Shown piece by piece: positions 1 to 64,000 of a DNA stretch of 64,000 nucleotides. Positions within the stretch are counted from its first letter, which is position 1. Each line of letters starts with the position of its first letter. The stretch is from NCBI RefSeq assembly GCF_016921195.1, contig NZ_JAFGYF010000003.1, positions 62,001-126,000 of the forward strand, read 5' to 3'. The notes below the pieces were generated by a model that was not told the DNA's origin, did not search any database, and was given only the letters and a program-made list of their open reading frames with translations. Both the position numbers and the translations under genes were made by a program. This stretch comes from Cellulosimicrobium cellulans. Lineage in GTDB: Bacteria; Actinomycetota; Actinomycetes; Actinomycetales; Cellulomonadaceae.

Positions 1-51
1 GGCCGCACGCAGGGCGTCCTGGTCGACGACCTCGTCGAGGGCAGCGCATGA
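1..51 (+). CDS. Osmoprotectant ABC transporter ATP-binding protein, C-terminal end (partial)
   Basis: An open frame enters from the left edge and stops at TGA 49-51. Only the last 16 residues (GRTQGVLVDDLVEGSA) are visible, too few to identify by themselves. The stop overlaps the ATG of the next gene as ATGA. The two permeases and binding protein that follow leave the ATPase as the missing subunit of an OpuC/ProU-type importer, so the call rests on context. Confidence 0.55.
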   Translation, partial: GRTQGVLVDDLVEGSA

Positions 52-689
52 CCTGGGTCCTGGACAACCTCGACCTCATCGGCCGCCTCACCGTCGAGCA
101 CCTGCGCCAGTGCGTCGTGCCCGTCGTGCTGGGGTTCCTCGTCTCGATCCCGCTGGGCTGGCTCGCGTTCCGGTTCCGCCTCACGCGGGGGCTCGTGCTC
201 ACCCTCGTCGGGCTGCTCTACACGATCCCGTCGCTCGCGCTGTTCGCGCTGCTCCCGCCTCTGCTCGGCATCAGCTTCCTGTCCGAGGTGAACCTGGTCG
301 TCGCGCTGACGGTCTACGCCGTGGCGATCATGACGCGGTTCGTCGCCGACGCCCTGGCGTCGGTCGACCCGACGGTCCGGCAGGCGGCCCTCGCCGTGGG
401 GTACGGGCCGTGGCGGCGCTTCTGGCAGGTCGACCTGCCGCTCGCCGGCCCGGTCGTGCTCGCCGGGCTGCGCGTCACCGCCGTCTCGACCATCTCGCTC
501 GCGACGGTCGGCATCCTCATCGGGATCGACAACCTCGGCTACCTCTTCACCAACGGCTACCAGCGGCAGATCGTCGCGGAGATCCTCGCCGGCGTCGTCG
601 CGGTCGTCGTCATCGCCCTGCTGGTCGACCTGCTGCTCGTGCTCGCCGGGCGAGCGGTCATGCCCTGGTCTCGGAAGGCGCGCGCATGA
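48..689 (+). CDS. Osmoprotectant (glycine betaine/choline type) ABC transporter permease 1
   Basis: This 213-residue membrane protein belongs to the binding-protein-dependent permease family (ProW/OpuBB type). Hydrophobic segments lie near residues 21-41, 48-70, 82-100, 140-160 and 179-201. The cytoplasmic EAA loop, which contacts the ATPase, is at about 112-131 (RQAALAVGYGPWRRF). It would form one half of the channel importing a compatible solute. ATG at 48 overlaps the previous stop, and its own stop overlaps the next ATG, so the genes are probably translationally coupled. The exact substrate cannot be read from the sequence. Confidence 0.9.
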   Translation: MTWVLDNLDLIGRLTVEHLRQCVVPVVLGFLVSIPLGWLAFRFRLTRGLVLTLVGLLYTIPSLALFALLPPLLGISFLSEVNLVVALTVYAVAIMTRFVADALASVDPTVRQAALAVGYGPWRRFWQVDLPLAGPVVLAGLRVTAVSTISLATVGILIGIDNLGYLFTNGYQRQIVAEILAGVVAVVVIALLVDLLLVLAGRAVMPWSRKARA

Positions 690-1420
690 ACCTCTTCTCC
701 GACGCGATCGCCTGGATCTTCTCGCCCGACCGGCTGACCGGCGCGCTCCCGCTCCCGGAGGCGATCTGGACCCACCTCGCGTTCACGTTCGTCTCGGTGC
801 TCATCGCCGCGGTGATCGCGATCCCGGCGGGCTGGGTCATCGGCCACACGGGGCGGGGCCGGGAGCTCGCGGTCGCCCTCTCGGGCGCGGCCCGCGCCGT
901 GCCGTCGTTCGGGCTCGTCCTGCTCCTCGTCCTCCTCCTCGGCGTGACGCACAAGGTCGCCGCGTCCACGACGGCGTTCGTCCTCCTCGCGATCCCGCCG
1001 ATCCTCGCGGGCGCGTACGCGGGCGTGGAGGCCGTCGAGCGGCGCGTGGTCGACGGCGCCCGCTCCGTCGGCATGACCGGGTGGCAGGTGCTCTTCCAGG
1101 CCGAGGTGCCGCTCGGGCTCCCGCTGCTCATCGGCGGGCTGCGCTCCGCGACGCTCCAGGTCGTCGCGACCGTGACCCTCGCGGGGTACGTCGGCAACTG
1201 GGGCCTGGGCTTCTACATCGTGCAGGGCATCCAGATCCGCGACTTCTCCCAGATCCTCGGCGCCGCCCTCGTGATCGTCGTCCTGGCCGTCGTGCTCGAC
1301 GCGCTCTTCGCGATCCTCCAGCGCGTCGTCGTGCCGCGCGGGGTGACTGCCGGCCGCTCCCCGGACGACGACCCTGCCCGGCGACGGCGTCGCCGAGCGC
1401 CCGAACCGACCACCGCCTGA
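686..1420 (+). CDS. Osmoprotectant ABC transporter permease 2
   Basis: This is the second permease of the importer, 244 residues, with the family EAA loop at about 122-145 (DGARSVGMTGWQVLFQAEVP) and several membrane segments. The ATG at 686 overlaps the upstream stop (687-689). A longer upstream extension of the frame is the shadow of the first permease and was rejected. The C-terminal tail from about residue 222 is basic and low in complexity, and probably cytoplasmic. Two different permeases plus a lipoprotein receptor is the OpuC/OsmU arrangement. Confidence 0.9.
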   Translation: MNLFSDAIAWIFSPDRLTGALPLPEAIWTHLAFTFVSVLIAAVIAIPAGWVIGHTGRGRELAVALSGAARAVPSFGLVLLLVLLLGVTHKVAASTTAFVLLAIPPILAGAYAGVEAVERRVVDGARSVGMTGWQVLFQAEVPLGLPLLIGGLRSATLQVVATVTLAGYVGNWGLGFYIVQGIQIRDFSQILGAALVIVVLAVVLDALFAILQRVVVPRGVTAGRSPDDDPARRRRRRAPEPTTA

Positions 1421-1510
1421 CACGCGCGGAGCCCCGACCGCACCGCCCTGCCCCAGCAGACCCACCCAGAACCTCCCGGCCCCCGGGACGGCCCTCAGAA
1501 AGGCAGACAC

Positions 1511-2428
1511 ATGCGCACCACCCGACGCACCGCCGCCCTCGTCGCCGCCGCGGCGACCGCCGTCCTCACGCTCACCGCCTGCGGCGGCGGGTCCGACCCG
1601 CTCGACGCGGGCACCGGGACGTCCGACGGCGGCGCCTCGTCCGACACCATCGTCGTCGGCTCCCAGGCCTACTACTCGAACGAGATCATCGCCGAGATCT
1701 ACGCCCAGGCCCTGGAGGCCGAGGGCTTCACGGTCGAGCGCAACTTCTCGATCGGCCAGCGCGACGCCTACATGCCCGCCCTGGAGAGCGGCGAGGTGCA
1801 GCTCTTCCCCGAGTACACGGGCAACCTGCTGCAGTTCTTCGACCCGGAGACCACGGCGACGTCGCCCGACGACGTGTACGCCGCCCTCCAGGAGGCGCTG
1901 CCCGACGGGCTCACGGTCCTCGACCAGTCGAGCGCGACGGACCAGGACTCCTACAACGTCACCGAGGCGTTCGCGACGGAGAACGACCTGACGAGCATCG
2001 CCGACCTCGCGGGCCTGGACGTGCCGCTCACGCTCGGCGGTCCCGCGGAGCTCGAGCAGCGGCCCTACGGCCCGCAGGGGCTCAAGGACGTGTACGGCGT
2101 CGACGTCTCGTTCGTCGCGACCGGCGACACGACCGTGCAGGACCTCGTCGCCGGAACGGTGAACGTCGCGAACGTGTTCAGCGCCGATCCGCGCATCCAG
2201 ACCGAGAAGCTCGTCACGCTCGAGGACCCCGAGGGCCTGTTCCTCGCCTCGAACGTCGTGCCGCTCGTCAACGCGGACATCGCCGACGAGATCGCGGACG
2301 TCATCAACCCGGTCAGCGAGGCGCTCACGCCCGAGGGCCTCGTCGCCCTCAACGTGGAGTCCACAGAGGACCAGCGCTCGCCCGAGGACATCGCGGCCGA
2401 CTGGCTGTCCGAGAACGGCCTCGCCTGA
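1511..2428 (+). CDS. Glycine betaine/choline-type substrate-binding lipoprotein
   Basis: This 305-residue protein starts with a basic N-terminus, a hydrophobic stretch and a lipobox LTAC with Cys24, so it should be lipid-anchored outside the membrane. The mature part (from about residue 48, IVVGSQAYYSNEIIAEIYAQ) matches the OpuAC/ProX/OsmF-type receptor family for quaternary ammonium osmolytes. An AAAGG ribosome site precedes the ATG. It lies 90 bp after permease 2 and ends the operon, with a strong hairpin just downstream. Glycine betaine, choline or a related betaine is the likely ligand. Confidence 0.9.
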   Translation: MRTTRRTAALVAAAATAVLTLTACGGGSDPLDAGTGTSDGGASSDTIVVGSQAYYSNEIIAEIYAQALEAEGFTVERNFSIGQRDAYMPALESGEVQLFPEYTGNLLQFFDPETTATSPDDVYAALQEALPDGLTVLDQSSATDQDSYNVTEAFATENDLTSIADLAGLDVPLTLGGPAELEQRPYGPQGLKDVYGVDVSFVATGDTTVQDLVAGTVNVANVFSADPRIQTEKLVTLEDPEGLFLASNVVPLVNADIADEIADVINPVSEALTPEGLVALNVESTEDQRSPEDIAADWLSENGLA

Positions 2429-2458
2429 GCTCCGGCCCCGCCTCACCTCCGGCACCGC

Positions 2459-2502
2459 GCGACCGTGGCCCCGTCCCGACGTCGGGGCGGGGCCACGGTC
2501 GC
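2459..2502. terminator. Bidirectional hairpin terminator
   Basis: A perfect 15-bp stem (GCGACCGTGGCCCCG and its complement) with a 14-nt loop lies between two convergent genes: the osmolyte-binding protein on + and the ATP-grasp protein on -. It can serve both strands. There is no strong T run, as is common in high-G+C actinobacteria. Confidence 0.8.
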
Positions 2503-2525
2503 ACGCCTCGGAGGGACCCGACGGA

Positions 2526-3449
2526 TCAGCGCGCGACGCGCGCGGCGATCGCGTCGGCGAACCGGTCCAGCGACCCGGGCGCGAGCGCGAGGAACAGCGA
2601 CGGCTCCGTGAGCTCGAGCTCGATGACGACGACGCCGCCGTCGTTGCCCGTCACGACGTCGACGCGCGCGTAGAGGAAGCTCGCCACGTCCCCGCCGCCG
2701 ACCGAGCCGGCGGCGACCGCGAGCGCCCGGCGCGCGACGTCGAGCTGCTCCTCGGTCGCGGTGAACGGGCTCATCTCCTCCTGCTGGTACAGGCCGCGCG
2801 TCGGGCGGTGCGGCCCGGTGAGCAGCGCGTTCTTGCGCACGGCGTGGGAGAACTCGCCGTCGACGAAGACCAGCCCCGTCTCCCCCGCGGTGTCGACGCT
2901 CGTCACGTACGGCTGGACCATGACCTCGCGGCCCGAGACCAGCAGGTTCTTCGCGTGCTGGATCGCCAGCCCGCGCGAGTGCGCCTCGCCCGCCTGGTAC
3001 CGGCCCGTGTCCTTGGCACCCGCGCTCACGACGGGCTTGATGACGAAGTCGCCCTGGGCGGGCAGACGCGTGTGGATCGCGCGCGAGGAGAGGTTGCGCG
3101 CGGGGTCGAGCCACAGCGTGGGGATGACGGGGATGCCCGCTCCCTCGAGCTCGCGCAGGTAACCCTTGTCGGTGTTCCAGCGCAGCACGGCTTCCGCGTT
3201 GAGGATGCGCGGGACGCGCGCCGCCCACGCGACGAACTCGTCGCGGCGGGCCGAGTAGTCCCACGTCGAGCGCACGACGACGGCGTCGAACGCGCTCCAG
3301 TCGACGTCCGGGTCGTCCCAGACGGCGGGCTGCGCGGCGACGCCGCGGGCGTCGAGCGCGCGCACGAGCGGTGCGTCGTCGGGGTCGAGGTGCGGCAGGA
3401 CGGAGCACGTCGCGAGGGCGACGCGCGGGGCGGAGGTCTCGGTCGTCAC
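2526..3449 (-). CDS. ATP-grasp domain protein
   Basis: This 307-residue protein resembles RimK/glutathione-synthetase-like ATP-grasp ligases. An N-terminal preATP-grasp part (to about residue 110) precedes the ATP-grasp fold. GDFVIKPVVSAGAKDTGRY near 135-153 is the nucleotide-binding strand and small-loop region, and the acidic VVIELELTEPSLF stretch near the C-terminus is the metal-binding motif. Such enzymes join a carboxylate to an amine through an acyl phosphate; the substrate is unknown. It stands alone, convergent with the osmolyte operon and downstream of a flavin oxidoreductase on the same strand. ATG start. Confidence 0.75.
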   Translation of the reverse strand: MTTETSAPRVALATCSVLPHLDPDDAPLVRALDARGVAAQPAVWDDPDVDWSAFDAVVVRSTWDYSARRDEFVAWAARVPRILNAEAVLRWNTDKGYLRELEGAGIPVIPTLWLDPARNLSSRAIHTRLPAQGDFVIKPVVSAGAKDTGRYQAGEAHSRGLAIQHAKNLLVSGREVMVQPYVTSVDTAGETGLVFVDGEFSHAVRKNALLTGPHRPTRGLYQQEEMSPFTATEEQLDVARRALAVAAGSVGGGDVASFLYARVDVVTGNDGGVVVIELELTEPSLFLALAPGSLDRFADAIAARVAR

Positions 3450-3512
3450 GCCCCGAGCCTAGGCGACCTCGCCCGCGCACGGGCAGCGTTCCCGTGCGAC
3501 GCGCTTGAGCTG

Positions 3513-5093
3513 CTACAGCCCGTACTCCTCGAGGAAGCGCAGCCAGACCTCGCTCACCGTCGGGTACGACGGCACCGCGTGCCACAGGCGACGCAGCGGC
3601 ACCTCGCCCACGACGGCGATCGTCGCAGCGTGCAGCATCTCGGCCGCGTCCGGGCCGACGAAGGTGGCCCCGACGACGACCTCCCGCGCGGCGTCGACCA
3701 CGAGCTGGGCGCTGCCGGCGTAGCCCTCGGCGCGCACGGCGGCGCCGGAGACGTTCGCGAGGTCGTACCGCACGACCCGCACGTCGATCCCGGCCTCGCG
3801 CGCGGACGCCTCGGTGTGCCCGACGGCCGCGACCTCGGGGCGCGTGAACACCACCTGCGGCGACGCGACGCCGTCGGCCGTCGCGGCGAACCGCGACCAC
3901 GGGTCGGGCGTCGACCCGACGGCGGGCGGGCGCTCCCCCGCCGTCGGCGCCCCGTCGGCGTCCGGGTCGCCGAAGCGGGCCGCGACGACGTCGCCCGCGA
4001 CCCGGGCCTGGTACTTGCCCTGGTGCGTGGTCGCGACGCGTCCGGTGACGTCGCCCGCGGCGTACAACCAGCCGCCGCCGTCCTCGGAGCCGGCCGGTGC
4101 CACCCCTCGGACGAGCATCGTGTCGTCGACGTCGAGCGCGCGCCCCGGGACGAGCCCGACCGCCTCGACGCCGAGGTCGTGGGTCCGCGGGACCCGGCCG
4201 GTCGCCACGAGCACCCGCTCCGCGGTCACAGGCGACACGTCGGGCGCCTCGTCGGCGCCGGCCTCGCTCCGCCGCGACCCGACGGCCGAGAGCGTGAGGC
4301 GCACCCCGCCGTCGGGCAGCGCCTCGGCCGACTCGGCACCCACGCCGAGCCGCACGTCGACGCCGAGCTCCCGCAGCGACGCGGCCACCGCTTCGCCCGC
4401 CCAGGGTTCGGTGCGCCCGAGCAGGCCGCCGCGCGCCAGGACGGTGACGCGGGACCCGAGGTCGGCGAACGCGACGGCCATCTCCGTCGCGACGACGCCC
4501 CCGCCCACGATGGCGATCGACTCCGGGACCTCCTCGACCGCCGTCGCCTCGCGGCTGGTCCACGGGTTGACGTCGGCGAGGCCGGGCACGTCGGGGAGCA
4601 CGGGCACGCTGCCCGTCGCGACGACGACCGCATGCCGGGCCGCGAGGCGCCGTGCGCGCGGGAGGTCGTCGGGGTCGGCGTCCGACTCCTCCGGGACGAC
4701 CTCGACGAGGCGTGGCCCGACGAGACGCCCGAGTCCGCGCACGAGCGCGATCCCCGCCCCTTCGACCCAGGAGACCTGCCCCGCGTCGTCCCAGTCCGCG
4801 ACCATGGCGTCGCGACGCGCGAGGACCGTGCGGACGTCGAGGTCGTCCTCGACGCCGACCCCGGGCACACCCTGCGCCTCGGCGCGTACCGCGCCCGGGC
4901 GCAGGAGGGTCTTGGAGGGGATGCACGCCCAGTACGAGCACTCGCCCCCCACGAGCTCGGCCTCGACGAGCGCGACGCTCAGGCCCGTGCGCCCGGCACG
5001 GTCGGCGACGTTCTCGCCGACGGGCCCGCCGCCGATCACGATCACGTCGTAGGTCTCGTCGCGCGCGGTCTCCTGCTGCGGGTCGGTCGTCAT
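3513..5093 (-). CDS. Class I pyridine nucleotide-disulfide oxidoreductase (dihydrolipoamide dehydrogenase/mercuric reductase-like)
   Basis: This 526-residue FAD enzyme has an N-terminal Rossmann motif (VIGGGPVGENVA, 19-30), a redox-active disulfide (GGECSYWACIPSK, Cys52 and Cys57) and a second NAD(P)-binding GxGxxG near residue 190 (AIVGGGVVATEMA). The dimerisation domain ends with SYPTVSE. In dihydrolipoamide dehydrogenases and glutathione reductases a catalytic His precedes PT; here it is Tyr, as in some MerA/transhydrogenase relatives. The substrate is therefore uncertain. The start at 5093 removes a 39-residue basic extension that lacks family similarity. Confidence 0.85.
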   Translation of the reverse strand: MTTDPQQETARDETYDVIVIGGGPVGENVADRAGRTGLSVALVEAELVGGECSYWACIPSKTLLRPGAVRAEAQGVPGVGVEDDLDVRTVLARRDAMVADWDDAGQVSWVEGAGIALVRGLGRLVGPRLVEVVPEESDADPDDLPRARRLAARHAVVVATGSVPVLPDVPGLADVNPWTSREATAVEEVPESIAIVGGGVVATEMAVAFADLGSRVTVLARGGLLGRTEPWAGEAVAASLRELGVDVRLGVGAESAEALPDGGVRLTLSAVGSRRSEAGADEAPDVSPVTAERVLVATGRVPRTHDLGVEAVGLVPGRALDVDDTMLVRGVAPAGSEDGGGWLYAAGDVTGRVATTHQGKYQARVAGDVVAARFGDPDADGAPTAGERPPAVGSTPDPWSRFAATADGVASPQVVFTRPEVAAVGHTEASAREAGIDVRVVRYDLANVSGAAVRAEGYAGSAQLVVDAAREVVVGATFVGPDAAEMLHAATIAVVGEVPLRRLWHAVPSYPTVSEVWLRFLEEYGL

Positions 5094-5146
5094 GGGGCCA
5101 TCCTCACGCGGGCTCGCGCTCGCTGCCCAGCGGGACGGCAACGGGA

Positions 5147-5713
5147 TCAGGCGACGCGTGCCTCCTCGAGCCGGTCGAGGACCTGCCGCACGGTCTCGGC
5201 GACGGTCCACCCCGTGGTGTCGAGGTGCAGTCCGCCCGGCGTCGCGCGAGCGGCCGCCGCGAACTCGTCGGGCGTCCAGGCCCCGTACGCCTGCTTGTGC
5301 CGGCCCGCGTCGCGCGCCGCGAGGGTCGCGGCGTCAGGCGTGAGCACGACGGCGTAGCACGGGCGCGTGCGCACGCGCGCCGTGAAGCGCTCCAGGTCGG
5401 GACCGAGCAGGATGTCTTGGACGACGGCGGCCACGCCCGCAGCCGCGTACGTGTCCGCGGCCTGGGCCGCCAGCGCCTGCCGCAGGTCGAGCTGGGCTCG
5501 GGCCGTGGCCGACAGGGGCGGCGCCATCGAGGCCTGCCCGCTCACGAGGAACCGACGGAACATGTCGCCGCGCACGTGCGCCGCCAGCGGGAACGTCCGG
5601 GCGAGCGCGTCGGCGACGGTCGACTTGCCCGAGGCCATCGCCCCGGTGACGACGAGGACCGGCGCCGGCGCGCCCGCCGGACCGACGAGGGCGGGCGGGG
5701 TCGCGGACGTCAT
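5147..5713 (-). CDS. AAA-family ATPase/small-molecule kinase-like protein
   Basis: This 188-residue P-loop protein has Walker A GAMASGKST at 24-32, close to the start. The rest (RGDMFRRF near 55, VVQDILLGPDLERF near 100) resembles chloramphenicol phosphotransferase-like or adenylylsulfate-kinase-like nucleotide kinases that phosphorylate small molecules. No substrate can be assigned. The ATG at 5713 was chosen because the upstream frame extension is a shadow rich in Arg and Pro. It lies 53 bp upstream of the disulfide oxidoreductase on the same strand. Confidence 0.7.
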   Translation of the reverse strand: MTSATPPALVGPAGAPAPVLVVTGAMASGKSTVADALARTFPLAAHVRGDMFRRFLVSGQASMAPPLSATARAQLDLRQALAAQAADTYAAAGVAAVVQDILLGPDLERFTARVRTRPCYAVVLTPDAATLAARDAGRHKQAYGAWTPDEFAAAARATPGGLHLDTTGWTVAETVRQVLDRLEEARVA

Positions 5714-5824
5714 GGCGCGACCGTACGTCGCGGGGCGTACCGACGGCGACGGGATTGCGGCGGGAGGCGACGTCGGAGCGGCGGGTTCGCGGCGCGAGGG
5801 TCGCGCGGGCGCGGCCCAGGTGCG

Positions 5825-5859
5825 GGATGCCCCCGGTCCGGACACGACCGGGGGCATCC
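5825..5859 (-). terminator. Hairpin terminator of the acetate symporter operon
   Basis: A perfect 14-bp stem (GGATGCCCCCGGTC and its complement) with a 7-nt loop lies 27 bp beyond the actP stop on the minus strand. It is well placed to end the DUF485-actP transcript. Confidence 0.8.
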
Positions 5860-5885
5860 GTCGAGCGGAGAGAGGAGCGCCCCCG

Positions 5886-7532
5886 CTAGTGCGTGACCGC
5901 CTTCTCGGCACCGGCGCCCGTGAGCGAGCGGACCTCCATCTCGGCGAACTTCTCCGGGTGCGGCTTCTCCTTACTGAGCAGCGTGCCGAGGATCCCGAGG
6001 AGGAAGGCGAGCGGGATCGAGACGATGCCGGGGTTGCTTAGCGGGAAGATCGCGAAGTCGATGTCGGCGTTCTTGATCATCGACAGGCTCGCGCCCGTCA
6101 CCGGGTCCACCTTGCCCGAGACGACGGGCGAGAACGCGATGAGCACGACGCACGAGATCAGCCCGCCGTACATGCTCCACAGCGCCCCGGACGTGTTGAA
6201 CCGCTTCCAGAACAGCGAGTAGAGGATCGTCGGCAGGTTGGCGCTCGCCGCGACCGCGAACGCGAGTGCCACGAGGAACGCCACGTTCTGGCCCTGCGCG
6301 AAGATGCCGCCGAGGATCGCGAGGATCCCGATGACGACGACCGTGATGCGCGCGACCTTGACCTCCCCGTCCGGCTTCACCTCGCCGCGCTTGATGACGT
6401 TGGCATAGATGTCGTGCGCGAAGCTCGCCGCCGCGGTGATCGTCAGGCCCGCCACGACGGCGAGGATCGTCGCGAACGCGACGGCGGAGATGAACCCGAG
6501 CAGGATCTCGCCCCCGAGGGCGAACGCGAGCAGCGGCGCCGCCGAGTTCACGCCGCCTGGTGCCGCGCTGATGGTCTCCGGCCCCACGAGCGCCCCGGCG
6601 CCGTAGCCGAGGACGAGCGTGAACAGGTAGAAGATGCCGATGAGCCAGATCGCCCAGACGACCGAGCGGCGCGCCTCCTTGGCCGACGGCACGGTGTAGA
6701 AGCGCATGAGCACGTGCGGCAGCCCGGCCGTGCCGAGCACGAGGGCCAGGGCGAGCGAGAGGAAGTCGAGCTTGGTCGTGCCCGTCGCGCCGTACTGCTT
6801 GCCCGGCTCGACGAGCGCCTCGCCACCCGGACCGGCCTTGTCGATCGCTCCCTGGAGCAGGTCGGACAGGTTGAAGCCGAACTTGGCGAGCACCCACACC
6901 GTCATGACGGCGGCGCCCGCGATGAGCAGCACGGCCTTGATGATCTGCACCCACGTGGTGCCCTTCATGCCGCCGACCAGGACGTAGAGGATCATGAGCG
7001 CCCCCACGACGGCGACGACGACGCTCTGTCCCGCGGTGGAGTCGACGCCGAGCAGCAGGGCCACGAGCCCGCCCGCGCCGGCCATCTGCGCGAGCAGGTA
7101 GAAGAACACGACGGCCAGGGTCGCGATCGCCGCCGCCATGCGCACGGGGCGCTGCCTGAGCCGGAACGACAGCACGTCCGCCATCGTGAACTTGCCCGTG
7201 TTGCGCAGCAGCTCGGCGACGAGCAGCAGCGCGACGAGCCACGCGACGAGGAACCCGATCGAGTAGAGGAAGCCGTCGTACCCGTTGATCGCGATGGCGC
7301 CGCAGATGCCGAGGAAGCTCGCGGCGGAGAGGTAGTCGCCCGCGATGGCGGTGCCGTTCTGCGGTCCGGTGAACGATCGTCCGCCCGCGTAGTAGTCCGC
7401 GGCGGACTTGTTCTGCCGCGACGCGCGCAGCACGATGACGAGCGTCACGGCGACGAAGACGCCGAAGATCGCGACGTTGACGACCGGGTTCCCGACGTCG
7501 GTGGCCTCAGCGGCCAGGAGGTGAGCGCTCAC
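5886..7532 (-). CDS. actP: Cation/acetate symporter (sodium:solute symporter family)
   Basis: This 548-residue integral membrane protein of the SSS family has about 13 hydrophobic segments and the ActP-type N-terminal region ADYYAGGRSFTGPQNGTAIAG. It should import acetate (possibly pyruvate or other short monocarboxylates) with a cation. The GTG at 7532-7530 overlaps the stop of the upstream DUF485 gene, so the two are probably coupled. DUF485 followed by actP is the arrangement known from E. coli yjcH-actP. The frame continues upstream of the GTG only as a shadow of the DUF485 gene. Confidence 0.93.
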   Translation of the reverse strand: MSAHLLAAEATDVGNPVVNVAIFGVFVAVTLVIVLRASRQNKSAADYYAGGRSFTGPQNGTAIAGDYLSAASFLGICGAIAINGYDGFLYSIGFLVAWLVALLLVAELLRNTGKFTMADVLSFRLRQRPVRMAAAIATLAVVFFYLLAQMAGAGGLVALLLGVDSTAGQSVVVAVVGALMILYVLVGGMKGTTWVQIIKAVLLIAGAAVMTVWVLAKFGFNLSDLLQGAIDKAGPGGEALVEPGKQYGATGTTKLDFLSLALALVLGTAGLPHVLMRFYTVPSAKEARRSVVWAIWLIGIFYLFTLVLGYGAGALVGPETISAAPGGVNSAAPLLAFALGGEILLGFISAVAFATILAVVAGLTITAAASFAHDIYANVIKRGEVKPDGEVKVARITVVVIGILAILGGIFAQGQNVAFLVALAFAVAASANLPTILYSLFWKRFNTSGALWSMYGGLISCVVLIAFSPVVSGKVDPVTGASLSMIKNADIDFAIFPLSNPGIVSIPLAFLLGILGTLLSKEKPHPEKFAEMEVRSLTGAGAEKAVTH

Positions 7533-7879
7533 AGTCCGTCCTCCTCGATCTCCCGGCGCAGCTCGTCCGCCGCGGCGTCGAAGCGCTTGTTGGCCCAGCG
7601 CGCGTAGATCATGGTGATCGCGAACGTGGACACGAACTGGCCGAGGCCGAAGAGCAGCCCCACCGTGATGTTCCCCCACACCCGGATGCTCATGAAGTCG
7701 TGCGCGTAGTTCGCCAGCAGGACGTAGACGAAGTACCACACGAGGAACAGCGCCGTCATCGGGAACACGAAGTTCCGGAAGCGTCGGCGCAGGTCCTGGA
7801 ACTCGGGCGAGCGTTGCACGCGCTGGTAGTCGGTCTCGTCGGCGGGCCCCGTTCCGGGGACGGCCGTCACGTCGGTCAT
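7529..7879 (-). CDS. DUF485 membrane protein (YjcH-like partner of ActP)
   Basis: This 116-residue protein has two transmembrane helices (about 35-57 and 68-95) and the FPMTALFLVWYFVYVLLANYA segment typical of DUF485. An ACGGAGG ribosome site lies just before the ATG at 7879. The family is almost always next to actP, though its role is not settled; a small accessory subunit is likely. Its stop overlaps the actP GTG. Confidence 0.88.
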   Translation of the reverse strand: MTDVTAVPGTGPADETDYQRVQRSPEFQDLRRRFRNFVFPMTALFLVWYFVYVLLANYAHDFMSIRVWGNITVGLLFGLGQFVSTFAITMIYARWANKRFDAAADELRREIEEDGL

Positions 7880-7990
7880 GACGCCTCCGTTGGCTCATTC
7901 CGTGGACTGACACAGAGCCCGCACCCGCAGACGGCCACCTGTCGACGCGACCGCACGCGACACTGCGTGCCCGGGGCGACGTTCCGCCCC

Positions 7991-8005
7991 CGGCACAATG
8001 TGCCG
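7991..8005. promoter_or_regulatory. Inverted repeat CGGCAC-AAT-GTGCCG, candidate operator
   Basis: A perfect 6-bp inverted repeat with a 3-nt centre lies about 110 bp upstream of the DUF485-actP start and about 60 bp beyond the trmB stop. Its size and position fit a dimeric regulator site for the acetate genes, but no regulator can be named. It could also be part of a weak terminator. Confidence 0.35.
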
Positions 8006-8064
8006 TAGATCACTTCTGTCCGCAAGGACTCCGCGCGGCCGGTCGGGAGCCGGGCCCCGACGCG

Positions 8065-8874
8065 TCAGACGCGCGCGTACTCCAGGTCGGTGATGACGCG
8101 GCCCGCCTTCTCGCCCTTGCGCTCGAACCCGGTGAGCACGCGCCCCGCGAAGCGCGGCGCGACGCCCCCCGGGCCGTGCACGTTGCGCAACCCCGGCGCG
8201 GCGTCGAGCACGTCGATCATCTGCTCGGCGTACTCGGCCCAGTCCGTGGCGAGCCGCAGTCTGCCGCCGGGCCGACCGTCGTCGCCCTCCTCCGGCGACC
8301 GCAGGACGCGCTCGGCGAGCGCCGCGAACGACGGCGTCACGAGGCGGCGCTTGTGATGGCGGGACTTGTGCCACGGGTCCGGGAAGAACACCCACAGCTC
8401 GTCGACGCTCCCCGCGGGCAGCGCCGTCGCCAGCAGCTCGGCCGCGTTCGCCTGGACCAGACGCACGTTCGTCAGGTCGCGCTGCGACGCGCGCAGCACG
8501 GTCTGCGCGAGGCCCGGGGTGTAGACCTCGACGGCGAGGAAGTTGGTGTCCGGCTCGCGCTCGGCCGCCGCGACCACGGCCTCGCCCTGGCCGGACCCGA
8601 TCTCCACGACGAGGCGCGCGTGGCGACCGAACGTCCCCGCGACGTCGAGCACGAAGTCGGGGTCGACGGACGTGCGCGCGACGTCGCGCGGCACGTCGAC
8701 GACGTAGCGGTCCCGGTGGGCGTCCCACGCGCGCTGCTGGCGCGGCGCGAGGCGCCCGCTGCGCCGGACGAACGACACGGGCTGGGTCCGGTAGCGCGGT
8801 CGGTCGCCGCCGGGCGTCACGGACGGCGCGTCGGTCGCGTGGGCGTCGAGGGTCTCGGGGGTCGGCTCGGGCAC
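8065..8874 (-). CDS. trmB: tRNA (guanine-N7-)-methyltransferase
   Basis: This 269-residue SAM-dependent enzyme methylates G46 in the variable loop of tRNAs. The SAM-binding VEIGSGQGEA motif is near residues 89-98. The diagnostic TrmB signature FFPDPWHKSRHHKRRL is near 165-180, and TDWAEYAEQM follows in the C-terminal part. The first ~45 residues are a poorly conserved, disordered extension common in actinobacterial homologues. A strong hairpin upstream separates it from the trpB-like gene on the same strand. Confidence 0.93.
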   Translation of the reverse strand: MPEPTPETLDAHATDAPSVTPGGDRPRYRTQPVSFVRRSGRLAPRQQRAWDAHRDRYVVDVPRDVARTSVDPDFVLDVAGTFGRHARLVVEIGSGQGEAVVAAAEREPDTNFLAVEVYTPGLAQTVLRASQRDLTNVRLVQANAAELLATALPAGSVDELWVFFPDPWHKSRHHKRRLVTPSFAALAERVLRSPEEGDDGRPGGRLRLATDWAEYAEQMIDVLDAAPGLRNVHGPGGVAPRFAGRVLTGFERKGEKAGRVITDLEYARV

Positions 8875-8887
8875 CGCACCAGGGTAC

Positions 8888-8924
8888 GGGCGCCTCGCGC
8901 GGGGACGTACCGCGCGAGGCGCCC
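8888..8924 (-). terminator. Hairpin terminator after the trpB-like gene
   Basis: A perfect 15-bp stem (GGGCGCCTCGCGCGG and its complement) with a 7-nt loop lies 12 bp beyond the stop of the trpB-like gene on the minus strand and before trmB. Confidence 0.8.
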
Positions 8925-8935
8925 GGCGGCGCCCG

Positions 8936-10246
8936 TCAGACGTACGCCGCGTACGCGGGCAGGTCGAGGACGCCGTTCCCCGACAGCCCGAGCACGATCA
9001 CCTCGGGCTCGGTCGCCGCGCGCGCGTGCACGACCGCGGCCGCGACGGCGTGCGTCGACTCGGGCGCCGGGATGATGCCCTCGCTGCGCGCGAACAGCGT
9101 CCCGGCCGTGAACGCCTCGTCCTGGTCGACGGCGACCGCGTCCATGAGCCCGAGGTTCACCGCGTGCGACACCATCGGCGACATGCCGTGGTAGCGCAGG
9201 CCGCCTGCGTGGATCGCCGGCGGGACGAAGTCCTTGCCGAGCGTGTGCATCTTGAGCAGCGGCGTGAGGCCCGCGACGTCACCGAAGTCGTAGCGGTACT
9301 CGCCCTGCGTCAGCGACGGGCACGCGGCCGGCTCGCACGCGACGAGCCGCGTCGTCGTGCCCTCGCGCAGGTTGCGCCCCAGGAACGGGAACGTGAGGCC
9401 CGCGAGGTTGGACCCGCCGCCCGCGCACCCGAAGACGACGTCCGGCGCGCCCTCGCCCGCCTCGTCGAGTTGGACGAGCGCCTCCTGGCCGATGACGCTC
9501 TGGTGCAGCATGACGTGGTTGAGCACGCTCCCCAGCGCGTAGTGCGCCGCCGGGTCCTTGGCCGCCGTCTCCACCGCCTCGCTGATCGCCATGCCGAGCG
9601 AGCCCGTCGTCCCCGGGTCGGCGGCGAGCATCGCGCGACCTGCCTCGGTGAGGTCCGACGGCGACGGGTGGCAGATCCCGCCGTAGACCTCCATCTGCGC
9701 GCGGCGGTACGGCTTGGCGTCGTACGACGCACGCACCTGCCACACCTCGACGTCGAGCCCGAGCAGCGCACCCGCGAAGGACAGCGACGCGCCCCACTGG
9801 CCCGCGCCCGTCTCGGTCGTGAGCTTCGTCGTGCCCTCGATCGCGTTGTAGTACGCCTGCGCGACCGCGGTGTTCGGCTTGTGCGACCCGACCGGGCTCA
9901 CGCCCTCGTACTTGTAGTAGATCCGGGCCGGGGTGCCCAGGGCCCGCTCGAGGCGTCGCGCGCGCACGAGGGGCGACGGCCGCCAGAGCGCGTAGATCTC
10001 GCGGATCGTCTGCGGGATCTCGACGTAGCGCTCGGTCGTCACCTCCTGCTGGACGAGCGCGAGCGGGAACAGCGGCGCGAGGTCGTCGGGCGTGAGGGGC
10101 TCGCGCGTTCCGGGGTGCAGGTGCGGGGGCACGGGCTCCGGCAGGTCCGCGGCGAGGTTGTACCAGTGCGTCGGGACGGTCGAGGGCACCTCCGCACCGG
10201 TCGGCTCGAGGGACCGGACGGGGACGGGAGACTGCTGTGTCGTCAT
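8936..10246 (-). CDS. TrpB2-type tryptophan synthase beta chain-like protein
   Basis: This 436-residue PLP enzyme makes, or is related to those making, tryptophan from indole and serine. The N-terminal region and length fit the TrpB2 class rather than the classical ~400-residue TrpB1. PLP-binding Lys123 lies in [11 protein letters not shown], and the glycine-rich phosphate clamp [11 protein letters not shown] is near 265. No trpA or other trp gene is adjacent, as is usual for TrpB2. A GGAG site lies 8 nt upstream of the ATG. The upstream leader encodes a short peptide with two Trp codons and alternative hairpins, so expression is probably set by tryptophan. Confidence 0.88.
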
Positions 10247-10292
10247 TCTGGGGGCTCCAGCTCAGAGGGAACTCGGGGTTCTCGGGAGGGAG

Positions 10293-10387
10293 GGCCGCTG
10301 GGCCGACGACGCGTGCACCGGGGTCCCCGAGGCCGCCCACGTCGTCGGGGCACGGCCGGTTCAGGTCACCGGCCGTCAGGCGGCCGG
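10293..10387 (-). promoter_or_regulatory. Candidate trp attenuator: mutually exclusive leader hairpins
   Basis: Read on the minus strand, segment 1 (CCGGCCG, 10387-10381) can pair with segment 2 (CGGCCGG, 10375-10369). Segment 2 extended to 10376 can instead pair with segment 3 (CCGGCCGT, 10359-10352) over 8 bp. Segment 3 and the following CCGACGACG (10348-10340) can pair with CGTCGTCGG (10311-10303) and CGGCC (10297-10293). Segment 1 starts within the end of the leader peptide, right after its Trp codons. A stalled ribosome would block 1:2 and favour 2:3. No T run follows the 3:4 stem, so the mechanism (transcriptional or translational) is open. Confidence 0.6.
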
Positions 10388-10417
10388 CCACCAGAGGGTC
10401 ACGGACGGGTGCGTCAC
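10376..10417 (-). CDS. Trp-Trp leader peptide (13 aa) upstream of the trpB-like gene
   Basis: GTG at 10417-10415 opens a 13-codon frame, MTHPSVTLWWPAA, ending at TGA 10378-10376. Two consecutive TGG codons (10393-10388) lie near the end, as in known trp leader peptides. The start sits 7 nt after a -10-like TAGGGT, the spacing seen at several leaderless starts in this window, so no ribosome site is needed. The only downstream gene is the trpB-like enzyme. Known attenuators show the same plan; its use here is inferred. Confidence 0.65.
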   Translation of the reverse strand: MTHPSVTLWWPAA

Positions 10418-10424
10418 GTCGCCG

Positions 10425-10430
10425 ACCCTA
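10425..10430 (-). promoter_or_regulatory. -10 element TAGGGT for the trp leader transcript
   Basis: On the minus strand TAGGGT is followed after 7 nt by the GTG of the leader peptide. The same layout (TANNNT, 6-7 nt, start codon) occurs before several other genes here. No clear -35 was found. Confidence 0.45.
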
Positions 10431-10604
10431 CCCCGGCGCGCGCGGGTCGGGACACCGCCTGCGGGGCCACCGCACCGGCTCGGGGACGATCGCCCTCGCG
10501 CGCGGGTGCCGGCACACGGCTCGCGCGCGGTGCTGCCCCTCATGCTCGACCCCGGGAAGGGGTCGATCGTCGACGCCGGATCGGGGCGGGGTCGCGCGGA
10601 CGAC

Positions 10605-10642
10605 GGACCGGCCCCCGAGCACGTGTGCTCGGGGGCCGGTCC
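10605..10642 (-). terminator. Strong hairpin terminator after the metallophosphoesterase gene
   Basis: A perfect 18-bp stem (GGACCGGCCCCCGAGCAC and its complement) with a 2-nt centre lies 65 bp beyond the gene stop. A second, weaker hairpin (7-bp stem CGACCCC/GGGGTCG, 10547-10565) follows before the trp leader region. Confidence 0.8.
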
Positions 10643-10706
10643 TCACCTGGCGTCGTGCGGCATCACCCGGTCGACCGAGCCGCCCGGGTCACGGCGCGTC
10701 GCCGTG

Positions 10707-13700
10707 TCAGCCGCACGCGAGCGCGTCGTACGCGACGTCGCCCGCGAACGTGCGGCCGTCGCCCGTCGCAGCGACGTGCGCGCTGCCCGCCGCGACCTGC
10801 GGCGAGCGGACAGCGAAGGCCTGGTACGCCGACGCGCCGGGCCGGACTCCCGTCACGGTGCGCTCGCCGTACGGCGTGCTCAGCGTGACGTCGACGGGCA
10901 CGGTGTCCGCGTTGAGGGCGCGGACCGCGACGTAGGCCTTGCCGGCCAGGCACTGGCTGCGCGCCGTCGTCTCGACGACGAGCCCGCTCCCGGCGGGCGC
11001 CGTCGTGAACGTGCTCACGGGCGAGACGGCGGTGCCGCCGCCCGCGCTCGTGGCCGTGACGGTCCACGCGTGGAGCGCGCCCGGCTCGAGCCCGTCCCAG
11101 GTGACCGTCGCGACCTCGCCCGAGGGCACGGTCGCACGGCCGATCTCCTCGCCCGGCGCGGAGAGCGACACCGCGTCGGTCGCGAGGGTCGTGACGCGCG
11201 ACGTGAGGTCGACGGGGACGGTGAAGTCGTCCTCGCGGCCGTCGTAGCGCTGCTCGTCGTCGTACTCGGTGGCGCCGAAGTTCTCGAGCCACGGCGAGTA
11301 GGTGTCGACGATCATCTCGGAGCGGTCGACGTCGAACTGGAGCAGGCGCAGGAAGCTTGCGCCGAGCCGCAGGCCCTCCTCGGGCGTGTACCCGCCGATC
11401 TCGGTGAGCCCCGCCTCCTCGGCGGTGACCTCGTAGAACTGGTAGTCGGCGAGCAGCTCGACGACGCCGCTGCCCGGCGCCCCGACGTCCTGACGCACGT
11501 TGATGCCCACGCCGTGACGGTGACCCGCGAGGACGAGGAACACGTTCGGGTTCGGCTCGACGACCTTGGCGTGCACGAGGCGGCCGTCCGGGGTCGAGAT
11601 CTCCGAGTCACGGCCGTCGGGGTTGGTGCTCGGCACGAGGTAGTCGTGCGTGAGGACGACCGCGTTGCGGTCGGGGAACTGCTTGAGGACGCCGTCCGCC
11701 CAGGCCGCCTCCTCGTCCGTCACGCCGTACGACAGGTACACCGCGACGAAGTCGAGCCCACCTGCGGTGAACAGGTCGTAGTGGTTCTGGTTGTCGCCCT
11801 CGCGCCAGGGGCCGCCGTAGGAGGCGTCCTCCCAGCCCGCGGACAGGGCCTCGTACCGCTCGGGGCCGTAGAACTCGTTGAACAACGCCCCGGGCCCGTT
11901 GTCCTGACCCGTGAGGTTGTCGTGGTTGCCGGCGAGCACGCCGTTGGGGATGTTCGCCTCGTCGAGGATCCTCTGCGCGGACGACGAGAACTCGTACTCG
12001 CCGCGGATCTGGTCCGCCATCGCGTCGTCGGCGGGCACACGGGTGTAGTTCTCGTTCACGTCGCCCGTGTGCCCGACGTACGCGATGCCGCGCTCCTCGG
12101 CGTTGTCCACGACCCACTGCGTGAGGTCCGTGTAGGCCTTCGCCCACACGGCACGCTCCTCGGCCGTCTCCTGCTCGACCGCGCCCTCGGAGAGGTACTG
12201 CGTGTCCGTGAAGTGCACGAGCGAGAAGTCGTAGTCCTCGCGCGGCGCGAAGTCGGTCTCGTCGCGCGAGCCGCCGGCGGCGATGTCGTCGGCGAACGGG
12301 TCGGTCCCGGTCACGAGGACGTGCACCGTCCCGTCGATCGCGGCACCGCTCCCCAGCACGGCGCTCAGCGACGTCGTCCCCTCGGCGGCGCCGCGCGCGG
12401 AGGCGAGCGCCTCCCAGCGCTCCCCGTCCCACAGGTGCAGCGTCGCGAGCCGCTGCGGGTCGACGACGCCCTCCCAGCGCGCGACCTGGCCGGCCGTGTC
12501 GCCGTCGGCAGGCAGCTCGAAGCGCTGGTAGGTGACGTCGCGGCTCTGCGGGGAGTCGAGGGTCAGGTCGTCGCCCGGTGCGAGCGCATCCGCCGCGGCG
12601 GGCTGCTCGCCCTCGACCGGGAGCGTCGTCGGCACCTCGGCCGACTCGCCCTGGGCGACGAGCGTGGGGGCGGTGACGTCGGCGCGGGAGAACGTGGCGG
12701 TGACGTCGCCGCCGCCGGGCGCCGTGACGCGCGCCGACAGGTCGACGCTCCCCGCGACGTCGCGCGTGCCGTGCGCCGGGGCCAGGTCGGTCGGGACGTC
12801 GGGCACGCCGAGGCTCGTGAAGGCGATCTCGTGGGTGCTCGCGTTGCCGAGCACGTCCGTCGCGGTCACGACGAGCGTGTGCGCGCCCGGGGCGAGCCCC
12901 GGGCCGACGGGTGCGCCGAGCTCGATCGGCGCGCCGTCGAGCGTGACGTCGGGGCCGGACAGGACACCGGACGCGTCCGCGAGCTCGACCGCGAGGCTCG
13001 TCGCCGTGGCGAGCTCCGCACCCGCGGCAGGGGTGCTCGTGACGACCGCGGGACCGGTGTTGTCGGTCGTGACCGTGCGGCGCGCCGCGGCGCCGGCGGC
13101 GGTCGCCGCCGTGATCGTGTGCTCGCCGTCGGCGAGCGTCGTCGTGTCGACGTCGGCGCGCAGGCCGGTCGCGGGCGCGTCCGCGTCCCGCGCGACGTCG
13201 AAGACCAGGTCGACCTCGCGGGGCTTCGTCGTGCTCGTCCCGCAGTCGCCGTCGCCCATCGAGTACGACGGCGCGATGCCCACGCCGGTCGCCGTGCCGT
13301 CGGTCACGTCGAGCGCGATCCCGGAGATCGCGAAGTCGTCTCGGTTGTCGCCGCACGACGTGGGGTACGTGCCCGTGACGAAGCGGACCGTGTTGCGGCC
13401 CGGTGACAGGTACGCGTTGGGGACGTCGATCCGCACCGTCTCGCTCACGTAGTCGCGGTCCACGAGGTCGATGCGCTGCCCGTTGACGAGCAGGTGGTTG
13501 GTGTAGCGCGCCTCGATCGAGTTCGAGCCCACGGTGAAGACGAACTGCGACGCGCCCGCGCCGAGCGTCTCGGCCGTCGTCAGCGGGGCGCCGTCGAGCT
13601 CGATGCCCGCGGGCGCGTCGCCACCGGCGGGCGGCGTCGCGAGGAGGGTCTGCGGACCGTGCAGCAGCGCACCGTCCGCGGGCACGATGACGGGGGCGCC

Positions 13701-14510
13701 CGGCGTCCCGTTGTTCACGGTCACCGCGCTCGACGCGGTCGCGCCGCCGACGGTCGTCGCGGTGAGCGTGTGGGCGCCGTTCTCGAGCGTCGTCGTGTCG
13801 AGCTCCGCGGCCAGACCGGTCGTGGCCGCCGGGTCCTGCTCGAGGTCGAACACGAGGTCCGCCGAGAGCACGCGCGACGTGTTGGTGCCGCACGAGCCGT
13901 CGCCGAACGCGTAGGAGAAGCTGTTCGCGGAGCCGTCGGCCGTCTCGCCCAGGAGCTCGAGCGACACGTCCGTGAGGTCGTAGTCGTCGTAGTTGGTCCC
14001 GCACGACGTCGTGATCGCGCCGACGACGAACCGGACCTCGTTCTCGCCCGGCACGAGCCACCGGGCCGGGACGTCGAGCACGACACGCTCGGACACCATG
14101 TCGCGGTCGAGCTCGAGGCGCTCGCCGTTGACGAGCACGTGGCTGCCGTAGCGCTTCTCGATCGAGTTGCTGCCGACGTCGAACAGCAGGCGCGCCGTCG
14201 CGGGGGTCGCGGTGGCGTCGAGCGCGGTGCCGTCGACCGCGAGAGTCGTGACGGGGTCGCCCGCGCGGACCGGGTCGGCCGCGACGCGCACCGTGCCGTC
14301 GAGATAAGTCCCCGCGGTCGGGTGCAGCACCGGGGTGCCGCTCGGCTCCTCGGCACCGGCCGCGGCGGCGGCACCGGATCCCGGCGCCGTGGCGGCGGGG
14401 GCCGCGGCGGCCAGCGGGACGGTCGTCCCGACGGCGAGGCTCGCGCCGAGCACGGCGGCGAGCGCGCGTCGTCTTCTGCGGGTACGGGGCGTGTGCACGA
14501 GGTCGTGCAT
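10707..14510 (-). CDS. Secreted calcineurin-like metallophosphoesterase with two internal repeats and Ig-like domains
   Basis: This 1267-residue protein starts with a basic, hydrophobic, Ala-rich signal peptide, so it is exported. Two repeats of about 115 residues follow (about 108-222 and 323-437), each with VGSNSIE, an LVNG turn, a TSCG(T/D)N motif and a DG(S/D)CGT motif; their Cys pairs could form disulfides. Ig-like linkers lead to a metallophosphoesterase domain (about 760-1000) with HFTDTQ, GHTGDVNEN, AGNHDN, THDY and AGHRHG. The first motif has Gln where most members have His. A fibronectin-like C-terminal part follows. AAAGGA precedes the ATG. The substrate is unknown; a cell-surface phosphodiesterase is likely. 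Confidence 0.85.
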   Translation of the reverse strand: MHDLVHTPRTRRRRRALAAVLGASLAVGTTVPLAAAAPAATAPGSGAAAAAGAEEPSGTPVLHPTAGTYLDGTVRVAADPVRAGDPVTTLAVDGTALDATATPATARLLFDVGSNSIEKRYGSHVLVNGERLELDRDMVSERVVLDVPARWLVPGENEVRFVVGAITTSCGTNYDDYDLTDVSLELLGETADGSANSFSYAFGDGSCGTNTSRVLSADLVFDLEQDPAATTGLAAELDTTTLENGAHTLTATTVGGATASSAVTVNNGTPGAPVIVPADGALLHGPQTLLATPPAGGDAPAGIELDGAPLTTAETLGAGASQFVFTVGSNSIEARYTNHLLVNGQRIDLVDRDYVSETVRIDVPNAYLSPGRNTVRFVTGTYPTSCGDNRDDFAISGIALDVTDGTATGVGIAPSYSMGDGDCGTSTTKPREVDLVFDVARDADAPATGLRADVDTTTLADGEHTITAATAAGAAARRTVTTDNTGPAVVTSTPAAGAELATATSLAVELADASGVLSGPDVTLDGAPIELGAPVGPGLAPGAHTLVVTATDVLGNASTHEIAFTSLGVPDVPTDLAPAHGTRDVAGSVDLSARVTAPGGGDVTATFSRADVTAPTLVAQGESAEVPTTLPVEGEQPAAADALAPGDDLTLDSPQSRDVTYQRFELPADGDTAGQVARWEGVVDPQRLATLHLWDGERWEALASARGAAEGTTSLSAVLGSGAAIDGTVHVLVTGTDPFADDIAAGGSRDETDFAPREDYDFSLVHFTDTQYLSEGAVEQETAEERAVWAKAYTDLTQWVVDNAEERGIAYVGHTGDVNENYTRVPADDAMADQIRGEYEFSSSAQRILDEANIPNGVLAGNHDNLTGQDNGPGALFNEFYGPERYEALSAGWEDASYGGPWREGDNQNHYDLFTAGGLDFVAVYLSYGVTDEEAAWADGVLKQFPDRNAVVLTHDYLVPSTNPDGRDSEISTPDGRLVHAKVVEPNPNVFLVLAGHRHGVGINVRQDVGAPGSGVVELLADYQFYEVTAEEAGLTEIGGYTPEEGLRLGASFLRLLQFDVDRSEMIVDTYSPWLENFGATEYDDEQRYDGREDDFTVPVDLTSRVTTLATDAVSLSAPGEEIGRATVPSGEVATVTWDGLEPGALHAWTVTATSAGGGTAVSPVSTFTTAPAGSGLVVETTARSQCLAGKAYVAVRALNADTVPVDVTLSTPYGERTVTGVRPGASAYQAFAVRSPQVAAGSAHVAATGDGRTFAGDVAYDALACG

Positions 14511-14728
14511 CGGGGTGTCCTTTCGTCGTCGACAGGCGCGGGTGCGGCCGGCCACCGGCCGGCGACGGCCGCACCCGTACCGGACCATCCCGGGCACGGG
14601 TGAACTCTCGGACGAGACGGGACGAACGCGGACCGAACGACGGGAGACGTTCCGGTGCCCGGGCGGGTCAGCGCCCCGAGGACGACGAAGGCCGCCCACC
14701 GGAGGGTGGACGGCCTGGTCACGAAGGG

Positions 14729-14801
<73 letters not shown>

Positions 14802-14929
14802 GCGAGAGGGAACACTACCAGCGGGCCGCGGGGCCTCCTGCACGAGGAGTCCCGCTCTCGCCGCCGCCCCGGTCCCTCGACCGGCACGGCTCAGGCCGCC
14901 CGGTAGACGGACGGCCCGATCGGTGGTGG

Positions 14930-15002
<73 letters not shown>

Positions 15003-15104
15003 GCGAGAGAAAACACTAGCAGCCGTGGGCGCGCCGGGAAAATCCGTTCCGCCCGCCCCCATGTGACGTCGGCGACAGCACCGGACGGCGCCCCACGACC
15101 ACGC

Positions 15105-15485
15105 CTAGAGGTACAGCCCCGTCGGACCGTCCTCCTCGAGCTCCTGGGAGACGGCGTGCACGTCACGCTCGCGCAGCAGCACGAGGTCCCGTCCCCCGAG
15201 CTCGACCTCCGCACGGTCGTCCGGGTCGAACAGGACGCGGTCACCCACCGCGACCTGGCGAACGTGCTCACCAGCGGCGACGACGACGGCCCACGCCAGA
15301 CGCTTGGGACCGACGGCCGTCGCGGGGATGACGAGGCCCGCCGAGCTCTGCCGTTCGCTCGCGTCGACCTCGGGGTCGACGAGCAGCCGGTCGTGCAGCA
15401 TCCGGATCGGCAGGTCACGGGCCGCCGGCCGGGCCGAGGACGGACGGGACGAGGACGTGGAGGGTGCGGACGTCGTCTTGCTCAC
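15105..15485 (-). CDS. GroES-like (Cpn10 fold) protein
   Basis: This protein is about 126 residues long. After a Ser/Thr-rich tail, the core (IRMLHDRLLVDPEVDASERQ) followed by VVVAAGEH, VAVGDRVLFDPDD and VLLRERDVHAV matches the chaperonin-10 fold. No groEL is adjacent, so it is a stand-alone relative rather than the main GroES. The GTG at 15485 (MSKTTS) was preferred over a longer frame to 15518; neither has a clear ribosome site. It is divergent from the peroxiredoxin gene. Confidence 0.7.
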   Translation of the reverse strand: MSKTTSAPSTSSSRPSSARPAARDLPIRMLHDRLLVDPEVDASERQSSAGLVIPATAVGPKRLAWAVVVAAGEHVRQVAVGDRVLFDPDDRAEVELGGRDLVLLRERDVHAVSQELEEDGPTGLYL

Positions 15486-15559
15486 AGCCACAACGCTACC
15501 GGTGCCGCGACGCCTCACCTACGCTCGAACCCACACCCTGGCCGGACCGAAGGAGATCT

Positions 15560-16036
15560 ATGTCCACGCGCCTCACCGTCGGCGACACCGCTCCCGACTT
15601 CACCCTGCCCGCCGCCGACGGCAGCACCGTCACGCTCTCGGACCTGCGGGGCAAGCACGTCGTCGTCTACTTCTACCCGGCCGCCGGCACCCCCGGCTGC
15701 ACCACCGAGGCGTGCGACTTCCGCGACAACCTCGCCTCGCTCCAGGGCGCCGGGTACTCGGTGGTCGGGGTCTCCCCTGACCCCGTGGACAAGATCGCGG
15801 CCTTCGTCGAGGCGGAGCACCTGACCTTCCCGCTCGTCTCGGACGCGGACAAGAGCGTCCTCGAGGCCTACGGGGCATGGGGAGAGAAGAAGCTCTACGG
15901 CAAGACGGTCGTGGGGGTCATCCGCTCGACGGTCGTCGTCGACCCGGACGGCAAGGTCGAGCTCGCGCAGTACAACGTCAAGGCGACGGGGCACGTCGCG
16001 AAGCTGCGCCGCGACCTGGGCATCGACCCGAAGTAG
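15560..16036 (+). CDS. bcp: Thioredoxin-dependent thiol peroxidase (Bcp/PrxQ peroxiredoxin)
   Basis: This 158-residue cytoplasmic peroxiredoxin reduces hydrogen and organic peroxides. The catalytic motif AGTPGCTTEACDFRD carries the peroxidatic Cys and a second Cys five residues later, the typical BCP pair. GVSPD and FPLVSD follow as in the family. A strong AAGGAGA site precedes the ATG at 15560. A thioredoxin gene, its natural electron donor, lies within 1 kb on the opposite strand. Confidence 0.95.
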   Translation: MSTRLTVGDTAPDFTLPAADGSTVTLSDLRGKHVVVYFYPAAGTPGCTTEACDFRDNLASLQGAGYSVVGVSPDPVDKIAAFVEAEHLTFPLVSDADKSVLEAYGAWGEKKLYGKTVVGVIRSTVVVDPDGKVELAQYNVKATGHVAKLRRDLGIDPK

Positions 16037-16133
16037 CCGCCACGGCCGAGCGCTGCGTCCCCGCGCGGGCGCTGCGTCCCCGGACGCGCCACTCGACCGG
16101 GGGCCGGCGCTCGCGCCGTAGACTGACCTCCGC

Positions 16134-16215
16134 GCGCGAGTGGCGTAACTGGCAGCCGCGCCAGGTTTAGGTCCTGGTGTCCTCGGACGTGCGGGTTCGA
16201 GTCCCGCCTCGCGCA
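16134..16215 (+). tRNA. tRNA-Leu (TAG)
   Basis: An 82-nt gene with acceptor stem GCGCGAG/CTCGCGC, discriminator A, anticodon TAG in loop TTTAGGT and the long variable arm of leucine tRNAs. A -10-like TAGACT lies about 15 bp upstream. CCA is not encoded. Confidence 0.95.
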
Positions 16216-16278
16216 CCGACGCGTGGTCGCGCCCGTCCGCGGGTCACCGAGGCCCGGCGACCGGATTCACCCGGCCAG

Positions 16279-16300
16279 CAACTGGACGCACGTCCAGTTG
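16279..16300 (+). terminator. Inverted repeat after tRNA-Leu
   Basis: CAACTGGACG, a 2-nt centre and its exact complement form a 10-bp inverted repeat 63 bp beyond tRNA-Leu. It probably ends the tRNA transcript, although its compact symmetry would also suit an operator. Confidence 0.45.
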
Positions 16301-16321
16301 GCCGCCTAGCCTGAGGTCATA

Positions 16322-16364
16322 GCCGGTGCCCGCACCATTGCCCCCTGCCGGTGCGGGCACCGGC
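16322..16364. terminator. Hairpin between tRNA-Leu and trxA
   Basis: A perfect 15-bp stem (GCCGGTGCCCGCACC and its complement) with a 13-nt loop. With the hairpin at 16418-16452 it insulates the convergent tRNA-Leu and trxA genes. The rest of this 260-bp gap holds no gene that I can see. Confidence 0.6.
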
Positions 16365-16417
16365 TTCCACCGTCGAGGCGCGTCCCGCACGCCCGAGACG
16401 GCCTCTGACCGAGACGC

Positions 16418-16452
16418 GAACGGCCCGGCACCTCGAGGGTGCCGGGCCGTTC
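16418..16452 (-). terminator. Hairpin terminator of trxA
   Basis: A perfect 15-bp stem (GAACGGCCCGGCACC and its complement) with loop TCGAG lies 24 bp beyond the trxA stop on the minus strand. Confidence 0.8.
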
Positions 16453-16475
16453 CGTGTACGCGCGGGCGGTGCCGG

Positions 16476-16859
16476 TCAGGCGTCCTGCGCCGGGGAGCCG
16501 TCGTTCGCCGCGGCGATCTGGCGGCGGACGTCGTCCATGTCGAGGCCCTTGACCGCGTCCACGACCTGCTTGAGCGCGGGAGCGGGGAGCGCGCCGGGCT
16601 GCGAGAACACGAGGATGCCCTCGCGGAAGGCCATGAGCGTCGGAATCGACGTGATGTTGGCGGCCGCCGCGAGACCGCGCTCCGCCTCGGTGTCGATCTT
16701 GCCGTGCACGACGTCGGGGTTCTCCTCCGACGACGCCTCGAACACGGGCGCGAACATCTTGCACGGACCGCACCAGTCGGCCCAGAAGTCGACGAGCACG
16801 ATGTCGTTCTCGGTGATCGTCTGCTCGAACGTGGACTCGGTGAGCGTCTGCGTGGCCAT
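16476..16859 (-). CDS. trxA: Thioredoxin
   Basis: This 127-residue protein has the active site FWADWCGPCK with Cys30 and Cys33, and the cis-proline loop in NITSIPTLMAF. It would reduce protein disulfides and feed peroxiredoxins such as the BCP gene nearby. It is slightly longer than the usual ~108 residues because of an acidic, Ala-rich C-terminal tail. The ATG at 16859 has AGGAGG about 7 nt upstream, which decides against a longer frame. Confidence 0.93.
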   Translation of the reverse strand: MATQTLTESTFEQTITENDIVLVDFWADWCGPCKMFAPVFEASSEENPDVVHGKIDTEAERGLAAAANITSIPTLMAFREGILVFSQPGALPAPALKQVVDAVKGLDMDDVRRQIAAANDGSPAQDA

Positions 16860-16977
16860 GCGTGATCCTCCTCGGACGTGGGGTTCTGCCTCGTAGAGCA
16901 CCGATCCGCCGGCAGGTATTCCCGCATCGCTCCCCGCGGGACCCGTGCCCCTGCCGACCCGGGGCGCCACCAGCCTC

Positions 16978-16983
16978 TACGCT
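16978..16983 (+). promoter_or_regulatory. -10 element TACGCT, leaderless promoter
   Basis: TACGCT lies 6 nt before the GTG of the MFS gene. Similar TANNNT elements at the same distance precede 20068, 23743, 28496 and 41350, supporting the chosen starts. Confidence 0.5.
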
Positions 16984-16989
16984 GCCCCT

Positions 16990-18447
16990 GTGACGAACGC
17001 CACCACCGTCCCCCGGCTCTCGCGCACCACGATCGCGGGCTACGCCGCCGGCTCCGTCGGCACCGGGGGCTTCGGCACCCTGCCCGGGCTCGTGCTGCTC
17101 GTGTACCTGACCGACGCGCTCGCGGTCCCCGCGGCGGTCGCGGGGCTCATCGTCACCGGCACGAAGGTCTGGGACGTCGTCATCGACCCGTTCATCGGGT
17201 ACGGCTCCGACCGTGACCTCGCCCGCACCGGCTCCCGCCGGCGCTTCATGACGATCGGTGCCCTCACGCTGCCGGTGTTCTTCGCACTGACGTTCGCCGC
17301 GCCCGGCGCGGCGGGACCCACCGCCGCCGCGATCTGGGTGCTCGTCGCGTTCCTCCTCGCCGCCACGGCGTTCTCCCTCTTCCAGGTCCCGTACATCGCG
17401 CTCCCCGCGGAGCTGGATCCCACCTACGACGGCCGCACGCGCCTGCTCGCGTGGCGCGTCGCGGCGCTCGCGTTCGCCATCCTCCTGTTCGGCGCCGGGG
17501 GCCCGGCTCTGCGTGGAGGCGGCGACTCGACCTCCGGCTACCTCGTCATGGGCGTCGTGTCCGGGGTTCTCATCGGCGCGGGCATGCTCGTCGCGTCCCG
17601 CGTGGCTCCGCGCGTCGCCGCGCGCACGCCGACCGCCCGGGGCGGTGGCTCGCCCGCCCGCACGACGACGGCGCTCGCGCCCGCCGCCTCGACGTCCGCC
17701 TCGCGTGCGTGGACCCTCGCTGTCCGCGAGGCCTTCGACGCCCTGCGCCGCTCGCGGCCGTTCCGTACGCTGCTCGCCGCGTTCTTCCTCCAGGCGGTCG
17801 CGACGGGCCTCATGCTCGCGGGCGCGGCGTACGTCGCCCGGTACGTGCTGCACGCCGAGGCCGCGGTGAGCTACCTCTTCGCCGCGCTCATCGCCCCGGC
17901 GCTGCTCTGCATGCCGCTGTGGACCCGGCTCGCGCGCCGCGACGGGAAGGAGCGCGGGTTCGTCGTCGCCACGGTGCTCTTCGCGGCCGCCGCGCTCGGC
18001 ATGGTCCCGCTCCTGTGGGCGCCCGGTCCCTGGGTGTACGTGCCGACCGCGCTCGCCGGGATCGCCTACGCGGGCATGCAGGCGCTCCCTCTCGCGATGC
18101 TCCCCGACGTCATCGCGCACGACGCGCGCACGCACGGCGAGGGCCGCGGCGGAGCGTTCAGCGGCGTCTGGACGGCGGGAGAGACGACGGGCATGGCGCT
18201 CGGCGCCGCCGTGCTCTCGCTCGTCCTCGGCGTCACGGGGTACGTGTCGACGCGGGCGGGCGAGACCGTCACGCAGCCGGCCGCCGCCGTCGACGGCATC
18301 GCCCTGTCGTTCTCGGTCGTCCCTGCCGTCCTCGTGCTGGCGAGCCTCGCACCGCTCGTACGGTACGGTCTGCGCAAGGGGGACATCGACGACACAGCAC
18401 CGGAGCTGCCGCGTGACCACGCCCCCACCGACCGAGCCCGCGACTGA
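16990..18447 (+). CDS. MFS transporter (GPH/sugar:cation symporter-like)
   Basis: This 485-residue protein has about 12 hydrophobic segments. WDVVIDPFIGYGSDR near residues 57-71 resembles the loop after helix 2 in the GPH family of glycoside, pentose and hexuronide symporters. The substrate cannot be told. GTG at 16990 follows a -10-like TACGCT by 6 nt, so the transcript is probably leaderless. The next gene begins 35 bp before its end, implying co-expression with the PLP enzyme. Confidence 0.82.
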   Translation: MTNATTVPRLSRTTIAGYAAGSVGTGGFGTLPGLVLLVYLTDALAVPAAVAGLIVTGTKVWDVVIDPFIGYGSDRDLARTGSRRRFMTIGALTLPVFFALTFAAPGAAGPTAAAIWVLVAFLLAATAFSLFQVPYIALPAELDPTYDGRTRLLAWRVAALAFAILLFGAGGPALRGGGDSTSGYLVMGVVSGVLIGAGMLVASRVAPRVAARTPTARGGGSPARTTTALAPAASTSASRAWTLAVREAFDALRRSRPFRTLLAAFFLQAVATGLMLAGAAYVARYVLHAEAAVSYLFAALIAPALLCMPLWTRLARRDGKERGFVVATVLFAAAALGMVPLLWAPGPWVYVPTALAGIAYAGMQALPLAMLPDVIAHDARTHGEGRGGAFSGVWTAGETTGMALGAAVLSLVLGVTGYVSTRAGETVTQPAAAVDGIALSFSVVPAVLVLASLAPLVRYGLRKGDIDDTAPELPRDHAPTDRARD

Positions 18448-20026
18448 CCCCTCCTCGGAGTGCCTGTCGGCAGCCCCGACCGGCGACGTCCCCCTGCGCA
18501 CCGACGGGATCCTCGACCGGCTCGCCGCACTCCGCGCCGCCGACGCCCCGACGCACGGGGGCCGCGTCCTGTCCTACGTCTACGACCCGGGCCTCGCCGA
18601 GCTCGACGAGCTCGCCGCCGCGGCCGCCCGCGCGGTCCAGCCCGTCAACGGTCTGGACCCGACGACGTTCACGTCGGTCGCCGTCATGGAGTCCGAGCTC
18701 GTCGCGTTCGCCCGGACCATGCTCCGCGGTCCCGCGACGGGGCCGGACGCGGTCGTGGGCTCGGTGACGTCCGGCGGGACCGAGAGCTGCCTGCTCGCGG
18801 TGAAGATCGCCCGCGACACCGCCCGCGCGGCCCGGCCCGACCTCCGCCCGCGCGTCGTCGCCCCGGTGAGCGTGCACGCCGCGTTCCGCAAGGCCGCGCA
18901 GTACCTCGACGTCGACCTCACGCTCGTGCCGGTCGACCCGGCGACCGGGACCCTTGCCGCCGCCGACCTCGTCGCGCAGCTCGACGACGACGTCGCGCTG
19001 GTCGTCGTGTCCGCGCCGTCGTACCCGCACGGCGTCGTCGACCCGGTCGCCGAGGTCGCCGCGGCGGCCGCGGCGCGGGGCGTGCCCGTGCACGTCGACG
19101 CGTGCGTGGGCGGCTGGGTCCTGCCGTTCTGGGAGGGCGCCGGCGGCGAGGACGTGCCGGCGTTCGACTTCTCGGTCGCGGGCGTGACGAGCATCTCCGC
19201 CGACGTGCACAAGTACGGCTACGCCCCCAAGGGCACGTCGGTCCTGCTCGTCCGCGGCCGCGACCGGCAGCGCCGCCAGTTCTTCGCGACCACCGGCTGG
19301 CCGGGCTACCCCGTCGTGAACCCCACGACGTCGGGCTCGCGCTCGGCCGCCCCGCTCGCCGCCGCCTGGGCCGTGAGCCAGGCGCTCGGCGTCCCCGGCT
19401 ACACGGCCCTCACCGCGCGCTGCGTGCGCGCGACCCGGGTCCTGCGTGACGCGATCGAGGGGATCGACGGTCTGCGCGTCGTCGGCCACCCGACCGGTCC
19501 CCTGGTCGCGGTGGCCTGCGACGAGTCCGTGCCGTCCCCGCGGCAGGTCGACCCGCACCACTGGGCCGACGCCGTCCGCTCGCTCGGGTGGGTCCTCCAG
19601 CCCCAGCCCGGGCTCGCGCAGGACGACGGCACGCGCCTGCCGCACACGACCCACCTCACGGTGACCCCCGTCACGGAGTCCGGCCTCGACGACCTGGTGG
19701 CGGCGCTCGTCCGGGGCGCCGACGCCGTGCGCGGCGAGCCGCGCCCAGACGTGGGCGCCGTCCTCGGCGCGCTCGGCGGGGCCTTCGCCGCGGCCCCGGG
19801 CGACGCCCCCGCGGAGCCCACCGCGGACGCCGTCTGGGAGGCGCTGCTCGCGGCGCTCGTCGCGGACGGCGGACAGCGCCACGAGGAGAGCCGCTCGGTG
19901 CTGCCCGACCGGCTCGCGCCGCTCATGGCCGTGATGGAGGTGCTGCCGGCGCCGGTCGCGGAGCGCGCCCTCGTCGAGATCGTCGCGCGGGTCGCCGAGC
20001 CGCCCTCCGCGCCCGGCGCGCCGTGA
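18413..20026 (+). CDS. PLP-dependent decarboxylase/sphingosine-1-phosphate lyase-like protein
   Basis: This 537-residue fold-type I PLP enzyme of the group II decarboxylase superfamily has SGGTESCLLAVK near 125 (cofactor phosphate), VHVDACVGGWVLPF near 230 and the Schiff-base lysine in SADVHKYGYAPKG, Lys at about 266. The pattern is closest to sphingosine-1-phosphate lyase and tyrosine/aspartate decarboxylase-like proteins. The substrate is unknown. The C-terminal ~100 residues are Ala-rich and variable. GTG at 18413 overlaps the MFS gene by 35 bp, so the transporter may move its substrate or product. Confidence 0.82.
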   Translation: MTTPPPTEPATDPSSECLSAAPTGDVPLRTDGILDRLAALRAADAPTHGGRVLSYVYDPGLAELDELAAAAARAVQPVNGLDPTTFTSVAVMESELVAFARTMLRGPATGPDAVVGSVTSGGTESCLLAVKIARDTARAARPDLRPRVVAPVSVHAAFRKAAQYLDVDLTLVPVDPATGTLAAADLVAQLDDDVALVVVSAPSYPHGVVDPVAEVAAAAAARGVPVHVDACVGGWVLPFWEGAGGEDVPAFDFSVAGVTSISADVHKYGYAPKGTSVLLVRGRDRQRRQFFATTGWPGYPVVNPTTSGSRSAAPLAAAWAVSQALGVPGYTALTARCVRATRVLRDAIEGIDGLRVVGHPTGPLVAVACDESVPSPRQVDPHHWADAVRSLGWVLQPQPGLAQDDGTRLPHTTHLTVTPVTESGLDDLVAALVRGADAVRGEPRPDVGAVLGALGGAFAAAPGDAPAEPTADAVWEALLAALVADGGQRHEESRSVLPDRLAPLMAVMEVLPAPVAERALVEIVARVAEPPSAPGAP

Positions 20027-20067
20027 GCGGACTCGCCGCCGCGCACCGCACGGGGTAGAACAGTCGC

Positions 20068-20637
20068 GTGACCGACACCGCCGACTTCACGCCCGACGAC
20101 TTCTCCCACGAGAACCCGCGACCCGCGGGATGGCTCAGCCCGGAGGAGATCGCGGTCGCGCGTGCGCAGCTCCCGCTCGTCTACGTCGACGCCGTCCCGG
20201 TGCGGGTCGACGACTCGGGGGACGTGGTCGCCGTCGGGCTCCTGCTGCGCGTCACGCCCGAGGGCATGATGACGCGCGCCCTCGTCTCGGGCCGCGTCAT
20301 GTTCCACGAGCGCATCCGCGACGCCCTGCTGCGGCACATCGAGAAGGACCTCGGCCCGGTCGCGCTCCCCCAGGTCCCCGCGTCGCCGCAACCGTTCACC
20401 GTCGCCGAGTACTTCCCGACGCCGGGCATCACCTCCTACCACGACCCCCGCCAGCACGCGGTGTCCCTCGCGTACGTCGTGCCGGTGACCGGCGACTGTC
20501 GCCCGCAGCAGAACGCGCTCGAGCTCGCGTGGCTCACGCCCGAGCAGGCGTGCAGCGACGAGGTGCAGCTCGAGATGCGCGGTGGCCAGGGCGTGCTCCT
20601 GCGCCAGGCGATGGCGTACGTCGGCCGCCTGCCGTGA
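20068..20637 (+). CDS. NUDIX-family protein (DUF4916)
   Basis: This 189-residue protein matches the actinobacterial DUF4916 group of NUDIX-like proteins (WLSPEEIAVARAQLPLVYVD at the start, YFPTPGITSYHDPRQHAVSL near 115-135). I see no complete Nudix box GX5EX7REUXEEXGU, so hydrolase activity is doubtful. GTG at 20068 lies 6 nt after TAGAAC, a leaderless layout. Its stop overlaps the next GTG. Confidence 0.75.
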   Translation: MTDTADFTPDDFSHENPRPAGWLSPEEIAVARAQLPLVYVDAVPVRVDDSGDVVAVGLLLRVTPEGMMTRALVSGRVMFHERIRDALLRHIEKDLGPVALPQVPASPQPFTVAEYFPTPGITSYHDPRQHAVSLAYVVPVTGDCRPQQNALELAWLTPEQACSDEVQLEMRGGQGVLLRQAMAYVGRLP

Positions 20638-21296
20638 GCGGCGCGCCCCGCGTCCCGGCGCGAGCGCGCCGGACCGCGGTCGCGCGCGCGCTGCACGCTC
20701 TGGTGGCGCTCGCCGCGCTCACGGGCGTCGTCATGGAGCTCGTCATCGCGCTCGTCGACGGGCCCGGCACCGCACCGAGCCAGGCCGAACGTCTCGTGCG
20801 CCTGTTCTCCTACTTCACGATCCAGTCGAACCTGCTCGTCGGGGTCGTGTCGCTCCTCCTCGCGATGCGGCCCGAGCGCGACGGTCCGGTGTTCCGCGTC
20901 GCCCACCTCGACGCGCTGCTGTGCATCGCCGTCACCGGCATCGTCTACAACACCGTGCTCCGCGGCCTCGCCGAGCTGAGCGCCGCGGGCCAGGTGTCGA
21001 ACCTGCTGCTGCACCTGCTCGCGCCGCTCCTCGCGGTGGCGGCGTGGTTCCTCGTCGGGCCGCGCCCGCGGGTCGACGCCGCGACGGTGTGGTGGTCGGT
21101 CGCCTACCCCCTCGCGTGGATCGCGTACACGTTCGTCCGGGGCGCCCTCGTCGGCTGGTACCCCTACCCCTTCCTCGACGTGGGAGAGCTCGGCTTGGGC
21201 CGGGCGCTCGTGAACACGGCGGTCGTCGCCGTCGTCTTCCTCGTCCTCGCGTGGCTCGTGCGCGTCGTGGACGCGCGGCTCCGCCCGGCGCCCTGA
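20634..21296 (+). CDS. Pr6Pr-family membrane protein
   Basis: This 220-residue protein has about six transmembrane segments. SYFTIQSNLLVGV near 55-67 and WWSVAYPLAWIAYTFVRG near 145-162 are typical of Pr6Pr/FAR-17a-like actinobacterial proteins. The function is unknown. GTG at 20634 overlaps the upstream stop (GTGA), so it is coupled to the DUF4916 gene. Confidence 0.75.
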   Translation: MSGAPRVPARARRTAVARALHALVALAALTGVVMELVIALVDGPGTAPSQAERLVRLFSYFTIQSNLLVGVVSLLLAMRPERDGPVFRVAHLDALLCIAVTGIVYNTVLRGLAELSAAGQVSNLLLHLLAPLLAVAAWFLVGPRPRVDAATVWWSVAYPLAWIAYTFVRGALVGWYPYPFLDVGELGLGRALVNTAVVAVVFLVLAWLVRVVDARLRPAP

Positions 21297-21421
21297 CGGG
21301 GCCGCCGGGACCAACGGCCCCCGTCCTCCGTCCTCCCGACCCTGGGCTCGGCGCTCCCCTTCCCGGACGCTGGTGGGAGGGGACCCGTCCGGTCGGGCGG
21401 GCGCACACGAAGGGGCGCGCC

Positions 21422-21964
21422 ATGGAAGCCGCAGTGGTCTACGAGTCGATGTACGGCAACAGCGAACGGGTCGCGGAGGCCATCGCCGAGGGCCTTGGCG
21501 AGACGGTCCGCGTGACGGTCGTCGACGTGGCGGACCCGGCCGCGAGCCACGAGGCGCTCCGGCACATGGGCCTCGTCGTCGCGGGCGGCCCCACCCACGC
21601 GTTGGGCATGACCCGGTCCGCGACCCGCGCCGAGGCCGTGCAGCGGGCGACCGGCGCCGTCTCGGACCGCGCGACCGGTCTGCGGGAGTGGGTCGAGGCG
21701 ATCCCGCGCCAGGGCGAGTCCCGACTCGCCGCGACGTTCGACACGCGTGTCACCAAGGTCGGGCCGTTGCCGGGCTCCGCCGCGCGCGGTGCGGCCAAGG
21801 TGCTGCGCCGCGCGGGCTTCCGCCTGGTGACGCCCCCCGCGTCGTTCTCCGTCGGCGACGTCGAGGGGCCGCTCGACGACGGCGAGCTGGACCGCGCGCG
21901 GGCGTGGGGCCGACAGCTGGGCAAGGTCCTCGTCCCGGCGGTGAGCCCGGCCGAGGGCCGCTGA
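21422..21964 (+). CDS. Flavodoxin family protein
   Basis: This 180-residue protein has an FMN-phosphate loop YESMYGNSERVAEAI (7-21) and the GGPTHALGM segment near 59-67, where flavodoxins hold the isoalloxazine ring. It may transfer electrons or reduce quinones; the partner is unknown. The start lies 125 bp after the Pr6Pr gene. It converges with the ABC-F gene, leaving 33 bp between them. Confidence 0.82.
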   Translation: MEAAVVYESMYGNSERVAEAIAEGLGETVRVTVVDVADPAASHEALRHMGLVVAGGPTHALGMTRSATRAEAVQRATGAVSDRATGLREWVEAIPRQGESRLAATFDTRVTKVGPLPGSAARGAAKVLRRAGFRLVTPPASFSVGDVEGPLDDGELDRARAWGRQLGKVLVPAVSPAEGR

Positions 21965-21997
21965 CGACCGCCCGGCCGGGCGGTGCCGGGCGGGTGC

Positions 21998-23653
21998 TCA
22001 GCCCTCGAGCTCGAGCCGCGGCCAGTCGTCCAGGTCCTCGCGCATGCGCCGGTCGTGCGTCGCGACGACGACCGCCGCGGGCGTGACCCGCAGCGCCTGC
22101 GTGAGCTCGTCGACGAGGTCGATGGAGAGATGGTTGGTCGGCTCGTCGAGGAGCAGCACGTGCGGCGCGGCCAGGAGCGCCCGGGCGAGGTCGAACCGGC
22201 GTCGCTGCCCCGCGGACAGCTCTCGCAGCGGCCGCTCCAGGTCCTCGTCGGCGAGCAGGCCGAGGAACGCCACGGGCACGAGGTGGTCCGGGTCCAGGCG
22301 GCCCGCGTCGAGCAGGTCGAGCGCCTCGCGCGCGTACTCGTCGAACCCTGTGCGGTCCTCGGCGTCGGGCGGGAGGGCCGGGCCCTCCTGCGCGACGACG
22401 CCCAGGCGCGCGCCGTCGACCACCCATCGCGTGCCGCGGTCGAGAGGCACCAGGCCCGCGAGCGCCGCGAGGAACGTCGACTTCCCGCTCCCGTTCGGCC
22501 CGGTCACGAGGAGCCGCCCGCTGGGCGGGAGCGCGACCCGGGTCCCCGGCAGGTCGAGGCGCGCGCCGCCGTCGGGCCCGACGCGCGGGCTGCGCAGCTC
22601 GAGCACCGGCTCGCCCGGGTCCCAGCCCGGGGACATCGCGGGGAGCTCGGGGAAGACGAGCTGGAGCGGCGGCACGGGGACCTCGACGGCCTCCGCCTCG
22701 AGCTGCTGGAGGCGCCGGTCGGCGGCCTTGACGTGGATCCGGGCGCGCGTCGCGCGGCGGTGCTTCTGGCTGCCCTTGGGCGGGCGCCACTCGTCGGACA
22801 GGCCCTCGTACGACGCGTCGAGCACCGCGGCGAGCTTTTCCGCGCGCTTCTGCTCCGCCCGGAACCGCTGGCGCCAGCGGTGAAGGGCCTGGCTCTTGGC
22901 GAACCGGTAGGACAGGTAGCCCGGCTGCCCGTAGAGCACCGGCTTGCCGTCCATCGCGGGGTCGAGGTCGAGGATCTCGGTCGCGACGTCGTCGAGGAGC
23001 TGCCGGTCGTGCGTGACCATGACCACCCCGCCGCGCCACGCGACGAGCTCGCCCGTGAGGAAGTCGATCCCGCCCGTGTCCAGATGGTTGGTGGGCTCGT
23101 CGAGGAGCAGCAGGTCGGCACGCTCCGCGAGCCGGCACGCGAGCCGCACGCGGTAGCGCTCGCCGACCGACAGGGTCGCGAGCTCGCGGTCGCGGTCACG
23201 GCACGCGCCGAGGCGCGAGAGCGCGACGTCGACGCGGCGGTCCGCGTCCCACACCGCGAGGTGCTCCGCCCGCGCGAGGCTCTCCGTGAGCTCGGCGAGG
23301 TCGCCGGCCTCGTGGTCGAAGTCCCGGGCCGCGGCCTCGAGCTCGGCGGCGACCGCCCGCAGTCCGCTCAGCGTCGCGGCGACGAGCGTGCCGACCGTCT
23401 GGCCAGGCTCGATCGCGAGCTCCTGCTCGACGAGCGCGAGGGAGCCCGCACGGCGCACCTCCCCGCGGCTCGGGACGAGGTCGCCCGAGAGCACGTGCAG
23501 CAGCGTCGACTTGCCCGTGCCGTTCTCCCCCACGACCCCGAGCCGCGTTCCACCGGCGACGCGCAGGCCCACGCCGTCGAGGACGGGACGTCCGGGGTAG
23601 GCGAAGGCGAGGTCGTCGGCCGCGAGATGCACGGGGACCACCCTATGTTCCAC
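21998..23653 (-). CDS. ABC-F family ATP-binding protein
   Basis: This 551-residue soluble protein has two ABC domains and no membrane segments. Walker A motifs are GENGTGKST (42-50) and GPNGSGKST (near 387), signatures LSVGERYR (near 162) and LSAGQRRRF (near 479), each with an LLLDEPTNHL Walker B. The linker near 265-320 is basic and helical, as in ribosome-binding ABC-F proteins. Members act in translation or protect ribosomes from antibiotics; which applies cannot be told. The GTG at 23653 is uncertain: in-frame GTGs at 23641 and 23632 also fit. A hairpin precedes the start. Confidence 0.88.
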   Translation of the reverse strand: MEHRVVPVHLAADDLAFAYPGRPVLDGVGLRVAGGTRLGVVGENGTGKSTLLHVLSGDLVPSRGEVRRAGSLALVEQELAIEPGQTVGTLVAATLSGLRAVAAELEAAARDFDHEAGDLAELTESLARAEHLAVWDADRRVDVALSRLGACRDRDRELATLSVGERYRVRLACRLAERADLLLLDEPTNHLDTGGIDFLTGELVAWRGGVVMVTHDRQLLDDVATEILDLDPAMDGKPVLYGQPGYLSYRFAKSQALHRWRQRFRAEQKRAEKLAAVLDASYEGLSDEWRPPKGSQKHRRATRARIHVKAADRRLQQLEAEAVEVPVPPLQLVFPELPAMSPGWDPGEPVLELRSPRVGPDGGARLDLPGTRVALPPSGRLLVTGPNGSGKSTFLAALAGLVPLDRGTRWVVDGARLGVVAQEGPALPPDAEDRTGFDEYAREALDLLDAGRLDPDHLVPVAFLGLLADEDLERPLRELSAGQRRRFDLARALLAAPHVLLLDEPTNHLSIDLVDELTQALRVTPAAVVVATHDRRMREDLDDWPRLELEG

Positions 23654-23700
23654 GAGGTCGACCCCCGCGTCGCGAGCTCGGCCTCCTGAGGGTCGACCTC
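23654..23700 (-). promoter_or_regulatory. 11-bp inverted repeat directly upstream of the ABC-F start
   Basis: GAGGTCGACCC and its exact complement, 25 nt apart, end right at the proposed GTG on the minus strand. The loop contains AGGAGG (23687-23682), a perfect Shine-Dalgarno sequence lying 28 nt from the GTG, too far unless the stem forms. This could be a translation-control hairpin or a dimer operator. Confidence 0.45.
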
Positions 23701-23742
23701 GGCCGCGCGGGGCGATCTCGCGGGCGGGGTACCGTCGGGAGC

Positions 23743-24192
23743 ATGACCGACCTCACGCCCACAGGACCGTCCCCGCGTCGTCCCGGGCTCGTCCTGCTCG
23801 CCGCGCTCGCCGACGTGGCCTGCGTCCTCGCGCTCGCGAGCGGGGGCCTCGCGACGCACTCCGCGGACGAGGGCATGGCCCGGCTGCTCGTCGTCGCGTG
23901 GCCGTTCGCGGCGGGCACCGCGCTGGGTTGGCTCGTCACGCGCGCGTGGCGCCGCCCGTGGGCCCTGTGGCCCACGGGCGTGGTCGTCTGGGGCTGCACG
24001 TGGGCGCTGGGCGTCCTGCTGCGCGTGCTCACCGACCAGGGCGTGGCCCTGGCGTTCCAGCTCGTGTCCTTCGGGTTCCTCGCGGTGACCATGCTCGGCT
24101 GGCGCGGCGTGGTCGCGCTCGTCGGCGTCCTGCGGCCGGGCGACCGCCGACGCCGCGCGCGCGAGCTCGCCGGCCGCCCCCTACCGCGCTGA
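23743..24192 (+). CDS. DUF3054 membrane protein
   Basis: This 149-residue protein has four predicted transmembrane segments and matches DUF3054, a small actinobacterial family of unknown function. In Mycobacterium tuberculosis the DUF3054 gene (Rv1342c) also converges with the murI-rphA-rdgB block, as here. ATG at 23743 follows TACCGT by 7 nt. Its last 12 bp overlap the end of rdgB on the opposite strand. Confidence 0.8.
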   Translation: MTDLTPTGPSPRRPGLVLLAALADVACVLALASGGLATHSADEGMARLLVVAWPFAAGTALGWLVTRAWRRPWALWPTGVVVWGCTWALGVLLRVLTDQGVALAFQLVSFGFLAVTMLGWRGVVALVGVLRPGDRRRRARELAGRPLPR

Positions 24193-24864
24193 GAGCGCCG
24201 CGACGACGTCCGGCGCGAGCGCGCGGAACGCCTTGCCGCGGTGGCTGATGGCGTTCTTCTCCGCCGGGCTCAGCTCGGCCGCCGACCGGGCGCCGCCCCC
24301 GGGCTGCTCGTCGGGCAGGAGGATCGGGTCGTACCCGAACCCGTTCTCCCCGCGCGGCGCGGTGAGCAGGGTGCCGCGCATCTCCCCCGTCCGCACGACC
24401 TCGGTGCCGTCCGGCGTGACGAGCGCCGCCGCGCACACGAAGCCGGCCGCGCGGTGCTCGGCGCGCACGTCGCCGAGCTGCGCGAGCAGGAGATCCAGGT
24501 TGGCGACGTCGTCGCCGTGCCGCCCGGCCCAGCGGGCCGAGAAGATGCCCGGCGCCCCGCCCAGCACGTCGACGGCCAGACCGGAGTCGTCCGCGACGGC
24601 CGGCAGCCCGGTGGCCGCGACGAGCGCGCGCGCCTTGATGAGGGCATTCTCGGCGAACGTCACGCCGTCCTCGACGGGCTCGGGTGCACCGACGTCGCCC
24701 GCGCCGACGATCGCGTCGGGCGCCAGCTCGAGGCCCGGGTGCGCGTCGAGCTCGGCCGCGAGGATCGCACGCAGCTCCGCGATCTTGCCCGGGTTGTGCG
24801 TCGCGAGGACGAGGCGTGCGCCGTCCGGCACGACGACGCCCGTCGCCTCGGTCGCGCCGCTCAC
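24181..24864 (-). CDS. rdgB: XTP/dITP diphosphatase (RdgB/HAM1)
   Basis: This 227-residue housecleaning enzyme hydrolyses dITP/XTP to monophosphates, keeping deaminated purines out of [18 protein letters not shown] (about 18-32) is the family N-terminal motif. [20 protein letters not shown] near 86 and GYDPILL plus [10 protein letters not shown] near the end are also diagnostic. GTG at 24864 overlaps the stop of rph (GTGA), showing coupling. Confidence 0.94.
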
Positions 24865-25631
24865 CGCGCGCCCGCCGCGAGCGCCGCGCGCTGGATCGCC
24901 GCGAGGTCGGCGGTGCCCGCGACGGCGAGGTCGAGCAGGGCGTCGAGCTCGGCGCGGTCGAACGGGGCGTGCTCGGCGGTGCCCTGCACCTCGACGAACG
25001 TGCCCGAGCCCGTGACGACGACGTTCATGTCCGTCTCGGCACGCACGTCCTCGACGTAGGGGAGGTCGAGCATCGGCGTGCCGTCGATGATGCCGACGCT
25101 CACGGCGGCGACGGAGTCCGTCAGCACCGGCTTGCCGCCCGTGATGTGGCCGTGCCGCTGGCCCCACGCGACCGCGTCGGCGAGGGCCACGTAGGCGCCC
25201 GTGATCGCGGCGGTGCGCGTGCCGCCGTCGGCCTGGAGGACGTCGCAGTCGAGCACGATCGTGTTCTCGCCGAGGGCGGAGACGTCGATGATCGCGCGCA
25301 GGGACCGGCCGATGAGGCGCGAGATCTCGTGCGTGCGGCCCCCGATCTTGCCCTTGACCGACTCGCGCTGGCTGCGCTCGTTGGTCGCGCGCGGCAGCAT
25401 CGCGTACTCGGCGGTGACCCATCCCTCGCCGGACCCCTTGCGCCAGCGCGGCACGCCCTCCGTGAACGACGCCGCGCACAGCACGCGCGTGCGGCCGAAC
25501 TCGACGAGCACGCTCCCCTCGGCCTGGTCGAGCCAGTGGCGCGTGATGGTCACGGGGCGGAGCTGGTCGGGCGTGCGGCCGTCGGCGCGCACGGGCGCGA
25601 CCGCGTCCGAGGACGATGCGGAGATGGTCAT
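24861..25631 (-). CDS. rph: Ribonuclease PH
   Basis: This 256-residue phosphorolytic 3'-5' exoribonuclease trims tRNA precursors. The [21 protein letters not shown] opening, [11 protein letters not shown] near 88, [10 protein letters not shown] near 115 and the C-terminal [20 protein letters not shown] are all RNase PH motifs. It lies 30 bp from the phosphodiesterase gene in a single operon. Confidence 0.95.
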
Positions 25632-25661
25632 GCCGCCACCCTACCGACCTCCCGCCACCCG

Positions 25662-26492
25662 CTAGAGGTCGAAGACCGCACCCGTCGTCGCCACGTCGAC
25701 CGGGCCCTCGTACGTCTCCCGGGCCTCCGCGCGCGAGCGCTCGGGGTCGTTCCACGCAGGGAGGTGCGTGAGCACGAGCCGGCGCGCGCCGGCCGCCGTC
25801 GCGACCTCCCCCGCGCGGCGGCCCGTGAGGTGGATGCCGCGCTCGACGCCGTCGTCGCGGCCCTCGTGGAACGCGGCCTCGGACAGGAGCAGGTCGGCGT
25901 CGCGCGCGAGCTCGACGACGCCGTCGCACGCGTCGGTGTCGCCCGTGTAGGCGAGCACGGCCTGCTCGCCCCGCCGCAGCGACGACGGACCGGTGACCCG
26001 CACCCCGTACGCCTCGACGGGGTGGAACACGCGGTACGGCTCGAGCGTGAGCGGTCCCACCCGCACGGGCGTGCCCGGCTCCCAGACCCGCACGTCGAGC
26101 TCCTCGCGCATCCCGTCGCCCGGCTCGGCCCCGTAGGCCGCCTCGACGCGCGCCGCCGTGCCGGACGGGCCGAGCACCGCGAGGCGGCTCGGCACCCCGG
26201 TCCGGGTCGAGCCGCGCTCGGGGTGGTAGCGCAGGTACACGTACAGCCCGCACACGTCGACGAAGTGGTCGGGGTGCAGGTGCGACAGGCCGACCGCGTC
26301 GAGGTCGAGCGGGTCGACGAACCGCTGGAGGGCACCCAGCGACCCGTTGCCGAGGTCGAGCACGACGTTCCAGTCCCGCGCCTCGAACCCCGCGTCCGCC
26401 GCCTCGGCGGCGGGGACCTGGACGAGGTACGACGACGCGGGCGACTCGGGCCCCGCGAACGACCCCGAGCAGCCGACGGTGACGAGGCGCAT
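25662..26492 (-). CDS. MBL-fold phosphodiesterase (Rv1339-like cAMP phosphodiesterase)
   Basis: This 276-residue metallo-beta-lactamase-fold hydrolase has the zinc motif SHLHPDH (His71, His73, Asp75, His76). Further ligands come from FHPVEAYG, YTGDTDACD and THLPAW. The order murI, this gene, rph, rdgB matches Mycobacterium tuberculosis Rv1338-Rv1341, where Rv1339 has been reported to be an atypical class II cyclic-AMP phosphodiesterase. RNase Z-like activity was considered, but the gene context supports the cAMP role. ATG overlaps the murI stop (ATGA). Confidence 0.82.
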   Translation of the reverse strand: MRLVTVGCSGSFAGPESPASSYLVQVPAAEAADAGFEARDWNVVLDLGNGSLGALQRFVDPLDLDAVGLSHLHPDHFVDVCGLYVYLRYHPERGSTRTGVPSRLAVLGPSGTAARVEAAYGAEPGDGMREELDVRVWEPGTPVRVGPLTLEPYRVFHPVEAYGVRVTGPSSLRRGEQAVLAYTGDTDACDGVVELARDADLLLSEAAFHEGRDDGVERGIHLTGRRAGEVATAAGARRLVLTHLPAWNDPERSRAEARETYEGPVDVATTGAVFDL

Positions 26493-27295
26493 CAGGCGGC
26501 CTCCACGCTGAGCACCTCAGGGCCGAGGAACCGGCGCGCGAGGTGCTCGAACGGTTCCGCGCTCCCGGTCGCGAGGAAGCGGTGCTGCGGCGGGCCCGCG
26601 GCGCGCGAGCGCTCGAGGTCGTGCGCGACGAGCGTGCGGTAGACGTCCTTGGCGGTCTCCTCCGCGCTCGACACGAGCGTGACCTCCTCTCCCATGACGT
26701 AGGAGATCGCGCCCGTCAGCAGCGGGTAGTGCGTGCACCCCAGCACGAGCGTGTCGACGCCCGCGGTCTTGACCGGGTCGAGGTAGCGGTGCGCGACCTC
26801 CAGCACCTCGGGCCCCGACGTCACGCCCTGCTCGACGAGCGGCACGAAGTCCGGGCACGCCTGCGTCGTCAGGCGCAGGCCCGGCGTGACGGCGAACGCG
26901 TCCTCGTAGGACCGCGACGTGATCGTGGCGCGCGTCCCGATGACCCCGATCCGTCCCGAGCGCGTCGCCGCGACGGCGCGGCGCGCCGCCGGGAGGATCA
27001 CCTCGACGACCGGGAGCCCGTGACGCTGCGTGTACCGCTCGCGCGCGTCGCGCAGGACCGCCGAGGACGCCGAGTTGCACGCGATGACGAGCATCTTCAC
27101 GCCGTCGTCGACGAGCTGGTCCATGATCGCCAGCGCCATCGCCCGGACCGCCGCGAGCGGCTTGGGCCCGTAGGGGCCGTTCGCGGTGTCCCCGATGTAG
27201 AGGAGGGACTCGTTCGGGAGCTGGTCCAGGATCGAGCGCGCGACGGTCAGCCCGCCCACGCCCGAGTCGAAGATCCCGATGGGAGCGTCGTTCAC
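26492..27295 (-). CDS. murI: Glutamate racemase
   Basis: This 267-residue enzyme makes D-glutamate for peptidoglycan. The catalytic cysteines lie in ACNSAS (Cys73) and LGCTHYPLL (near 184). [10 protein letters not shown] near the start and [13 protein letters not shown] near 34-46 bind substrate. The GTG at 27295 (MNDAPIG) was chosen because the long upstream frame extension is a low-complexity shadow. Confidence 0.95.
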
Positions 27296-27420
27296 CCGCC
27301 CGAGCCTACTGGCGCGCCCGCGCGCGAGGCGCACCGAACCGCGGCTCCCGCCTGTGGCAGCGCCCACAGGCTGCCCGAGTCGCCCCACCACCGCCCTGCA
27401 TGGGCGCGTGGGGCCGACGG

Positions 27421-28098
27421 TCAGGGCCGACCGCCGCGGCCCGCGCGCAGGTCGGCGAGCATGCCGTCCACGAGCGACTCCTGGAGCAGCCCCGTGAGGA
27501 GGAACACGCTCACGAGGAACCGCCGCGGCGCACCGCCACCCTCGCCGTCGTCGGGGCCGTCGTCCCCCTCGCGGTCCAGCTCGTCGTACAGGCCCTCGAC
27601 CTGCTCGTCGGTGCGCAGCCCGAGCCGTTCCGCGAGCACGAGGCGCACGTCGGTCAACGCTCCCGCGACATCCTCGGCATCCTCCCGCGTCACGACGAAC
27701 GGCGCCGCCTCCGTGGGCTCGGAGTCGACGAGCGTGCGGCCCAGCAGGACGAGCCGCCCGACCTTCCGCGCCGCGAGGTCGTCCTGGGTGAACCGCCGGA
27801 ACTCGGCGGCGACCTCCACGTCGTCCGACGCGTCCGGGAGCAGACGGCTCACCGCCGGGTCGGGCGGCGGTGTCGCGCCCGACCCGTGACCACCCGGCAC
27901 GGGCCCCGTCCAGCCAGGAGGCGACCACGCGTCGTCGGGCGCCCCCTCACCGGGCTCCCTGTGGGCGCCCGGCGCCCGGCCGGGCAGGCCCTCCTGGAGC
28001 ATCTGCGCGACGTCACCGGCGAGCTGCGCGAGCACGATCCGCTCCGACGGCTCGAGCTCCGCGACGTACCCCTGCGCCTCGGCGCGGAACGGCCTCAC
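27421..28098 (-). CDS. DUF2017 domain protein
   Basis: This 225-residue protein of unknown function is found next to clpS in many actinobacteria. It begins [20 protein letters not shown] and has a Pro/Gly-rich variable insert at about 45-75, then an acidic helical part. GTG at 28098 overlaps the clpS stop (GTGA), so the two are co-translated. A role with the Clp N-end rule system is possible from context only. Confidence 0.78.
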
Positions 28099-28430
28099 TG
28101 CTCGCCGTCCTTCTGGAGCGTCGCCCACAGGCCGAACCCGTGCATCGCCTGCACGTCCACCTCCATGCGCTCACGGTCACCCGTCGACACGACGGCCCGG
28201 CCCTCCTGGTGCACCTGGAGCATGAGCTCGTGCGCACGGGCGGAGGAGTACCCGAAGTAGGACTCGAACACGTAGGCGACGTAGCTCATGAGGTTGACCG
28301 GGTCGTTCCACACGAGGGTGACCCACGGGCTGTCGGGGAGGACCGCCTCGTCGGCCCGGGTCGCCTCCTCGGGCACGGTCACGGACGCCCGCGCACCGCC
28401 GGCGCGGGTGAAGATCGGCTGGGGGCTCAC
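28095..28430 (-). CDS. clpS: ATP-dependent Clp protease adaptor ClpS
   Basis: This 111-residue adaptor delivers N-degron proteins to ClpAP/Clp[21 protein letters not shown] (37-55) is the ClpS core binding the N-terminal residue. A helical part follows ([15 protein letters not shown]), then a C-terminal beta strand. GTG start at 28430. It is divergent from pncB, with 65 bp between the two starts. Confidence 0.93.
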
Positions 28431-28495
28431 GACACCACTGTATTCGCGGGCCTGTCGGCGCCCACGTCGCCGACGGCTGCCCTACCGTATTCCGC

Positions 28496-29914
28496 ATGAG
28501 CCTCGCCGACCCGGGCAGCGTCGCCCTCTCCCTCACCGACAGCGCTGCCTCGCCGCAGGTCGGCACGCAGCGGCCGCCCTACCAGCCGACGGCGTCGACC
28601 GCGCTCCTCACCGACCGGTACGAGCTGACGATGCTCCAGGCCGCGCTCGCCGACGGCACCGCCGACCGGCACTGCCTCTTCGAGGTCTTCACGCGCCGCC
28701 TGCCCCCGGGTCGGCGGTACGGGGTCCTCGCCGGGACCGGACGCGTCCTCGAGGCGCTGTCGTCGTTCCGGTTCTCCGCGCACGAGCTCGACTGGCTCCA
28801 TGCGCAGTCCGTCGTCAACGACCGCACGCTCGCGTTCCTCGAGGGCTACCGGTTCACCGGCACGATCTCCGGGTACGCGGAGGGCGAGGTCTTCTTCCCC
28901 CAGTCGCCCGTCATGACCGTCGAGGGCACCTTCGCCGAGGCGGTCCTCCTCGAGACGCTCGTGCTGTCGATCCTCAACTACGACTCCGCCGTCGCGTCCG
29001 CTGCCTCGCGCATGACGAGCGCCGCCGTCGAGCGCCCGTGCCTCGAGATGGGCGCGCGGCGTGCGCACGAGCAGGCCGCCGTCGCCGCGGCACGGGCCGC
29101 CGTCGTCGGCGGGTTCGCCGGGACGTCCAACCTCGAGGCGGGCCGTCGGTACGGCCTCGAGACCATCGGCACCGCCGCGCACGCCTTCACGCTCCTGCAC
29201 GACGACGAGGAGTCGGCCTTCGCGTCCCAGGTCGCCTCGCTCGGGCCCGGGACCACGCTCCTCGTCGACACCTACGACGTGCGCAAGGGCGTCCAGAACG
29301 CCGTCCGCGCCGCCGGCGGGCGCCTCGGCGCCGTGCGGCTCGACTCGGGCGACCTCGGCGTGCTCGCCGTCGAGGTGCGCCGCCAGCTCGACTCCCTCGG
29401 CGCCCACGACACGAAGATCACCGTGACGTCCGACCTCGACGAGTACGCCATCGCGTCGCTCGCCGCCGCGCCGGTCGACTCCTACGGCGTCGGCACCTCG
29501 CTCGTCACCGGCTCCGGGGCGCCCACGTGCGGCATGGTCTACAAGCTCGTCGCCCGCGCCGACTCCTCCGGCGTGCTCCAGCCCGTCGCGAAGGCGTCCA
29601 CGGCCAAGACCAGCACCGGCGGACGCAAGGTCGCCGCACGCCGCTACGACGTCGACGGGCGCGCCGTCGAGGAGGTCGTCGTCACCGGCCCCGACCTCGC
29701 CGTCCAGGAGTGGGAGCCCGACGACGGCGACCTGCGCCCGCTCCAGGTCCCGCTCGTCGTCGACGGCGCGGTCGACTCGCGCTGGGTCGGCTCGTACGGC
29801 GTCCAGAACGCCGCGCACCGCCACCGCGAGGCCCGCGCCGAGCTGCCCCGCGGCGCGCGCCGCCTCTCCGCCGGCGACCCCGCGATCCCGACGGTCGTGC
29901 ACACGCTCCCCTGA
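28496..29914 (+). CDS. pncB: Nicotinate phosphoribosyltransferase
   Basis: This 472-residue enzyme converts nicotinate, PRPP and ATP to nicotinate mononucleotide in NAD salvage. LTDRYELTMLQAAL near 38-51 is the family opening. GTSNLEAGRRYGL near 210, HAFTLLHDDEESAF near 228 and VRLDSGDLGVLA near 283 match NAPRTase. The ATG at 28496 follows TACCGT by 7 nt, a leaderless layout. The gene ends at an unusual repeat-rich intergenic region. Confidence 0.94.
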   Translation: MSLADPGSVALSLTDSAASPQVGTQRPPYQPTASTALLTDRYELTMLQAALADGTADRHCLFEVFTRRLPPGRRYGVLAGTGRVLEALSSFRFSAHELDWLHAQSVVNDRTLAFLEGYRFTGTISGYAEGEVFFPQSPVMTVEGTFAEAVLLETLVLSILNYDSAVASAASRMTSAAVERPCLEMGARRAHEQAAVAAARAAVVGGFAGTSNLEAGRRYGLETIGTAAHAFTLLHDDEESAFASQVASLGPGTTLLVDTYDVRKGVQNAVRAAGGRLGAVRLDSGDLGVLAVEVRRQLDSLGAHDTKITVTSDLDEYAIASLAAAPVDSYGVGTSLVTGSGAPTCGMVYKLVARADSSGVLQPVAKASTAKTSTGGRKVAARRYDVDGRAVEEVVVTGPDLAVQEWEPDDGDLRPLQVPLVVDGAVDSRWVGSYGVQNAAHRHREARAELPRGARRLSAGDPAIPTVVHTLP

Positions 29915-29953
29915 CTCCCGAGCACCACGGTCGCAGGCGTAGCCCCTCGGTCC

Positions 29954-30121
29954 CGCGAGATAGAACCCCGGTCGCGCGAGGTAGAACCGTGGCTGCCCGA
30001 GATAGAACCGTGGTCGCGCGAGATAGAACCGCGGTTTCGCGAGATAGAACCGCGGTCGCGCGAGATAGAACCGCGGTCGCGCGAGATAGAACCGCGGTCG
30101 CGCGAGGTAGAGCCGTGGTTC
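29954..30121 (+). repeat. Tandem array of eight 21-nt units (left arm)
   Basis: Eight units of exactly 21 nt follow each other, anchored by TAGAACC at 29961, 29982, 30003, 30024, 30045, 30066 and 30087, and TAGAGCC at 30108. A typical unit is CGCGAGATAGAACCGCGGT plus two bases. The array begins 40 bp after pncB, in an 894-bp convergent gap (29915-30808) in which I see no credible gene. Related units occur in the opposite orientation at 30377-30553. Confidence 0.9.
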
Positions 30122-30155
30122 TTGGGCGCGACGGCGTGTGGTCGCCCTGGGTGGT

Positions 30156-30249
30156 CGGGGTGGGTGGTGGTGCCGCGTCTACCATCCGCCGCTCGTTCCT
30201 CGCGGCTCCCGCCAGGCCCGACCACGACGCGGCACCACCACCCACCCCG
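30156..30249. repeat. 24-bp perfect inverted repeat between the two arrays
   Basis: The 24 bases at 30156-30179 are the exact complement of 30226-30249, leaving a 46-nt loop. As RNA it would form a very stable hairpin. It lies between the opposed repeat arrays, so the whole segment has near dyad symmetry. Confidence 0.9.
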
Positions 30250-30376
30250 CCCTACGTCGCCTCACCCTGGTCGTCGCTCGCCCAGGAGACTGCCCGCGGT
30301 GCCAGGTTCGCCCGCGCCGCGCCACTGGGCCGTGCAACTGCTGTGCCGCACGGCGTGATCAGGTGCGACCACGGTT

Positions 30377-30553
30377 CCCCCTCGCATGACCACGGTTCTA
30401 CCTCGGCAAGCTGGGCACTACCTCGACAAGCCAGGGTTCTACCTCGGCAGACCGGGCACTACCTCGACAAGCCAGGGTTCTACCTCGGCAGACCGGGCAC
30501 TACTTAGGCAGACCAGGGTTCTACCTCGGCAGGCCAGGGTTCTACCTCGGCGG
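30377..30553 (-). repeat. Array of nine 20-21-nt units in opposite orientation (right arm)
   Basis: Nine units are anchored at 30377, 30398, 30418, 30439, 30459, 30480, 30500, 30521 and 30542. On the minus strand each reads like CGAGGTAGAACC, the complement of the left-array core. Much of the array is a 41-nt double unit of alternating CTACCTCGGCAGACCGGG and CTACCTCGACAAGCCAGGG forms. The first unit is degenerate. Confidence 0.85.
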
Positions 30554-30808
30554 GGTGGGTGCCGGTCCGGTGCGGGTCGGCCGCGCCACACGCGAGCCGA
30601 CGGCCGAGCGGTGGGGGTGGGCTCGGAGGCGAAGGGGCGTCAGAGCCGCGCTCCACAAGCCCACGCCCGACAGACCAGGGCGACGGCGCGGCAACCCCGA
30701 GCACCGAGGCCACCCGCACCGCGGACCCGAACCCGCGGGGCCCGAGACTCGACCCACGGATCCGGGACCCGGTCTGCGGATCCGACCAGCGGCCGTCGAC
30801 CGCCGTCG

Positions 30809-32662
30809 CTAGCGCTTGCCGACGAACCAGCCGCGGACGGTCGCGACGCGGGCGTCGAGCTGCTCGACCGTCGCGAGCGGGACCTCGGGGCCGCCGCAGC
30901 GACGACGCAGCTCGTTGTGCACGGAGCCGTGCGGCTGGCCGCTGCGTCGGGCCCAGGCCGAGACGAGCTGCTGGAGCTCCTTGCGCAGCTCGGCCGCGCG
31001 GCGGTGGTCCATCTCGGCCCGCTCGCGCTCCGCGGACTGCGTGCTCTTCGACCGGGCGCTCAGCTGGTCGGCCTGGCGCTGACGGAGCAGCGTGGTGACC
31101 TGGTCGGCGTCGAGGAGTCCGGGGAGGCCGAGGAAGTCGAGCTCCTCGTCTGACCCGACGTCCGCGCCCGTGCCGAACTCGCCGCCGTCGAACAGCACGC
31201 GGTCGAACGACGCCTGAGCCTCGAGCGCCTCGAACGAGCCCTGGACGAGCTCGCCCGACGCCTTCTCCTCCCGGTTCGCCTCGGCGAGGAGCGCGTCCTC
31301 GGGGTTGAAGCCCTCGCCCTGCTCCTCGGCGGTGAGCGGCCGGTCGAGCGCGTGGTCCCGCTCGATCTCGAGCCCGTTCGCCAGCTCCAGGAGGTGCGGC
31401 ACGCTCGGCAGGAACACCGACGCCGTCTCGCCGCGCTTGCGCGCCCGCACGAACCGCCCGACGGCCTGCGCGAAGAACAGCGGCGTCGCCGTCGAGGTCG
31501 CGTACACGCCGACGGCCAGGCGCGGGACGTCCACGCCCTCCGACACCATGCGCACCGCGACCATCCAGCGGTCGTCGCCGTCGGAGAACTCCTCGATGCG
31601 GCTGCTCGCCCCGTCGTCGTCGGAGAGGACGACCGTCGGTGACTTCCCCGTGATGCGGGCGAGGTGGCCCGCGTAGGCGCGTGCGTCGGTCTGGTCGGTC
31701 GCGATGACCAGTCCCCCGGCGTCGGGGATCGCCCGCCGCACCTCGGTGAGCCGCTTGTCCGCCGCCGCGAGGACCGACGGGATCCACTCGCCGTTCGGGT
31801 CGAGCGCCGTGCGCCAGGCCTGGCCGGTCATGTCCTTGGTGAGCGCCTCGCCGAGACGCGCGCTCACCTCGTCGCCGGCCTTGGTGCGCCAGCGCATGTT
31901 CCCCGAGTACGACAGGAACAGCACCGGCCGGACGACGTGGTCGCGCAGCGCGTCGCCGTAGCCGTACGTGTAGTCCGCGCGCGAGCGTCGGATGCCGTCG
32001 GGGCCGCGCTCGTACTCGACGAACGGGATCGCGGCGGTGTCGGACCGGAACGGCGTGCCCGTGAGGGCGAGCCGACGCGTCGCGTCCTCGAACGCCTCGC
32101 GCACGGCGTCGCCCCACGACAGCGCGTCGCCGCCGTGGTGCACCTCGTCGAGGATGACGAGCGTCCGGTCCGCGGTCGTGCGGGCCGCGTGCAGCGCGGG
32201 CTTCGCGGCGATCTGCGCGTAGGTCAGCGCGACGCCGTCGTAGTGGGCGCCGTGCCGACCCTGGCTGTTGCGGAAGTTCGGGTCGATCCGGATGCCGACG
32301 CGCGCGGCGGCGTCGGCCCACTGGTGCTTGAGGTGCTCGGTCGGCGCGACGACCGTCACCCGGCGCACGACCCCCTGCTCCAGCAGCTCGGTCGCCACGC
32401 GCAGCGCGAACGTCGTCTTGCCCGCTCCCGGCGTCGCGACGGCGAGGAAGTCGCGCGGCGCACGCGTGCGGTACAGCTCGAGGGCCTCCGCCTGCCACGC
32501 ACGCAGCTTCGACGCCGAGCCCCACGGGGCGCGCCGCGGGAAGGCGGGCGAGAGGTGGGAGGCCGCGGCCGACGACGGGCTCTGCGGCGCGGGCGGGCTG
32601 GTCCTGCTACGCGTGTCGGGGACGGAGTGACCGGTGGACGTCGTGTGGTGCTCCCCGCTCAC
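30809..32662 (-). CDS. DEAD/DEAH-box superfamily 2 helicase
   Basis: This 617-residue protein has motif I ATPGAGKTT (76-84), motif II LDEVHHGGD near 170, motif III TGTPFRS near 198 and motif VI QAVGRFVRARK near 410. The C-terminal ~180 residues are charged and helical (ERERAEMDHRRAAELRKEL). It resembles type III restriction/RecG-like SF2 helicases common in actinobacteria; no methylase is nearby, so it is probably a repair or RNA helicase. GTG at 32662 overlaps the DUF3039 stop. Confidence 0.86.
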   Translation of the reverse strand: MSGEHHTTSTGHSVPDTRSRTSPPAPQSPSSAAASHLSPAFPRRAPWGSASKLRAWQAEALELYRTRAPRDFLAVATPGAGKTTFALRVATELLEQGVVRRVTVVAPTEHLKHQWADAAARVGIRIDPNFRNSQGRHGAHYDGVALTYAQIAAKPALHAARTTADRTLVILDEVHHGGDALSWGDAVREAFEDATRRLALTGTPFRSDTAAIPFVEYERGPDGIRRSRADYTYGYGDALRDHVVRPVLFLSYSGNMRWRTKAGDEVSARLGEALTKDMTGQAWRTALDPNGEWIPSVLAAADKRLTEVRRAIPDAGGLVIATDQTDARAYAGHLARITGKSPTVVLSDDDGASSRIEEFSDGDDRWMVAVRMVSEGVDVPRLAVGVYATSTATPLFFAQAVGRFVRARKRGETASVFLPSVPHLLELANGLEIERDHALDRPLTAEEQGEGFNPEDALLAEANREEKASGELVQGSFEALEAQASFDRVLFDGGEFGTGADVGSDEELDFLGLPGLLDADQVTTLLRQRQADQLSARSKSTQSAERERAEMDHRRAAELRKELQQLVSAWARRSGQPHGSVHNELRRRCGGPEVPLATVEQLDARVATVRGWFVGKR

Positions 32663-32994
32663 TTGCCGGAGTCACCCTCGCCGTCCTGCGGGTCGCGCAG
32701 ACCGTCGTAGATCTCCTTGCACGTGGGGCACACGGGGAACTTGTTCGGGTCGCGGCCGGGCACCCACACCTTGCCGCACAGCGCGATCACCGGCTTGCCG
32801 GAGATCGCGGACTCCATGATCTTCTCCTTGCGCACGTAGTGCGCGAAGCGCTCGTGGTCGCCCGGCTCGGGCTGCTCGCGCGTCTCCTCGCGCTCGAGCA
32901 CCCCGGTCGACGTGCCGGTCGTCGGCTCGGTCGCAGGGTTCCGGAACGGGTCCTCAGGACCTCCGGGGGGCGTGCTCGCACGGAGTTCGGTCAT
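32659..32994 (-). CDS. DUF3039 domain protein
   Basis: This 111-residue protein has a disordered, Pro/Glu-rich N-terminal half and a conserved C-terminal part (HYVRKEKIMESAISGKPVIA) with ALCGK and CPTCKEIYDGL, whose three cysteines could bind zinc. DUF3039 is an actinobacterial family of unknown function. It overlaps the downstream helicase start as GTGA, so they are probably expressed together. Confidence 0.8.
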   Translation of the reverse strand: MTELRASTPPGGPEDPFRNPATEPTTGTSTGVLEREETREQPEPGDHERFAHYVRKEKIMESAISGKPVIALCGKVWVPGRDPNKFPVCPTCKEIYDGLRDPQDGEGDSGK

Positions 32995-33126
32995 GGGCGG
33001 AAGTCTACGTCGCGGAGGTGACAGCCGGGCGGGACGAGCCGCAGCTGACGCCCCCGGCGGGGCACACCGCTCCGGGTGTGACCGGTCCCACCCACCCCGG
33101 CGTACCGGCGATCGACCGCGGGCGGT

Positions 33127-33157
33127 GTCCGTGGGGCGGGCCTTCCGCCCCACGGAC
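33127..33157 (-). terminator. Hairpin terminator after the small secreted protein
   Basis: A perfect 13-bp stem (GTCCGTGGGGCGG and its complement) with a 5-nt loop lies 8 bp beyond the stop at 33165 on the minus strand. Confidence 0.75.
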
Positions 33158-33164
33158 CACGACC

Positions 33165-33452
33165 TCAGGCGGCGCAGCTCACCGACGGGCTGCCGCTCAC
33201 CGCGTGCCACTCGAGGATGCTCTGGCGCCCCGTGTAGACCCGATACTGCGTCCCCACCTTGGTGCTCGAGTAGAGCTGCCCGCCCTGGGGCGGGTACACC
33301 CTGACCTTGAAAGGTGACGAGGACGTGAAGGACACCGTCCGTCCGGACGGGCAGGTCACACCGCCGTTGGCGTGGGCTGCACCCACCGGCGCGACCGCGA
33401 GACCGAGAACGAGACCTGCGCCGAGCATCAACCCGGCGAGCTTCTGCTTCAT
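33165..33452 (-). CDS. Small secreted two-cysteine protein
   Basis: This 95-residue protein has a clear Sec signal peptide with predicted cleavage after AHA (residue 28). The mature ~67 residues carry two cysteines (near 34 and 93) that could pair, and a Ser/Tyr-rich beta-like sequence. I recognise no family. The start at 33452 follows a GGGGG-type ribosome site; a longer frame to 33491 would bury the signal peptide. It has its own terminator and is not part of an operon. Confidence 0.75.
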   Translation of the reverse strand: MKQKLAGLMLGAGLVLGLAVAPVGAAHANGGVTCPSGRTVSFTSSSPFKVRVYPPQGGQLYSSTKVGTQYRVYTGRQSILEWHAVSGSPSVSCAA

Positions 33453-33593
33453 GAAGTACCCCCAATCGGACGACACCGTCGTTGGTGCCACCTGAGACTC
33501 TGGCAGGCCCGCGTTCGGAGGGCAAGACTTTGTCAGGAGATTTTACAGACTGGACGTTCGCCGCTCCCCGGAAGGGCGGCGAGAGACCACGAA

Positions 33594-33640
33594 GCCCGTC
33601 GGCGCAGCGTTCCAGGGGCGTGGATCGCGCGCCGACGGGC
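33594..33640 (-). terminator. Hairpin terminator after nagB
   Basis: GCCCGTCGGCGC and its exact complement form a 12-bp stem with a 23-nt loop, 49 bp beyond the nagB stop on the minus strand. It would end the amino-sugar operon. Confidence 0.65.
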
Positions 33641-33688
33641 GGCTCGGTGGTCGCGGTAGTTCCCGCGAGATGTCGCCGACCTGAGGCC

Positions 33689-34471
33689 CTAGAGCCCCTG
33701 CCAGTCCGGCTTGGACGCGTACGTCTGGCGGTAGTAGTCCGCCAGCTGCAGGCGCGAGGCCGCGGCGTCGTCGACCAGCACGGTGGCGTGCGGGTGCATC
33801 TGCATGATCGTCGCGGGCCACAACGCGCTGATCGGGCCCTCCACGAGCTGGTGCACCGCCTCCGCCTTGCCCTTGCCCGTGGCCAGCAGCACCAGGTGCC
33901 GCGCCGACATGATCGTCGCCAAACCCTGCGTCAGGCAGTGCCGCGGCACCTGGTCCACGTCGTCGTCGAAGAACCGCGCGTTGTCCTCGCGCGTCTGCGC
34001 CGTGAGCGTCTTGATCCGCGTGCGCGACGCCAGCGACGACCCCGGCTCGTTGAACGCGATGTGCCCGTCCGTCCCGATCCCCAGGATCTGCAGGTCCACG
34101 CCCCCGGCCGCCGCGATCGCCTCCTCGTACGCCGCGCACGCCGCCACCAGGTCCTCGGCGTTGCCGTCCGGACCCTGGACCGCACCCGGGGCGAAGTCCA
34201 CGCGCGAGGCGATCTCGGTCTCGATCACGTTCCGGTACCGCTCGGGGTGCTCGGCGGGCAGACCCACGTACTCGTCCAGCATGAACGCCCGCACCCGGGC
34301 GAACGACAACCCGTCCTCGCGGTGGCGGCGCGCCAGCTCGTCGTAGACCTTCAGCGGTGACGACCCCGTCGCCAGACCCAGGACCGCCTCCGGACGCGAC
34401 CGCACCACGCTCTCGATCGCGTCCGCGGCCAGCACCGCCAACCGCTCCGCAGGAGCGATCACGACCTCCAT
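33689..34471 (-). CDS. nagB: Glucosamine-6-phosphate deaminase
   Basis: This 260-residue enzyme converts glucosamine-6-phosphate to fructose-6-phosphate and ammonia. LGLATGSSPLKVYDEL near 31-46, FMLDEYVGLPAEHPERY near 62, GIGTDGHIAFNEPGSSLASRT near 135 and the C-terminal part all match NagB. ATG at 34471 overlaps the ROK kinase stop by one base, with AAAGGTGA upstream. As last gene of the transporter operon it shows that the imported sugar enters metabolism as an amino sugar. Confidence 0.95.
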   Translation of the reverse strand: MEVVIAPAERLAVLAADAIESVVRSRPEAVLGLATGSSPLKVYDELARRHREDGLSFARVRAFMLDEYVGLPAEHPERYRNVIETEIASRVDFAPGAVQGPDGNAEDLVAACAAYEEAIAAAGGVDLQILGIGTDGHIAFNEPGSSLASRTRIKTLTAQTREDNARFFDDDVDQVPRHCLTQGLATIMSARHLVLLATGKGKAEAVHQLVEGPISALWPATIMQMHPHATVLVDDAAASRLQLADYYRQTYASKPDWQGL

Positions 34472-35499
34472 CACTTCACCTTTCGACGGCCGACGAGGGC
34501 AGCGCCCACCGCGGCGACGGGAACGTCCGCCGGAGCGAGCGAGACCCGCTCCGCGAGACGCAACGAGGACAGGAACGGGGACGGGCTGGACTGCGCGTCG
34601 AGCGCGGCGCGCACGGCGTCGAGGAGCGGCTGCCCGAGGGCGGAGACCCCGCCGCCCAGCACGACGTGCCGGACGTCGACCGTCAGCTCGAGGATCCGGA
34701 CCGCGGACGCGACGGCGGACGCGAACTCGTCCTTGATCCGGATCGCCTCCGGGTCACCGGCCGCGGCGGCCTCGAAGAGCTCCGCGGGCGCGGGCCGACC
34801 GTGGCGCGACGGCCACCGGGCGGACACCGCGGACCCCGAGGCGTAGACCTCGACGCACCCGCGCTGGCCGCACGCGCACTCGGGGCCGCGCGGGTCGATC
34901 GGGATGTGCCCGATCTCGCCCGCCGCGCCGGTCACACCCCGCCGCAGCTCGCCGCCGAGCACGATCCCGGCGGCGAGACCGGTTCCCAGCGCGAGGAACG
35001 CGAGGTCCGACCCGTCGTCCCCGCGCAGGTGCGAAGCACCGAGCGCGGCGACGTTGAGGTCGTTGTCCACCTGGACCGGAAGGCCGCCGAGCTCCGCCGA
35101 CAACGCCTCCGCCAGAGCGAAGCGCCCGCCCTCGATGCCTAGGTTGACGGCGTGCATGACGGAGCCGTCCTCGGGGTCCACCAGCCCCGGCACGCCGACG
35201 CCGACGCCGTCGACCTCGGCGAGCTCGACGCCGGCACGACGCACCACCTCGCGGACGGCGCGGGCCGCGCTGGACACCACGCCCTGCGGTCCGCGCACGG
35301 TCGGCAGGCGCAGGCTCTCCCGCGGGACGCCGTCGGGTCCGAGGAAGGCGGCGAGCACCTTGGTCCCACCGATGTCGAGACCGACCGCGTTCCCGGTCGC
35401 CGGGGAGTCGCACCGCGACGTGCCGTCAGGACCGGGGCTACCGGCCAGGGCTGCGGCCGCCTCGCCGTTCAGCGAGGCGGCCGTGCTCAGGTCGCTCAC
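34471..35499 (-). CDS. ROK-family sugar kinase (probable N-acetylglucosamine or glucosamine kinase)
   Basis: This 342-residue kinase has the ATP-binding GLDIGGTKVLAAFLG (40-54), the sugar site VQVDNDLNVAALG near 140 and the ROK zinc motif CACGQRGCVE near 207, with GEIGHIPID just before it. The N-terminal ~35 residues are a variable extension and there is no HTH, so this is an enzyme, not a regulator. GTG at 35499 lies right after the permease stop. Position before nagB suggests an amino-sugar substrate. Confidence 0.85.
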   Translation of the reverse strand: MSDLSTAASLNGEAAAALAGSPGPDGTSRCDSPATGNAVGLDIGGTKVLAAFLGPDGVPRESLRLPTVRGPQGVVSSAARAVREVVRRAGVELAEVDGVGVGVPGLVDPEDGSVMHAVNLGIEGGRFALAEALSAELGGLPVQVDNDLNVAALGASHLRGDDGSDLAFLALGTGLAAGIVLGGELRRGVTGAAGEIGHIPIDPRGPECACGQRGCVEVYASGSAVSARWPSRHGRPAPAELFEAAAAGDPEAIRIKDEFASAVASAVRILELTVDVRHVVLGGGVSALGQPLLDAVRAALDAQSSPSPFLSSLRLAERVSLAPADVPVAAVGAALVGRRKVK

Positions 35500-35500
35500 G

Positions 35501-36430
35501 TCAGCCCTTCACCGCACCCGAGACGAGACCACCGGTCATCCTGCCCTGGACGATGACGAAGAAGATGACCACCGGGATCGCCACGATGACCGAACCGGCC
35601 ATCAGCGCTCCCCAGTTCGTCGCCATCGTCGCCTGCTGGAAGGTGCGCAACCAGACCGGGAGGGTCATGGACTCCGGCCTGGACATGATGATCAAGGCCA
35701 TGAGGAACTCGTTCCAGGCCTGGATGAACGCGAAGACACCTGTCGCGACGAGCCCGGGCGCCAGGAGCGGGAAAGTGATCTTCCAGAACGCCCTCGGGCG
35801 CGAGCACCCGTCGATCATCGCCGCTTCCTCGAGCTCTGCGGGCACGCCGTGCACGAAGCCTCGTAGGGTCCAGATCGTGAACGGCAGCACCGCCGAGATG
35901 TACACGAAGGCCAGGCCCGTGATGGTGTTGAGCATCTGCCAGCCGTCGATGATCCGGAAGATCGAGATCATCATGGCCTCGCCCGGGATCATCTGGATCA
36001 CGAGAAGCGCGACGATGAACGACCGACGCCCCTTGAACGAGAACCGCGTGATCGCGAGCGACGCGAGGAACCCGAGGATCATCGACACGACCAACGTGAT
36101 GAGCGTGACCGTGATCGAGTTGACCATCGCGGGCGGCAGCGGCGCACGACGGTCGTCCGTCCACACGTTGACGTAGTTGCCGAGCGTGAAGACGTCAGGT
36201 GTGGGGAAGAAGTGCAGGTCGGTCCCGCGGATGAGGTTCGTCGGCAGGAACGACGTGTTGATCATCCAGTAGACGGGGAACGCCGACGCGACGAACACGA
36301 TGACGGCGATGATCGAGTACCCGATGTTCGCAGCCTTCTTGCGCTGCGTCTCGCGGCTCTTGCGCGGGGCGGGGCTGCCCGGCGTCACGGCGTGACGAAC
36401 AGGCGCCGTCGGAGTGGAGATGGCGCTCAC
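35501..36430 (-). CDS. Sugar ABC transporter permease (MalG/DasC-type)
   Basis: This 309-residue inner-membrane permease of the carbohydrate uptake-1 family has six predicted helices and the EAA loop EEAAMIDGCSRPRAFWKITF near 205-224. The first ~35 residues are cytoplasmic and basic. GTG at 36430 overlaps the stop of the upstream permease. With its partner it forms the channel for the sugar captured by the lipoprotein at 37534-38823. Confidence 0.92.
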   Translation of the reverse strand: MSAISTPTAPVRHAVTPGSPAPRKSRETQRKKAANIGYSIIAVIVFVASAFPVYWMINTSFLPTNLIRGTDLHFFPTPDVFTLGNYVNVWTDDRRAPLPPAMVNSITVTLITLVVSMILGFLASLAITRFSFKGRRSFIVALLVIQMIPGEAMMISIFRIIDGWQMLNTITGLAFVYISAVLPFTIWTLRGFVHGVPAELEEAAMIDGCSRPRAFWKITFPLLAPGLVATGVFAFIQAWNEFLMALIIMSRPESMTLPVWLRTFQQATMATNWGALMAGSVIVAIPVVIFFVIVQGRMTGGLVSGAVKG

Positions 36431-37380
36431 AGTTCTTCCTCCCGGACCGTCCGGCGCACGTAGTAGAACGAGATGCCGAGCATGATGAACACGAAGATGA
36501 CCGCGATGGCACCGGCGACGCCGTAGTGCCCTTGCGCCATACCCATCTGGTAGATGTACACGCCGATGGTGTTCGTCTTCTCGCGGTCGCCGCCGATGCC
36601 CTGGAGCGCGTATACCTGCGTGAAGACCCGCAGGTCCCAGATGATCGACAGGACGATGAGCACCGTGTAGATGCTGCGGACGTACGGGACCATGATGAGC
36701 CGGAAGCGCTGGACCGGGGACGTGCCGTCGAGCTGGGCCGCCTCGAGGACCTCGCCAGGGATCTGCGTCAGGCCGGCGTAGAGCGTGAACGCCACGAAGG
36801 GCACCGCACCCCACACGATGATCAGCGTCAGGATGAGGAAGAACTGGAGCGGGTTCAGGAGCCACGGGTGCCCCATCCAGTCGTTCCCGGTGATCCTGGT
36901 CAAGAAGTTGTTGACGACGCCGTACTCGGTGTCGAAGAGCCAGCCCCAGACGATGGTGCCCGCGAGCGGGGGCATCGCCCAGGCGAGCAACAGTCCGACC
37001 GAGACGAGCAGGCGGAAGCCCTTGTTGAGCCGCATCATGAGCAACGCGACCAGCGTGCCGAGCAGCATCGTCAGGGCCACCCAGATGATCATGAGGACGA
37101 AGCTGCGGAGCAGGACCGTCCAGAACCCGTCGACGTCCGTGAGGACCTTGACGTAGTTGTCGAAGCCCACCCACTCGGCGGGCACGCCCATGAGCTGGGC
37201 GCGCTCGTACTCCTGGAAGGACATCACGAACAGCCGGACCAGCGGGTAGCCGACCATGACGCCCAGCACGATGAGGCTGGGGACCAGCAGGGCCCACGGC
37301 AGGACAGGTGGCCGCTTCTTGCGTGACCGCACGGCCGCGCGCGGCGACGCGGTCCGGGGTTCGAGGCTGGTAGAGCTCAT
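36427..37380 (-). CDS. Sugar ABC transporter permease (MalF/DasB-type)
   Basis: This 317-residue permease has six predicted helices and the EAA loop EAAQLDGTSPVQRFRLIMVP near 219-238. The ATG at 37380 is preceded by GAGGAA; an upstream extension is a shadow. It pairs with the MalG-type permease. No ATPase gene is in the operon, as is usual for actinobacterial sugar importers that share the MsiK ATPase encoded elsewhere. Confidence 0.92.
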   Translation of the reverse strand: MSSTSLEPRTASPRAAVRSRKKRPPVLPWALLVPSLIVLGVMVGYPLVRLFVMSFQEYERAQLMGVPAEWVGFDNYVKVLTDVDGFWTVLLRSFVLMIIWVALTMLLGTLVALLMMRLNKGFRLLVSVGLLLAWAMPPLAGTIVWGWLFDTEYGVVNNFLTRITGNDWMGHPWLLNPLQFFLILTLIIVWGAVPFVAFTLYAGLTQIPGEVLEAAQLDGTSPVQRFRLIMVPYVRSIYTVLIVLSIIWDLRVFTQVYALQGIGGDREKTNTIGVYIYQMGMAQGHYGVAGAIAVIFVFIMLGISFYYVRRTVREEEL

Positions 37381-37447
37381 TTCCTCACTCCGTCGGGTGG
37401 TGCGCGGTGGTGCGCAGGGTGACGTGCGGGGACGCGCGTCATACGAA

Positions 37448-37479
37448 GGGGTGGGGACCCCGAGAGGAGTCCCCACCCC
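37448..37479 (-). terminator. Hairpin between binding protein and permease genes
   Basis: GGGGTGGGGAC and its complement form an 11-bp stem with a 10-nt loop, 68 bp upstream of the permease start. With the hairpin at 37494-37526 it probably lowers read-through, so that the binding protein is made in excess over the permeases. Confidence 0.6.
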
Positions 37480-37493
37480 TGACGAGCGCCGCC

Positions 37494-37526
37494 CGGTGCC
37501 ACCGCGTCAGAGACGCGGCGGCACCG
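37494..37526 (-). terminator. Hairpin just after the sugar-binding lipoprotein
   Basis: CGGTGCC and CCGCGTC pair with their complements across an AGA loop, with one A-C mismatch, 8 bp beyond the lipoprotein stop. Partial terminators at this place are common in sugar ABC operons. Confidence 0.6.
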
Positions 37527-37533
37527 GAGTGAC

Positions 37534-38823
37534 TCAGCTGTTGAGGATCTCCTCGATCTTCGCGTCGAGCTCCTCGGCGACGGTCTTGACGTCCTCACCG
37601 TTGGCGATGCGCGTGAACGCCGTCTGGAGGACGTTCTGCGCCTCGACGTCCGCCCAGCGCGGCGAGACCGGCGTGACCTGCGTGTTCATCGCGGCCTCGA
37701 CGCCCGCCTGGGCGATCGGGTTGTCCGTCGGCACCTTCTCGGCGAGCGAGGTCTTGGCCGGGATGAGGCCGTTCTCGGCGAGGATCGTCTGGTACTCGTC
37801 GCTCATCATGATCGCGTACGCCTTGACCGCGAGCTCCGGGTTGTTGGACTTCGACGCGACGGCGATGTTGGAGCCGCCGCCGAAGACCGTCGCGGTGCCG
37901 CCGTCCTTGCCGGGCAGCGGGAGCGCGGTGAGGTCAGAGCCGTACGTCGTCTCGCAACCCGGCGTCTCCGCGTCCTCCGGGGCCTTGATGGACCACTGGA
38001 TCCACGTCGGCGCCGAGAGGTACGCGACCTTGCCCTCGCAGAACGGTACCTGGAGGTCGGTCTCCTGACCGTCCTTGGGTGCGTGCGACGCGGTGGTCAT
38101 GAGGTCCTGCACCTGAGCAAGACCGGCGAGCCCGCCCTCGGACGAGAAGCCTGCCTCCCACGTGCCGTCCTCGCCCTGCTCGGCGATGAAGCCGCCGTTC
38201 TCCCAGACGAACGGGAGCGCGTTGTACCAGTCCTGGCCCGGCCAGTAGAGACCGGACACGGTGTCGGTCGTGAGCGCCTTGGCGCTCGCGACGTACTCGT
38301 CGAGCGTCGTCGGCACCGGGGCGTCGCCCGTGATCTGGGGCGAGTAGAAGACCACGCGGGAGCCCGCGTAGTACGGGAGCGCGTAGTGCTTGCCCTCCCA
38401 GTCGCCCGCCTCGACGAACGCGGGCAGGAGGTCGTCGCCGCCGTACGACTCGAACTCCTCGTCGGTGATCTCGCGGAAGTATCCGGCGGAGGTGAACGCA
38501 GCGGACTGGGTGTTGCCGACCTCGACGACGTCCGGGCTGTCCGAACCCGAGAGCGACGTCGTCAGCTTGTCGACGAGGCCGGTCCAGGACTGCTCCTCGA
38601 TCGTGAGGGTGCTGCCCGGGTTCTCCTCCTCGAAGGTCGTCTTGAGGTAGTCGCGCGCGGCGTCGGGCGTGTCCGAGCCGACCAGCCAGACGCGGATGTC
38701 GCCGGTGGCGGCCTCGTCCGACCCGTTGTCGTCGCTCCCGCCGCCGGTGCTGCAGGCGGTCAGCGCGAGCGCCAGGGTGATCGTCGACGCCACGGAGGTG
38801 GCGACGAGACGGTTCCTCTTCAC
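37534..38823 (-). CDS. Sugar-binding lipoprotein of an ABC transporter
   Basis: This 429-residue family 1 extracellular solute-binding protein has a signal peptide and lipobox LTAC with Cys24. The mature part (WLVGSDTPDAARDYLKTTFE near 45-64, later GSNIAVASKSNNPELAVKAY) matches carbohydrate receptors such as those for N-acetylglucosamine or chitobiose. GTG at 38823 has GAGAGGAAG about 7 nt upstream. The ligand is inferred from the ROK kinase and nagB in the same operon. Confidence 0.9.
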   Translation of the reverse strand: MKRNRLVATSVASTITLALALTACSTGGGSDDNGSDEAATGDIRVWLVGSDTPDAARDYLKTTFEEENPGSTLTIEEQSWTGLVDKLTTSLSGSDSPDVVEVGNTQSAAFTSAGYFREITDEEFESYGGDDLLPAFVEAGDWEGKHYALPYYAGSRVVFYSPQITGDAPVPTTLDEYVASAKALTTDTVSGLYWPGQDWYNALPFVWENGGFIAEQGEDGTWEAGFSSEGGLAGLAQVQDLMTTASHAPKDGQETDLQVPFCEGKVAYLSAPTWIQWSIKAPEDAETPGCETTYGSDLTALPLPGKDGGTATVFGGGSNIAVASKSNNPELAVKAYAIMMSDEYQTILAENGLIPAKTSLAEKVPTDNPIAQAGVEAAMNTQVTPVSPRWADVEAQNVLQTAFTRIANGEDVKTVAEELDAKIEEILNS

Positions 38824-39020
38824 TGGGTGCTTCCTCTCGGTGTTTCTAGGTGGTGGCGGCGATGCCCCCACCGGAGGTGTGGCAGGAGTCCTGCGTAATC
38901 GAGCGCATGCAGGGGTACTGCGTTCCTGGGGGTGCTGCTCTGGGGTTCCCAGGGGGTCGGTGGGACGGGTTGGCACCCTGTCCCGGTCGGGCGGTGAGGG
39001 TCAGTCGGAGCGTCGTCGGC

Positions 39021-40181
39021 TCATGAGACCCCCAGCTGTCCGGACAGGACGAGGACGGCTGCCCCGGCGAGGACGACGTCTTCGTCGAGCGTGGCCATCC
39101 GCACCTGGAGCCCGCTGCCGATGACCGGCATCGTGCGGGAGCGGATGGTCTCGAACGCCGCCTCGCGCAGAGGCCCGTCGAGCAGGTCCGCGGGACCGCT
39201 GACGAGCACCTCCGCGAGGTTGAGCGCACTGACGACAGGTGCCAGAGCGATGCCCAGCGTCCTGCCCACCGACGCCAGGACGGCGTCGGAAGCCTCCGTG
39301 TCGAGCCCGTCCACCGCGCGGCGCAGCGCCGGCACCGACAGCACGGTCTCCAGGCAGCCACGGCGCCCGCAGGCGCACGGCTCGCCGTTCTCGACGACGG
39401 TGACGTGACCCAGCTCGCCGGCCGCGTCGGCGTGCCCGCGCACCCGTGCGCCGTCGACCATGATCCCGGCGCCCACACCCTCGCCCACCGTGAGGACGAG
39501 CAGGCCGTCGCCGGCCGCGCCGCCGAACGTGAACTCGCCGAGCGCGGCGATGTTCGCGTCGTTGGCCACGTGGACGGCGAGGCCGAGCCGCTCGGTGAGC
39601 TGTGCGGCGAGCGGGACGTCGTACCAGCGGCGGTTGGGCGCCTCGATGACACGGCCCTCGGCGTCGACGACGCCGGGCGACCCGATCCCCACACCGATGA
39701 CCGGCTGGGTGGCGGACGCGATGAGGCCGCGGCAGAAGCGCGTGAGGAGGTCGACCAGCTCGGTCCCGGTGCGCCCGTCGACCGCCAGGCTCTGCCGGAC
39801 GACGAAGTCGCCGGTGAGGCTGAGGACGGCGCCGCGCAGGACCTCGTCGTCCGTGAGGTCCACGGAGACGATCTGGTAGGCGCTCGTGCGCATCCCCACG
39901 AGGATCGCCGGCTTGCCGACGCGCTGGCCGGGACGGACGCCGAGCTCCTCGACCAGGCCCTCCGCGATGAGCACGGACACGAGGTCGGAGATCGTCACCC
40001 GGGTGAGGGACGTGGCGCGCGCCAGGTCGGCGCGCGACGTGGGTCCCTCGTGGAACAGGTGCTGCAGCACGAGGGACCGGTTGTGGGCCCGAGCATGCTC
40101 GGGCAGCACCTTCGAGGTCGGCCTGAGCCCTGTGCTCAGACGCCTCCTCGGTGCGCCGGTCCCGGTGACTGCCGTTGTCAT
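39021..40181 (-). CDS. ROK-family transcriptional regulator (NagC/Rok-like)
   Basis: This 386-residue protein has an N-terminal winged helix (TSRADLARATSLTRVTISDL near 50-69) and a C-terminal ROK sugar-sensing domain with a CACGRRGCLE zinc motif. It probably represses the ABC operon that follows on the same strand 198 bp downstream, with an amino sugar or its phosphate as inducer. The ATG at 40181 lies directly beside an inverted repeat TTAGTA/TACTAA that could be an autoregulatory operator. Confidence 0.9.
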   Translation of the reverse strand: MTTAVTGTGAPRRRLSTGLRPTSKVLPEHARAHNRSLVLQHLFHEGPTSRADLARATSLTRVTISDLVSVLIAEGLVEELGVRPGQRVGKPAILVGMRTSAYQIVSVDLTDDEVLRGAVLSLTGDFVVRQSLAVDGRTGTELVDLLTRFCRGLIASATQPVIGVGIGSPGVVDAEGRVIEAPNRRWYDVPLAAQLTERLGLAVHVANDANIAALGEFTFGGAAGDGLLVLTVGEGVGAGIMVDGARVRGHADAAGELGHVTVVENGEPCACGRRGCLETVLSVPALRRAVDGLDTEASDAVLASVGRTLGIALAPVVSALNLAEVLVSGPADLLDGPLREAAFETIRSRTMPVIGSGLQVRMATLDEDVVLAGAAVLVLSGQLGVS

Positions 40182-40186
40182 GTTTG

Positions 40187-40207
40187 TTAGTAGACTGCCT
40201 TTACTAA
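40187..40207. promoter_or_regulatory. Inverted repeat TTAGTA-N9-TACTAA, candidate ROK operator
   Basis: A 6-bp inverted repeat lies 6 bp upstream of the regulator start, in an A+T-rich patch that stands out from its surroundings. ROK repressors usually bind such A+T-rich dyads at their own promoters. I found no clear second copy in the 38824-39020 gap before the binding-protein gene. Confidence 0.5.
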
Positions 40208-40312
40208 GTGGCTGTCAACTTCCTCGCGGCTTCGTGACCGAAATGTTGCCGATCGGTCCTCACCACAGGACCTGGGTCCCGGTTCGAGCCGCCCGTCGAC
40301 CGGCCGTCCGGG

Positions 40313-41200
40313 TCAGGGCGGCGAGCCTGCCGCGCCGGCCCAGCCGCGCGCACCCGGGTGCGCCACCGAGCGCGACGCGACGACGACGGCCTGCTCGAGC
40401 GCGACCCGCCACGACGCCCCGCGCGCCGCCGCTGCCGCGAAGGCCCCGTGGACCACGTCCCCCGCGCCGAGCGTGTCGACGACGCGCTCGGGGCGGGGGA
40501 CCACGACGTCGTACCGCTCCCCGGCGTCGAGCACCTCGACCGGCCGCGGACCGCGGGTGCGGGCGACGAACCGTGGGCCGAGCGCGGCGACCGCGGCGAG
40601 CACGTCGCGCGCCTCGATCCCCGGCGGCCGGAAGTCCGCGGACACCACGACCGCGTCGCACGAGCCGATCATCTCCGCGGCGTCCGGCTTCCACGACCCA
40701 CCGTCGAGCACGACGGCCGCACCCCGCTCGCGCGCCTCGCGCGCCACCGTGAGCGCGAGGCCCGGCAGGTGCCCGTCGAGCAGCACGACGTCGCTCGGCC
40801 CGACGCCGTCGAGAAGCCCGCGGCCGCCCGTCGCCGCGCGCACCGCGAGGTCGCCGAACCCGGACGCGTTGGTGCTCACGACGGCCCGTTCACCGGTGGC
40901 CCGGGTGACGAGCACGGTCGAGACGGCGAGGCGCCCGCCGGTCGTCCCGTCCGCGGCGTCGACGACCTCGACCCCGCAGTCCGCGAGCTCGCGACGCACG
41001 AGCTCCGCGAAAGGCCCGTCCCCGACGGCGGTGACGAGCCGCGTCGGGACGCCCAGCGCGACGGCGGTCGCCGCGGCGTTGGCCGCCGGCCCCCCGAACG
41101 TGGCGGAGACGGACCGCGCGACGATCTTCTCGTCGGGTCGCGGCAGGGCGTCGACGACCTGGACGACGTCGAGGGTCACGAGACCGCAGCACACGAGCAC
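40313..41200 (-). CDS. PfkB-family carbohydrate kinase
   Basis: This 295-residue kinase of the ribokinase/PfkB family has GGPAANAAATAVALG near 36-50 and the anion-hole/catalytic motif VVDTLGAGDVVHGAF near 241-255. Substrates in this family include ribose, fructose, tagatose-6-phosphate and nucleosides; none can be chosen. It lies upstream of the ROK regulator on the same strand, so a link to sugar use is possible. ATG start. Confidence 0.85.
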   Translation of the reverse strand: MLVCCGLVTLDVVQVVDALPRPDEKIVARSVSATFGGPAANAAATAVALGVPTRLVTAVGDGPFAELVRRELADCGVEVVDAADGTTGGRLAVSTVLVTRATGERAVVSTNASGFGDLAVRAATGGRGLLDGVGPSDVVLLDGHLPGLALTVAREARERGAAVVLDGGSWKPDAAEMIGSCDAVVVSADFRPPGIEARDVLAAVAALGPRFVARTRGPRPVEVLDAGERYDVVVPRPERVVDTLGAGDVVHGAFAAAAARGASWRVALEQAVVVASRSVAHPGARGWAGAAGSPP

Positions 41201-41349
41201 GCGACCATCCTGCCGTGCCGAGGCCCCGGGCCGCGCTGGCGTCCGCGGTCGGGGCGTCGCGCTGCGGTTGGATCACGGCCAGTTCACAAGACGGTCACGA
41301 TGTCGCACGCGGTGTCCGGTTCGCACGCTTGGCCCCCTACTCTCGCAGC

Positions 41350-42333
41350 ATGCGGACCACTCGCCCCCTCGCCGTCGCCGCGGCGCTCCTGCTCGGCGGC
41401 GCTCTCCTGGCGGGCTGCTCCGCGTCCTCGGGCGACATGGCGTCCCTCTCCGAGGACGCCGGTGGCGCGGTCTCGGAGGTCGCGGAGGGCGGCGTCGCGG
41501 ACGCCGCCGAGGACGTGTCCTCGGGGATCGCCCCGGGCGACGAGGACGCCGTCGCCGCGGCGGAGCGGGAGATCGTCACCACGGGGTCTGCCACGGTCGT
41601 GGCCGACGACCCGGCGGTCGCGGCCGACGCGATCGCCGACCTCGCGGAGAGCGCGGGCGGCCGGGTCGAGAGCCGGCGGCAGTCGGAGCCTGAGGGCGAC
41701 GCACGCGCGTCCGCGGAGCTGACGATCCGGGTGCCGTCGACGCAGACGACCGCGACCGTCGACGCGCTCGACCAGGTGGGCGAGGTGCGCGACCTCTCGA
41801 TCGAGGCCGTCGACGTGACCGGGACCGCGCGTGACCTCGACGCCCGGATCGACGCCCTGACGACGTCCGTGGAACGGCTGCGCACGCTCATGGGCGACGC
41901 CGCCTCGACCGCGGACCTGCTCGCCGCGGAGCAGGAGCTGACGACGCGACAGGCCGAGCTGGAGTCGCTCCAGTCGCAACGGGCGGCGCTCACGGACCAG
42001 GTCTCCATGTCGACCCTCCACGTCACGGTCGTCGAGGTCGCACCGACCGAGCGGCTCGCCCCTGGCGGCTTCCTCGGGGGTCTGCAGAACGGCTGGAACG
42101 CCCTGCTCGCCACGCTCAACGGGCTCGTCGTCGTGCTCGGAGCCCTGCTCCCGTGGCTCGTGGTCGCCGGGGTCGTTCTGCTCGTCGTGCGCTGGGTCCT
42201 GCGGCGGTTCCGGCGTCGCGCCCAGGACGGCGGCACGTCGCCGGAGGACGCCGACCGCCCGGGGCCCGACGACGGCCCCGACGCTCCCGCCGCGAGCCGC
42301 GAGCCGCTCGTCGGAGCGTCCACCCATGACTGA
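41350..42333 (+). CDS. DUF4349 lipoprotein with C-terminal membrane segment
   Basis: This 327-residue protein has a lipobox LLAGC, an acidic Ala/Ser-rich linker, and a DUF4349 domain with IVTTGSATVVADDPAVAADA (about 77-96), SIEAVDVTGTARDLDARI and a coiled coil (LLAAEQELTTRQAELESLQS). A transmembrane helix lies near 265-290 with a basic cytoplasmic tail. The function is unknown. ATG at 41350 follows TACTCT by 6 nt. It overlaps the next small gene by 8 bp. Confidence 0.82.
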   Translation: MRTTRPLAVAAALLLGGALLAGCSASSGDMASLSEDAGGAVSEVAEGGVADAAEDVSSGIAPGDEDAVAAAEREIVTTGSATVVADDPAVAADAIADLAESAGGRVESRRQSEPEGDARASAELTIRVPSTQTTATVDALDQVGEVRDLSIEAVDVTGTARDLDARIDALTTSVERLRTLMGDAASTADLLAAEQELTTRQAELESLQSQRAALTDQVSMSTLHVTVVEVAPTERLAPGGFLGGLQNGWNALLATLNGLVVVLGALLPWLVVAGVVLLVVRWVLRRFRRRAQDGGTSPEDADRPGPDDGPDAPAASREPLVGASTHD

Positions 42334-42688
42334 CCCGACGATCGCCGACACCCCGCCGACCGGGCGCGTCGCCCGCCTCTGGCACGACCCGGACGACGGC
42401 GTGCCACGACCGGTCGGGCACCTCGTGACGCGCGTGTGCACGCACTGGGACACCGTCGGGCCGCAAGCCTTCCGGCGGCACGTGAACCCCGAGCCGCGCG
42501 TCCAGTGGCGCGCCCACCTCGACGACGCCGACCCGGCCCTGGCCGAGGACCTGTACAGCGACGACCCCGAGGCGCCACCGCTCCCCCGCGAGGACGACGA
42601 CGGACTCGTCGTGCGCGGACGGCGGCTGCGGGTCGAGTGGCTCGACGGCGAGGAGGCGGCCGCCGCCTGGGCGCAGCACGGGTGGTGA
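42326..42688 (+). CDS. Conserved small hypothetical protein
   Basis: This 120-residue acidic protein starts within the end of the DUF4349 gene and ends in WAQHGW. It has no signal peptide or membrane segment. The VGHLVTRVCTHWDTVGPQAF stretch looks structured. I do not recognise the family. It is the last chromosomal gene before the prophage. Confidence 0.65.
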   Translation: MTDPTIADTPPTGRVARLWHDPDDGVPRPVGHLVTRVCTHWDTVGPQAFRRHVNPEPRVQWRAHLDDADPALAEDLYSDDPEAPPLPREDDDGLVVRGRRLRVEWLDGEEAAAAWAQHGW

Positions 42689-42733
42689 CGGACGACCCCT
42701 TTCGGCCCGCGAACCACCTTCCAGGACGACGAC

Positions 42734-42760
42734 GGCCCGCACCCTCGAGGGGTGCGGGCC
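42734..42760. terminator. Hairpin terminator at the ssrA/prophage junction
   Basis: GGCCCGCACCC and its complement form an 11-bp stem with loop TCGAG. It lies 46 bp after the chromosomal gene on + and 12 bp beyond the tRNA-like 3' end on -, so before integration it probably ended that RNA gene. Confidence 0.75.
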
Positions 42761-42771
42761 GTAGCCGCAGG

Positions 42772-42794
42772 GGTGGAGGTGCGGGGAATCGAAC
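42772..42794 (-). other. attL: 3' end fragment of a tRNA-like gene (probably ssrA, tmRNA)
   Basis: On the minus strand the sequence reads GTTCGATTCCCCG then CACCTCC ACC: a T-loop, half a T-stem and the 3' acceptor strand of a tRNA-like molecule. CTCCACC is the usual tmRNA ending. Further right, T-stem pairing breaks down (TGGAG cannot pair fully with CCCCG), which marks the change from shared core to phage DNA. The intact gene, rebuilt by the other att site, should lie beyond 64000. A tRNA starting GGAGGTG is the alternative. Confidence 0.7.
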
Positions 42795-42801
42795 TCCATA
42801 C

Positions 42802-42920
42802 GGAACACCTATGTGTTCCGCGGAATACCGCCGATTTCCGGCCCCATAGCACCACTGGACTTGATGGAACAATGTACCTAAGATGTAGGAACATCGAGCA
42901 TCGCCGTTGACGACGTCAAC
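42802..42920 (+). promoter_or_regulatory. attL arm and integrase upstream region
   Basis: Three symmetric or repeated elements lie between attL and the integrase: GGAACAC-CTAT-GTGTTCC (42802-42819), TGGAACA and AGGAACA (around 42865 and 42888), and GTTGAC-GAC-GTCAAC (42906-42920). They could be integrase or excisionase arm sites or repressor sites. TGGAAC is the complement of the GTTCCA motif found at other prophage promoters. Confidence 0.5.
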
Positions 42921-42947
42921 ACTCGTCAGCGCGTCCAGGGAGACCCC

Positions 42948-44072
42948 ATGGCCAGCATCCGACCACGCACCCTCCGCGACGGCAGCGTCACCTGGCAGGT
43001 CCTGTTCCGCGCCGCCGACGGCCGCCAGACCTCCGAGACCTTCGCCCGCGACAAGGCAGCCCGAGACTTCAAGCGCCTCGTCGACGACCTCGGCCCCGAC
43101 GAGGCTCTGACCATCCTGCGCGAGCGCGAGGGCACCGGCGCCGACACCCCCACCCTGCGCGAGTGGGCGCTCGAGCACATCGACGACCTGTCCGGCGTCA
43201 CCGACGGCACCCGCGGCCGCTACCGCCGCTACCTCGACACCCACCTCGCCCCGCTCGCCCCCGTGCCCCTGGACGCCATCACCCCCGTACGCGTGTCCCG
43301 CTGGGTCAACTCCCTCGAGCGCAAGGGACTGTCGGGCAAGACCATCTCCAACCTGCACGGCTTCCTGTCCTCGGTCTTCAAGGGCGCCATGCGCCGCGGC
43401 CTCGCCGACACGAACCCGTGCGCCGGGACCCGCATCCCCAAGACCGAGCGCGAGGAGATGGTCACCCTCACCGACACCGAGTTCGCGACCTTCCTCGAGC
43501 ACGTCCGACCAGACGCCCGCGACCTCGTGACCTGCCTCCCCCTCACCGGGCTCCGCTTCGGCGAGATCACCGCACTGCAGGTCCGCGACATCGACTTCAA
43601 CGGCGGCAAGCTGTCCGTCACCCGGGCATGGAAGTACGCCGAGGACAACGCCCGCACCCTGGGCCCGCCGAAGTCGCGCCGGTCGCGCCGCATCATCCCC
43701 CTGCCGCCGCGCGCGCTCGAGGCCCTCGCGCGGGCGTGCGCAGGGAAGGGCCCCACCGACTTCGTGTTCACCAACACCTCCGGCGCACCCTGGACGCGGC
43801 CCCGCTTCCACGAGGGCGTGTGGCAGCCCGCGGTCCGGTCCGCGTTCCCCGAGCTCGGGAAGCGCCCCCGCGTGCACGACATGCGGCACACCTGCGCGTC
43901 CTGGATGCTCAACGGCGGCGCCCCGATGTTCGTGGTGCAGCGCCACCTCGGGCACGAGTCCATCACCACGACCGAGGGCACCTACTCCCACCTAGACCCG
44001 TCCCTCGCGTACACGGCCACCACGGCGCTCGAGAAGGCGTCCGCCGGCGCGTTCCCAGAGATCGAGTCCTAG
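42948..44072 (+). CDS. int: Prophage tyrosine integrase
   Basis: This 374-residue site-specific recombinase has an N-terminal arm-binding part (1-60), a core-binding SAM-like domain (about 68-155) and a catalytic domain with Arg203 (TGLRFGE), His310 and Arg313 (HDMRH), His336 (RHLGHES) and the nucleophile Tyr346 (TYSHL). All catalytic residues are present, so it is probably active. It lies 150 bp from attL and reads away from it. A GGGAGA ribosome site precedes the ATG. Confidence 0.96.
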   Translation: MASIRPRTLRDGSVTWQVLFRAADGRQTSETFARDKAARDFKRLVDDLGPDEALTILREREGTGADTPTLREWALEHIDDLSGVTDGTRGRYRRYLDTHLAPLAPVPLDAITPVRVSRWVNSLERKGLSGKTISNLHGFLSSVFKGAMRRGLADTNPCAGTRIPKTEREEMVTLTDTEFATFLEHVRPDARDLVTCLPLTGLRFGEITALQVRDIDFNGGKLSVTRAWKYAEDNARTLGPPKSRRSRRIIPLPPRALEALARACAGKGPTDFVFTNTSGAPWTRPRFHEGVWQPAVRSAFPELGKRPRVHDMRHTCASWMLNGGAPMFVVQRHLGHESITTTEGTYSHLDPSLAYTATTALEKASAGAFPEIES

Positions 44073-44512
44073 CAGGGGTCGAGACGGTCCAGGCGGTCGA
44101 CGATGACTGCCTGCTCGACCCGCGTGAGCGTCGAGATGCGGCGCATCAACACCTCGGGTGTGACCTCGAGGTACTCGGCGGCCGAGGCGAGGTCCTGCGG
44201 GTGCAGCGCCATCGCCTCGGCGACCTCGTCGACGTCGTGCAGCAGACGCCGCGCGGCCAGCGTGTCGGCCTCGACCTCGAACCGGGCGGCGAACCACCGA
44301 CCCGGCGGGGTGTGCTCATGGTGGCGCAGATCGATATGCGCGAGCTCGTGCGCGAGCGTCGAGTTGCGCTGCGGCCGGTTCAAGGATCGGTCGATGAGGA
44401 TCACCGACACCTCCTGGACCCAGGCCCCGCGCACGGGCGCGATGTCGCACCGCTCGATCTGGACGTCTGGGTACCGTGCGGCGGCGTCACGCCACGGGCT
44501 ATACCGAGCCAA
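44069..44512 (-). CDS. ImmA/IrrE-family metallopeptidase
   Basis: This protein of about 147 residues has the zinc motif HELAH (55-59) and downstream glutamates in FEVEADTLAARRLL (79-92). ImmA-type proteases cleave phage or ICE repressors to trigger induction. A TTG start at 44512 with GGAGGA upstream is the best choice, since no ATG or GTG lies in the coding region; this start is tentative. It follows the repressor gene on the same strand and ends by overlapping the integrase stop. Confidence 0.82.
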   Translation of the reverse strand: MARYSPWRDAAARYPDVQIERCDIAPVRGAWVQEVSVILIDRSLNRPQRNSTLAHELAHIDLRHHEHTPPGRWFAARFEVEADTLAARRLLHDVDEVAEAMALHPQDLASAAEYLEVTPEVLMRRISTLTRVEQAVIVDRLDRLDPC

Positions 44513-44529
44513 CCTGCCCCCTTCCTCCG

Positions 44530-44916
44530 TCAACTGGCGCGCAGCTCCCTCGCCTTCTGCAGGAGCGCCAGCTTGGTGGCCGTGAGCGCTTCCTCGCGTT
44601 CCTCCGGGCTGAGGTCTTCCAGCACCTTGGGGTCGACGTCGAGGTAGACGCCTTGCCCAGTGTGGGCCGGGTCGGGGACGCCCGCCTCTTCGATGCCGCG
44701 TGCGACACGGTCGATGCGTCCGGTGGGCCAGCCGAAGTGGTCCTCGATCTTGGCGAGGCTGGTGGCACGGGGCCACCTGTTGCCGTGGAGGAAGTCGCGG
44801 ATGGTGTCGACGTGGACACCGGTCTCCCGGGACAGTGCGGCGGCCGTGAGGTCGCCCTCGGTGAGGGCTACGCGGACGAGCTCGATCGCGTTCTGCCGGG
44901 AGTTGTCGGCGGGCAT
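44530..44916 (-). CDS. Prophage repressor-like HTH protein
   Basis: This 128-residue protein has an XRE-like helix-turn-helix at about 25-45 (AAALSRETGVHVDTIRDFLH) followed by a short acidic C-terminal part. There is no self-cleavage domain. With the ImmA peptidase downstream, a cI/ImmR-ImmA type switch is likely. GAGGGGAT precedes the ATG at 44916; a longer frame to 44988 was rejected. The intergenic region to the right carries repeated GTTCCA motifs on both promoters. Confidence 0.82.
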   Translation of the reverse strand: MPADNSRQNAIELVRVALTEGDLTAAALSRETGVHVDTIRDFLHGNRWPRATSLAKIEDHFGWPTGRIDRVARGIEEAGVPDPAHTGQGVYLDVDPKVLEDLSPEEREEALTATKLALLQKARELRAS

Positions 44917-44967
44917 GGGGATCCCCTCGCTGTAGTCATGTCGTCGCTGCCTTTCTGGCATCAGTCC

Positions 44968-45010
44968 TGATGGAACACCCCAGGTCACCTAGTTGTACAC
45001 GGTGGAACTT
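44968..45010 (-). promoter_or_regulatory. Repressor promoter region with two GTTCCA motifs
   Basis: On the minus strand AGTTCCAC (45009-45002) and TGTTCCA (44977-44971) lie 55-95 bp upstream of the repressor start. They match the motif at the rightward early promoters, so the repressor probably regulates itself. The whole 348-bp gap (44917-45264) holds only control elements. Confidence 0.5.
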
Positions 45011-45103
45011 GGGTGGGTGCGACGCTACACGACGCGGGCAACGGTGCCCGAACACTCCCGGAGGCACCCGATGTAGTTTCGTGCCCTGTTCCACGCTGTC
45101 CTG

Positions 45104-45132
45104 TTGACACTTCCACGGCGGCGTGGAAGACT
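45104..45132 (+). promoter_or_regulatory. Early rightward promoter with an operator inside
   Basis: TTGACA (45104-45109) and AAGACT (45127-45132) are 17 bp apart. The spacer begins with a perfect inverted repeat CTTCCACG-GCGG-CGTGGAAG (45110-45129) that runs into the -10. GTTCCAC upstream (near 45089) and TGGAACA, CGGAACA and AGTTCCA downstream (45134-45172) surround it. A repressor bound here would block RNA polymerase. Confidence 0.65.
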
Positions 45133-45202
45133 CTGGAACACGACACCGGAACATCGGCCGGGTGAGTTCCAGACTCACCCTTTCCGATCCGGGAACAGCA
45201 GC

Positions 45203-45243
45203 GGGGCCCCCGGTCTATCCACCACAGACGTTCCGGGGACCCC
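45203..45243 (+). promoter_or_regulatory. Leader hairpin before the first early gene
   Basis: GGGGCCCCCGG pairs with CCGGGGACCCC (10 of 11 bases) across a 19-nt loop that contains CACCACAGAC. The same ten bases occur after the promoters at 49517 and 53802. AGGAG and the GTG of the first gene follow, so the hairpin may affect transcription or translation of the early operon. Confidence 0.4.
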
Positions 45244-45264
45244 ACTACAGACAGGAGCCTACCC

Positions 45265-45408
45265 GTGGACGCCTACGAGCGTTACCTCGCCAACCACACC
45301 GACCTCCTCGCCGCGCGCGAGCTGCCCCGCGAGTGCGTCGAGTGCGGCGACCCGGCCGACGACCGCGAGCTCTGCGACACCTGCGCCGTGCAGGAGGTCG
45401 CCGCGTGA
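45265..45408 (+). CDS. Small zinc-ribbon-like phage protein
   Basis: This 47-residue protein begins at GTG with AGGAG upstream. Two CxxC knuckles (ECVECGD and LCDTC) suggest one bound zinc. It is the first gene of the rightward early operon and overlaps the next gene as GTGA. The function is unknown. Confidence 0.7.
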   Translation: MDAYERYLANHTDLLAARELPRECVECGDPADDRELCDTCAVQEVAA

Positions 45409-45596
45409 TCCGGAACCCGATCGTCGCCGCCCTGTCGTTCGGGCTCGCGTTCCACCTCATCGCAGGCGGCCTCGTCGTCGCCTGGGTCGCGCGCCCGTTC
45501 GACGGCGCACACCTCATCCTCGCGCCCGCCCTCATCCTCGCGGGCGCCGCCATCCTCGTCCGCTTCCACGTCGTGTCCGGGAGGACCCCACGATGA
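45405..45596 (+). CDS. Small phage membrane protein
   Basis: This 63-residue protein has two hydrophobic helices (about 6-28 and 36-55) and a short basic tail. GTG overlaps the preceding stop, and its own stop overlaps the next ATG. Function unknown. Confidence 0.7.
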   Translation: MIRNPIVAALSFGLAFHLIAGGLVVAWVARPFDGAHLILAPALILAGAAILVRFHVVSGRTPR

Positions 45597-45835
45597 GCCA
45601 GACCACCAGCACCACCTGGGCCGTGTGCCTGTGCACCGACTCCCAGCACGCGGAGTTCGACCATCACGCCTTCACCCCCGACCGCGCCGAAGCGGTCCGC
45701 CAGGTCTCCGGGTACGAGCCCACCGCACACGTCATCGAGCGGCAGACCGTCGAGGCCACGCGCACCGTGTTCGCCGGCGCCGCGTCCCCCCTCAACCCCA
45801 CCTTCCCGCTCGCGTTCGAGGGAGCGACCCTGTGA
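45593..45835 (+). CDS. Small hypothetical phage protein
   Basis: This 80-residue soluble protein (MSQTTSTTWAVCLCTDSQHA at the start) has a His-rich segment EFDHHAF and no recognised domain. Translationally coupled on both sides. Confidence 0.65.
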   Translation: MSQTTSTTWAVCLCTDSQHAEFDHHAFTPDRAEAVRQVSGYEPTAHVIERQTVEATRTVFAGAASPLNPTFPLAFEGATL

Positions 45836-46071
45836 CCGCCACCGCCGAGATGACCGCCGAAGGGTTCTTCGACTGGCGCGAGATGGCCAAGCGCATCAAG
45901 CGCACCCCCGACTGGGTCCGCCGCCACACCAAGGAACTCCCCCACCACCGCCTCCCCGGCAACCGCGTCATGTTCTCCGACGAGTGCGTCCGCATCTACA
46001 AGCAGTCCACGCTCGTCGTCCCCACGGGCCGCACCTCCGGCTCCCGAGCACGAGACAAGGGCAACCGATGA
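45832..46071 (+). CDS. MerR-like HTH protein, excisionase candidate
   Basis: This 79-residue basic protein has a winged-helix-like motif DWREMAKRIKRTPDWVRRHT followed by LPHHRLPGNRVMFSDECVRI, the pattern of helix-turn-helix-17/excisionase proteins. It lies in the early operon near the integrase, so a recombination directionality factor is a reasonable guess, but a plain transcription factor cannot be excluded. GTG start. Confidence 0.65.
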   Translation: MTATAEMTAEGFFDWREMAKRIKRTPDWVRRHTKELPHHRLPGNRVMFSDECVRIYKQSTLVVPTGRTSGSRARDKGNR

Positions 46072-46964
46072 GCACCGCCAGCGTCGAGACGCTTGAGCCC
46101 GGCTCCGCGCCCTGGCTCCGCACCATCACCGCGTCCAAGCTCGCCGCGATCCTCGGCCACTCCCCCTGGGCCTCGCCCCTCTCCACCTGGCAGCAGATGA
46201 AGGGACTCGACCCGGGCGAGCCGCAGACCGCCGCGCAGTCCCGCGGGCACTACCACGAGCCCGGCGTCCTCGCGTGGTGGAAGGACCAGCACCCCGAGTA
46301 CACCATCCACCGCGACAAGGTCGTGCTCCGCCGCCGCGGCCTCCCCTGGGCCGCCGCCACCCCCGAACTCGTCGTCGAGGGCCCCGGCCAGCCGATCGCC
46401 GGCGTCGAGGCGAAGACCGCAGCCGACACCCGCGGCGCCTGGGGCAAACCCGGCACCGACGAGATCCCGATCTACTACGCCGTCCAGGCCATGTGGCAGA
46501 TGCACCTCGGCGGGTACGAGAAGACGTTCGTGCCCGTGCTCGGCGAGTACCTCACGCACTCCGAGTACGTCGTCGAGTACGACCCGATCCTCGGGATGCA
46601 GTTCGAGCTCGCCGCGTTCGAGTTCTGGGAGTCCCTGCAGGACGACGTTCCCCCGGACCTCGACGACCACCCCGCGACGCTCGAGTCCCTGCGCCGCACG
46701 TACCGCGAGATCGACCGCGACGACGCCATCTACCTCGACCACGCCACGGCCGCCGACATCATCGACGCCGTCAGGAGCGAGAAGGCCGCGACCGCGCGCC
46801 TCACCGGCGCGAAGTCCCGGCTCGCCGCCGACATGGGCAAGGCCCGCACCGCCTACGTCGTCATCGACGACACCCCGGTCCCGATCGCGTCCCGCGTCGC
46901 GTCCTCGACCGGCAAGCCCTACGTGAAGTTCGCCAAGACCCTCCCGACCATCCCGAAGGACTGA
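46068..46964 (+). CDS. YqaJ-family viral exonuclease
   Basis: This 298-residue nuclease of the PD-(D/E)XK fold degrades one strand of double-stranded DNA ends to load the annealase next door. The ITASKLAAILGHSPWASPLS opening (about 20-39), AAATPELVVEG, PIAGVEAKTA (the ExK active site) and YYAVQAMWQMHL are YqaJ motifs. It is paired with a RecT-like gene 4 bp downstream, the usual two-gene recombination module. Confidence 0.9.
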   Translation: MSTASVETLEPGSAPWLRTITASKLAAILGHSPWASPLSTWQQMKGLDPGEPQTAAQSRGHYHEPGVLAWWKDQHPEYTIHRDKVVLRRRGLPWAAATPELVVEGPGQPIAGVEAKTAADTRGAWGKPGTDEIPIYYAVQAMWQMHLGGYEKTFVPVLGEYLTHSEYVVEYDPILGMQFELAAFEFWESLQDDVPPDLDDHPATLESLRRTYREIDRDDAIYLDHATAADIIDAVRSEKAATARLTGAKSRLAADMGKARTAYVVIDDTPVPIASRVASSTGKPYVKFAKTLPTIPKD

Positions 46965-46968
46965 CACC

Positions 46969-47832
46969 GTGACCGAGCTCATCCACACCACGTCGACCAC
47001 GTCCGCGCCCCTGCCGGACAAGATGCGGTACGCGCAGGCCCTCGCCGGGTCGAACCTGCTCCCGAAGCAGTACCGGGAGCAGCCCGCCAACCTCCTGTTC
47101 GCGCTCGAGTACGCCGACGCCCTCGGCGTGTCCCCGATCCACGCCATCACGTCGATTCACGTCATCGAGGGCAAGCCGTCCGCGTCGGCCGACCTCATCG
47201 CGTCCCTCGTGCGCCGCGCCGGGCACCGCCTGCGCATCACCGGCGACGACACGTACGCCGAGGCCACCATCCTCCGCGCCGACGACCCCGACTTCCCGTT
47301 CACCGTGCGCTGGGACATGGCCCGCGCCCGGCAGGCCGGCCTCGCGGGCAAGGCCGTGTGGAAGCAGTACCCCGCGGCGATGCTCCGGTCCCGCGCCATC
47401 ACCGAGGTCGCGCGCCAGGCCGCGCCCGACGCCCTGTTCGGGGTCGTGTACACGCCCGAGGAACTGGGTGCGGAGGTCGACGCCACGGGCGAGCTCGTGC
47501 ACACCGTGACCCAGGTCCCCGCCTCGCCCGCCCCGGCCTCGGCGCCGGTGTCCGAGCGGTCCGGCGTGGCACGCCTGCGCGAGGCGCACCCCGACCCGGC
47601 CGCACCGCCGGCGGAGGACGTGCACGACGCGGAGGTCGTCGACGAGGGCCCGGCCCCGGCGACCACGGAGCAGCGCAAGGCCGTCATCGCCGCGCTCGAC
47701 GCCGACGGCGTGGACGGCACGAACAAGCAGGCCGTGCTCGACGCCCTCACCGAGCGCCTCGGCCGCCCGATCACGTCCACGTCCGAGCTCACCGCGGACG
47801 AGGCCGACCAGATCACCGGCGGCACCCAGTGA
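46969..47832 (+). CDS. RecT-like single-strand annealing protein
   Basis: This 287-residue protein anneals complementary strands during phage recombination. LLPKQYREQPANLLFALEYA and SVRR-type basic patches, then KAVWKQYPAAMLRSRAITEV and VYTPEELG near 165 match actinophage RecT proteins. The last ~100 residues are acidic and disordered. GTG at 46969. It works with the YqaJ exonuclease. Confidence 0.87.
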   Translation: MTELIHTTSTTSAPLPDKMRYAQALAGSNLLPKQYREQPANLLFALEYADALGVSPIHAITSIHVIEGKPSASADLIASLVRRAGHRLRITGDDTYAEATILRADDPDFPFTVRWDMARARQAGLAGKAVWKQYPAAMLRSRAITEVARQAAPDALFGVVYTPEELGAEVDATGELVHTVTQVPASPAPASAPVSERSGVARLREAHPDPAAPPAEDVHDAEVVDEGPAPATTEQRKAVIAALDADGVDGTNKQAVLDALTERLGRPITSTSELTADEADQITGGTQ

Positions 47833-47975
47833 CCAAGCTCAAGCGTCACCGGTGCGTGCGGTGCGGCATCGCCGTCCACCTCCCCCGCTCCGCATGCAAC
47901 GACTGCCGCTACGTCGACCCCGACACCTGCAAGCAGCTCACATCCACCGGACCCCGAAGGAAGGCCGCCGAATGA
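47829..47975 (+). CDS. Small zinc-finger phage protein
   Basis: This 48-residue basic protein has CVRCG and CNDC knuckles separated by about 12 residues, a likely zinc ribbon. GTG overlaps the recT-like stop. Function unknown; nucleic-acid binding is plausible. Confidence 0.7.
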   Translation: MTKLKRHRCVRCGIAVHLPRSACNDCRYVDPDTCKQLTSTGPRRKAAE

Positions 47976-48247
47976 CCACCGCCCCGACCGCGTGCCGATG
48001 CGGCACAATCCGCGACGACCGCGACCTCTGCCCCCACTGCGACTACCCCGAGCCGATCACTGGCTGGGTCATCTACGACGGTGTCCGGACCCCCGTCCGG
48101 TCGTGCCCCGTCGGCTGCGTCCCATGCAGGACCCGGGACTCCAAGTGCGAGGTGTGCCGTACCGACTGCGCCACACCCGTCGCCGCCACCTACCACCAGA
48201 AGCAGTGCCGCAAGGCCGAGAACTACCTGAGGAACAACCCCCGATGA
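47972..48247 (+). CDS. Cysteine-rich phage protein
   Basis: This 91-residue protein has about ten cysteines in [24 protein letters not shown] and TDC arrangements, enough for two or more zinc sites. ATG start with AAGGA upstream. Overlaps its neighbours. Function unknown. Confidence 0.7.
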
Positions 48248-48489
48248 GCGCACCCGTCACCGTCTACACCAAGCCACGCTGCGTCCAGTGCGACGCCACC
48301 AAGCGCCACCTCGACAAGCGCGGCACCGAGTACACCCCCGTCGACATCACCCAGGACCCCGCCGCGCTCGAGCACGTGCGCAGCCTCGGCTACCTGCAGG
48401 TCCCCGTCGTCGTGGCCGGCGACAACCACTGGTCCGGGTACTCACCGGACAAGCTCAACACCCTCACCACCACCAACCAGGAGAACTGA
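48244..48489 (+). CDS. NrdH-like glutaredoxin
   Basis: This 81-residue thioredoxin-fold protein has the CVQC redox pair in [20 protein letters not shown] and the cis-Pro loop YLQVPVVV. NrdH redoxins reduce ribonucleotide reductase; phages often carry one to raise dNTP supply. Overlaps the previous gene as ATGA. Confidence 0.88.
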
Positions 48490-48491
48490 CC

Positions 48492-48950
48492 ATGGCAGGC
48501 GACACCGTCATCACCGTCATCGGCAACCTGACCGCCGATCCGGAGCTCCGTTTCACCCCGTCCGGGGCCGCCGTCGCGAACTTCACCATCGCGAGTACGC
48601 CCCGCACGTTCGACCGGCAGGCCAACGAGTGGAAGGACGGCGACACCCTGTTCATGCGCTGCTCCCTGTGGCGCGAGGCCGCGGAGAACGTCGCCGAGTC
48701 CCTCACCAAGGGCACCCGCGTCATCGCGCAGGGCCGCCTCGTCCAGCGCTCGTACGAGACCCGCGAGGGCGAGAAGCGCACCGTCGTCGAACTGCAGGTC
48801 GACGAGATCGGCCCGTCCCTCGCCTACGCCTCCGCGAAGGTCACCCGGTCCCAGCGCGGCGGCAACGGCGGGGGCCAGCGGCCGGGCGCCGGTGGGGACG
48901 CGTGGTCGTCGTCCGGCGGGTCCTCGTTCTCGGACGAGCCCCCGTTCTGA
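48492..48950 (+). CDS. ssb: Single-stranded DNA-binding protein
   Basis: This 152-residue OB-fold protein has [40 protein letters not shown] and [11 protein letters not shown] motifs, a Gly-rich linker and the acidic tip FSDEPPF, which recruits partner proteins. A strong double hairpin follows, ending this part of the early transcript. Confidence 0.94.
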
Positions 48951-48969
48951 CGGGCACCCACACCCAGCA

Positions 48970-49015
48970 GGAAGGCCCGCCGTACGCCCCGTGTGGGGCG
49001 TACGGCGGGCCTTCC
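48970..49015 (+). terminator. Very strong hairpin terminator after ssb
   Basis: A perfect 21-bp stem with loop GTGT lies 19 bp beyond the ssb stop. It separates the first early operon from the leftward pair that converges on it. Confidence 0.85.
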
Positions 49016-49030
49016 GTCGTCCGGTACGAC

Positions 49031-49062
49031 GAGGGCCCCACAGGCGATCCTGTGGGGCCCTC
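49031..49062 (-). terminator. Hairpin terminator of the leftward RHH pair
   Basis: A perfect 14-bp stem (GAGGGCCCCACAGG and its complement) with loop CGAT lies 3 bp beyond the stop of the RHH gene on the minus strand. Confidence 0.8.
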
Positions 49063-49065
49063 GCG

Positions 49066-49203
49066 TCACTTCTGGATGTACTCGACCAGTGCGCGCCGGA
49101 TGACTTCGGACACGGTCTCGTCGTTCTCCGCCGCGCGTTCCTTCGCCGCCTCCCAGACCTCGTCGGCGACGCGGACGTTGCGCAGCGTGGTGCCCCGCGC
49201 CAT
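49066..49203 (-). CDS. Small ribbon-helix-helix (Arc/CopG-like) protein
   Basis: This 45-residue protein (MARGTTLRNVRVADEVWEAA at the start, then SEVIRRALVEYIQK) shows the RHH pattern: a short beta strand TTLRNVRV, then two helices. RHH dimers bind DNA as repressors or antitoxins. It begins one base after the stop of the upstream gene on the same strand and faces a terminator, so the two form a leftward operon within a rightward region. Confidence 0.75.
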   Translation of the reverse strand: MARGTTLRNVRVADEVWEAAKERAAENDETVSEVIRRALVEYIQK

Positions 49204-49204
49204 G

Positions 49205-49402
49205 TCAGGCGCGGCCGATGCGGGCGCCGACCTTGGCGCGGGCCCCGGCCCGCTCGCGCGAGTCGGCGAGCGTACGGAGCGCGGCGGCCCCGGCGTGGTC
49301 GCCCTTGGCCTCGGCGGCGTCGGCGTCGGCGCGCATCTTCTTGACGATCGCGGCGGTGCGGGCGGCGATGCGGTCTGCCTGGGTGCTGGTCACGGTGTTC
49401 AT
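49205..49402 (-). CDS. Small Ala/Arg-rich helical protein
   Basis: This 65-residue basic protein is probably all-helical (AARTAAIVKKMRADADAAEA). AAAGG precedes the ATG at 49402. Together with the RHH gene it is transcribed leftward from a near-consensus promoter. I do not recognise a toxin fold; function unknown. Confidence 0.6.
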   Translation of the reverse strand: MNTVTSTQADRIAARTAAIVKKMRADADAAEAKGDHAGAAALRTLADSRERAGARAKVGARIGRA

Positions 49403-49439
49403 GGTTGCTGCCTTTCGTCGTTCCGTTCGGTGTACCCAC

Positions 49440-49469
49440 ACCCTACGACGGCTCAAGTTCAGGTGTCAA
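49440..49469 (-). promoter_or_regulatory. Near-consensus leftward promoter
   Basis: On the minus strand TTGACA (49469-49464), an 18-bp spacer and TAGGGT (49445-49440) precede the small helical gene by 38 bp. It is divergent from the rightward promoter at 49497-49522 and lacks a GTTCCA motif inside, so it may stay on in the lysogen. Confidence 0.6.
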
Positions 49470-49496
49470 CACGTACACACCAACTCCTCTCCCTTG

Positions 49497-49543
49497 TTGT
49501 TCCACGTTCTGCCGGGTACAGTTCCACACATGACACCACAGAC
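49497..49543 (+). promoter_or_regulatory. Rightward promoter cassette A with GTTCCAC motifs
   Basis: TTGTTCCAC (49497-49505), CCGGG, TACAGT (-10, 49517-49522), TTCCAC and ATG at 49530, then CACCACAGAC (49534-49543). The -10 is 7 nt from the ATG, so translation is probably leaderless. The same elements in the same order occur at 53783-53830. Confidence 0.6.
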
Positions 49544-50051
49544 GCCCGAACAACCAGGAAGACCCCGACTTCTCGACCTCTTCTGCTGCCAGGGCGGCGC
49601 GTCCTCCGGGTACGCCCGCACCAACGCACAGAAGATCCGAGGCAACGAGCACCCGGACTTCATCCAGGCGACCCGGGCAGCGTTCGAGCTCATCGGCAAG
49701 CCCTATGTCATCGAGAACGTGCCCGGGTCGCCCGTCCGCCCCGACATCGAGCTCTGCGGAGCCATGTTCAGCCTCCGCACCTACCGGCACCGCCTGTTCG
49801 AGTCCAACGTTCCCCTCGCCGCGCCCACGCACCGCGCCCACCAAGCGCGCACAACCAAGATGGGCCGCCGCCCAGTCGATGGCGAGTTCATGCACGTCGT
49901 CGGGAACTTCTCCGGCGTCCAGGCCGCGCGCGAAGCCATGGACATGCCTTGGGCCACGCGCGACGGGCTCCGTGAGGCCATCCCACCCGCGTATACCGAG
50001 CACATCGGCGCCCAGCTCATCGCTCACCTCGCTGCGGAGGTCGCCGCATGA
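49530..50051 (+). CDS. Truncated phage DNA (cytosine) methylase, catalytic segment missing
   Basis: This 173-residue protein starts like actinophage C5 methylases (LLDLFCCQGGASSGY, 14-28) but then jumps at residues 28-32 to ARTNAQKIRGNEHPDF, a sequence that in homologues follows the catalytic PPCQ motif. About 80 residues, including the SAM-site strands and the catalytic Cys, are absent. The ENVPG motif (62-66) and the C-terminal RTYRHRLFESNVP and VVGNFSGV parts remain. The frame is intact. It may be inactive, or kept for DNA binding. Confidence 0.75.
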   Translation: MTPQTPEQPGRPRLLDLFCCQGGASSGYARTNAQKIRGNEHPDFIQATRAAFELIGKPYVIENVPGSPVRPDIELCGAMFSLRTYRHRLFESNVPLAAPTHRAHQARTTKMGRRPVDGEFMHVVGNFSGVQAAREAMDMPWATRDGLREAIPPAYTEHIGAQLIAHLAAEVAA

Positions 50052-50434
50052 GCGCCGAGTCCCGAACCGTGTCCGTCGTCCTGCCCGTCGAGTGGGTCCT
50101 GACTGCGAACGGCCGCTACCACCACATGGCCCGCGCCGACCGCACCCGCCGAATCCGCGCCGCGTTCCTCGACGCCGCCGACGACATGGCACCCCTGCCC
50201 ACACCCGTCACCGCTGACTACCAACTCGAGTTCAAGCGCGGGCACCGCCGCGACTCCCCGAACTGGTCCCCCACGTTCAAGGCCGCGCTCGACGGACTCG
50301 TCGACGCCGGCGTGATCGAGGACGACGACGACCGCCACGTCCGACCAACCGTGATCCAGCCCCACGAGGTCGACAACCAGCTCCCCGCCCAGCACATCCG
50401 CCTCACCATCACCCTCACGGAGGCACCCCAGTGA
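50048..50434 (+). CDS. RusA-like Holliday junction resolvase
   Basis: This 128-residue protein resembles the RusA family, which cuts Holliday junctions. LTANGRYHHMARADRTRRIR near the start, then DSPNWSPTFKAALDGLVDAG and VIEDDDDRHV carry the acidic active-site residues. The ATG overlaps the preceding stop. It fits with the exonuclease/annealase recombination genes upstream. Confidence 0.8.
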   Translation: MSAESRTVSVVLPVEWVLTANGRYHHMARADRTRRIRAAFLDAADDMAPLPTPVTADYQLEFKRGHRRDSPNWSPTFKAALDGLVDAGVIEDDDDRHVRPTVIQPHEVDNQLPAQHIRLTITLTEAPQ

Positions 50435-50907
50435 CCACCACGACCAAGAAGCGCCGCACGACCGCGCCCGAGTTCTGCACGATCGACGGCTGCGACCGAC
50501 CACACGCCGGCCGCGGCTACTGCCAGCCCCACTACAAGCGCTGGTACCGGTACGGCGACCCCCTCGGGCAGCCGGCCGGGCAGCCAGCCGTCCGACCACG
50601 CAACCTGACCCCCAACATGGTCGAAGACCTCGAGTGGATGGCGCTGCACGGCGAGTCCGCCACCGGCGCCACCGAACGCATCAACCGCCACACCGAAGCC
50701 CACACCGTCCTCACCGTCGACCAGCTCATCTCCACCCTGCGCGACTACGGGCACCGCGGCCTGGCGGCACGACTCCTCCTCAACGACGCCCTCACCGACG
50801 ACGCGCTCGGCGGCGACGACGATGGCGGGCGCGGAGCTAGGGCACGAGGAGCGCGCACCCGACTCGAGCAGGCCGCGGCGAACTGGCGACCAGGCGGTGA
50901 CGCCTGA
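50431..50907 (+). CDS. Phage protein with HNH-like/zinc-finger N-terminus
   Basis: This 158-residue protein has CTIDGCDRPHAGRGYCQPHY near 17-36, a C4H-type zinc motif like those of phage HNH and DNA-binding proteins. A helical part and an Arg/Gly-rich tail follow. No full HNH active site is visible. The next gene starts within its stop (TGATG). Confidence 0.65.
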   Translation: MTTTTKKRRTTAPEFCTIDGCDRPHAGRGYCQPHYKRWYRYGDPLGQPAGQPAVRPRNLTPNMVEDLEWMALHGESATGATERINRHTEAHTVLTVDQLISTLRDYGHRGLAARLLLNDALTDDALGGDDDGGRGARARGARTRLEQAAANWRPGGDA

Positions 50908-51776
50908 TGTCTTGGTTCAAGGTCAACGACACCCTCCCCATGTCGCGGAAGGTGCTCCGCATCCCCCGCGCCCGCCGCGCGACCGCGATGGGCCTGTGGG
51001 TCCTCGCCGGAGCGTGGTCCGCGTCCGAGCTCACCGACGGGCACGTGCCCGCGTTCATGGTCGACGAGTGGGCGGACGAGCAGGCCGCGCGCGATCTCGT
51101 TGACGTCGGCCTGTGGGACGCCGCCGCGGACGGGTACCAGTTCCACGACTGGAACGACTGGCAACCCACCCGGGCCGACGTTATGTCAAAGCGGAAGGCG
51201 GAGCGGGAGAAGAAGGCGCAGCAGCGGGCGCGCGGCACGGCAAACGTCGGCCGCGACGGCGACACCGGCCGGTTCGCGTCACCGCAGGTCACGGACCTGT
51301 CCCCCAGGGTGTCCCCGGGGGACAACCCCGGGACTCCCCCGGGGAGTCCCCGACCTGTCCCGCCGGAGTCCCCAGGGGTGTCCCCCGCTAGCCCGGCCCG
51401 GCCCGACCCGACCCGACCACAGAAGACTTCGTCTTCTGTAGATAGGGCCCCGCGCGACACGCGACTCCCCGCGACCTGGGCACCGACCGACGAGCACCGC
51501 AAGCGCGCCACCGAGCTCGGGCTCGACCTCGACCGCGAAGCCCAGAAGTTCCGCCTCCACGCCGAAGAGAACGACCGGCACGCGAAGTCCTGGAACGCGG
51601 CATTCACCCGGTGGCTCATCAACTCCGCCGAGTACGCCCGACGCGACCGCACCGCGCCCCGGCGCCCAACCACCGACGACCGCGTCGCCGAAGGCATCGC
51701 CCTCACCCGACGCCTCGCCGCCGAAGCCGGCCACCAGCCGCACCCCACCTTCCCGCTGATCGGAGCCACACCGTGA
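50907..51776 (+). CDS. Phage replication protein (initiator/helicase-loader-like)
   Basis: This 289-residue protein begins MSWFKVNDTLPMSRKVLRIP and HDWNDWQPTRADVMSKRKAE, as in actinophage replication initiator or DnaT-like proteins. A Pro/Ser-rich linker (about 125-175) joins it to a helical C-terminal domain. It is followed by the DnaB-like helicase gene after one small gene, the O/P-like order of lambdoid phages. The linker DNA is full of repeats and may hold the origin. Confidence 0.72.
   Translation: MSWFKVNDTLPMSRKVLRIPRARRATAMGLWVLAGAWSASELTDGHVPAFMVDEWADEQAARDLVDVGLWDAAADGYQFHDWNDWQPTRADVMSKRKAEREKKAQQRARGTANVGRDGDTGRFASPQVTDLSPRVSPGDNPGTPPGSPRPVPPESPGVSPASPARPDPTRPQKTSSSVDRAPRDTRLPATWAPTDEHRKRATELGLDLDREAQKFRLHAEENDRHAKSWNAAFTRWLINSAEYARRDRTAPRRPTTDDRVAEGIALTRRLAAEAGHQPHPTFPLIGATP
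51294..51439 (+). other. Candidate phage replication origin within the replication gene
   Basis: Direct repeats GACCTGTCCC (51294 and 51352) and GGGTGTCCCC (51307 and 51376), palindromes GTCCCC-G-GGGGAC (51311-51323) and GGACTCCCC-C-GGGGAGTCC (51331-51349), and an A+T-richer hairpin ACAGAAGAC-TTC-GTCTTCTGT (51419-51439) fall in one 146-bp stretch coding for a low-complexity linker. Lambda likewise has its origin inside gene O. The role here is inferred. Confidence 0.45.
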
Positions 51777-52204
51777 ACGCACACGACGCCTCCGCGCTCC
51801 TCACGATCGCCGCCGCGTTCGACAACCGCACGGTTACCGAGGCAGCCGCCCGCGCCTGGGCCGAAGCGATCCACCCCGCCGTCACCCTCGACGACGGGCG
51901 CGCCGCGATCGTCGAGCACTACGCCCGGTCCCGCGACTGGATCATGCCCGCCGACATCAACCGCGGATCCCGGGCCGCGCGCGCCGCCCGCGTAGCCGCA
52001 ACCCCCATGCCCGAGATCCCCGACGCGATCGACCCCGCGAACGTCCGCCAGGAGCTCGCGTGGACCCGCGCCTGGACCCGCGCCATCGCCGACGGTGCCC
52101 AGCCCCACGACGCCGAGATCGCCGCCGCACGCGCCGCACGCATCCCCGCGCCGCCCGCCCTCGGCCTCCGCGACCCGGCACGCCAGATCGGAGACCACCA
52201 GTGA
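51773..52204 (+). CDS. Hypothetical phage replication-region protein
   Basis: This 143-residue protein (ALLTIAAAFDNRTVTEAAAR near the start) is helical and rich in Ala and Arg. Similar genes sit before DnaB-like helicases in actinophages, so a helicase-loading role is possible. GTG overlaps the upstream stop, and its stop overlaps the helicase GTG. Confidence 0.65.
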   Translation: MNAHDASALLTIAAAFDNRTVTEAAARAWAEAIHPAVTLDDGRAAIVEHYARSRDWIMPADINRGSRAARAARVAATPMPEIPDAIDPANVRQELAWTRAWTRAIADGAQPHDAEIAAARAARIPAPPALGLRDPARQIGDHQ

Positions 52205-53451
52205 CGGCCGTCGACGACTGGGCCCTGTCGCCCGAGCCCGCGCTCGTCGGGATCGCGCTGCACACCGGAGCCGTCACCGGCGACGTCGACGTGCAGCCCG
52301 GCGACTTCGCCGACCCCCGCCTCGGCGCGATCTGGGCCACCATCACCCGACTCCACCAGGCAGGGCAGCCCACCGACCCCATCACCGTCGTCGCGCAACC
52401 ATTCGACGGCATCCGCGGCGTCGACGCCGTCCTACTCCACACCCTGCACGCCGACGCACCCCTCGCGCTCGAGGCCGACCACTACGCCCGCCTCGTCATC
52501 GAGCAGGCCCAGCGTCGGCGACTCTCCGCCACCGCCGTCCGCATCCAGCAACTCGTCCACGAACAAGCACCCGCCGCCGACGCCATCGAGATCGCGCGCG
52601 CCGAGATCGACGCCTGCAACCGCGCCACCGCCGAAACCAACTACATCGCCGACCACCTCGACCACGTCATCGAGTCCCTCGACACCGAACCCGAGTTCAC
52701 CCCCACCCCCTGGGTCGACCTCAACCACCTCATCCACGGATGGATGCCCGGCGCGCTCTACACCATCGGCGCCCGACCAGGCGTCGGGAAGTCCCTCATC
52801 TCCACCCAAGCCGCCGTCGAGCTCGCCAAGACCGGGCACGTCGCCATGAACAACCTCGAGATGTCCAAGACCGAGATCATCAAGCGGATCTACGCCCAGA
52901 CCGCGCAGATCAAGCTCGACCGGCTCCTGTTCAACAAGCTCGAAGCAGCCGACTGGCAGAAGGTCGAGCAGCACAAGCCCGCCATCCGGGCCCTGCAACT
53001 GTCCATCGACGACCGCACCGACGTCCGCCCCGTCGACATCAAGGCCCACGCCCGCACCATCTCCCGCCGCGGGCACCTCGCCGGCGTCGTCGTCGACTAC
53101 GTCCAGCTCATGAACGCCGCCCCCGGCGACAAGCGCCCACGCCACGAAGTCGTCGGCGAGTTCTCCCGCCAACTCAAGGTCCTCGCGAAGGAACTGCACG
53201 TCCCCGTCATCATGCTCGCCCAGCTCAACCGCGACGCCGCCAACCGGCCCCCCGGCCTCGCCGACCTCCGCGAGTCCGGCTCGCTCGAGCAGGACAGCGA
53301 CGTCGTCATCCTCCTGCACGTCAACGAGGACGACCCCACCGAGATGCACCTCAACGTCGCGAAGAACCGCCACGGCCAGACCGGCGACCTCACCCTCCTC
53401 CGACGCGGCCACTACGCCCGCGTCGACTCAGCCGCATGGGAGCCCCGATGA
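52201..53451 (+). CDS. DnaB-like replicative helicase
   Basis: This 416-residue protein has a DnaB N-terminal helical domain (about 8-130) and a RecA-like motor with Walker A GARPGVGKS (190-198), NNLEMSKTEI (the 1a-like motif), the Walker B VVVDYVQLM near 295-303 and the Arg-rich C-terminal end. It should unwind phage DNA. GTG start. It lies right after the initiator-like gene. Confidence 0.9.
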   Translation: MTAVDDWALSPEPALVGIALHTGAVTGDVDVQPGDFADPRLGAIWATITRLHQAGQPTDPITVVAQPFDGIRGVDAVLLHTLHADAPLALEADHYARLVIEQAQRRRLSATAVRIQQLVHEQAPAADAIEIARAEIDACNRATAETNYIADHLDHVIESLDTEPEFTPTPWVDLNHLIHGWMPGALYTIGARPGVGKSLISTQAAVELAKTGHVAMNNLEMSKTEIIKRIYAQTAQIKLDRLLFNKLEAADWQKVEQHKPAIRALQLSIDDRTDVRPVDIKAHARTISRRGHLAGVVVDYVQLMNAAPGDKRPRHEVVGEFSRQLKVLAKELHVPVIMLAQLNRDAANRPPGLADLRESGSLEQDSDVVILLHVNEDDPTEMHLNVAKNRHGQTGDLTLLRRGHYARVDSAAWEPR

Positions 53452-53666
53452 GCCTCGACCTCGCCGACCCCAACACCCGCCGAGCCCACATCGCCATGCG
53501 CCTCTGGGGCTGCCCCCGCCCCGACAAACACCACCACATGTCGCGCGCGACCGCCGAGATCCACCTCAACCGCTACCGCAACAAGCCCGACTTCGACCCC
53601 ACCGCCCGCGTCTACCGATGTGCGTGCGGCGCGTTCGTCTGGGGGCGCAGCAAGCGGAGGAAATGA
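53448..53666 (+). CDS. Small hypothetical phage protein
   Basis: This 72-residue basic protein has a His cluster (KHHHM) and a CACG knuckle near the end, possibly zinc binding. Overlaps the helicase stop. Its own stop lies inside the outer stem of the following structure. Function unknown. Confidence 0.65.
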   Translation: MSLDLADPNTRRAHIAMRLWGCPRPDKHHHMSRATAEIHLNRYRNKPDFDPTARVYRCACGAFVWGRSKRRK

Positions 53667-53733
53667 CACATACGCCGCCCAGCGTCAGCAAACCGCCAGC
53701 GGTCGTTGCTGACGCTGGGCCACGTGTGTGTCA
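53664..53733 (+). terminator. Long nested stem-loop after the helicase operon
   Basis: TGACACA (53664-53670) pairs with TGTGTCA (53727-53733). Inside, GCCCAGCGTCAGCAA (53677-53691) pairs exactly with 53706-53720, and the loop holds ACCGC-CA-GCGGT. It probably ends transcription, but with no T run and its elaborate shape it may also be a processed or regulatory RNA. Confidence 0.6.
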
Positions 53734-53739
53734 GGAAAA

Positions 53740-53759
53740 TGCGCAAGGACTCTTGCGCA
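53740..53759 (+). promoter_or_regulatory. Inverted repeat TGCGCAAG-GACT-CTTGCGCA
   Basis: A perfect 8-bp inverted repeat with a 4-nt centre lies just after the nested stem-loop and 23 bp before promoter cassette B. It could be a second terminator hairpin or an operator. Confidence 0.45.
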
Positions 53760-53782
53760 ACTCGTCCGGACTTGAACCTTGC

Positions 53783-53830
53783 TTGTTCCACCTTGTCCGG
53801 GTAGAGTTCCAGCATGTTCCCACCACAGAC
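53783..53830 (+). promoter_or_regulatory. Rightward promoter cassette B with GTTCCA motifs
   Basis: TTGTTCCAC (53783-53791), CCGGG, TAGAGT (-10, 53802-53807), TTCCA, ATG at 53814, then CACCACAGAC (53821-53830). It matches cassette A at 49497 in order and spacing. GTTCCA overlaps the -10, so a bound repressor would silence it. Confidence 0.6.
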
Positions 53831-54092
53831 ACCCACTACTTCCACCCTGCGGGGTGAGGGAGGAGCTCCTGCCGTGAAGCGTACCGAGTTCATCGACGTC
53901 GACCCGCGTGACGTGCGTCCCGGAGATTTCGCGGACCACGTCTCGCGCGAGCTCGACCCGCGCCCGGTGGCCTACGTCGACCACGAGGCCGGCGCGATCG
54001 CCCTGACGATCGGGTCCCACACGTCCGGTCTCCTGCCGCTCGCGAACTACACGTACTCGCGCCGGAGCGACGAGACGGAGGTGGCCCGATGA
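53814..54092 (+). CDS. Small hypothetical phage protein
   Basis: This protein has 92 residues if read from ATG 53814, which lies 6 nt after TAGAGT as in the matching cassette at 49530. A GTG at 53874 with a good GGAGGAG site upstream would give 72 residues beginning VKRTEFIDVDPRDVRPGDFA; the conserved-looking part starts there, so both starts are possible. Function unknown. Confidence 0.6.
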   Translation: MFPPQTPTTSTLRGEGGAPAVKRTEFIDVDPRDVRPGDFADHVSRELDPRPVAYVDHEAGAIALTIGSHTSGLLPLANYTYSRRSDETEVAR

Positions 54093-54559
54093 AGCCGCTG
54101 AGGTTCTACGCGCTCGGCGCTGAGGTCCGAGGCTCCTACGACGGCCCTCCCGGAGACGGATGGGTCGAGGTCCAGGTCGTGCCGATCGACGCTCGCATCG
54201 CCGGGCCGGACGACATCGTCATCCGACGCGACGAACTGCCCGAGGTCACGACCGGTTCCGGCTACTCGCGTGGCGCGTGGGCCGGGGGACGCGGATGGGA
54301 CGACGCCTACATCGCGTCGACAGGCCGCGCGGCCCTCGCAGAGCGAGCCGAGGCGACCGCCCGGAAGTACCTCGCCGTCGCCGAGTACCTCCGTGAGCAC
54401 CCGCCGGTCGACGAGGCCCAGGTCGACGACATCGCGAAGGCCCTCGGGGAGGCGCAGCAGAACCGGCCGTTCCCGCAGCAGCTCAGCGACCGTGAACTCC
54501 GCGAGGAGGCACGGCTGCTCTTCCAGCAGGGCGTGCGCGTGGGTGGTGATTCCCGGTGA
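54089..54559 (+). CDS. Hypothetical phage protein
   Basis: This 156-residue protein has a beta-rich first half (WVEVQVVPIDARIAGPDDIV) and a helical, charged second half (AALAERAEATARKYLAVAEY). No domain recognised. ATG overlaps the upstream stop. Confidence 0.65.
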   Translation: MKPLRFYALGAEVRGSYDGPPGDGWVEVQVVPIDARIAGPDDIVIRRDELPEVTTGSGYSRGAWAGGRGWDDAYIASTGRAALAERAEATARKYLAVAEYLREHPPVDEAQVDDIAKALGEAQQNRPFPQQLSDRELREEARLLFQQGVRVGGDSR

Positions 54560-54891
54560 GGCACTACCACTCCACCCCGCCCTACGACGAAGTCACGCGC
54601 GCCGACCTCGACCGCGACGCCCGCCAGTACGCCCAAGACACCAAGCGTCTCGCCGACCGCCGCGGGCAACTCGGCGGCGAGAAGGGCAACCCCGCAGCCG
54701 ACCTCACCCCCGAGGAGCACGAAGCCGAGGCCCGCCGCCTCTACGGCATCGCCGCCCGGCGCCGCGAGCTCGCCGAACAGGCCGCCGCCCGCGGCTGGGC
54801 ATCCGCCGACACCTTCCGCCACGACGCCGACCACTTCGACCGCCTCGCCACCTTCCACGACCACGCAGCCCGACAGGACGCCGCCGCATGA
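54556..54891 (+). CDS. Hypothetical phage protein
   Basis: This 111-residue, highly charged helical protein (ARQYAQDTKRLADRRGQLGG, then EEHEAEARRLYGIAARRREL) may form a coiled coil. GTG start. Coupled to its neighbours by 4-bp overlaps. Function unknown. Confidence 0.6.
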   Translation: MRHYHSTPPYDEVTRADLDRDARQYAQDTKRLADRRGQLGGEKGNPAADLTPEEHEAEARRLYGIAARRRELAEQAAARGWASADTFRHDADHFDRLATFHDHAARQDAAA

Positions 54892-55160
54892 CCGGCCGCC
54901 ACACCGGCGCCCTCGCCCCCGGCCTCGAGAACCAGGCATACCGCGAAGCCCGCGCCGGCGCACCCATCCGCCTCCGCGGCCGACGGCACAAACCCGCCGC
55001 TGATGTCCGCATCCGCGCCCTCCGCAACGCGTGGTGGTCCTCCCCCGAAGGCCGGCACGCCAACCCCCACCGACAGCCCGAGCCCGTCGACGTCGGGCCC
55101 GGCCCCGAGCTCGCACGCACCGCACTCCACACCGCACTCACCCACCAGGAGGACTCGTGA
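54888..55160 (+). CDS. Hypothetical phage protein
   Basis: This 90-residue basic, Pro/His-rich protein has no recognised domain. ATG overlaps the previous stop, and the methyltransferase GTG overlaps its own. Confidence 0.6.
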   Translation: MTGRHTGALAPGLENQAYREARAGAPIRLRGRRHKPAADVRIRALRNAWWSSPEGRHANPHRQPEPVDVGPGPELARTALHTALTHQEDS

Positions 55161-56704
55161 CCGACCCGTACTACACCGACGAGCACGTCACGCTCTACCA
55201 CGGGGACTGCCTCGACATCCTGCGCGAACTCCCCGACAACTCCGTCGACTCCGTCGTCACCGACCCCCCGTACGGGCTCGCGAACACCAGCCCCGCCCAG
55301 GTCGTCGAAACCATCACCGCGTGGGCCACCGGCGACCGGGAGCACATCCCGACCGGGGCCGGGTTCATGGGCAAGGCGTGGGACGCGTTCGTGCCCCCTG
55401 TCGCGGTGTGGGACGAAGCGCTGCGGGTCCTCAAGCCCGGCGGGCACCTCGTTGCGTTCGCCGGGTCCCGCACGTTCGACCTCATGACGCTCGGTGTCCG
55501 CCTCGCCGGGTTCGAGATCCGCGACGGCATCGCGTGGCTGTACGGGTCCGGCTTCCCCAAGTCGCTCGACGTGTCCAAGGCGATCGACAAGGCGCGTGAC
55601 GACACCGCGGATATCCGGGTCGTCTGCCGGTTCCTCCGTGGCGCGATCGACGCTCACGAGACGGTCACGGTGCGGTCGATCGCCGAGACCTTCGGTTTCC
55701 ACCCCCGCATGGTCGAGCACTGGGCCGCGCGTGACACCGACTCCCAGCCGAGCCTTCCGACGCTCGAGCAGTGGGACGCGCTCCGGAGCATCCTCGGGTT
55801 CGGACCCGAGCTGGATGCCGAGGTGCTGCGGCTCAACCTCCGCAAGGGCGAGCCGGGCGAGGCGTGGGCCGACCGGCCCGTCACGGGTCAGGTCGTCGAG
55901 TGGGAGAACCGCACGTCCTACGCGCTCACGTCCCGCGACGGCCTACGCCGCGACGTTGCTGCGACCGACGACGCGAGGGCATGGCAGGGCTGGGGCACGG
56001 CGCTCAAGCCCGCGTTCGAGCCCATCGTCGTCGGCCGCAAGCCGCTCGCCGGCACGGTGGCCGCGAACGTCCTCGCGCACGGCACCGGAGCGCTGAACAT
56101 CGACGCGACCCGCATCGTGGCCGGGCAGGACTACCGCGACAAGTGCGCCTCCGTCGTCGGGCTCGGGAGCAACCGCAACGGCGACGCCTACGGCGAGTGG
56201 GCGGGCGTTCGTGAGGACTCCGCGAACGAAGGCGGCCGGTGGCCGACGAACGTCGTGCTCGACGGCGAGCTCGCCGAGGACCTCGACGCGCAGTCCGGGT
56301 CATCAACGTCGCGGGTCGGCAAGCCTCGCGGCGCGGCAGCGGGCGCCGGGTGGGGCATGACCGCGACGGGCGCCGAGTACGACGACTCGGGCGGCGCCTC
56401 CCGGTTCTTCCCGGTGTTCCGGTACGAGGCGAAGGCACCAACGTCGGAGCGGCCCCGCGTAGACGGGGTCGCGCACCCGACGGTGAAGCCGCTCGACCTC
56501 ATGCGGTGGCTCGTGCGGCTCGTCACCCCGCCCAGAGGGGTCGTGCTCGAACCGTTCGCCGGATCCGGGACGACCGCAGAGGCGTGCGTCGTCGAAGGGT
56601 TCCGGTGCATCGCGATCGAGCGCGAAGCCGACTACCTGCCCCTCATCACGTCGCGGCTCACCAAGCCGATCGAGATGGCCCTCGACCTGGAGGTCGGCGC
56701 ATGA
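55157..56704 (+). CDS. DPPY-type DNA methyltransferase with an inserted domain
   Basis: This 515-residue N6-adenine or N4-cytosine methyltransferase has DPPYG (36-40) before FAGSGTT (near 468-474), the beta-class order. HPTVKPLDLMRWL (near 450) is the usual link. Between about 155 and 265 there is an insert with an HTH-like stretch (VRSIAETFGFHPRMVEHWA) that may give target recognition or dimerisation. No restriction enzyme is next to it, so it probably protects phage DNA from host restriction. GTG start. Confidence 0.88.
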   Translation: MTDPYYTDEHVTLYHGDCLDILRELPDNSVDSVVTDPPYGLANTSPAQVVETITAWATGDREHIPTGAGFMGKAWDAFVPPVAVWDEALRVLKPGGHLVAFAGSRTFDLMTLGVRLAGFEIRDGIAWLYGSGFPKSLDVSKAIDKARDDTADIRVVCRFLRGAIDAHETVTVRSIAETFGFHPRMVEHWAARDTDSQPSLPTLEQWDALRSILGFGPELDAEVLRLNLRKGEPGEAWADRPVTGQVVEWENRTSYALTSRDGLRRDVAATDDARAWQGWGTALKPAFEPIVVGRKPLAGTVAANVLAHGTGALNIDATRIVAGQDYRDKCASVVGLGSNRNGDAYGEWAGVREDSANEGGRWPTNVVLDGELAEDLDAQSGSSTSRVGKPRGAAAGAGWGMTATGAEYDDSGGASRFFPVFRYEAKAPTSERPRVDGVAHPTVKPLDLMRWLVRLVTPPRGVVLEPFAGSGTTAEACVVEGFRCIAIEREADYLPLITSRLTKPIEMALDLEVGA

Positions 56705-56835
56705 CCGACGACGACCAGCCCGACGCCGACACCACCGCGATCTTCCGGCACCGCATCCGCCAGACCATCGCCCACGCCCGCGAGAAGAACCCCATGGACG
56801 ACACGACCACCGAGCAACCCACGGAGGAGAGCTGA
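56701..56835 (+). CDS. Very small hypothetical phage protein
   Basis: This 44-residue acidic protein (MTDDDQPDADTTAIFRHRIR at the start) overlaps the methyltransferase stop and the next ATG. Its coupling and codon use support translation. Function unknown. Confidence 0.5.
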   Translation: MTDDDQPDADTTAIFRHRIRQTIAHAREKNPMDDTTTEQPTEES

Positions 56836-57212
56836 TGAGCACCGACCAGACGCCCGCCCTGGCACGCGCCACCGAGGCCGACAACAACGGCGTCGGGTGG
56901 TACGAGGTGATCCACCCGACCACCGCGACCACGCTCCTCGCCTACGTGCACGAGGACGGGTCGGTCTACTTCCCCGAGACGAACGACGGCCGCGCGGAGT
57001 TCGAGTTCGCCGCCGCACGCGGGAACGTCCACCGCCTCGTCCGGGCCGACGACGCCGAGCACGCTCACGCGACCGTGTCCGCCGCCCTTGAGGTCGACGA
57101 GATGGCCGCCCTGATCTGGGAGACCTCCCGACGCGACGAGGGCACCATCTCTGCGACCGGCGCCAAGCACGTCGCCCAGGCCCTCCGCGCACACCTCCTG
57201 GGGGACGCATGA
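56835..57212 (+). CDS. Hypothetical phage protein
   Basis: This 125-residue acidic soluble protein (VGWYEVIHPTTATTLLAYVH near 20-39) looks mixed alpha/beta. No family recognised. ATG overlaps the previous stop by one base. Confidence 0.6.
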   Translation: MSTDQTPALARATEADNNGVGWYEVIHPTTATTLLAYVHEDGSVYFPETNDGRAEFEFAAARGNVHRLVRADDAEHAHATVSAALEVDEMAALIWETSRRDEGTISATGAKHVAQALRAHLLGDA

Positions 57213-57727
57213 CCGCCCCGAACACGGTCCACGACGTTCTCGACCTGCTGGACGCGGGCGGACCGGACGACTGCTGGACCTGGCTGGGCTCCGTGAAGGA
57301 CAACGGTTACGGGTCCGTGCGCATGGCCGGCAAGACCTACACGGTGCACCGGCTCGTGTACGAGCACCTCGTCGGACCCATCCAGGAGGGCATGGAACTG
57401 GACCACCTCTGCCGCAATCGCCTGTGCTCGAACCCGGAGCACCTCGAACCGGTGACACACCAGGAGAACGGCCGACGCGGGCTGAGTGGGTTCTCGCTGA
57501 CGGGCAAGTGTCGGAGCGGGAAGCACGGGCCGTCCCACTGGGCGCACCGGAAGAGTGGTGTCCGGTTCTGCAAGGGATGCCGGGACGACCGGCACGCCGA
57601 GGAGCGGGCGCTTCTCAAGGCGGCTCGTGAGGCGCTCGGTCTGACAGCTCGCGAGTACCGCGACAAGTACGGATCGACCAGGAGCGTCGCAGAAGAGGTT
57701 CTGGGGCGCCGAATGGAGGCGTCATGA
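57209..57727 (+). CDS. HNH endonuclease
   Basis: This 172-residue nuclease has VHRLVYEHLVGPIQ (His47), then ELDHLCRNRLCSNPEHLEPV (Asp65, His66, Cys68, Cys73, Asn75, His78), the HNH fold with a zinc pair found in phage homing and packaging nucleases. A second cysteine set (CRSGK, CKGC) and a helical tail follow. Standing among unrelated small genes, it may be a free-standing homing endonuclease. ATG start. Confidence 0.87.
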   Translation: MTAPNTVHDVLDLLDAGGPDDCWTWLGSVKDNGYGSVRMAGKTYTVHRLVYEHLVGPIQEGMELDHLCRNRLCSNPEHLEPVTHQENGRRGLSGFSLTGKCRSGKHGPSHWAHRKSGVRFCKGCRDDRHAEERALLKAAREALGLTAREYRDKYGSTRSVAEEVLGRRMEAS

Positions 57728-58044
57728 CCACCGCGCGTGACTACCTGGCGGCCGTGCAGCAGCGCTACGGCCAGACCGCGAGCCGCCACGTCGTTGCCCG
57801 TGCCGATGAGGTTGAGCCGATGGTGGCCAAACTCGCCGCGGCCACCGAGGACGTCCCGCGCCTGGTCGCAGCACTCACCGCCGCACTCGACCTGCATCGG
57901 CCGGAGACGGACGACGACGCCCCCGACGGCTGGCCGTACTGCACCGCGTGTGGCGTGGACGCCTACGAGGAGCCCATCCCTTGGCCCTGCGAGACCGTCC
58001 GCGTGATCACCGCCGCACTGACCCCGAAGGAGAACGACTCATGA
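57724..58044 (+). CDS. Hypothetical phage protein
   Basis: This 106-residue protein has a helical first part (MVAKLAAATEDVPRLVAALT) and a CTACG knuckle in the second. No family recognised. 4-bp overlaps on both sides. Confidence 0.6.
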   Translation: MTTARDYLAAVQQRYGQTASRHVVARADEVEPMVAKLAAATEDVPRLVAALTAALDLHRPETDDDAPDGWPYCTACGVDAYEEPIPWPCETVRVITAALTPKENDS

Positions 58045-58301
58045 ACTGGACCCCCACCGACGAGCAGGTCGAGCAGGCGGCACGGGTGCTCGCCTACAAC
58101 ACGTCGAACGGACTCGTCACCGAGGCTGACGACATGGATCGTGACGTGGCCCGTGCCGTGTTGGTTGCGGTCGGGCCGACGATCGCCGCCGATGCTTGCG
58201 ACCTCGGAATCCGGCTCGGCTGGAACAAGACGCTCTCGGGCTACCAGTTCGAGCAGATCAAGGCGCTCAACCCGTACATCGAGAAGGGGGCAGGCCGATG
58301 A
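58041..58301 (+). CDS. Hypothetical phage protein
   Basis: This 86-residue protein (MNWTPTDEQVEQAARVLAYN at the start) ends in GYQFEQIKALNPYIEKGAGR. It resembles short phage and mobile-element proteins that begin with a helical WxPTDEQV stretch. Function unknown. GGAGA precedes the ATG. Confidence 0.6.
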   Translation: MNWTPTDEQVEQAARVLAYNTSNGLVTEADDMDRDVARAVLVAVGPTIAADACDLGIRLGWNKTLSGYQFEQIKALNPYIEKGAGR

Positions 58302-58555
58302 GCGACGACTACACGCCCAGCACGGACGAGCTGATCGCACGGGCGCGGCAGCAGACCCGGGGCATCACCGACCCCTCCATGCGCGAACGGCTCATCATCG
58401 ACCTGGCCGACGCGCTGGAGTCCGTGCGGGCCGAGGAGCGCGAGCGCATCGCGCGCCTCCTGGACACGCAGCGCGACAAGTGGGCCGCTACGTCCGCAGT
58501 AGGCCACACCGCAGCGTTCGAGGGCGCCGCACGGATCGCTAGGGAGGGCGCATGA
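58298..58555 (+). CDS. Hypothetical phage protein
   Basis: This 85-residue helical, charged protein (DLADALESVRAEERERIARL) may be a short coiled coil. ATGA overlap with its neighbour. Function unknown. Confidence 0.6.
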   Translation: MSDDYTPSTDELIARARQQTRGITDPSMRERLIIDLADALESVRAEERERIARLLDTQRDKWAATSAVGHTAAFEGAARIAREGA

Positions 58556-58905
58556 GCATCCACGAGCAGGCGCGAGCCGAAGCCGAGAAGCGCTTCCCTG
58601 ACACGTGGAAGCGGGCCTTGCAGCAGAACCCGCCCGACCGTGACCGGGACATCTACGTGGGCGGCTTCCTCGCTGGGCATGAGGCCGCGACCCGCACACG
58701 CGTCGTCACCACCGTGACCGAACTCGACGCACTGGCTGTCGGCAGCGTCGTGCTGGACGCCCACGACAACCCGTGGGGCCACCCGCGCGACGGACTCGCC
58801 TCCTGGGTCGACCTGGAAGCGAACGAGGACGCGCTGCTGTGGTGGTCCGCCACGCGCATCGACCTCCCCGCCCGCGTGCTGTACGACCCCGAGGAGGGAC
58901 GATGA
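58552..58905 (+). CDS. Hypothetical phage protein
   Basis: This 117-residue protein has a helical start with a GFLAGHEAA motif and a beta-rich second half (TVTELDALAVGSVVLDAHDN) as in small SH3-like or LexA-like folds, though not assignable. 4-bp overlaps on both sides. Confidence 0.6.
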   Translation: MSIHEQARAEAEKRFPDTWKRALQQNPPDRDRDIYVGGFLAGHEAATRTRVVTTVTELDALAVGSVVLDAHDNPWGHPRDGLASWVDLEANEDALLWWSATRIDLPARVLYDPEEGR

Positions 58906-59288
58906 CGGACGACCTGCTGGACGAAGCGACACGACTCGCGGACCACCTCGGAACCGCGGACGGCGAACTCGTGCGCGCCCTGGTCGAGCGCGTGCGGGAG
59001 GCCGAGAACAACACCGAGACGTTGGAGGGCATCGTCGAGATTCGCACCGCCGAGCGCGACGAGTACAAGACTGGCGAGGGTCTTGCCAACGGTGTAGCTG
59101 AGCGCTGGGCCAGACGATGCATGGAGGCACGAGCCGAACGGGATGCGGCGCGGGGCAAGCTCGACAAGGTGCGCGCGCTCGTCACCAACCCGCCCGTCTT
59201 CGGTGACCTGGCGCCAGTGCGCTGGTACGGGTTCGCCGACATGCAGCGCGACGTGCTCGCCATCCTCGACGGGAAGACGGGAGACTGA
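58902..59288 (+). CDS. Hypothetical phage coiled-coil protein
   Basis: This 128-residue charged protein has long helices (LVERVREAENNTETLEGIVE and ARAERDAARGKLDKVRALVT). Similar short helical proteins are frequent in actinophage early operons. Function unknown. Confidence 0.6.
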   Translation: MTDDLLDEATRLADHLGTADGELVRALVERVREAENNTETLEGIVEIRTAERDEYKTGEGLANGVAERWARRCMEARAERDAARGKLDKVRALVTNPPVFGDLAPVRWYGFADMQRDVLAILDGKTGD

Positions 59289-59293
59289 ACCGC

Positions 59294-59557
59294 ATGACCC
59301 CCGACGAGCTCGCACGGGCCGAGGCCAAGCTCCTCGCCGCGCAACGCCGCGGAACCATGACCGACGCCGAGCGCGAACTCCTCGCCGAGATCCAGACCCG
59401 CCTCTACGGCAAGTCCCGCAAACCCCCTGCCCGCAAGGGCTGGAAGACGCGCGGCCGCGGCGGCGGCAAGGCATCCACGACGCCCGTCGAGAAGCACGAC
59501 ACCCCGCCGGCCAAGATCGTGCGAGGCGGGCTGCCTGGATTGGGCAAGCGCCGGTAG
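59294..59557 (+). CDS. Hypothetical basic phage protein
   Basis: This 87-residue protein has a helical first half and a Lys/Arg/Gly-rich tail (RKPPARKGWKTRGRGGGKAS), suggesting nucleic-acid binding. It is the last gene before a hairpin terminator. Confidence 0.6.
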   Translation: MTPDELARAEAKLLAAQRRGTMTDAERELLAEIQTRLYGKSRKPPARKGWKTRGRGGGKASTTPVEKHDTPPAKIVRGGLPGLGKRR

Positions 59558-59562
59558 AACGC

Positions 59563-59588
59563 GGGGCGGGTCAACCACGACCCGCCCC
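59563..59588. terminator. Hairpin terminator between convergent genes
   Basis: GGGGCGGGTC and its exact complement form a 10-bp stem with loop AACCAC. It ends the rightward operon and, 9 bp beyond its stop, the leftward membrane-protein gene. Confidence 0.75.
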
Positions 59589-59596
59589 GATGGTTG

Positions 59597-60163
59597 TCAG
59601 CCGGTGTAGCAGGAGAAGTCGTCGCCGCCGAACGAGCTCACCGACACCGACGCGTTGATGTAGCTCCCGCCACGCGCCAGACACTCCGCCACCTTCGGAA
59701 CCCACCACTGGTCGCTCTCACTCGACTTCAGCGCGTCCTCCCGAGCCTGCAACTCCGCCTCCTTCGTCGCCGCAGCAGCCTCACGCTCCTTCAGGGCTTC
59801 CTCCTTTGGCGCGAGCCCCTCCTCACGCGTGCTCATGTTCGCCTCGGCCACGCTCAAATCCGTCTCACGCCCACGGAGCTCGTCACGCTCCGCGCTGACT
59901 GCCTCCAGCGTCTGCCGCGTGTCATCGAGTCGCGCTTGCAGCTCATCCCGCGTCTCGCGCAGGTCGAGGACCTTCTGTGCCTCGTTGACCGTGACCTGGT
60001 GCTGCGCCACCCACGCAGCCGAAGCGCCCAATAGCAGCACGGCGAGTGCGGCGATGACGATCAGGAGAGTCCGGTTCGCATCGATGTAGTCCCGGGCGCC
60101 GCCCCTCTTGGGCTGAGGCGCGGGTGCGGGCGGAGGCGGGACGGGTACTTCGGGCGTGCTCAT
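59597..60163 (-). CDS. Leftward membrane-anchored coiled-coil protein
   Basis: This 188-residue protein has a Pro-rich cytoplasmic N-terminus, one membrane helix (about 33-53), a long coiled coil (about 56-150, with heptad-like RDELQARLDDTRQTLEAV) and a short C-terminal part with two Cys (ECLARGG and FSCYTG), probably outside the cell. It is opposite in direction to the early genes and has its own terminator, like a lysogenic-conversion or superinfection-exclusion gene. The role is inferred only from position and form. Confidence 0.75.
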   Translation of the reverse strand: MSTPEVPVPPPPAPAPQPKRGGARDYIDANRTLLIVIAALAVLLLGASAAWVAQHQVTVNEAQKVLDLRETRDELQARLDDTRQTLEAVSAERDELRGRETDLSVAEANMSTREEGLAPKEEALKEREAAAATKEAELQAREDALKSSESDQWWVPKVAECLARGGSYINASVSVSSFGGDDFSCYTG

Positions 60164-60288
60164 GCTTCCTCACATCGGGTCCAGGGCCCGGTCGACACGG
60201 GCCAGCACCCTGAGGGAAGGCGGAGTGAAGGATGTGTGACGTCTGTACAGGTAACGGTTCCGCAACGGTCGGCAGTCTAGCCGCGAGC

Positions 60289-60345
60289 CTTGATCGCTTG
60301 ACATCAAGGAGAAGACCCCCGAGACGTTACGTCTCGGGGGTCTTC
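60289..60345 (+). terminator. Hairpins in the 60164-60535 intergenic region
   Basis: CTTGAT-N8-ATCAAG (60289-60308) is followed by a perfect 16-bp stem (GAAGACCCCCGAGACG, loop TTA, 60311-60345) with TGTTT after it, the best-looking intrinsic terminator of the window. The 372-bp gap holds no convincing gene; a TTGACA at 60299 suggests a short transcript may start here. Confidence 0.65.
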
Positions 60346-60472
60346 TGTTTGGTGGTGGCATCTTTGGCCTCCCTGCTCGCCTCGGACGGTCGGGGCGAGC
60401 TGGTTGGTGGGCCTCGTCCGGGCGGCTGGTCGTGCCCGTTTCGTCTGTTCATGGGCGTAACTCTACGCGGTT

Positions 60473-60528
60473 GAGTTCCACTGTCAAGCGGCCCTAGTTC
60501 CACTGTGCTCCACTTCACTACGTAGACT
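60473..60528 (+). promoter_or_regulatory. Rightward promoter C with GTTCCAC motifs
   Basis: GAGTTCCACTGTCAAG (60473-60488) and TAGTTCCACTGTG (60495-60507) lie upstream of TAGACT (-10, 60523-60528). The ATG at 60536 is 7 nt further, again a leaderless layout. It starts the third rightward operon. Confidence 0.6.
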
Positions 60529-60535
60529 TACCCGC

Positions 60536-61432
60536 ATGGCCAGGAACAACGCATCCGTGTGCGACTGCGGGCGACCAACCAACCGCGCCGTCTGCTTCGA
60601 CTGCACCAACACCGTGCGCCGCAACCTCGCCACCATCCACGACACCGTCGTCCCCGGACCCACCAAGCTCCGCACCCGCACCGTCAAAGACGACAACGGC
60701 ACCGAGCGCACCCAGACCTACGTGCAGCCGCTCGGACCCGACCGGCTCATCCCCGGCCTCGCCACCGACCTCGACACCGCCATCACCCGCGACACCCGCT
60801 TCACCACCCCCGCCGGCGGGCGACACACACGAGGCAACGAGGAACCCCTCCCCCTCAACCTCACCGCATCCGACGCCCGCCAAGACCTCACCATCACCCT
60901 CGCCCGCGCCGCCGCGTTCACCGCGGACGCCCGCTGCGAACCCCACCCGGTCTACACCCTCTACGCCCTCGCCGAGTACCTCGACGACAAGCTCGACTGG
61001 ATCGCCACCCAGGACGCTGGCCGTGACTGCTTCGACGCCATCAACGGCGCTATCCGGAAGGCGACCAGGGTCATCGACCGTCCCGCCGACCGCGCCTACG
61101 CCGGACCCTGCGACGTCGACGGGTGCGACGGCGAGCTCTACGCCTGGGACGGGTCCACCCTCGCGAAGTGCACCGTGTGCCGCACCGCGGTGACGCTCGA
61201 CGACCGTCGCGGCGACCTCCTCGACCAGGCGCACGACCTCCTCCTCAGCGCCACCGACATCGCCCGCCTCCTACGCGGCCTCGGCGAACCTGTCGACGCC
61301 CGCCACATCCGCGTCTGGGCGTCCCGCGGGCGCCTCGAGAACCGCGGCCCCGTCGCCGACCCCCGCTACCGGGTCGGAGACGTCCTCGTCCTCGTCGCCC
61401 AGGCCAACACGCGCAGGAAGGCGACCGCATGA
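60536..61432 (+). CDS. Phage zinc-finger/HTH DNA-binding protein
   Basis: This 298-residue protein has an N-terminal zinc site (Cys9, Cys11, Cys20, Cys23), a helical middle, a second zinc ribbon near 187-212 (CDVDGC and CTVC) and a C-terminal helix-turn-helix (SATDIARLLRGLGEPVDARH, then IRVWASRGRL). Actinophages commonly encode such proteins early; a transcription factor for later genes is plausible. Leaderless ATG. Confidence 0.75.
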   Translation: MARNNASVCDCGRPTNRAVCFDCTNTVRRNLATIHDTVVPGPTKLRTRTVKDDNGTERTQTYVQPLGPDRLIPGLATDLDTAITRDTRFTTPAGGRHTRGNEEPLPLNLTASDARQDLTITLARAAAFTADARCEPHPVYTLYALAEYLDDKLDWIATQDAGRDCFDAINGAIRKATRVIDRPADRAYAGPCDVDGCDGELYAWDGSTLAKCTVCRTAVTLDDRRGDLLDQAHDLLLSATDIARLLRGLGEPVDARHIRVWASRGRLENRGPVADPRYRVGDVLVLVAQANTRRKATA

Positions 61433-61617
61433 GCCGCGCCAAGATCGACCGCTACTGGGCCTACCTGCGCCGCGTCCGGGCCCGCCGCCTCCGCATCGTC
61501 GGGACGGGTCTCGCCCTCGCGGCCGTCGCCGGAGTCATCGCCGCCACCGACACCCCCGCCTGGATCAACCAGGCCACCCCGACCAACACCCGGCACCTCA
61601 AGGAGCACCTCCGATGA
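61429..61617 (+). CDS. Small phage membrane protein
   Basis: This 62-residue protein has a very basic N-terminus (YLRRVRARRLRIV) and one hydrophobic helix (about 24-40), so it should insert with its N-terminus inside. Function unknown. ATGA overlaps on both sides. Confidence 0.65.
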   Translation: MSRAKIDRYWAYLRRVRARRLRIVGTGLALAAVAGVIAATDTPAWINQATPTNTRHLKEHLR

Positions 61618-61784
61618 GCAGCATCCTCCGAGACTCCCGCGTCATCGAGTACCGCGGTTTCCGGTTCCGCACCGTCGGCAAGGGCATCCAGCACTGCCAG
61701 CAGCCCGACTGCCGACGCATCACCCACAGCTACATCTCGCACGTCGCCTGGCACCAGACCGGCGCCGGCGACAAGGGGTACTGA
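61614..61784 (+). CDS. Small hypothetical phage protein
   Basis: This 56-residue basic protein has a CQQPDC knuckle and several His, possibly zinc binding. ATG at 61614 overlaps the upstream stop; stop TGA at 61782-61784. Function unknown. Confidence 0.6.
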   Translation: MSSILRDSRVIEYRGFRFRTVGKGIQHCQQPDCRRITHSYISHVAWHQTGAGDKGY

Positions 61785-61786
61785 CC

Positions 61787-61954
61787 GTGACCACCCCGGC
61801 CACGATCCGCCTCCACACCATCGCGCAGCACGCGATGTACCAGGCGTCCGCCGTCTTCTACTTCACCGGCCACACGCCCGAGGCGCACGCCCGCCTGACC
61901 GACGCCCGCGACCTGTACTACACAACCCTCGACCTGATGGAGCCGACCCGATGA
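61787..61954 (+). CDS. Small hypothetical phage protein
   Basis: This 55-residue helical protein (MTTPATIRLHTIAQHAMYQA at the start) begins at GTG 61787 and ends at TGA 61952-61954, overlapping the next ATG. Coupling supports it as real. Function unknown. Confidence 0.55.
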   Translation: MTTPATIRLHTIAQHAMYQASAVFYFTGHTPEAHARLTDARDLYYTTLDLMEPTR

Positions 61955-62181
61955 GCACCGCCCAGATCCGCACCGCGACCGTCGTCGACCCCGGCGTCAT
62001 CGTCTCCACCATCTCCGACGCCGACCAGGCCCAGACTGTCATCTTCCGCGCCGACCCCAACGTGCAGCTCGGGTACACGACCGAGGTCTGGTGGGACACC
62101 CCGGTCAACGCGCTCGTCCAGCACGAGACCGCGATCGACATGCTCACCGGCAACAACCACGGGAACGAGGACCAGGCATGA
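61951..62181 (+). CDS. Small hypothetical phage protein
   Basis: This 76-residue acidic protein is beta-rich (TVVDPGVIVSTISDADQAQT) with no recognised domain. Coupled to its neighbours by ATGA overlaps. Confidence 0.6.
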   Translation: MSTAQIRTATVVDPGVIVSTISDADQAQTVIFRADPNVQLGYTTEVWWDTPVNALVQHETAIDMLTGNNHGNEDQA

Positions 62182-62537
62182 AGCGCGCCAGCATCGCAGG
62201 CATCGCCGTCGGAGCCGTCCTCGTCGCCGGGCTCGCAGGCGCCGGAGCCTGGGCGACATCGTTCGCGAACGAGCAGACCCGCACCTGCACCGTGACCGAC
62301 ACCGACCGCACCACCCGCGTCGTCGACGGGCAGTCCTCAAGCGACATGCGCGTGTACACCGAGGACTGCGGCACGCTCGCCGTCGGCGACATGCTCCTGC
62401 GCGGCCAGTTCGACTCCGCCGACATCTTCGGCCAGCTCGAGCCCGGCACCACGTACGAGCTCACCACGGTCGGGTGGCGCGTCCCGTTCCTGTCGCAGTT
62501 CCCCACGGTGCTCGGCGAGCCCGTCGAGGTCTCGTGA
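62178..62537 (+). CDS. Membrane-anchored or secreted phage protein
   Basis: This 119-residue protein has a basic start and hydrophobic helix (about 5-26) that may be a signal anchor, then an extracellular beta-rich domain with two Cys (TRTCTV and TEDCGT), possibly a disulfide. Similar anchored proteins are common in actinophage early regions. Function unknown. Confidence 0.65.
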   Translation: MKRASIAGIAVGAVLVAGLAGAGAWATSFANEQTRTCTVTDTDRTTRVVDGQSSSDMRVYTEDCGTLAVGDMLLRGQFDSADIFGQLEPGTTYELTTVGWRVPFLSQFPTVLGEPVEVS

Positions 62538-62656
62538 TGGACGCCCTCCTGTACGACGACCCGACCTGGACCGTGTGGATCGCACCCGCCGCCATCCTCG
62601 TCGCGCTCATCGGCCTCGCCGTCATGGCGTTCTGGCCCCGACCACCCAAGCACTGA
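62537..62656 (+). CDS. Very small phage membrane protein
   Basis: This 39-residue protein is one hydrophobic helix (about 12-34) with a basic end WPRPPKH. ATG overlaps the previous stop by one base. Function unknown. Confidence 0.55.
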   Translation: MDALLYDDPTWTVWIAPAAILVALIGLAVMAFWPRPPKH

Positions 62657-62669
62657 GGAGCACCCCGCG

Positions 62670-63602
62670 ATGCGCGTGTACGTCGCAGGCCCCATGCGCC
62701 GCCTGCCCGAGTTCAACTTCCCCGCCTTCGACAACGCGGCTAACGCCCTGCGCGGCCTCGGCTACGACGTCGTCAACCCCGCCGAGCATGACCGCGACAA
62801 CGGGTTCGACCCCGCCGGCATGACCGGGCACGAGGACCTCACCCAGCACGGGTTCGACCTCCGCGCCGCCCTCGCGTGGGACCTCGAGCAGATCACCCGC
62901 TGCGACGCCGTGTTCCTCCTCGACGGGTGGCAGCAGTCCTCCGGTGCGCGCGCCGAGTACGCCCTCGCCCAAGCCCTCGGCCTATTCGTCACGTCCGAGC
63001 AGGCATGGGCCGACTCCACGATCATTCCGCGCCCCTGGTTCAAGACCGCTCTGTTCGAGGAGCGCGGCTACGGACCGACCGCCCAGACCGCACCCGCCCC
63101 CTCAACGTCGGGCGAGGTACGCGTCACCTCCACCACCGGTGGCCAGAAGGGGTCCAAGCCCGAACGATACGACCTCATCCCCGCCCTCCCCCTACGCCAG
63201 CTCGCCCGCCTCTACGGCAAGGGATCCGAGAAGTACGAGGACCGGAACTGGGAACGCGGATTCGACTGGTCCCTGTCGTTCGCCGCCCTCAACCGGCACC
63301 TCTGGCAGTGGTGGGACGGCCGCGACGGCACCGACGTCGACGACGAGACCGGCCTGTCCCACATGGCCTCCGTCGCGTGGCACGCGTTCACGCTCCTGCA
63401 CTTCGAGCACTACGCCCGGTACGCAGGGTTCGACAACCGACCTGGCGGGTACGACCCCGAGCCGACACCAGCGGCGTCCGGTGGCGCCTACGTCGGGAAG
63501 CCGTACCTGCTCTGGGCCAAGCCCGACGGGTGCTTCACCGACCTCACTCGCAAGGACGACACGGTCTACTCCGAGGCGCAGGAAGCCGGTGACGCCGCAT
63601 GA
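62670..63602 (+). CDS. DUF4406/nucleoside deoxyribosyltransferase-like domain fused to a dATP/dGTP diphosphohydrolase-like domain
   Basis: This 310-residue protein has an N-terminal Rossmann-like domain (MRVYVAGPM, DVVNPAEHDRDN, CDAVFLLDGWQQSSGARAEY; about 1-115) of the DUF4406/nucleoside 2-deoxyribosyltransferase type. A C-terminal part (KGSKPERYDLIPALPLRQLA, then RNWERGFDWSLSFAALNRHL and HMASVAWHAFTLLHF; about 155-255) resembles the DUF5664/dATP-dGTP diphosphohydrolase family. Both halves act on nucleotides, so a role in reshaping the dNTP pool is likely. The specific reaction is not known. Confidence 0.75.
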   Translation: MRVYVAGPMRRLPEFNFPAFDNAANALRGLGYDVVNPAEHDRDNGFDPAGMTGHEDLTQHGFDLRAALAWDLEQITRCDAVFLLDGWQQSSGARAEYALAQALGLFVTSEQAWADSTIIPRPWFKTALFEERGYGPTAQTAPAPSTSGEVRVTSTTGGQKGSKPERYDLIPALPLRQLARLYGKGSEKYEDRNWERGFDWSLSFAALNRHLWQWWDGRDGTDVDDETGLSHMASVAWHAFTLLHFEHYARYAGFDNRPGGYDPEPTPAASGGAYVGKPYLLWAKPDGCFTDLTRKDDTVYSEAQEAGDAA

Positions 63603-63829
63603 GCCTCGCCGACCTGCACGAGACCACCCCGCGCCCGCCCCGGTCCGTCTGCTCCGTCGCGAAGATCCTCGACACCCTCGACGACAACGACCGGGCATGG
63701 CTCAACGCGGTCCTCGAAGACCCCGAGGAGACCGGCGCAGCGATCGGCCGCACCCTCACCCGCGCCGGGCACCCCATCGCCGGCACCACCATCTCCCGGC
63801 ACCGCCGCGGCGACTGCACCTGCGCCTGA
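63599..63829 (+). CDS. Small HTH-like phage protein
   Basis: This 76-residue protein (KILDTLDDNDRAWLNAVLED, then GAAIGRTLTRAGHPIAGTTI and SRHRRGDCTC) is a widespread actinophage type in which the second half looks like a helix-turn-helix recognition helix. It may be a small regulator. ATGA overlap with the fusion gene. Confidence 0.65.
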   Translation: MSLADLHETTPRPPRSVCSVAKILDTLDDNDRAWLNAVLEDPEETGAAIGRTLTRAGHPIAGTTISRHRRGDCTCA

Positions 63830-63866
63830 CCTCTTCTGTACGCCCGGCCTGACCGATAGGAACCCT

Positions 63867-64000
63867 GTGAGCCTCGCAGACACCCACGCCGCCACCACCG
63901 CGGCCCGGATCACGCGCAAGCACAGCGCCCCCACCGGGTTCGAGCCAGGCGTGAAGTACGACGCCGGCGAACCCGCCGAGGTCACGCTCGCGCTCAAGGA
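63867..64000 (+). CDS. Hypothetical phage protein (5' part only)
   Basis: GTG at 63867, preceded by AGGA, opens a frame that is still open at the window end (44 complete codons, starting MSLADTHAATTAARITRKHS). The visible part gives no family. Confidence 0.55.
   Translation, partial: MSLADTHAATTAARITRKHSAPTGFEPGVKYDAGEPAEVTLALK

Follow-up and report, generated by a model that had tools for sequence, protein, structure and literature searches.

The analysed window, a stretch of 64,000 nt from Cellulosimicrobium cellulans, carries on its minus strand a gene (8936–10246 (−)) for a 436 aa TrpB-like PLP enzyme, trpB2. The gene product scores 695.6 bits against the NCBIfam model PRK12391 (cut-off 366) and 584.2 bits against TIGR01415 (cut-off 518.85), but 139.4 bits against the trpB1 model TIGR00263, which is below the cut-off of 392.45. 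The operon trpB of the same genome, used as a control, scores the opposite way. While trpB2 is located on contig C17, trpE, trpB1 and trpA are found on contig C12. As the ordinary trpB1 of the genome is on a different contig, close to trpA and trpE, the gene in the window is an additional, stand-alone trpB located outside the trp operon, in agreement with the original prediction of a stand-alone, trpB2-type gene. A Shine-Dalgarno (SD)-like GGAG precedes it at 10255–10258 (−), and a trmB gene (8065–8874 (−); TIGR00091, 132.6 bits, cut-off 112.65) begins 61 nt after it. In the window's genus and Oerskovia, a TrmB-like motif follows trpB2 at 16 of 17 loci; it does so at none of the 14 other loci checked, including three leader-bearing ones (two of a fourth genus and one of Sanguibacter). 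Given the short distance and the conserved gene order, a common transcript is possible, i.e., trpB2 and trmB may be transcribed together.

Upstream of trpB2, the −10-like TAGGGT, the 13-codon frame and the tandem TGG codons that had been predicted were all found at 10376–10430 (−). The box (10425–10430 (−)) ends 7 nt before the start codon, GTG and not ATG, of the frame VTHPSVTLWWPAA, which is closed by TGA (10376–10417 (−)) and is probably translated leaderless; the ATG of trpB2 follows 171 nt after the leader GTG. Codons 9 and 10 (10391–10393 and 10388–10390, together 10388–10393 (−)) both encode Trp. The RNA of this region could form three hairpins. Hairpin 1:2 (CCGGCCG/CGGCCGG; 10369–10387 (−)), identified by folding and alignment, holds the leader stop codon in its loop, and the antiterminator-like hairpin 2:3 (CGGCCGG/CCGGCCG; 10353–10375 (−)) comes from the computed fold. 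The terminator-like hairpin 3:4 (GGCC-GU bulge-GCCC ... GGGC-GGCC; 10331–10357 (−)), also found by folding and alignment, has no U-tract. Thus, all of the pairings originally proposed (1:2, 2:3 and 3:4) are present, but the stretch first described ran to 10293 and may have placed segment 4 differently. The 3:4 hairpin at 10331–10357 is the form common to three genera, and the segment 4 of the original prediction may represent a further element at 10293–10311, kept only in the window's genus. This element, CGTCGTCGGCCCAGCGGCC (10293–10311 (−)), is found after 3:4 in 10 out of 10 leaders of that genus despite a variable spacer behind it, and it can also pair with CCGACGACG (10340–10348). No Rfam family covers the window leader at gathering scores, and none matches the leaders of five loci at E-values up to 1.

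The distribution of the leader was surveyed upstream of every one of the 74 long trpB2 matches from 200 genomes of the family; the short partial matches G153, G135 and G114 were excluded. The leader is present at 21 of these loci. It precedes every trpB2 examined in the window's genus (10/10), in Oerskovia (7/7) and in Sanguibacter (2/2), as well as two of the four in a fourth genus (g25), where it has a single Trp codon. In the other 53 orthologs, the frame search found no such leader, and the model search gave no hit upstream of the gene at E-values up to 0.01; the sole hit below this value (L036; E-value, 0.0096) lies on the downstream side of the gene. Relatives lacking the short frame had been named beforehand as evidence against an attenuator: such relatives make up 53 of the 74 family orthologs, while the near relatives have kept the frame. 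Hence, the leader is characteristic of a few genera, through loss, gain or transfer. Short tandem-Trp frames of any kind are found within 400 nt of 1 of the 53 leader-less family orthologs (L033, with a frame of another form) and of 2 of 75 class orthologs. The L033 frame, which has 22 codons, four of them for Trp, was rejected as a leader, as it resembles the antisense strand of the beginning of a divergent gene.

Outside the family, 76 loci from 394 genomes of the class were collected, 75 of which were anchored (the upstream DNA of L241 and L270 is short). In the class loci, no similar trpB2 leader was found, the 75 anchored loci yielded two tandem-Trp frames of another form, and there was no model hit below an E-value of 0.1. 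Tandem-Trp frames occur at five of 80 named loci: three of them are Oerskovia and Sanguibacter leaders already counted above, and L068 and L099 have frames of another form. A model search of 297 genomes of the order returned two Oerskovia loci and two places inside coding frames whose products resemble acetyl-CoA synthetase and nucleoside-diphosphate kinase; this search missed the window's own element and so proves no absence. Seven of 17 genomes of the window's genus have no trpB2 match, two of the seven being less than 90% complete. In a TrpB2 protein tree of 50 rows, the leader-bearing proteins do not form one clade, so that both repeated loss and transfer are possible. In the same tree, TrpB2 of Pseudoclavibacter helvolus (L039), a member of another bacterial family, groups with the window's genus (support 99/94), which suggests acquisition by transfer; no frame with at least two Trp codons was found upstream of this trpB2.

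Every one of the 21 leader frames has 13 codons and a GTG start. Codon 10 encodes Trp in 21 of 21 leaders and codon 9 in 19, both fourth-genus leaders having Gly at this position, and the codons flanking Trp vary, with some of the changes being synonymous. The conservation of TGG codons expected of an attenuator is thus seen as a tandem in 19 of 19 leaders of three genera and as a single Trp codon in two more. A TANNNT box ends 6–7 nt before the GTG in all of the 21 leaders, the spacing required for a leaderless start, and none of them has GGAG, AGGA or GAGG just before the GTG. A transcription start further downstream would have spoken against the original prediction; no TANNNT box is found between the leader stop codon and the gene start (88–134 nt apart) in any of the 21 leaders.

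Comparative analysis of the stems was based in part on a covariance model built from five Oerskovia leaders and run over a search space of 175,394 bases. This model found the window element with 29.1 bits (E-value, 2.9 × 10−5), a Sanguibacter leader (E-value, 2.1 × 10−9) and a fourth-genus leader (E-value, 6.2 × 10−7). The best 13 rows, corresponding to 12 places because the window and L009 are the same DNA, are all trpB2 leaders, with 22.3–45.8 bits for leaders versus 17.8 bits for the best non-leader row. RNAalifold applied to the plain alignment proposed unrelated pairs and did not recover these hairpins; hairpin 1:2 of Oerskovia is one nucleotide off relative to the codons, and the alignment was therefore refitted with the covariance model. 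Pairs were counted on alignment A6 (21 rows, 14 distinct), which is itself fitted to the structure. In the 14 distinct rows, 98.0% of the cells are paired, versus 19–51% with the partners slid, and 6 out of 15 pairs show two-sided changes; none of the pair-count measures was matched by any of 500 shuffles. The control slid by +3 approaches the real pairs in some respects (5 two-sided pairs; score, 0.157 vs. 0.224 for the real pairs; 9 further pair types vs. 8), but only 51% of its cells are paired. In the 3:4 hairpin, 6 of the 8 pairs are invariant, and the stem changes go back to few events, namely differences between the window's genus and the others, those of the two fourth-genus leaders, and the deletion in L015. 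Compensatory changes in the stems, proposed as a check of the attenuator, are thus present in near relatives.

In most of the window's genus, each of segments 1 to 4 is GGCC; in Oerskovia and Sanguibacter, they are GACC, GGTC, GACC and GGTC, in this order. Such a change of four segments together between genera is demanded if one segment pairs alternately with two partners, and it is the most telling fact about the predicted RNA. The exceptions are L018, where segment 1 is GACC and segment 2 is GGCC, and L015, where segment 4 is GGAC. Single-sequence folds of six leaders gave z-scores of −0.75 to −3.22. In an Oerskovia leader (L021 2898–3001 (−)), codons 2–4 (ACCTGCT) are also complementary to AGCAGGT immediately downstream of 3:4, and in the minimum-energy fold this helix closes a three-way junction; the window leader forms a comparable outer helix from different letters.

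Folding of the leaders, another check proposed earlier, gave the mutually exclusive hairpins 1:2, 2:3 and 3:4. When the first 41 nt of the window leader are removed, the computed probability of hairpin 2:3 is 1.0. Removal of the stretch under a stalled ribosome exchanged 1:2 and 3:4 for 2:3, and removal of the stretch under a ribosome at the stop codon left 3:4 in place, in 17 out of 19 leaders of three genera; the two fourth-genus leaders could not be scored in this test. The two that failed are L018, which has an A–C mismatch in 1:2 and adopts 2:3 even when no ribosome is present, and L015, in which neither 1:2 nor 3:4 formed. By the thresholds set first, 1 of 21 leaders passed the switch test, as did 1, 1 and 0 of 1000 shuffles. 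After relaxation of the thresholds, 17 of 21 leaders passed, the fourth-genus leaders failing the 3:4 part, compared with 1, 2 and 2 of 1000 sequences obtained by dinucleotide shuffling of three leaders. This control is post hoc because the thresholds were relaxed after the first result.

The specificity of the element within genomes was examined with a pattern of the Trp codons and hairpin 1:2 up to its second arm, which the L015 deletion and the fourth-genus leaders do not fit. In 221 family genomes, the pattern has 26 matches, 18 of which are trpB2 leaders and 8 scattered places; the reversed control pattern has 14 matches in 13 genomes. In ten genomes, eight of them leader-bearing, the 1.5 kb before the trpE match, itself preceded by a frame that reads like hisI, contain no short tandem-Trp frame. 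The frame with two separated Trp codons considered as a trpE leader at L185 lies inside the hisI-like frame and was dismissed. Judged by the DNA nearby, it is thus the accessory trpB2 and not the trp operon that has the putative sensor.

The conserved peptide, its conserved Trp codons, the co-changing segments and the computed switch point to a ribosome-mediated tryptophan attenuator that would govern trpB2 and perhaps trmB. It is very probable that sensing of tRNA-Trp through the leader pairings controls trpB2, whichever of the off steps considered below applies. The transcript would probably start at or beside the leader GTG. When charged tRNA-Trp is ample, the ribosome would clear both UGG codons, reach the stop codon in the 1:2 loop and cover segment 2, so that 3:4 could form and expression would be lowered, most likely by premature end of transcription. 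When charged tRNA-Trp is scarce, the ribosome would stall at codon 9 or 10 and cover segment 1, segment 2 would pair with segment 3, and trpB2 would be expressed. The transcription start, the stalling, the off step and the response to tryptophan are parts of this model that we infer.

As for the off step, T runs downstream of 3:4 and before trpB2 reach a maximum of 2 nt in every one of the 21 leaders, and 3:4, lacking the classical U-tract, is no canonical intrinsic terminator. A U-less hairpin that ends transcription, with or without Rho, is our first choice, and a translational off step the second. It is possible, though we favor it less, that sensing is the same but termination is left to Rho, with translation or stalling setting the access of Rho and 3:4 alone ending nothing. 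This fits the missing U-tract in 21 of 21 leaders, the Rho suggested for the U-less cys leaders of Mycobacterium (PMC1262725) and the leaderless leader peptides without a typical terminator reported for Streptomyces lividans (PMC8079986), but by itself it leaves the conserved, co-changing 2:3 and 3:4 pairings unexplained. It is rather improbable that the same sensing acts on translation by masking the ribosome-binding site of trpB2 when the ribosome is not stalled. The missing U-tract would suit such a step as well, and in the window's genus, CGTCGTCGGCCCAGCGGCC (10293–10311) and the SD-bearing GAGCTGGAGCC, which can pair via CCAGC/GCTGG, are both present in 10 out of 10 leaders. However, no element of this type was seen in the Oerskovia, Sanguibacter or fourth-genus leaders, and the computed freedom of the SD is not consistently higher on stalling but changes inconsistently between the states, so that SD masking as a general switch is unsupported.

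The remaining explanations dispense with tRNA-Trp sensing. A re-initiation role has been proposed for leader peptides (PMC4833913), but it is very unlikely that the short frame works by re-initiation or translational coupling, as the leader stop codon lies 88–134 nt from the gene start, and Trp is kept at codon 10 in 21 of 21 leaders while adjacent codons vary. That the frame and the hairpins are chance features of a leader with 75% GC is hardly credible: GC-rich DNA forms hairpins readily, 3 of 200 shuffles fold as well as the whole window leader (z-score, −2.24), and the loose pattern GTG..TGGTGG..TGA has eight matches in the genome, one of them this leader, and three in the reversed control, but conservation across genera, the model hits, the co-changing segments and the rarity of tandem-Trp frames before other orthologs all argue against chance.

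According to the literature, Actinobacteria have trp attenuators in front of trp operons and of trpS (PMC1262725, PMC8079986, PMC5784534). Those described for Corynebacterium and Streptomyces likewise have a short leader, with a double or triple UGG, and their antiterminator and terminator share a complementary gGCC-rGCy-GGCC motif (PMC1262725). The GGCC segments of the window fit this motif, whereas the GACC/GGTC segments of Oerskovia and Sanguibacter differ from it. The described attenuators precede trp operons and trpS and have a poly-U, whereas the present one precedes a stand-alone trpB2 and has no U-tract. Trp leaders directly before a gene named trpB are described before trpB1EDGC and trpB2A of C. 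diphtheriae (PMC1262725), as is the trp leader MTNMNAHNWWWRA before trpB1 (PMC5784534), but these trpB genes head trp operons, unlike the trpB2 of the window. The trpB2A leader is a possible precedent, although the label trpB2 in C. diphtheriae may be mere numbering that does not imply the TrpB2 class. In S. lividans, transcripts of leader peptides start at the start codon, as proposed here, and the leuA, metN and thrS leaders have, like the window leader, no typical terminator (PMC8079986). These U-less leaders serve other amino acids, and the trpS leader of that species differs in gene and sequence. Among the matches listed from the open-access literature, there is no description of an attenuator before a stand-alone trpB2.

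The cellular role of stand-alone TrpB2 is debated: for the TrpB2 copy of Pyrococcus horikoshii, the source speaks of another selective function not yet identified (PMC1854888), and scavenging of indole has been speculated for TrpB2 (PMC11917138). We give about an even chance to a scheme in which tRNA-Trp is sensed at the accessory trpB2 instead of the trp operon, and tryptophan shortage induces an enzyme that turns indole into tryptophan, and perhaps TrmB too. The element resembles a textbook trp attenuator, but it guards an unusual gene and does so without the usual stop signal, and, supported by comparison, it would add to those of the Actinobacteria an attenuator that lacks a U-tract and is probably leaderless. 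A leader that senses tRNA-Trp would link trpB2 to the need for tryptophan, which is testable in culture, and, if true, would be regulatory evidence that stand-alone TrpB2 serves tryptophan supply, e.g., by catching free indole.
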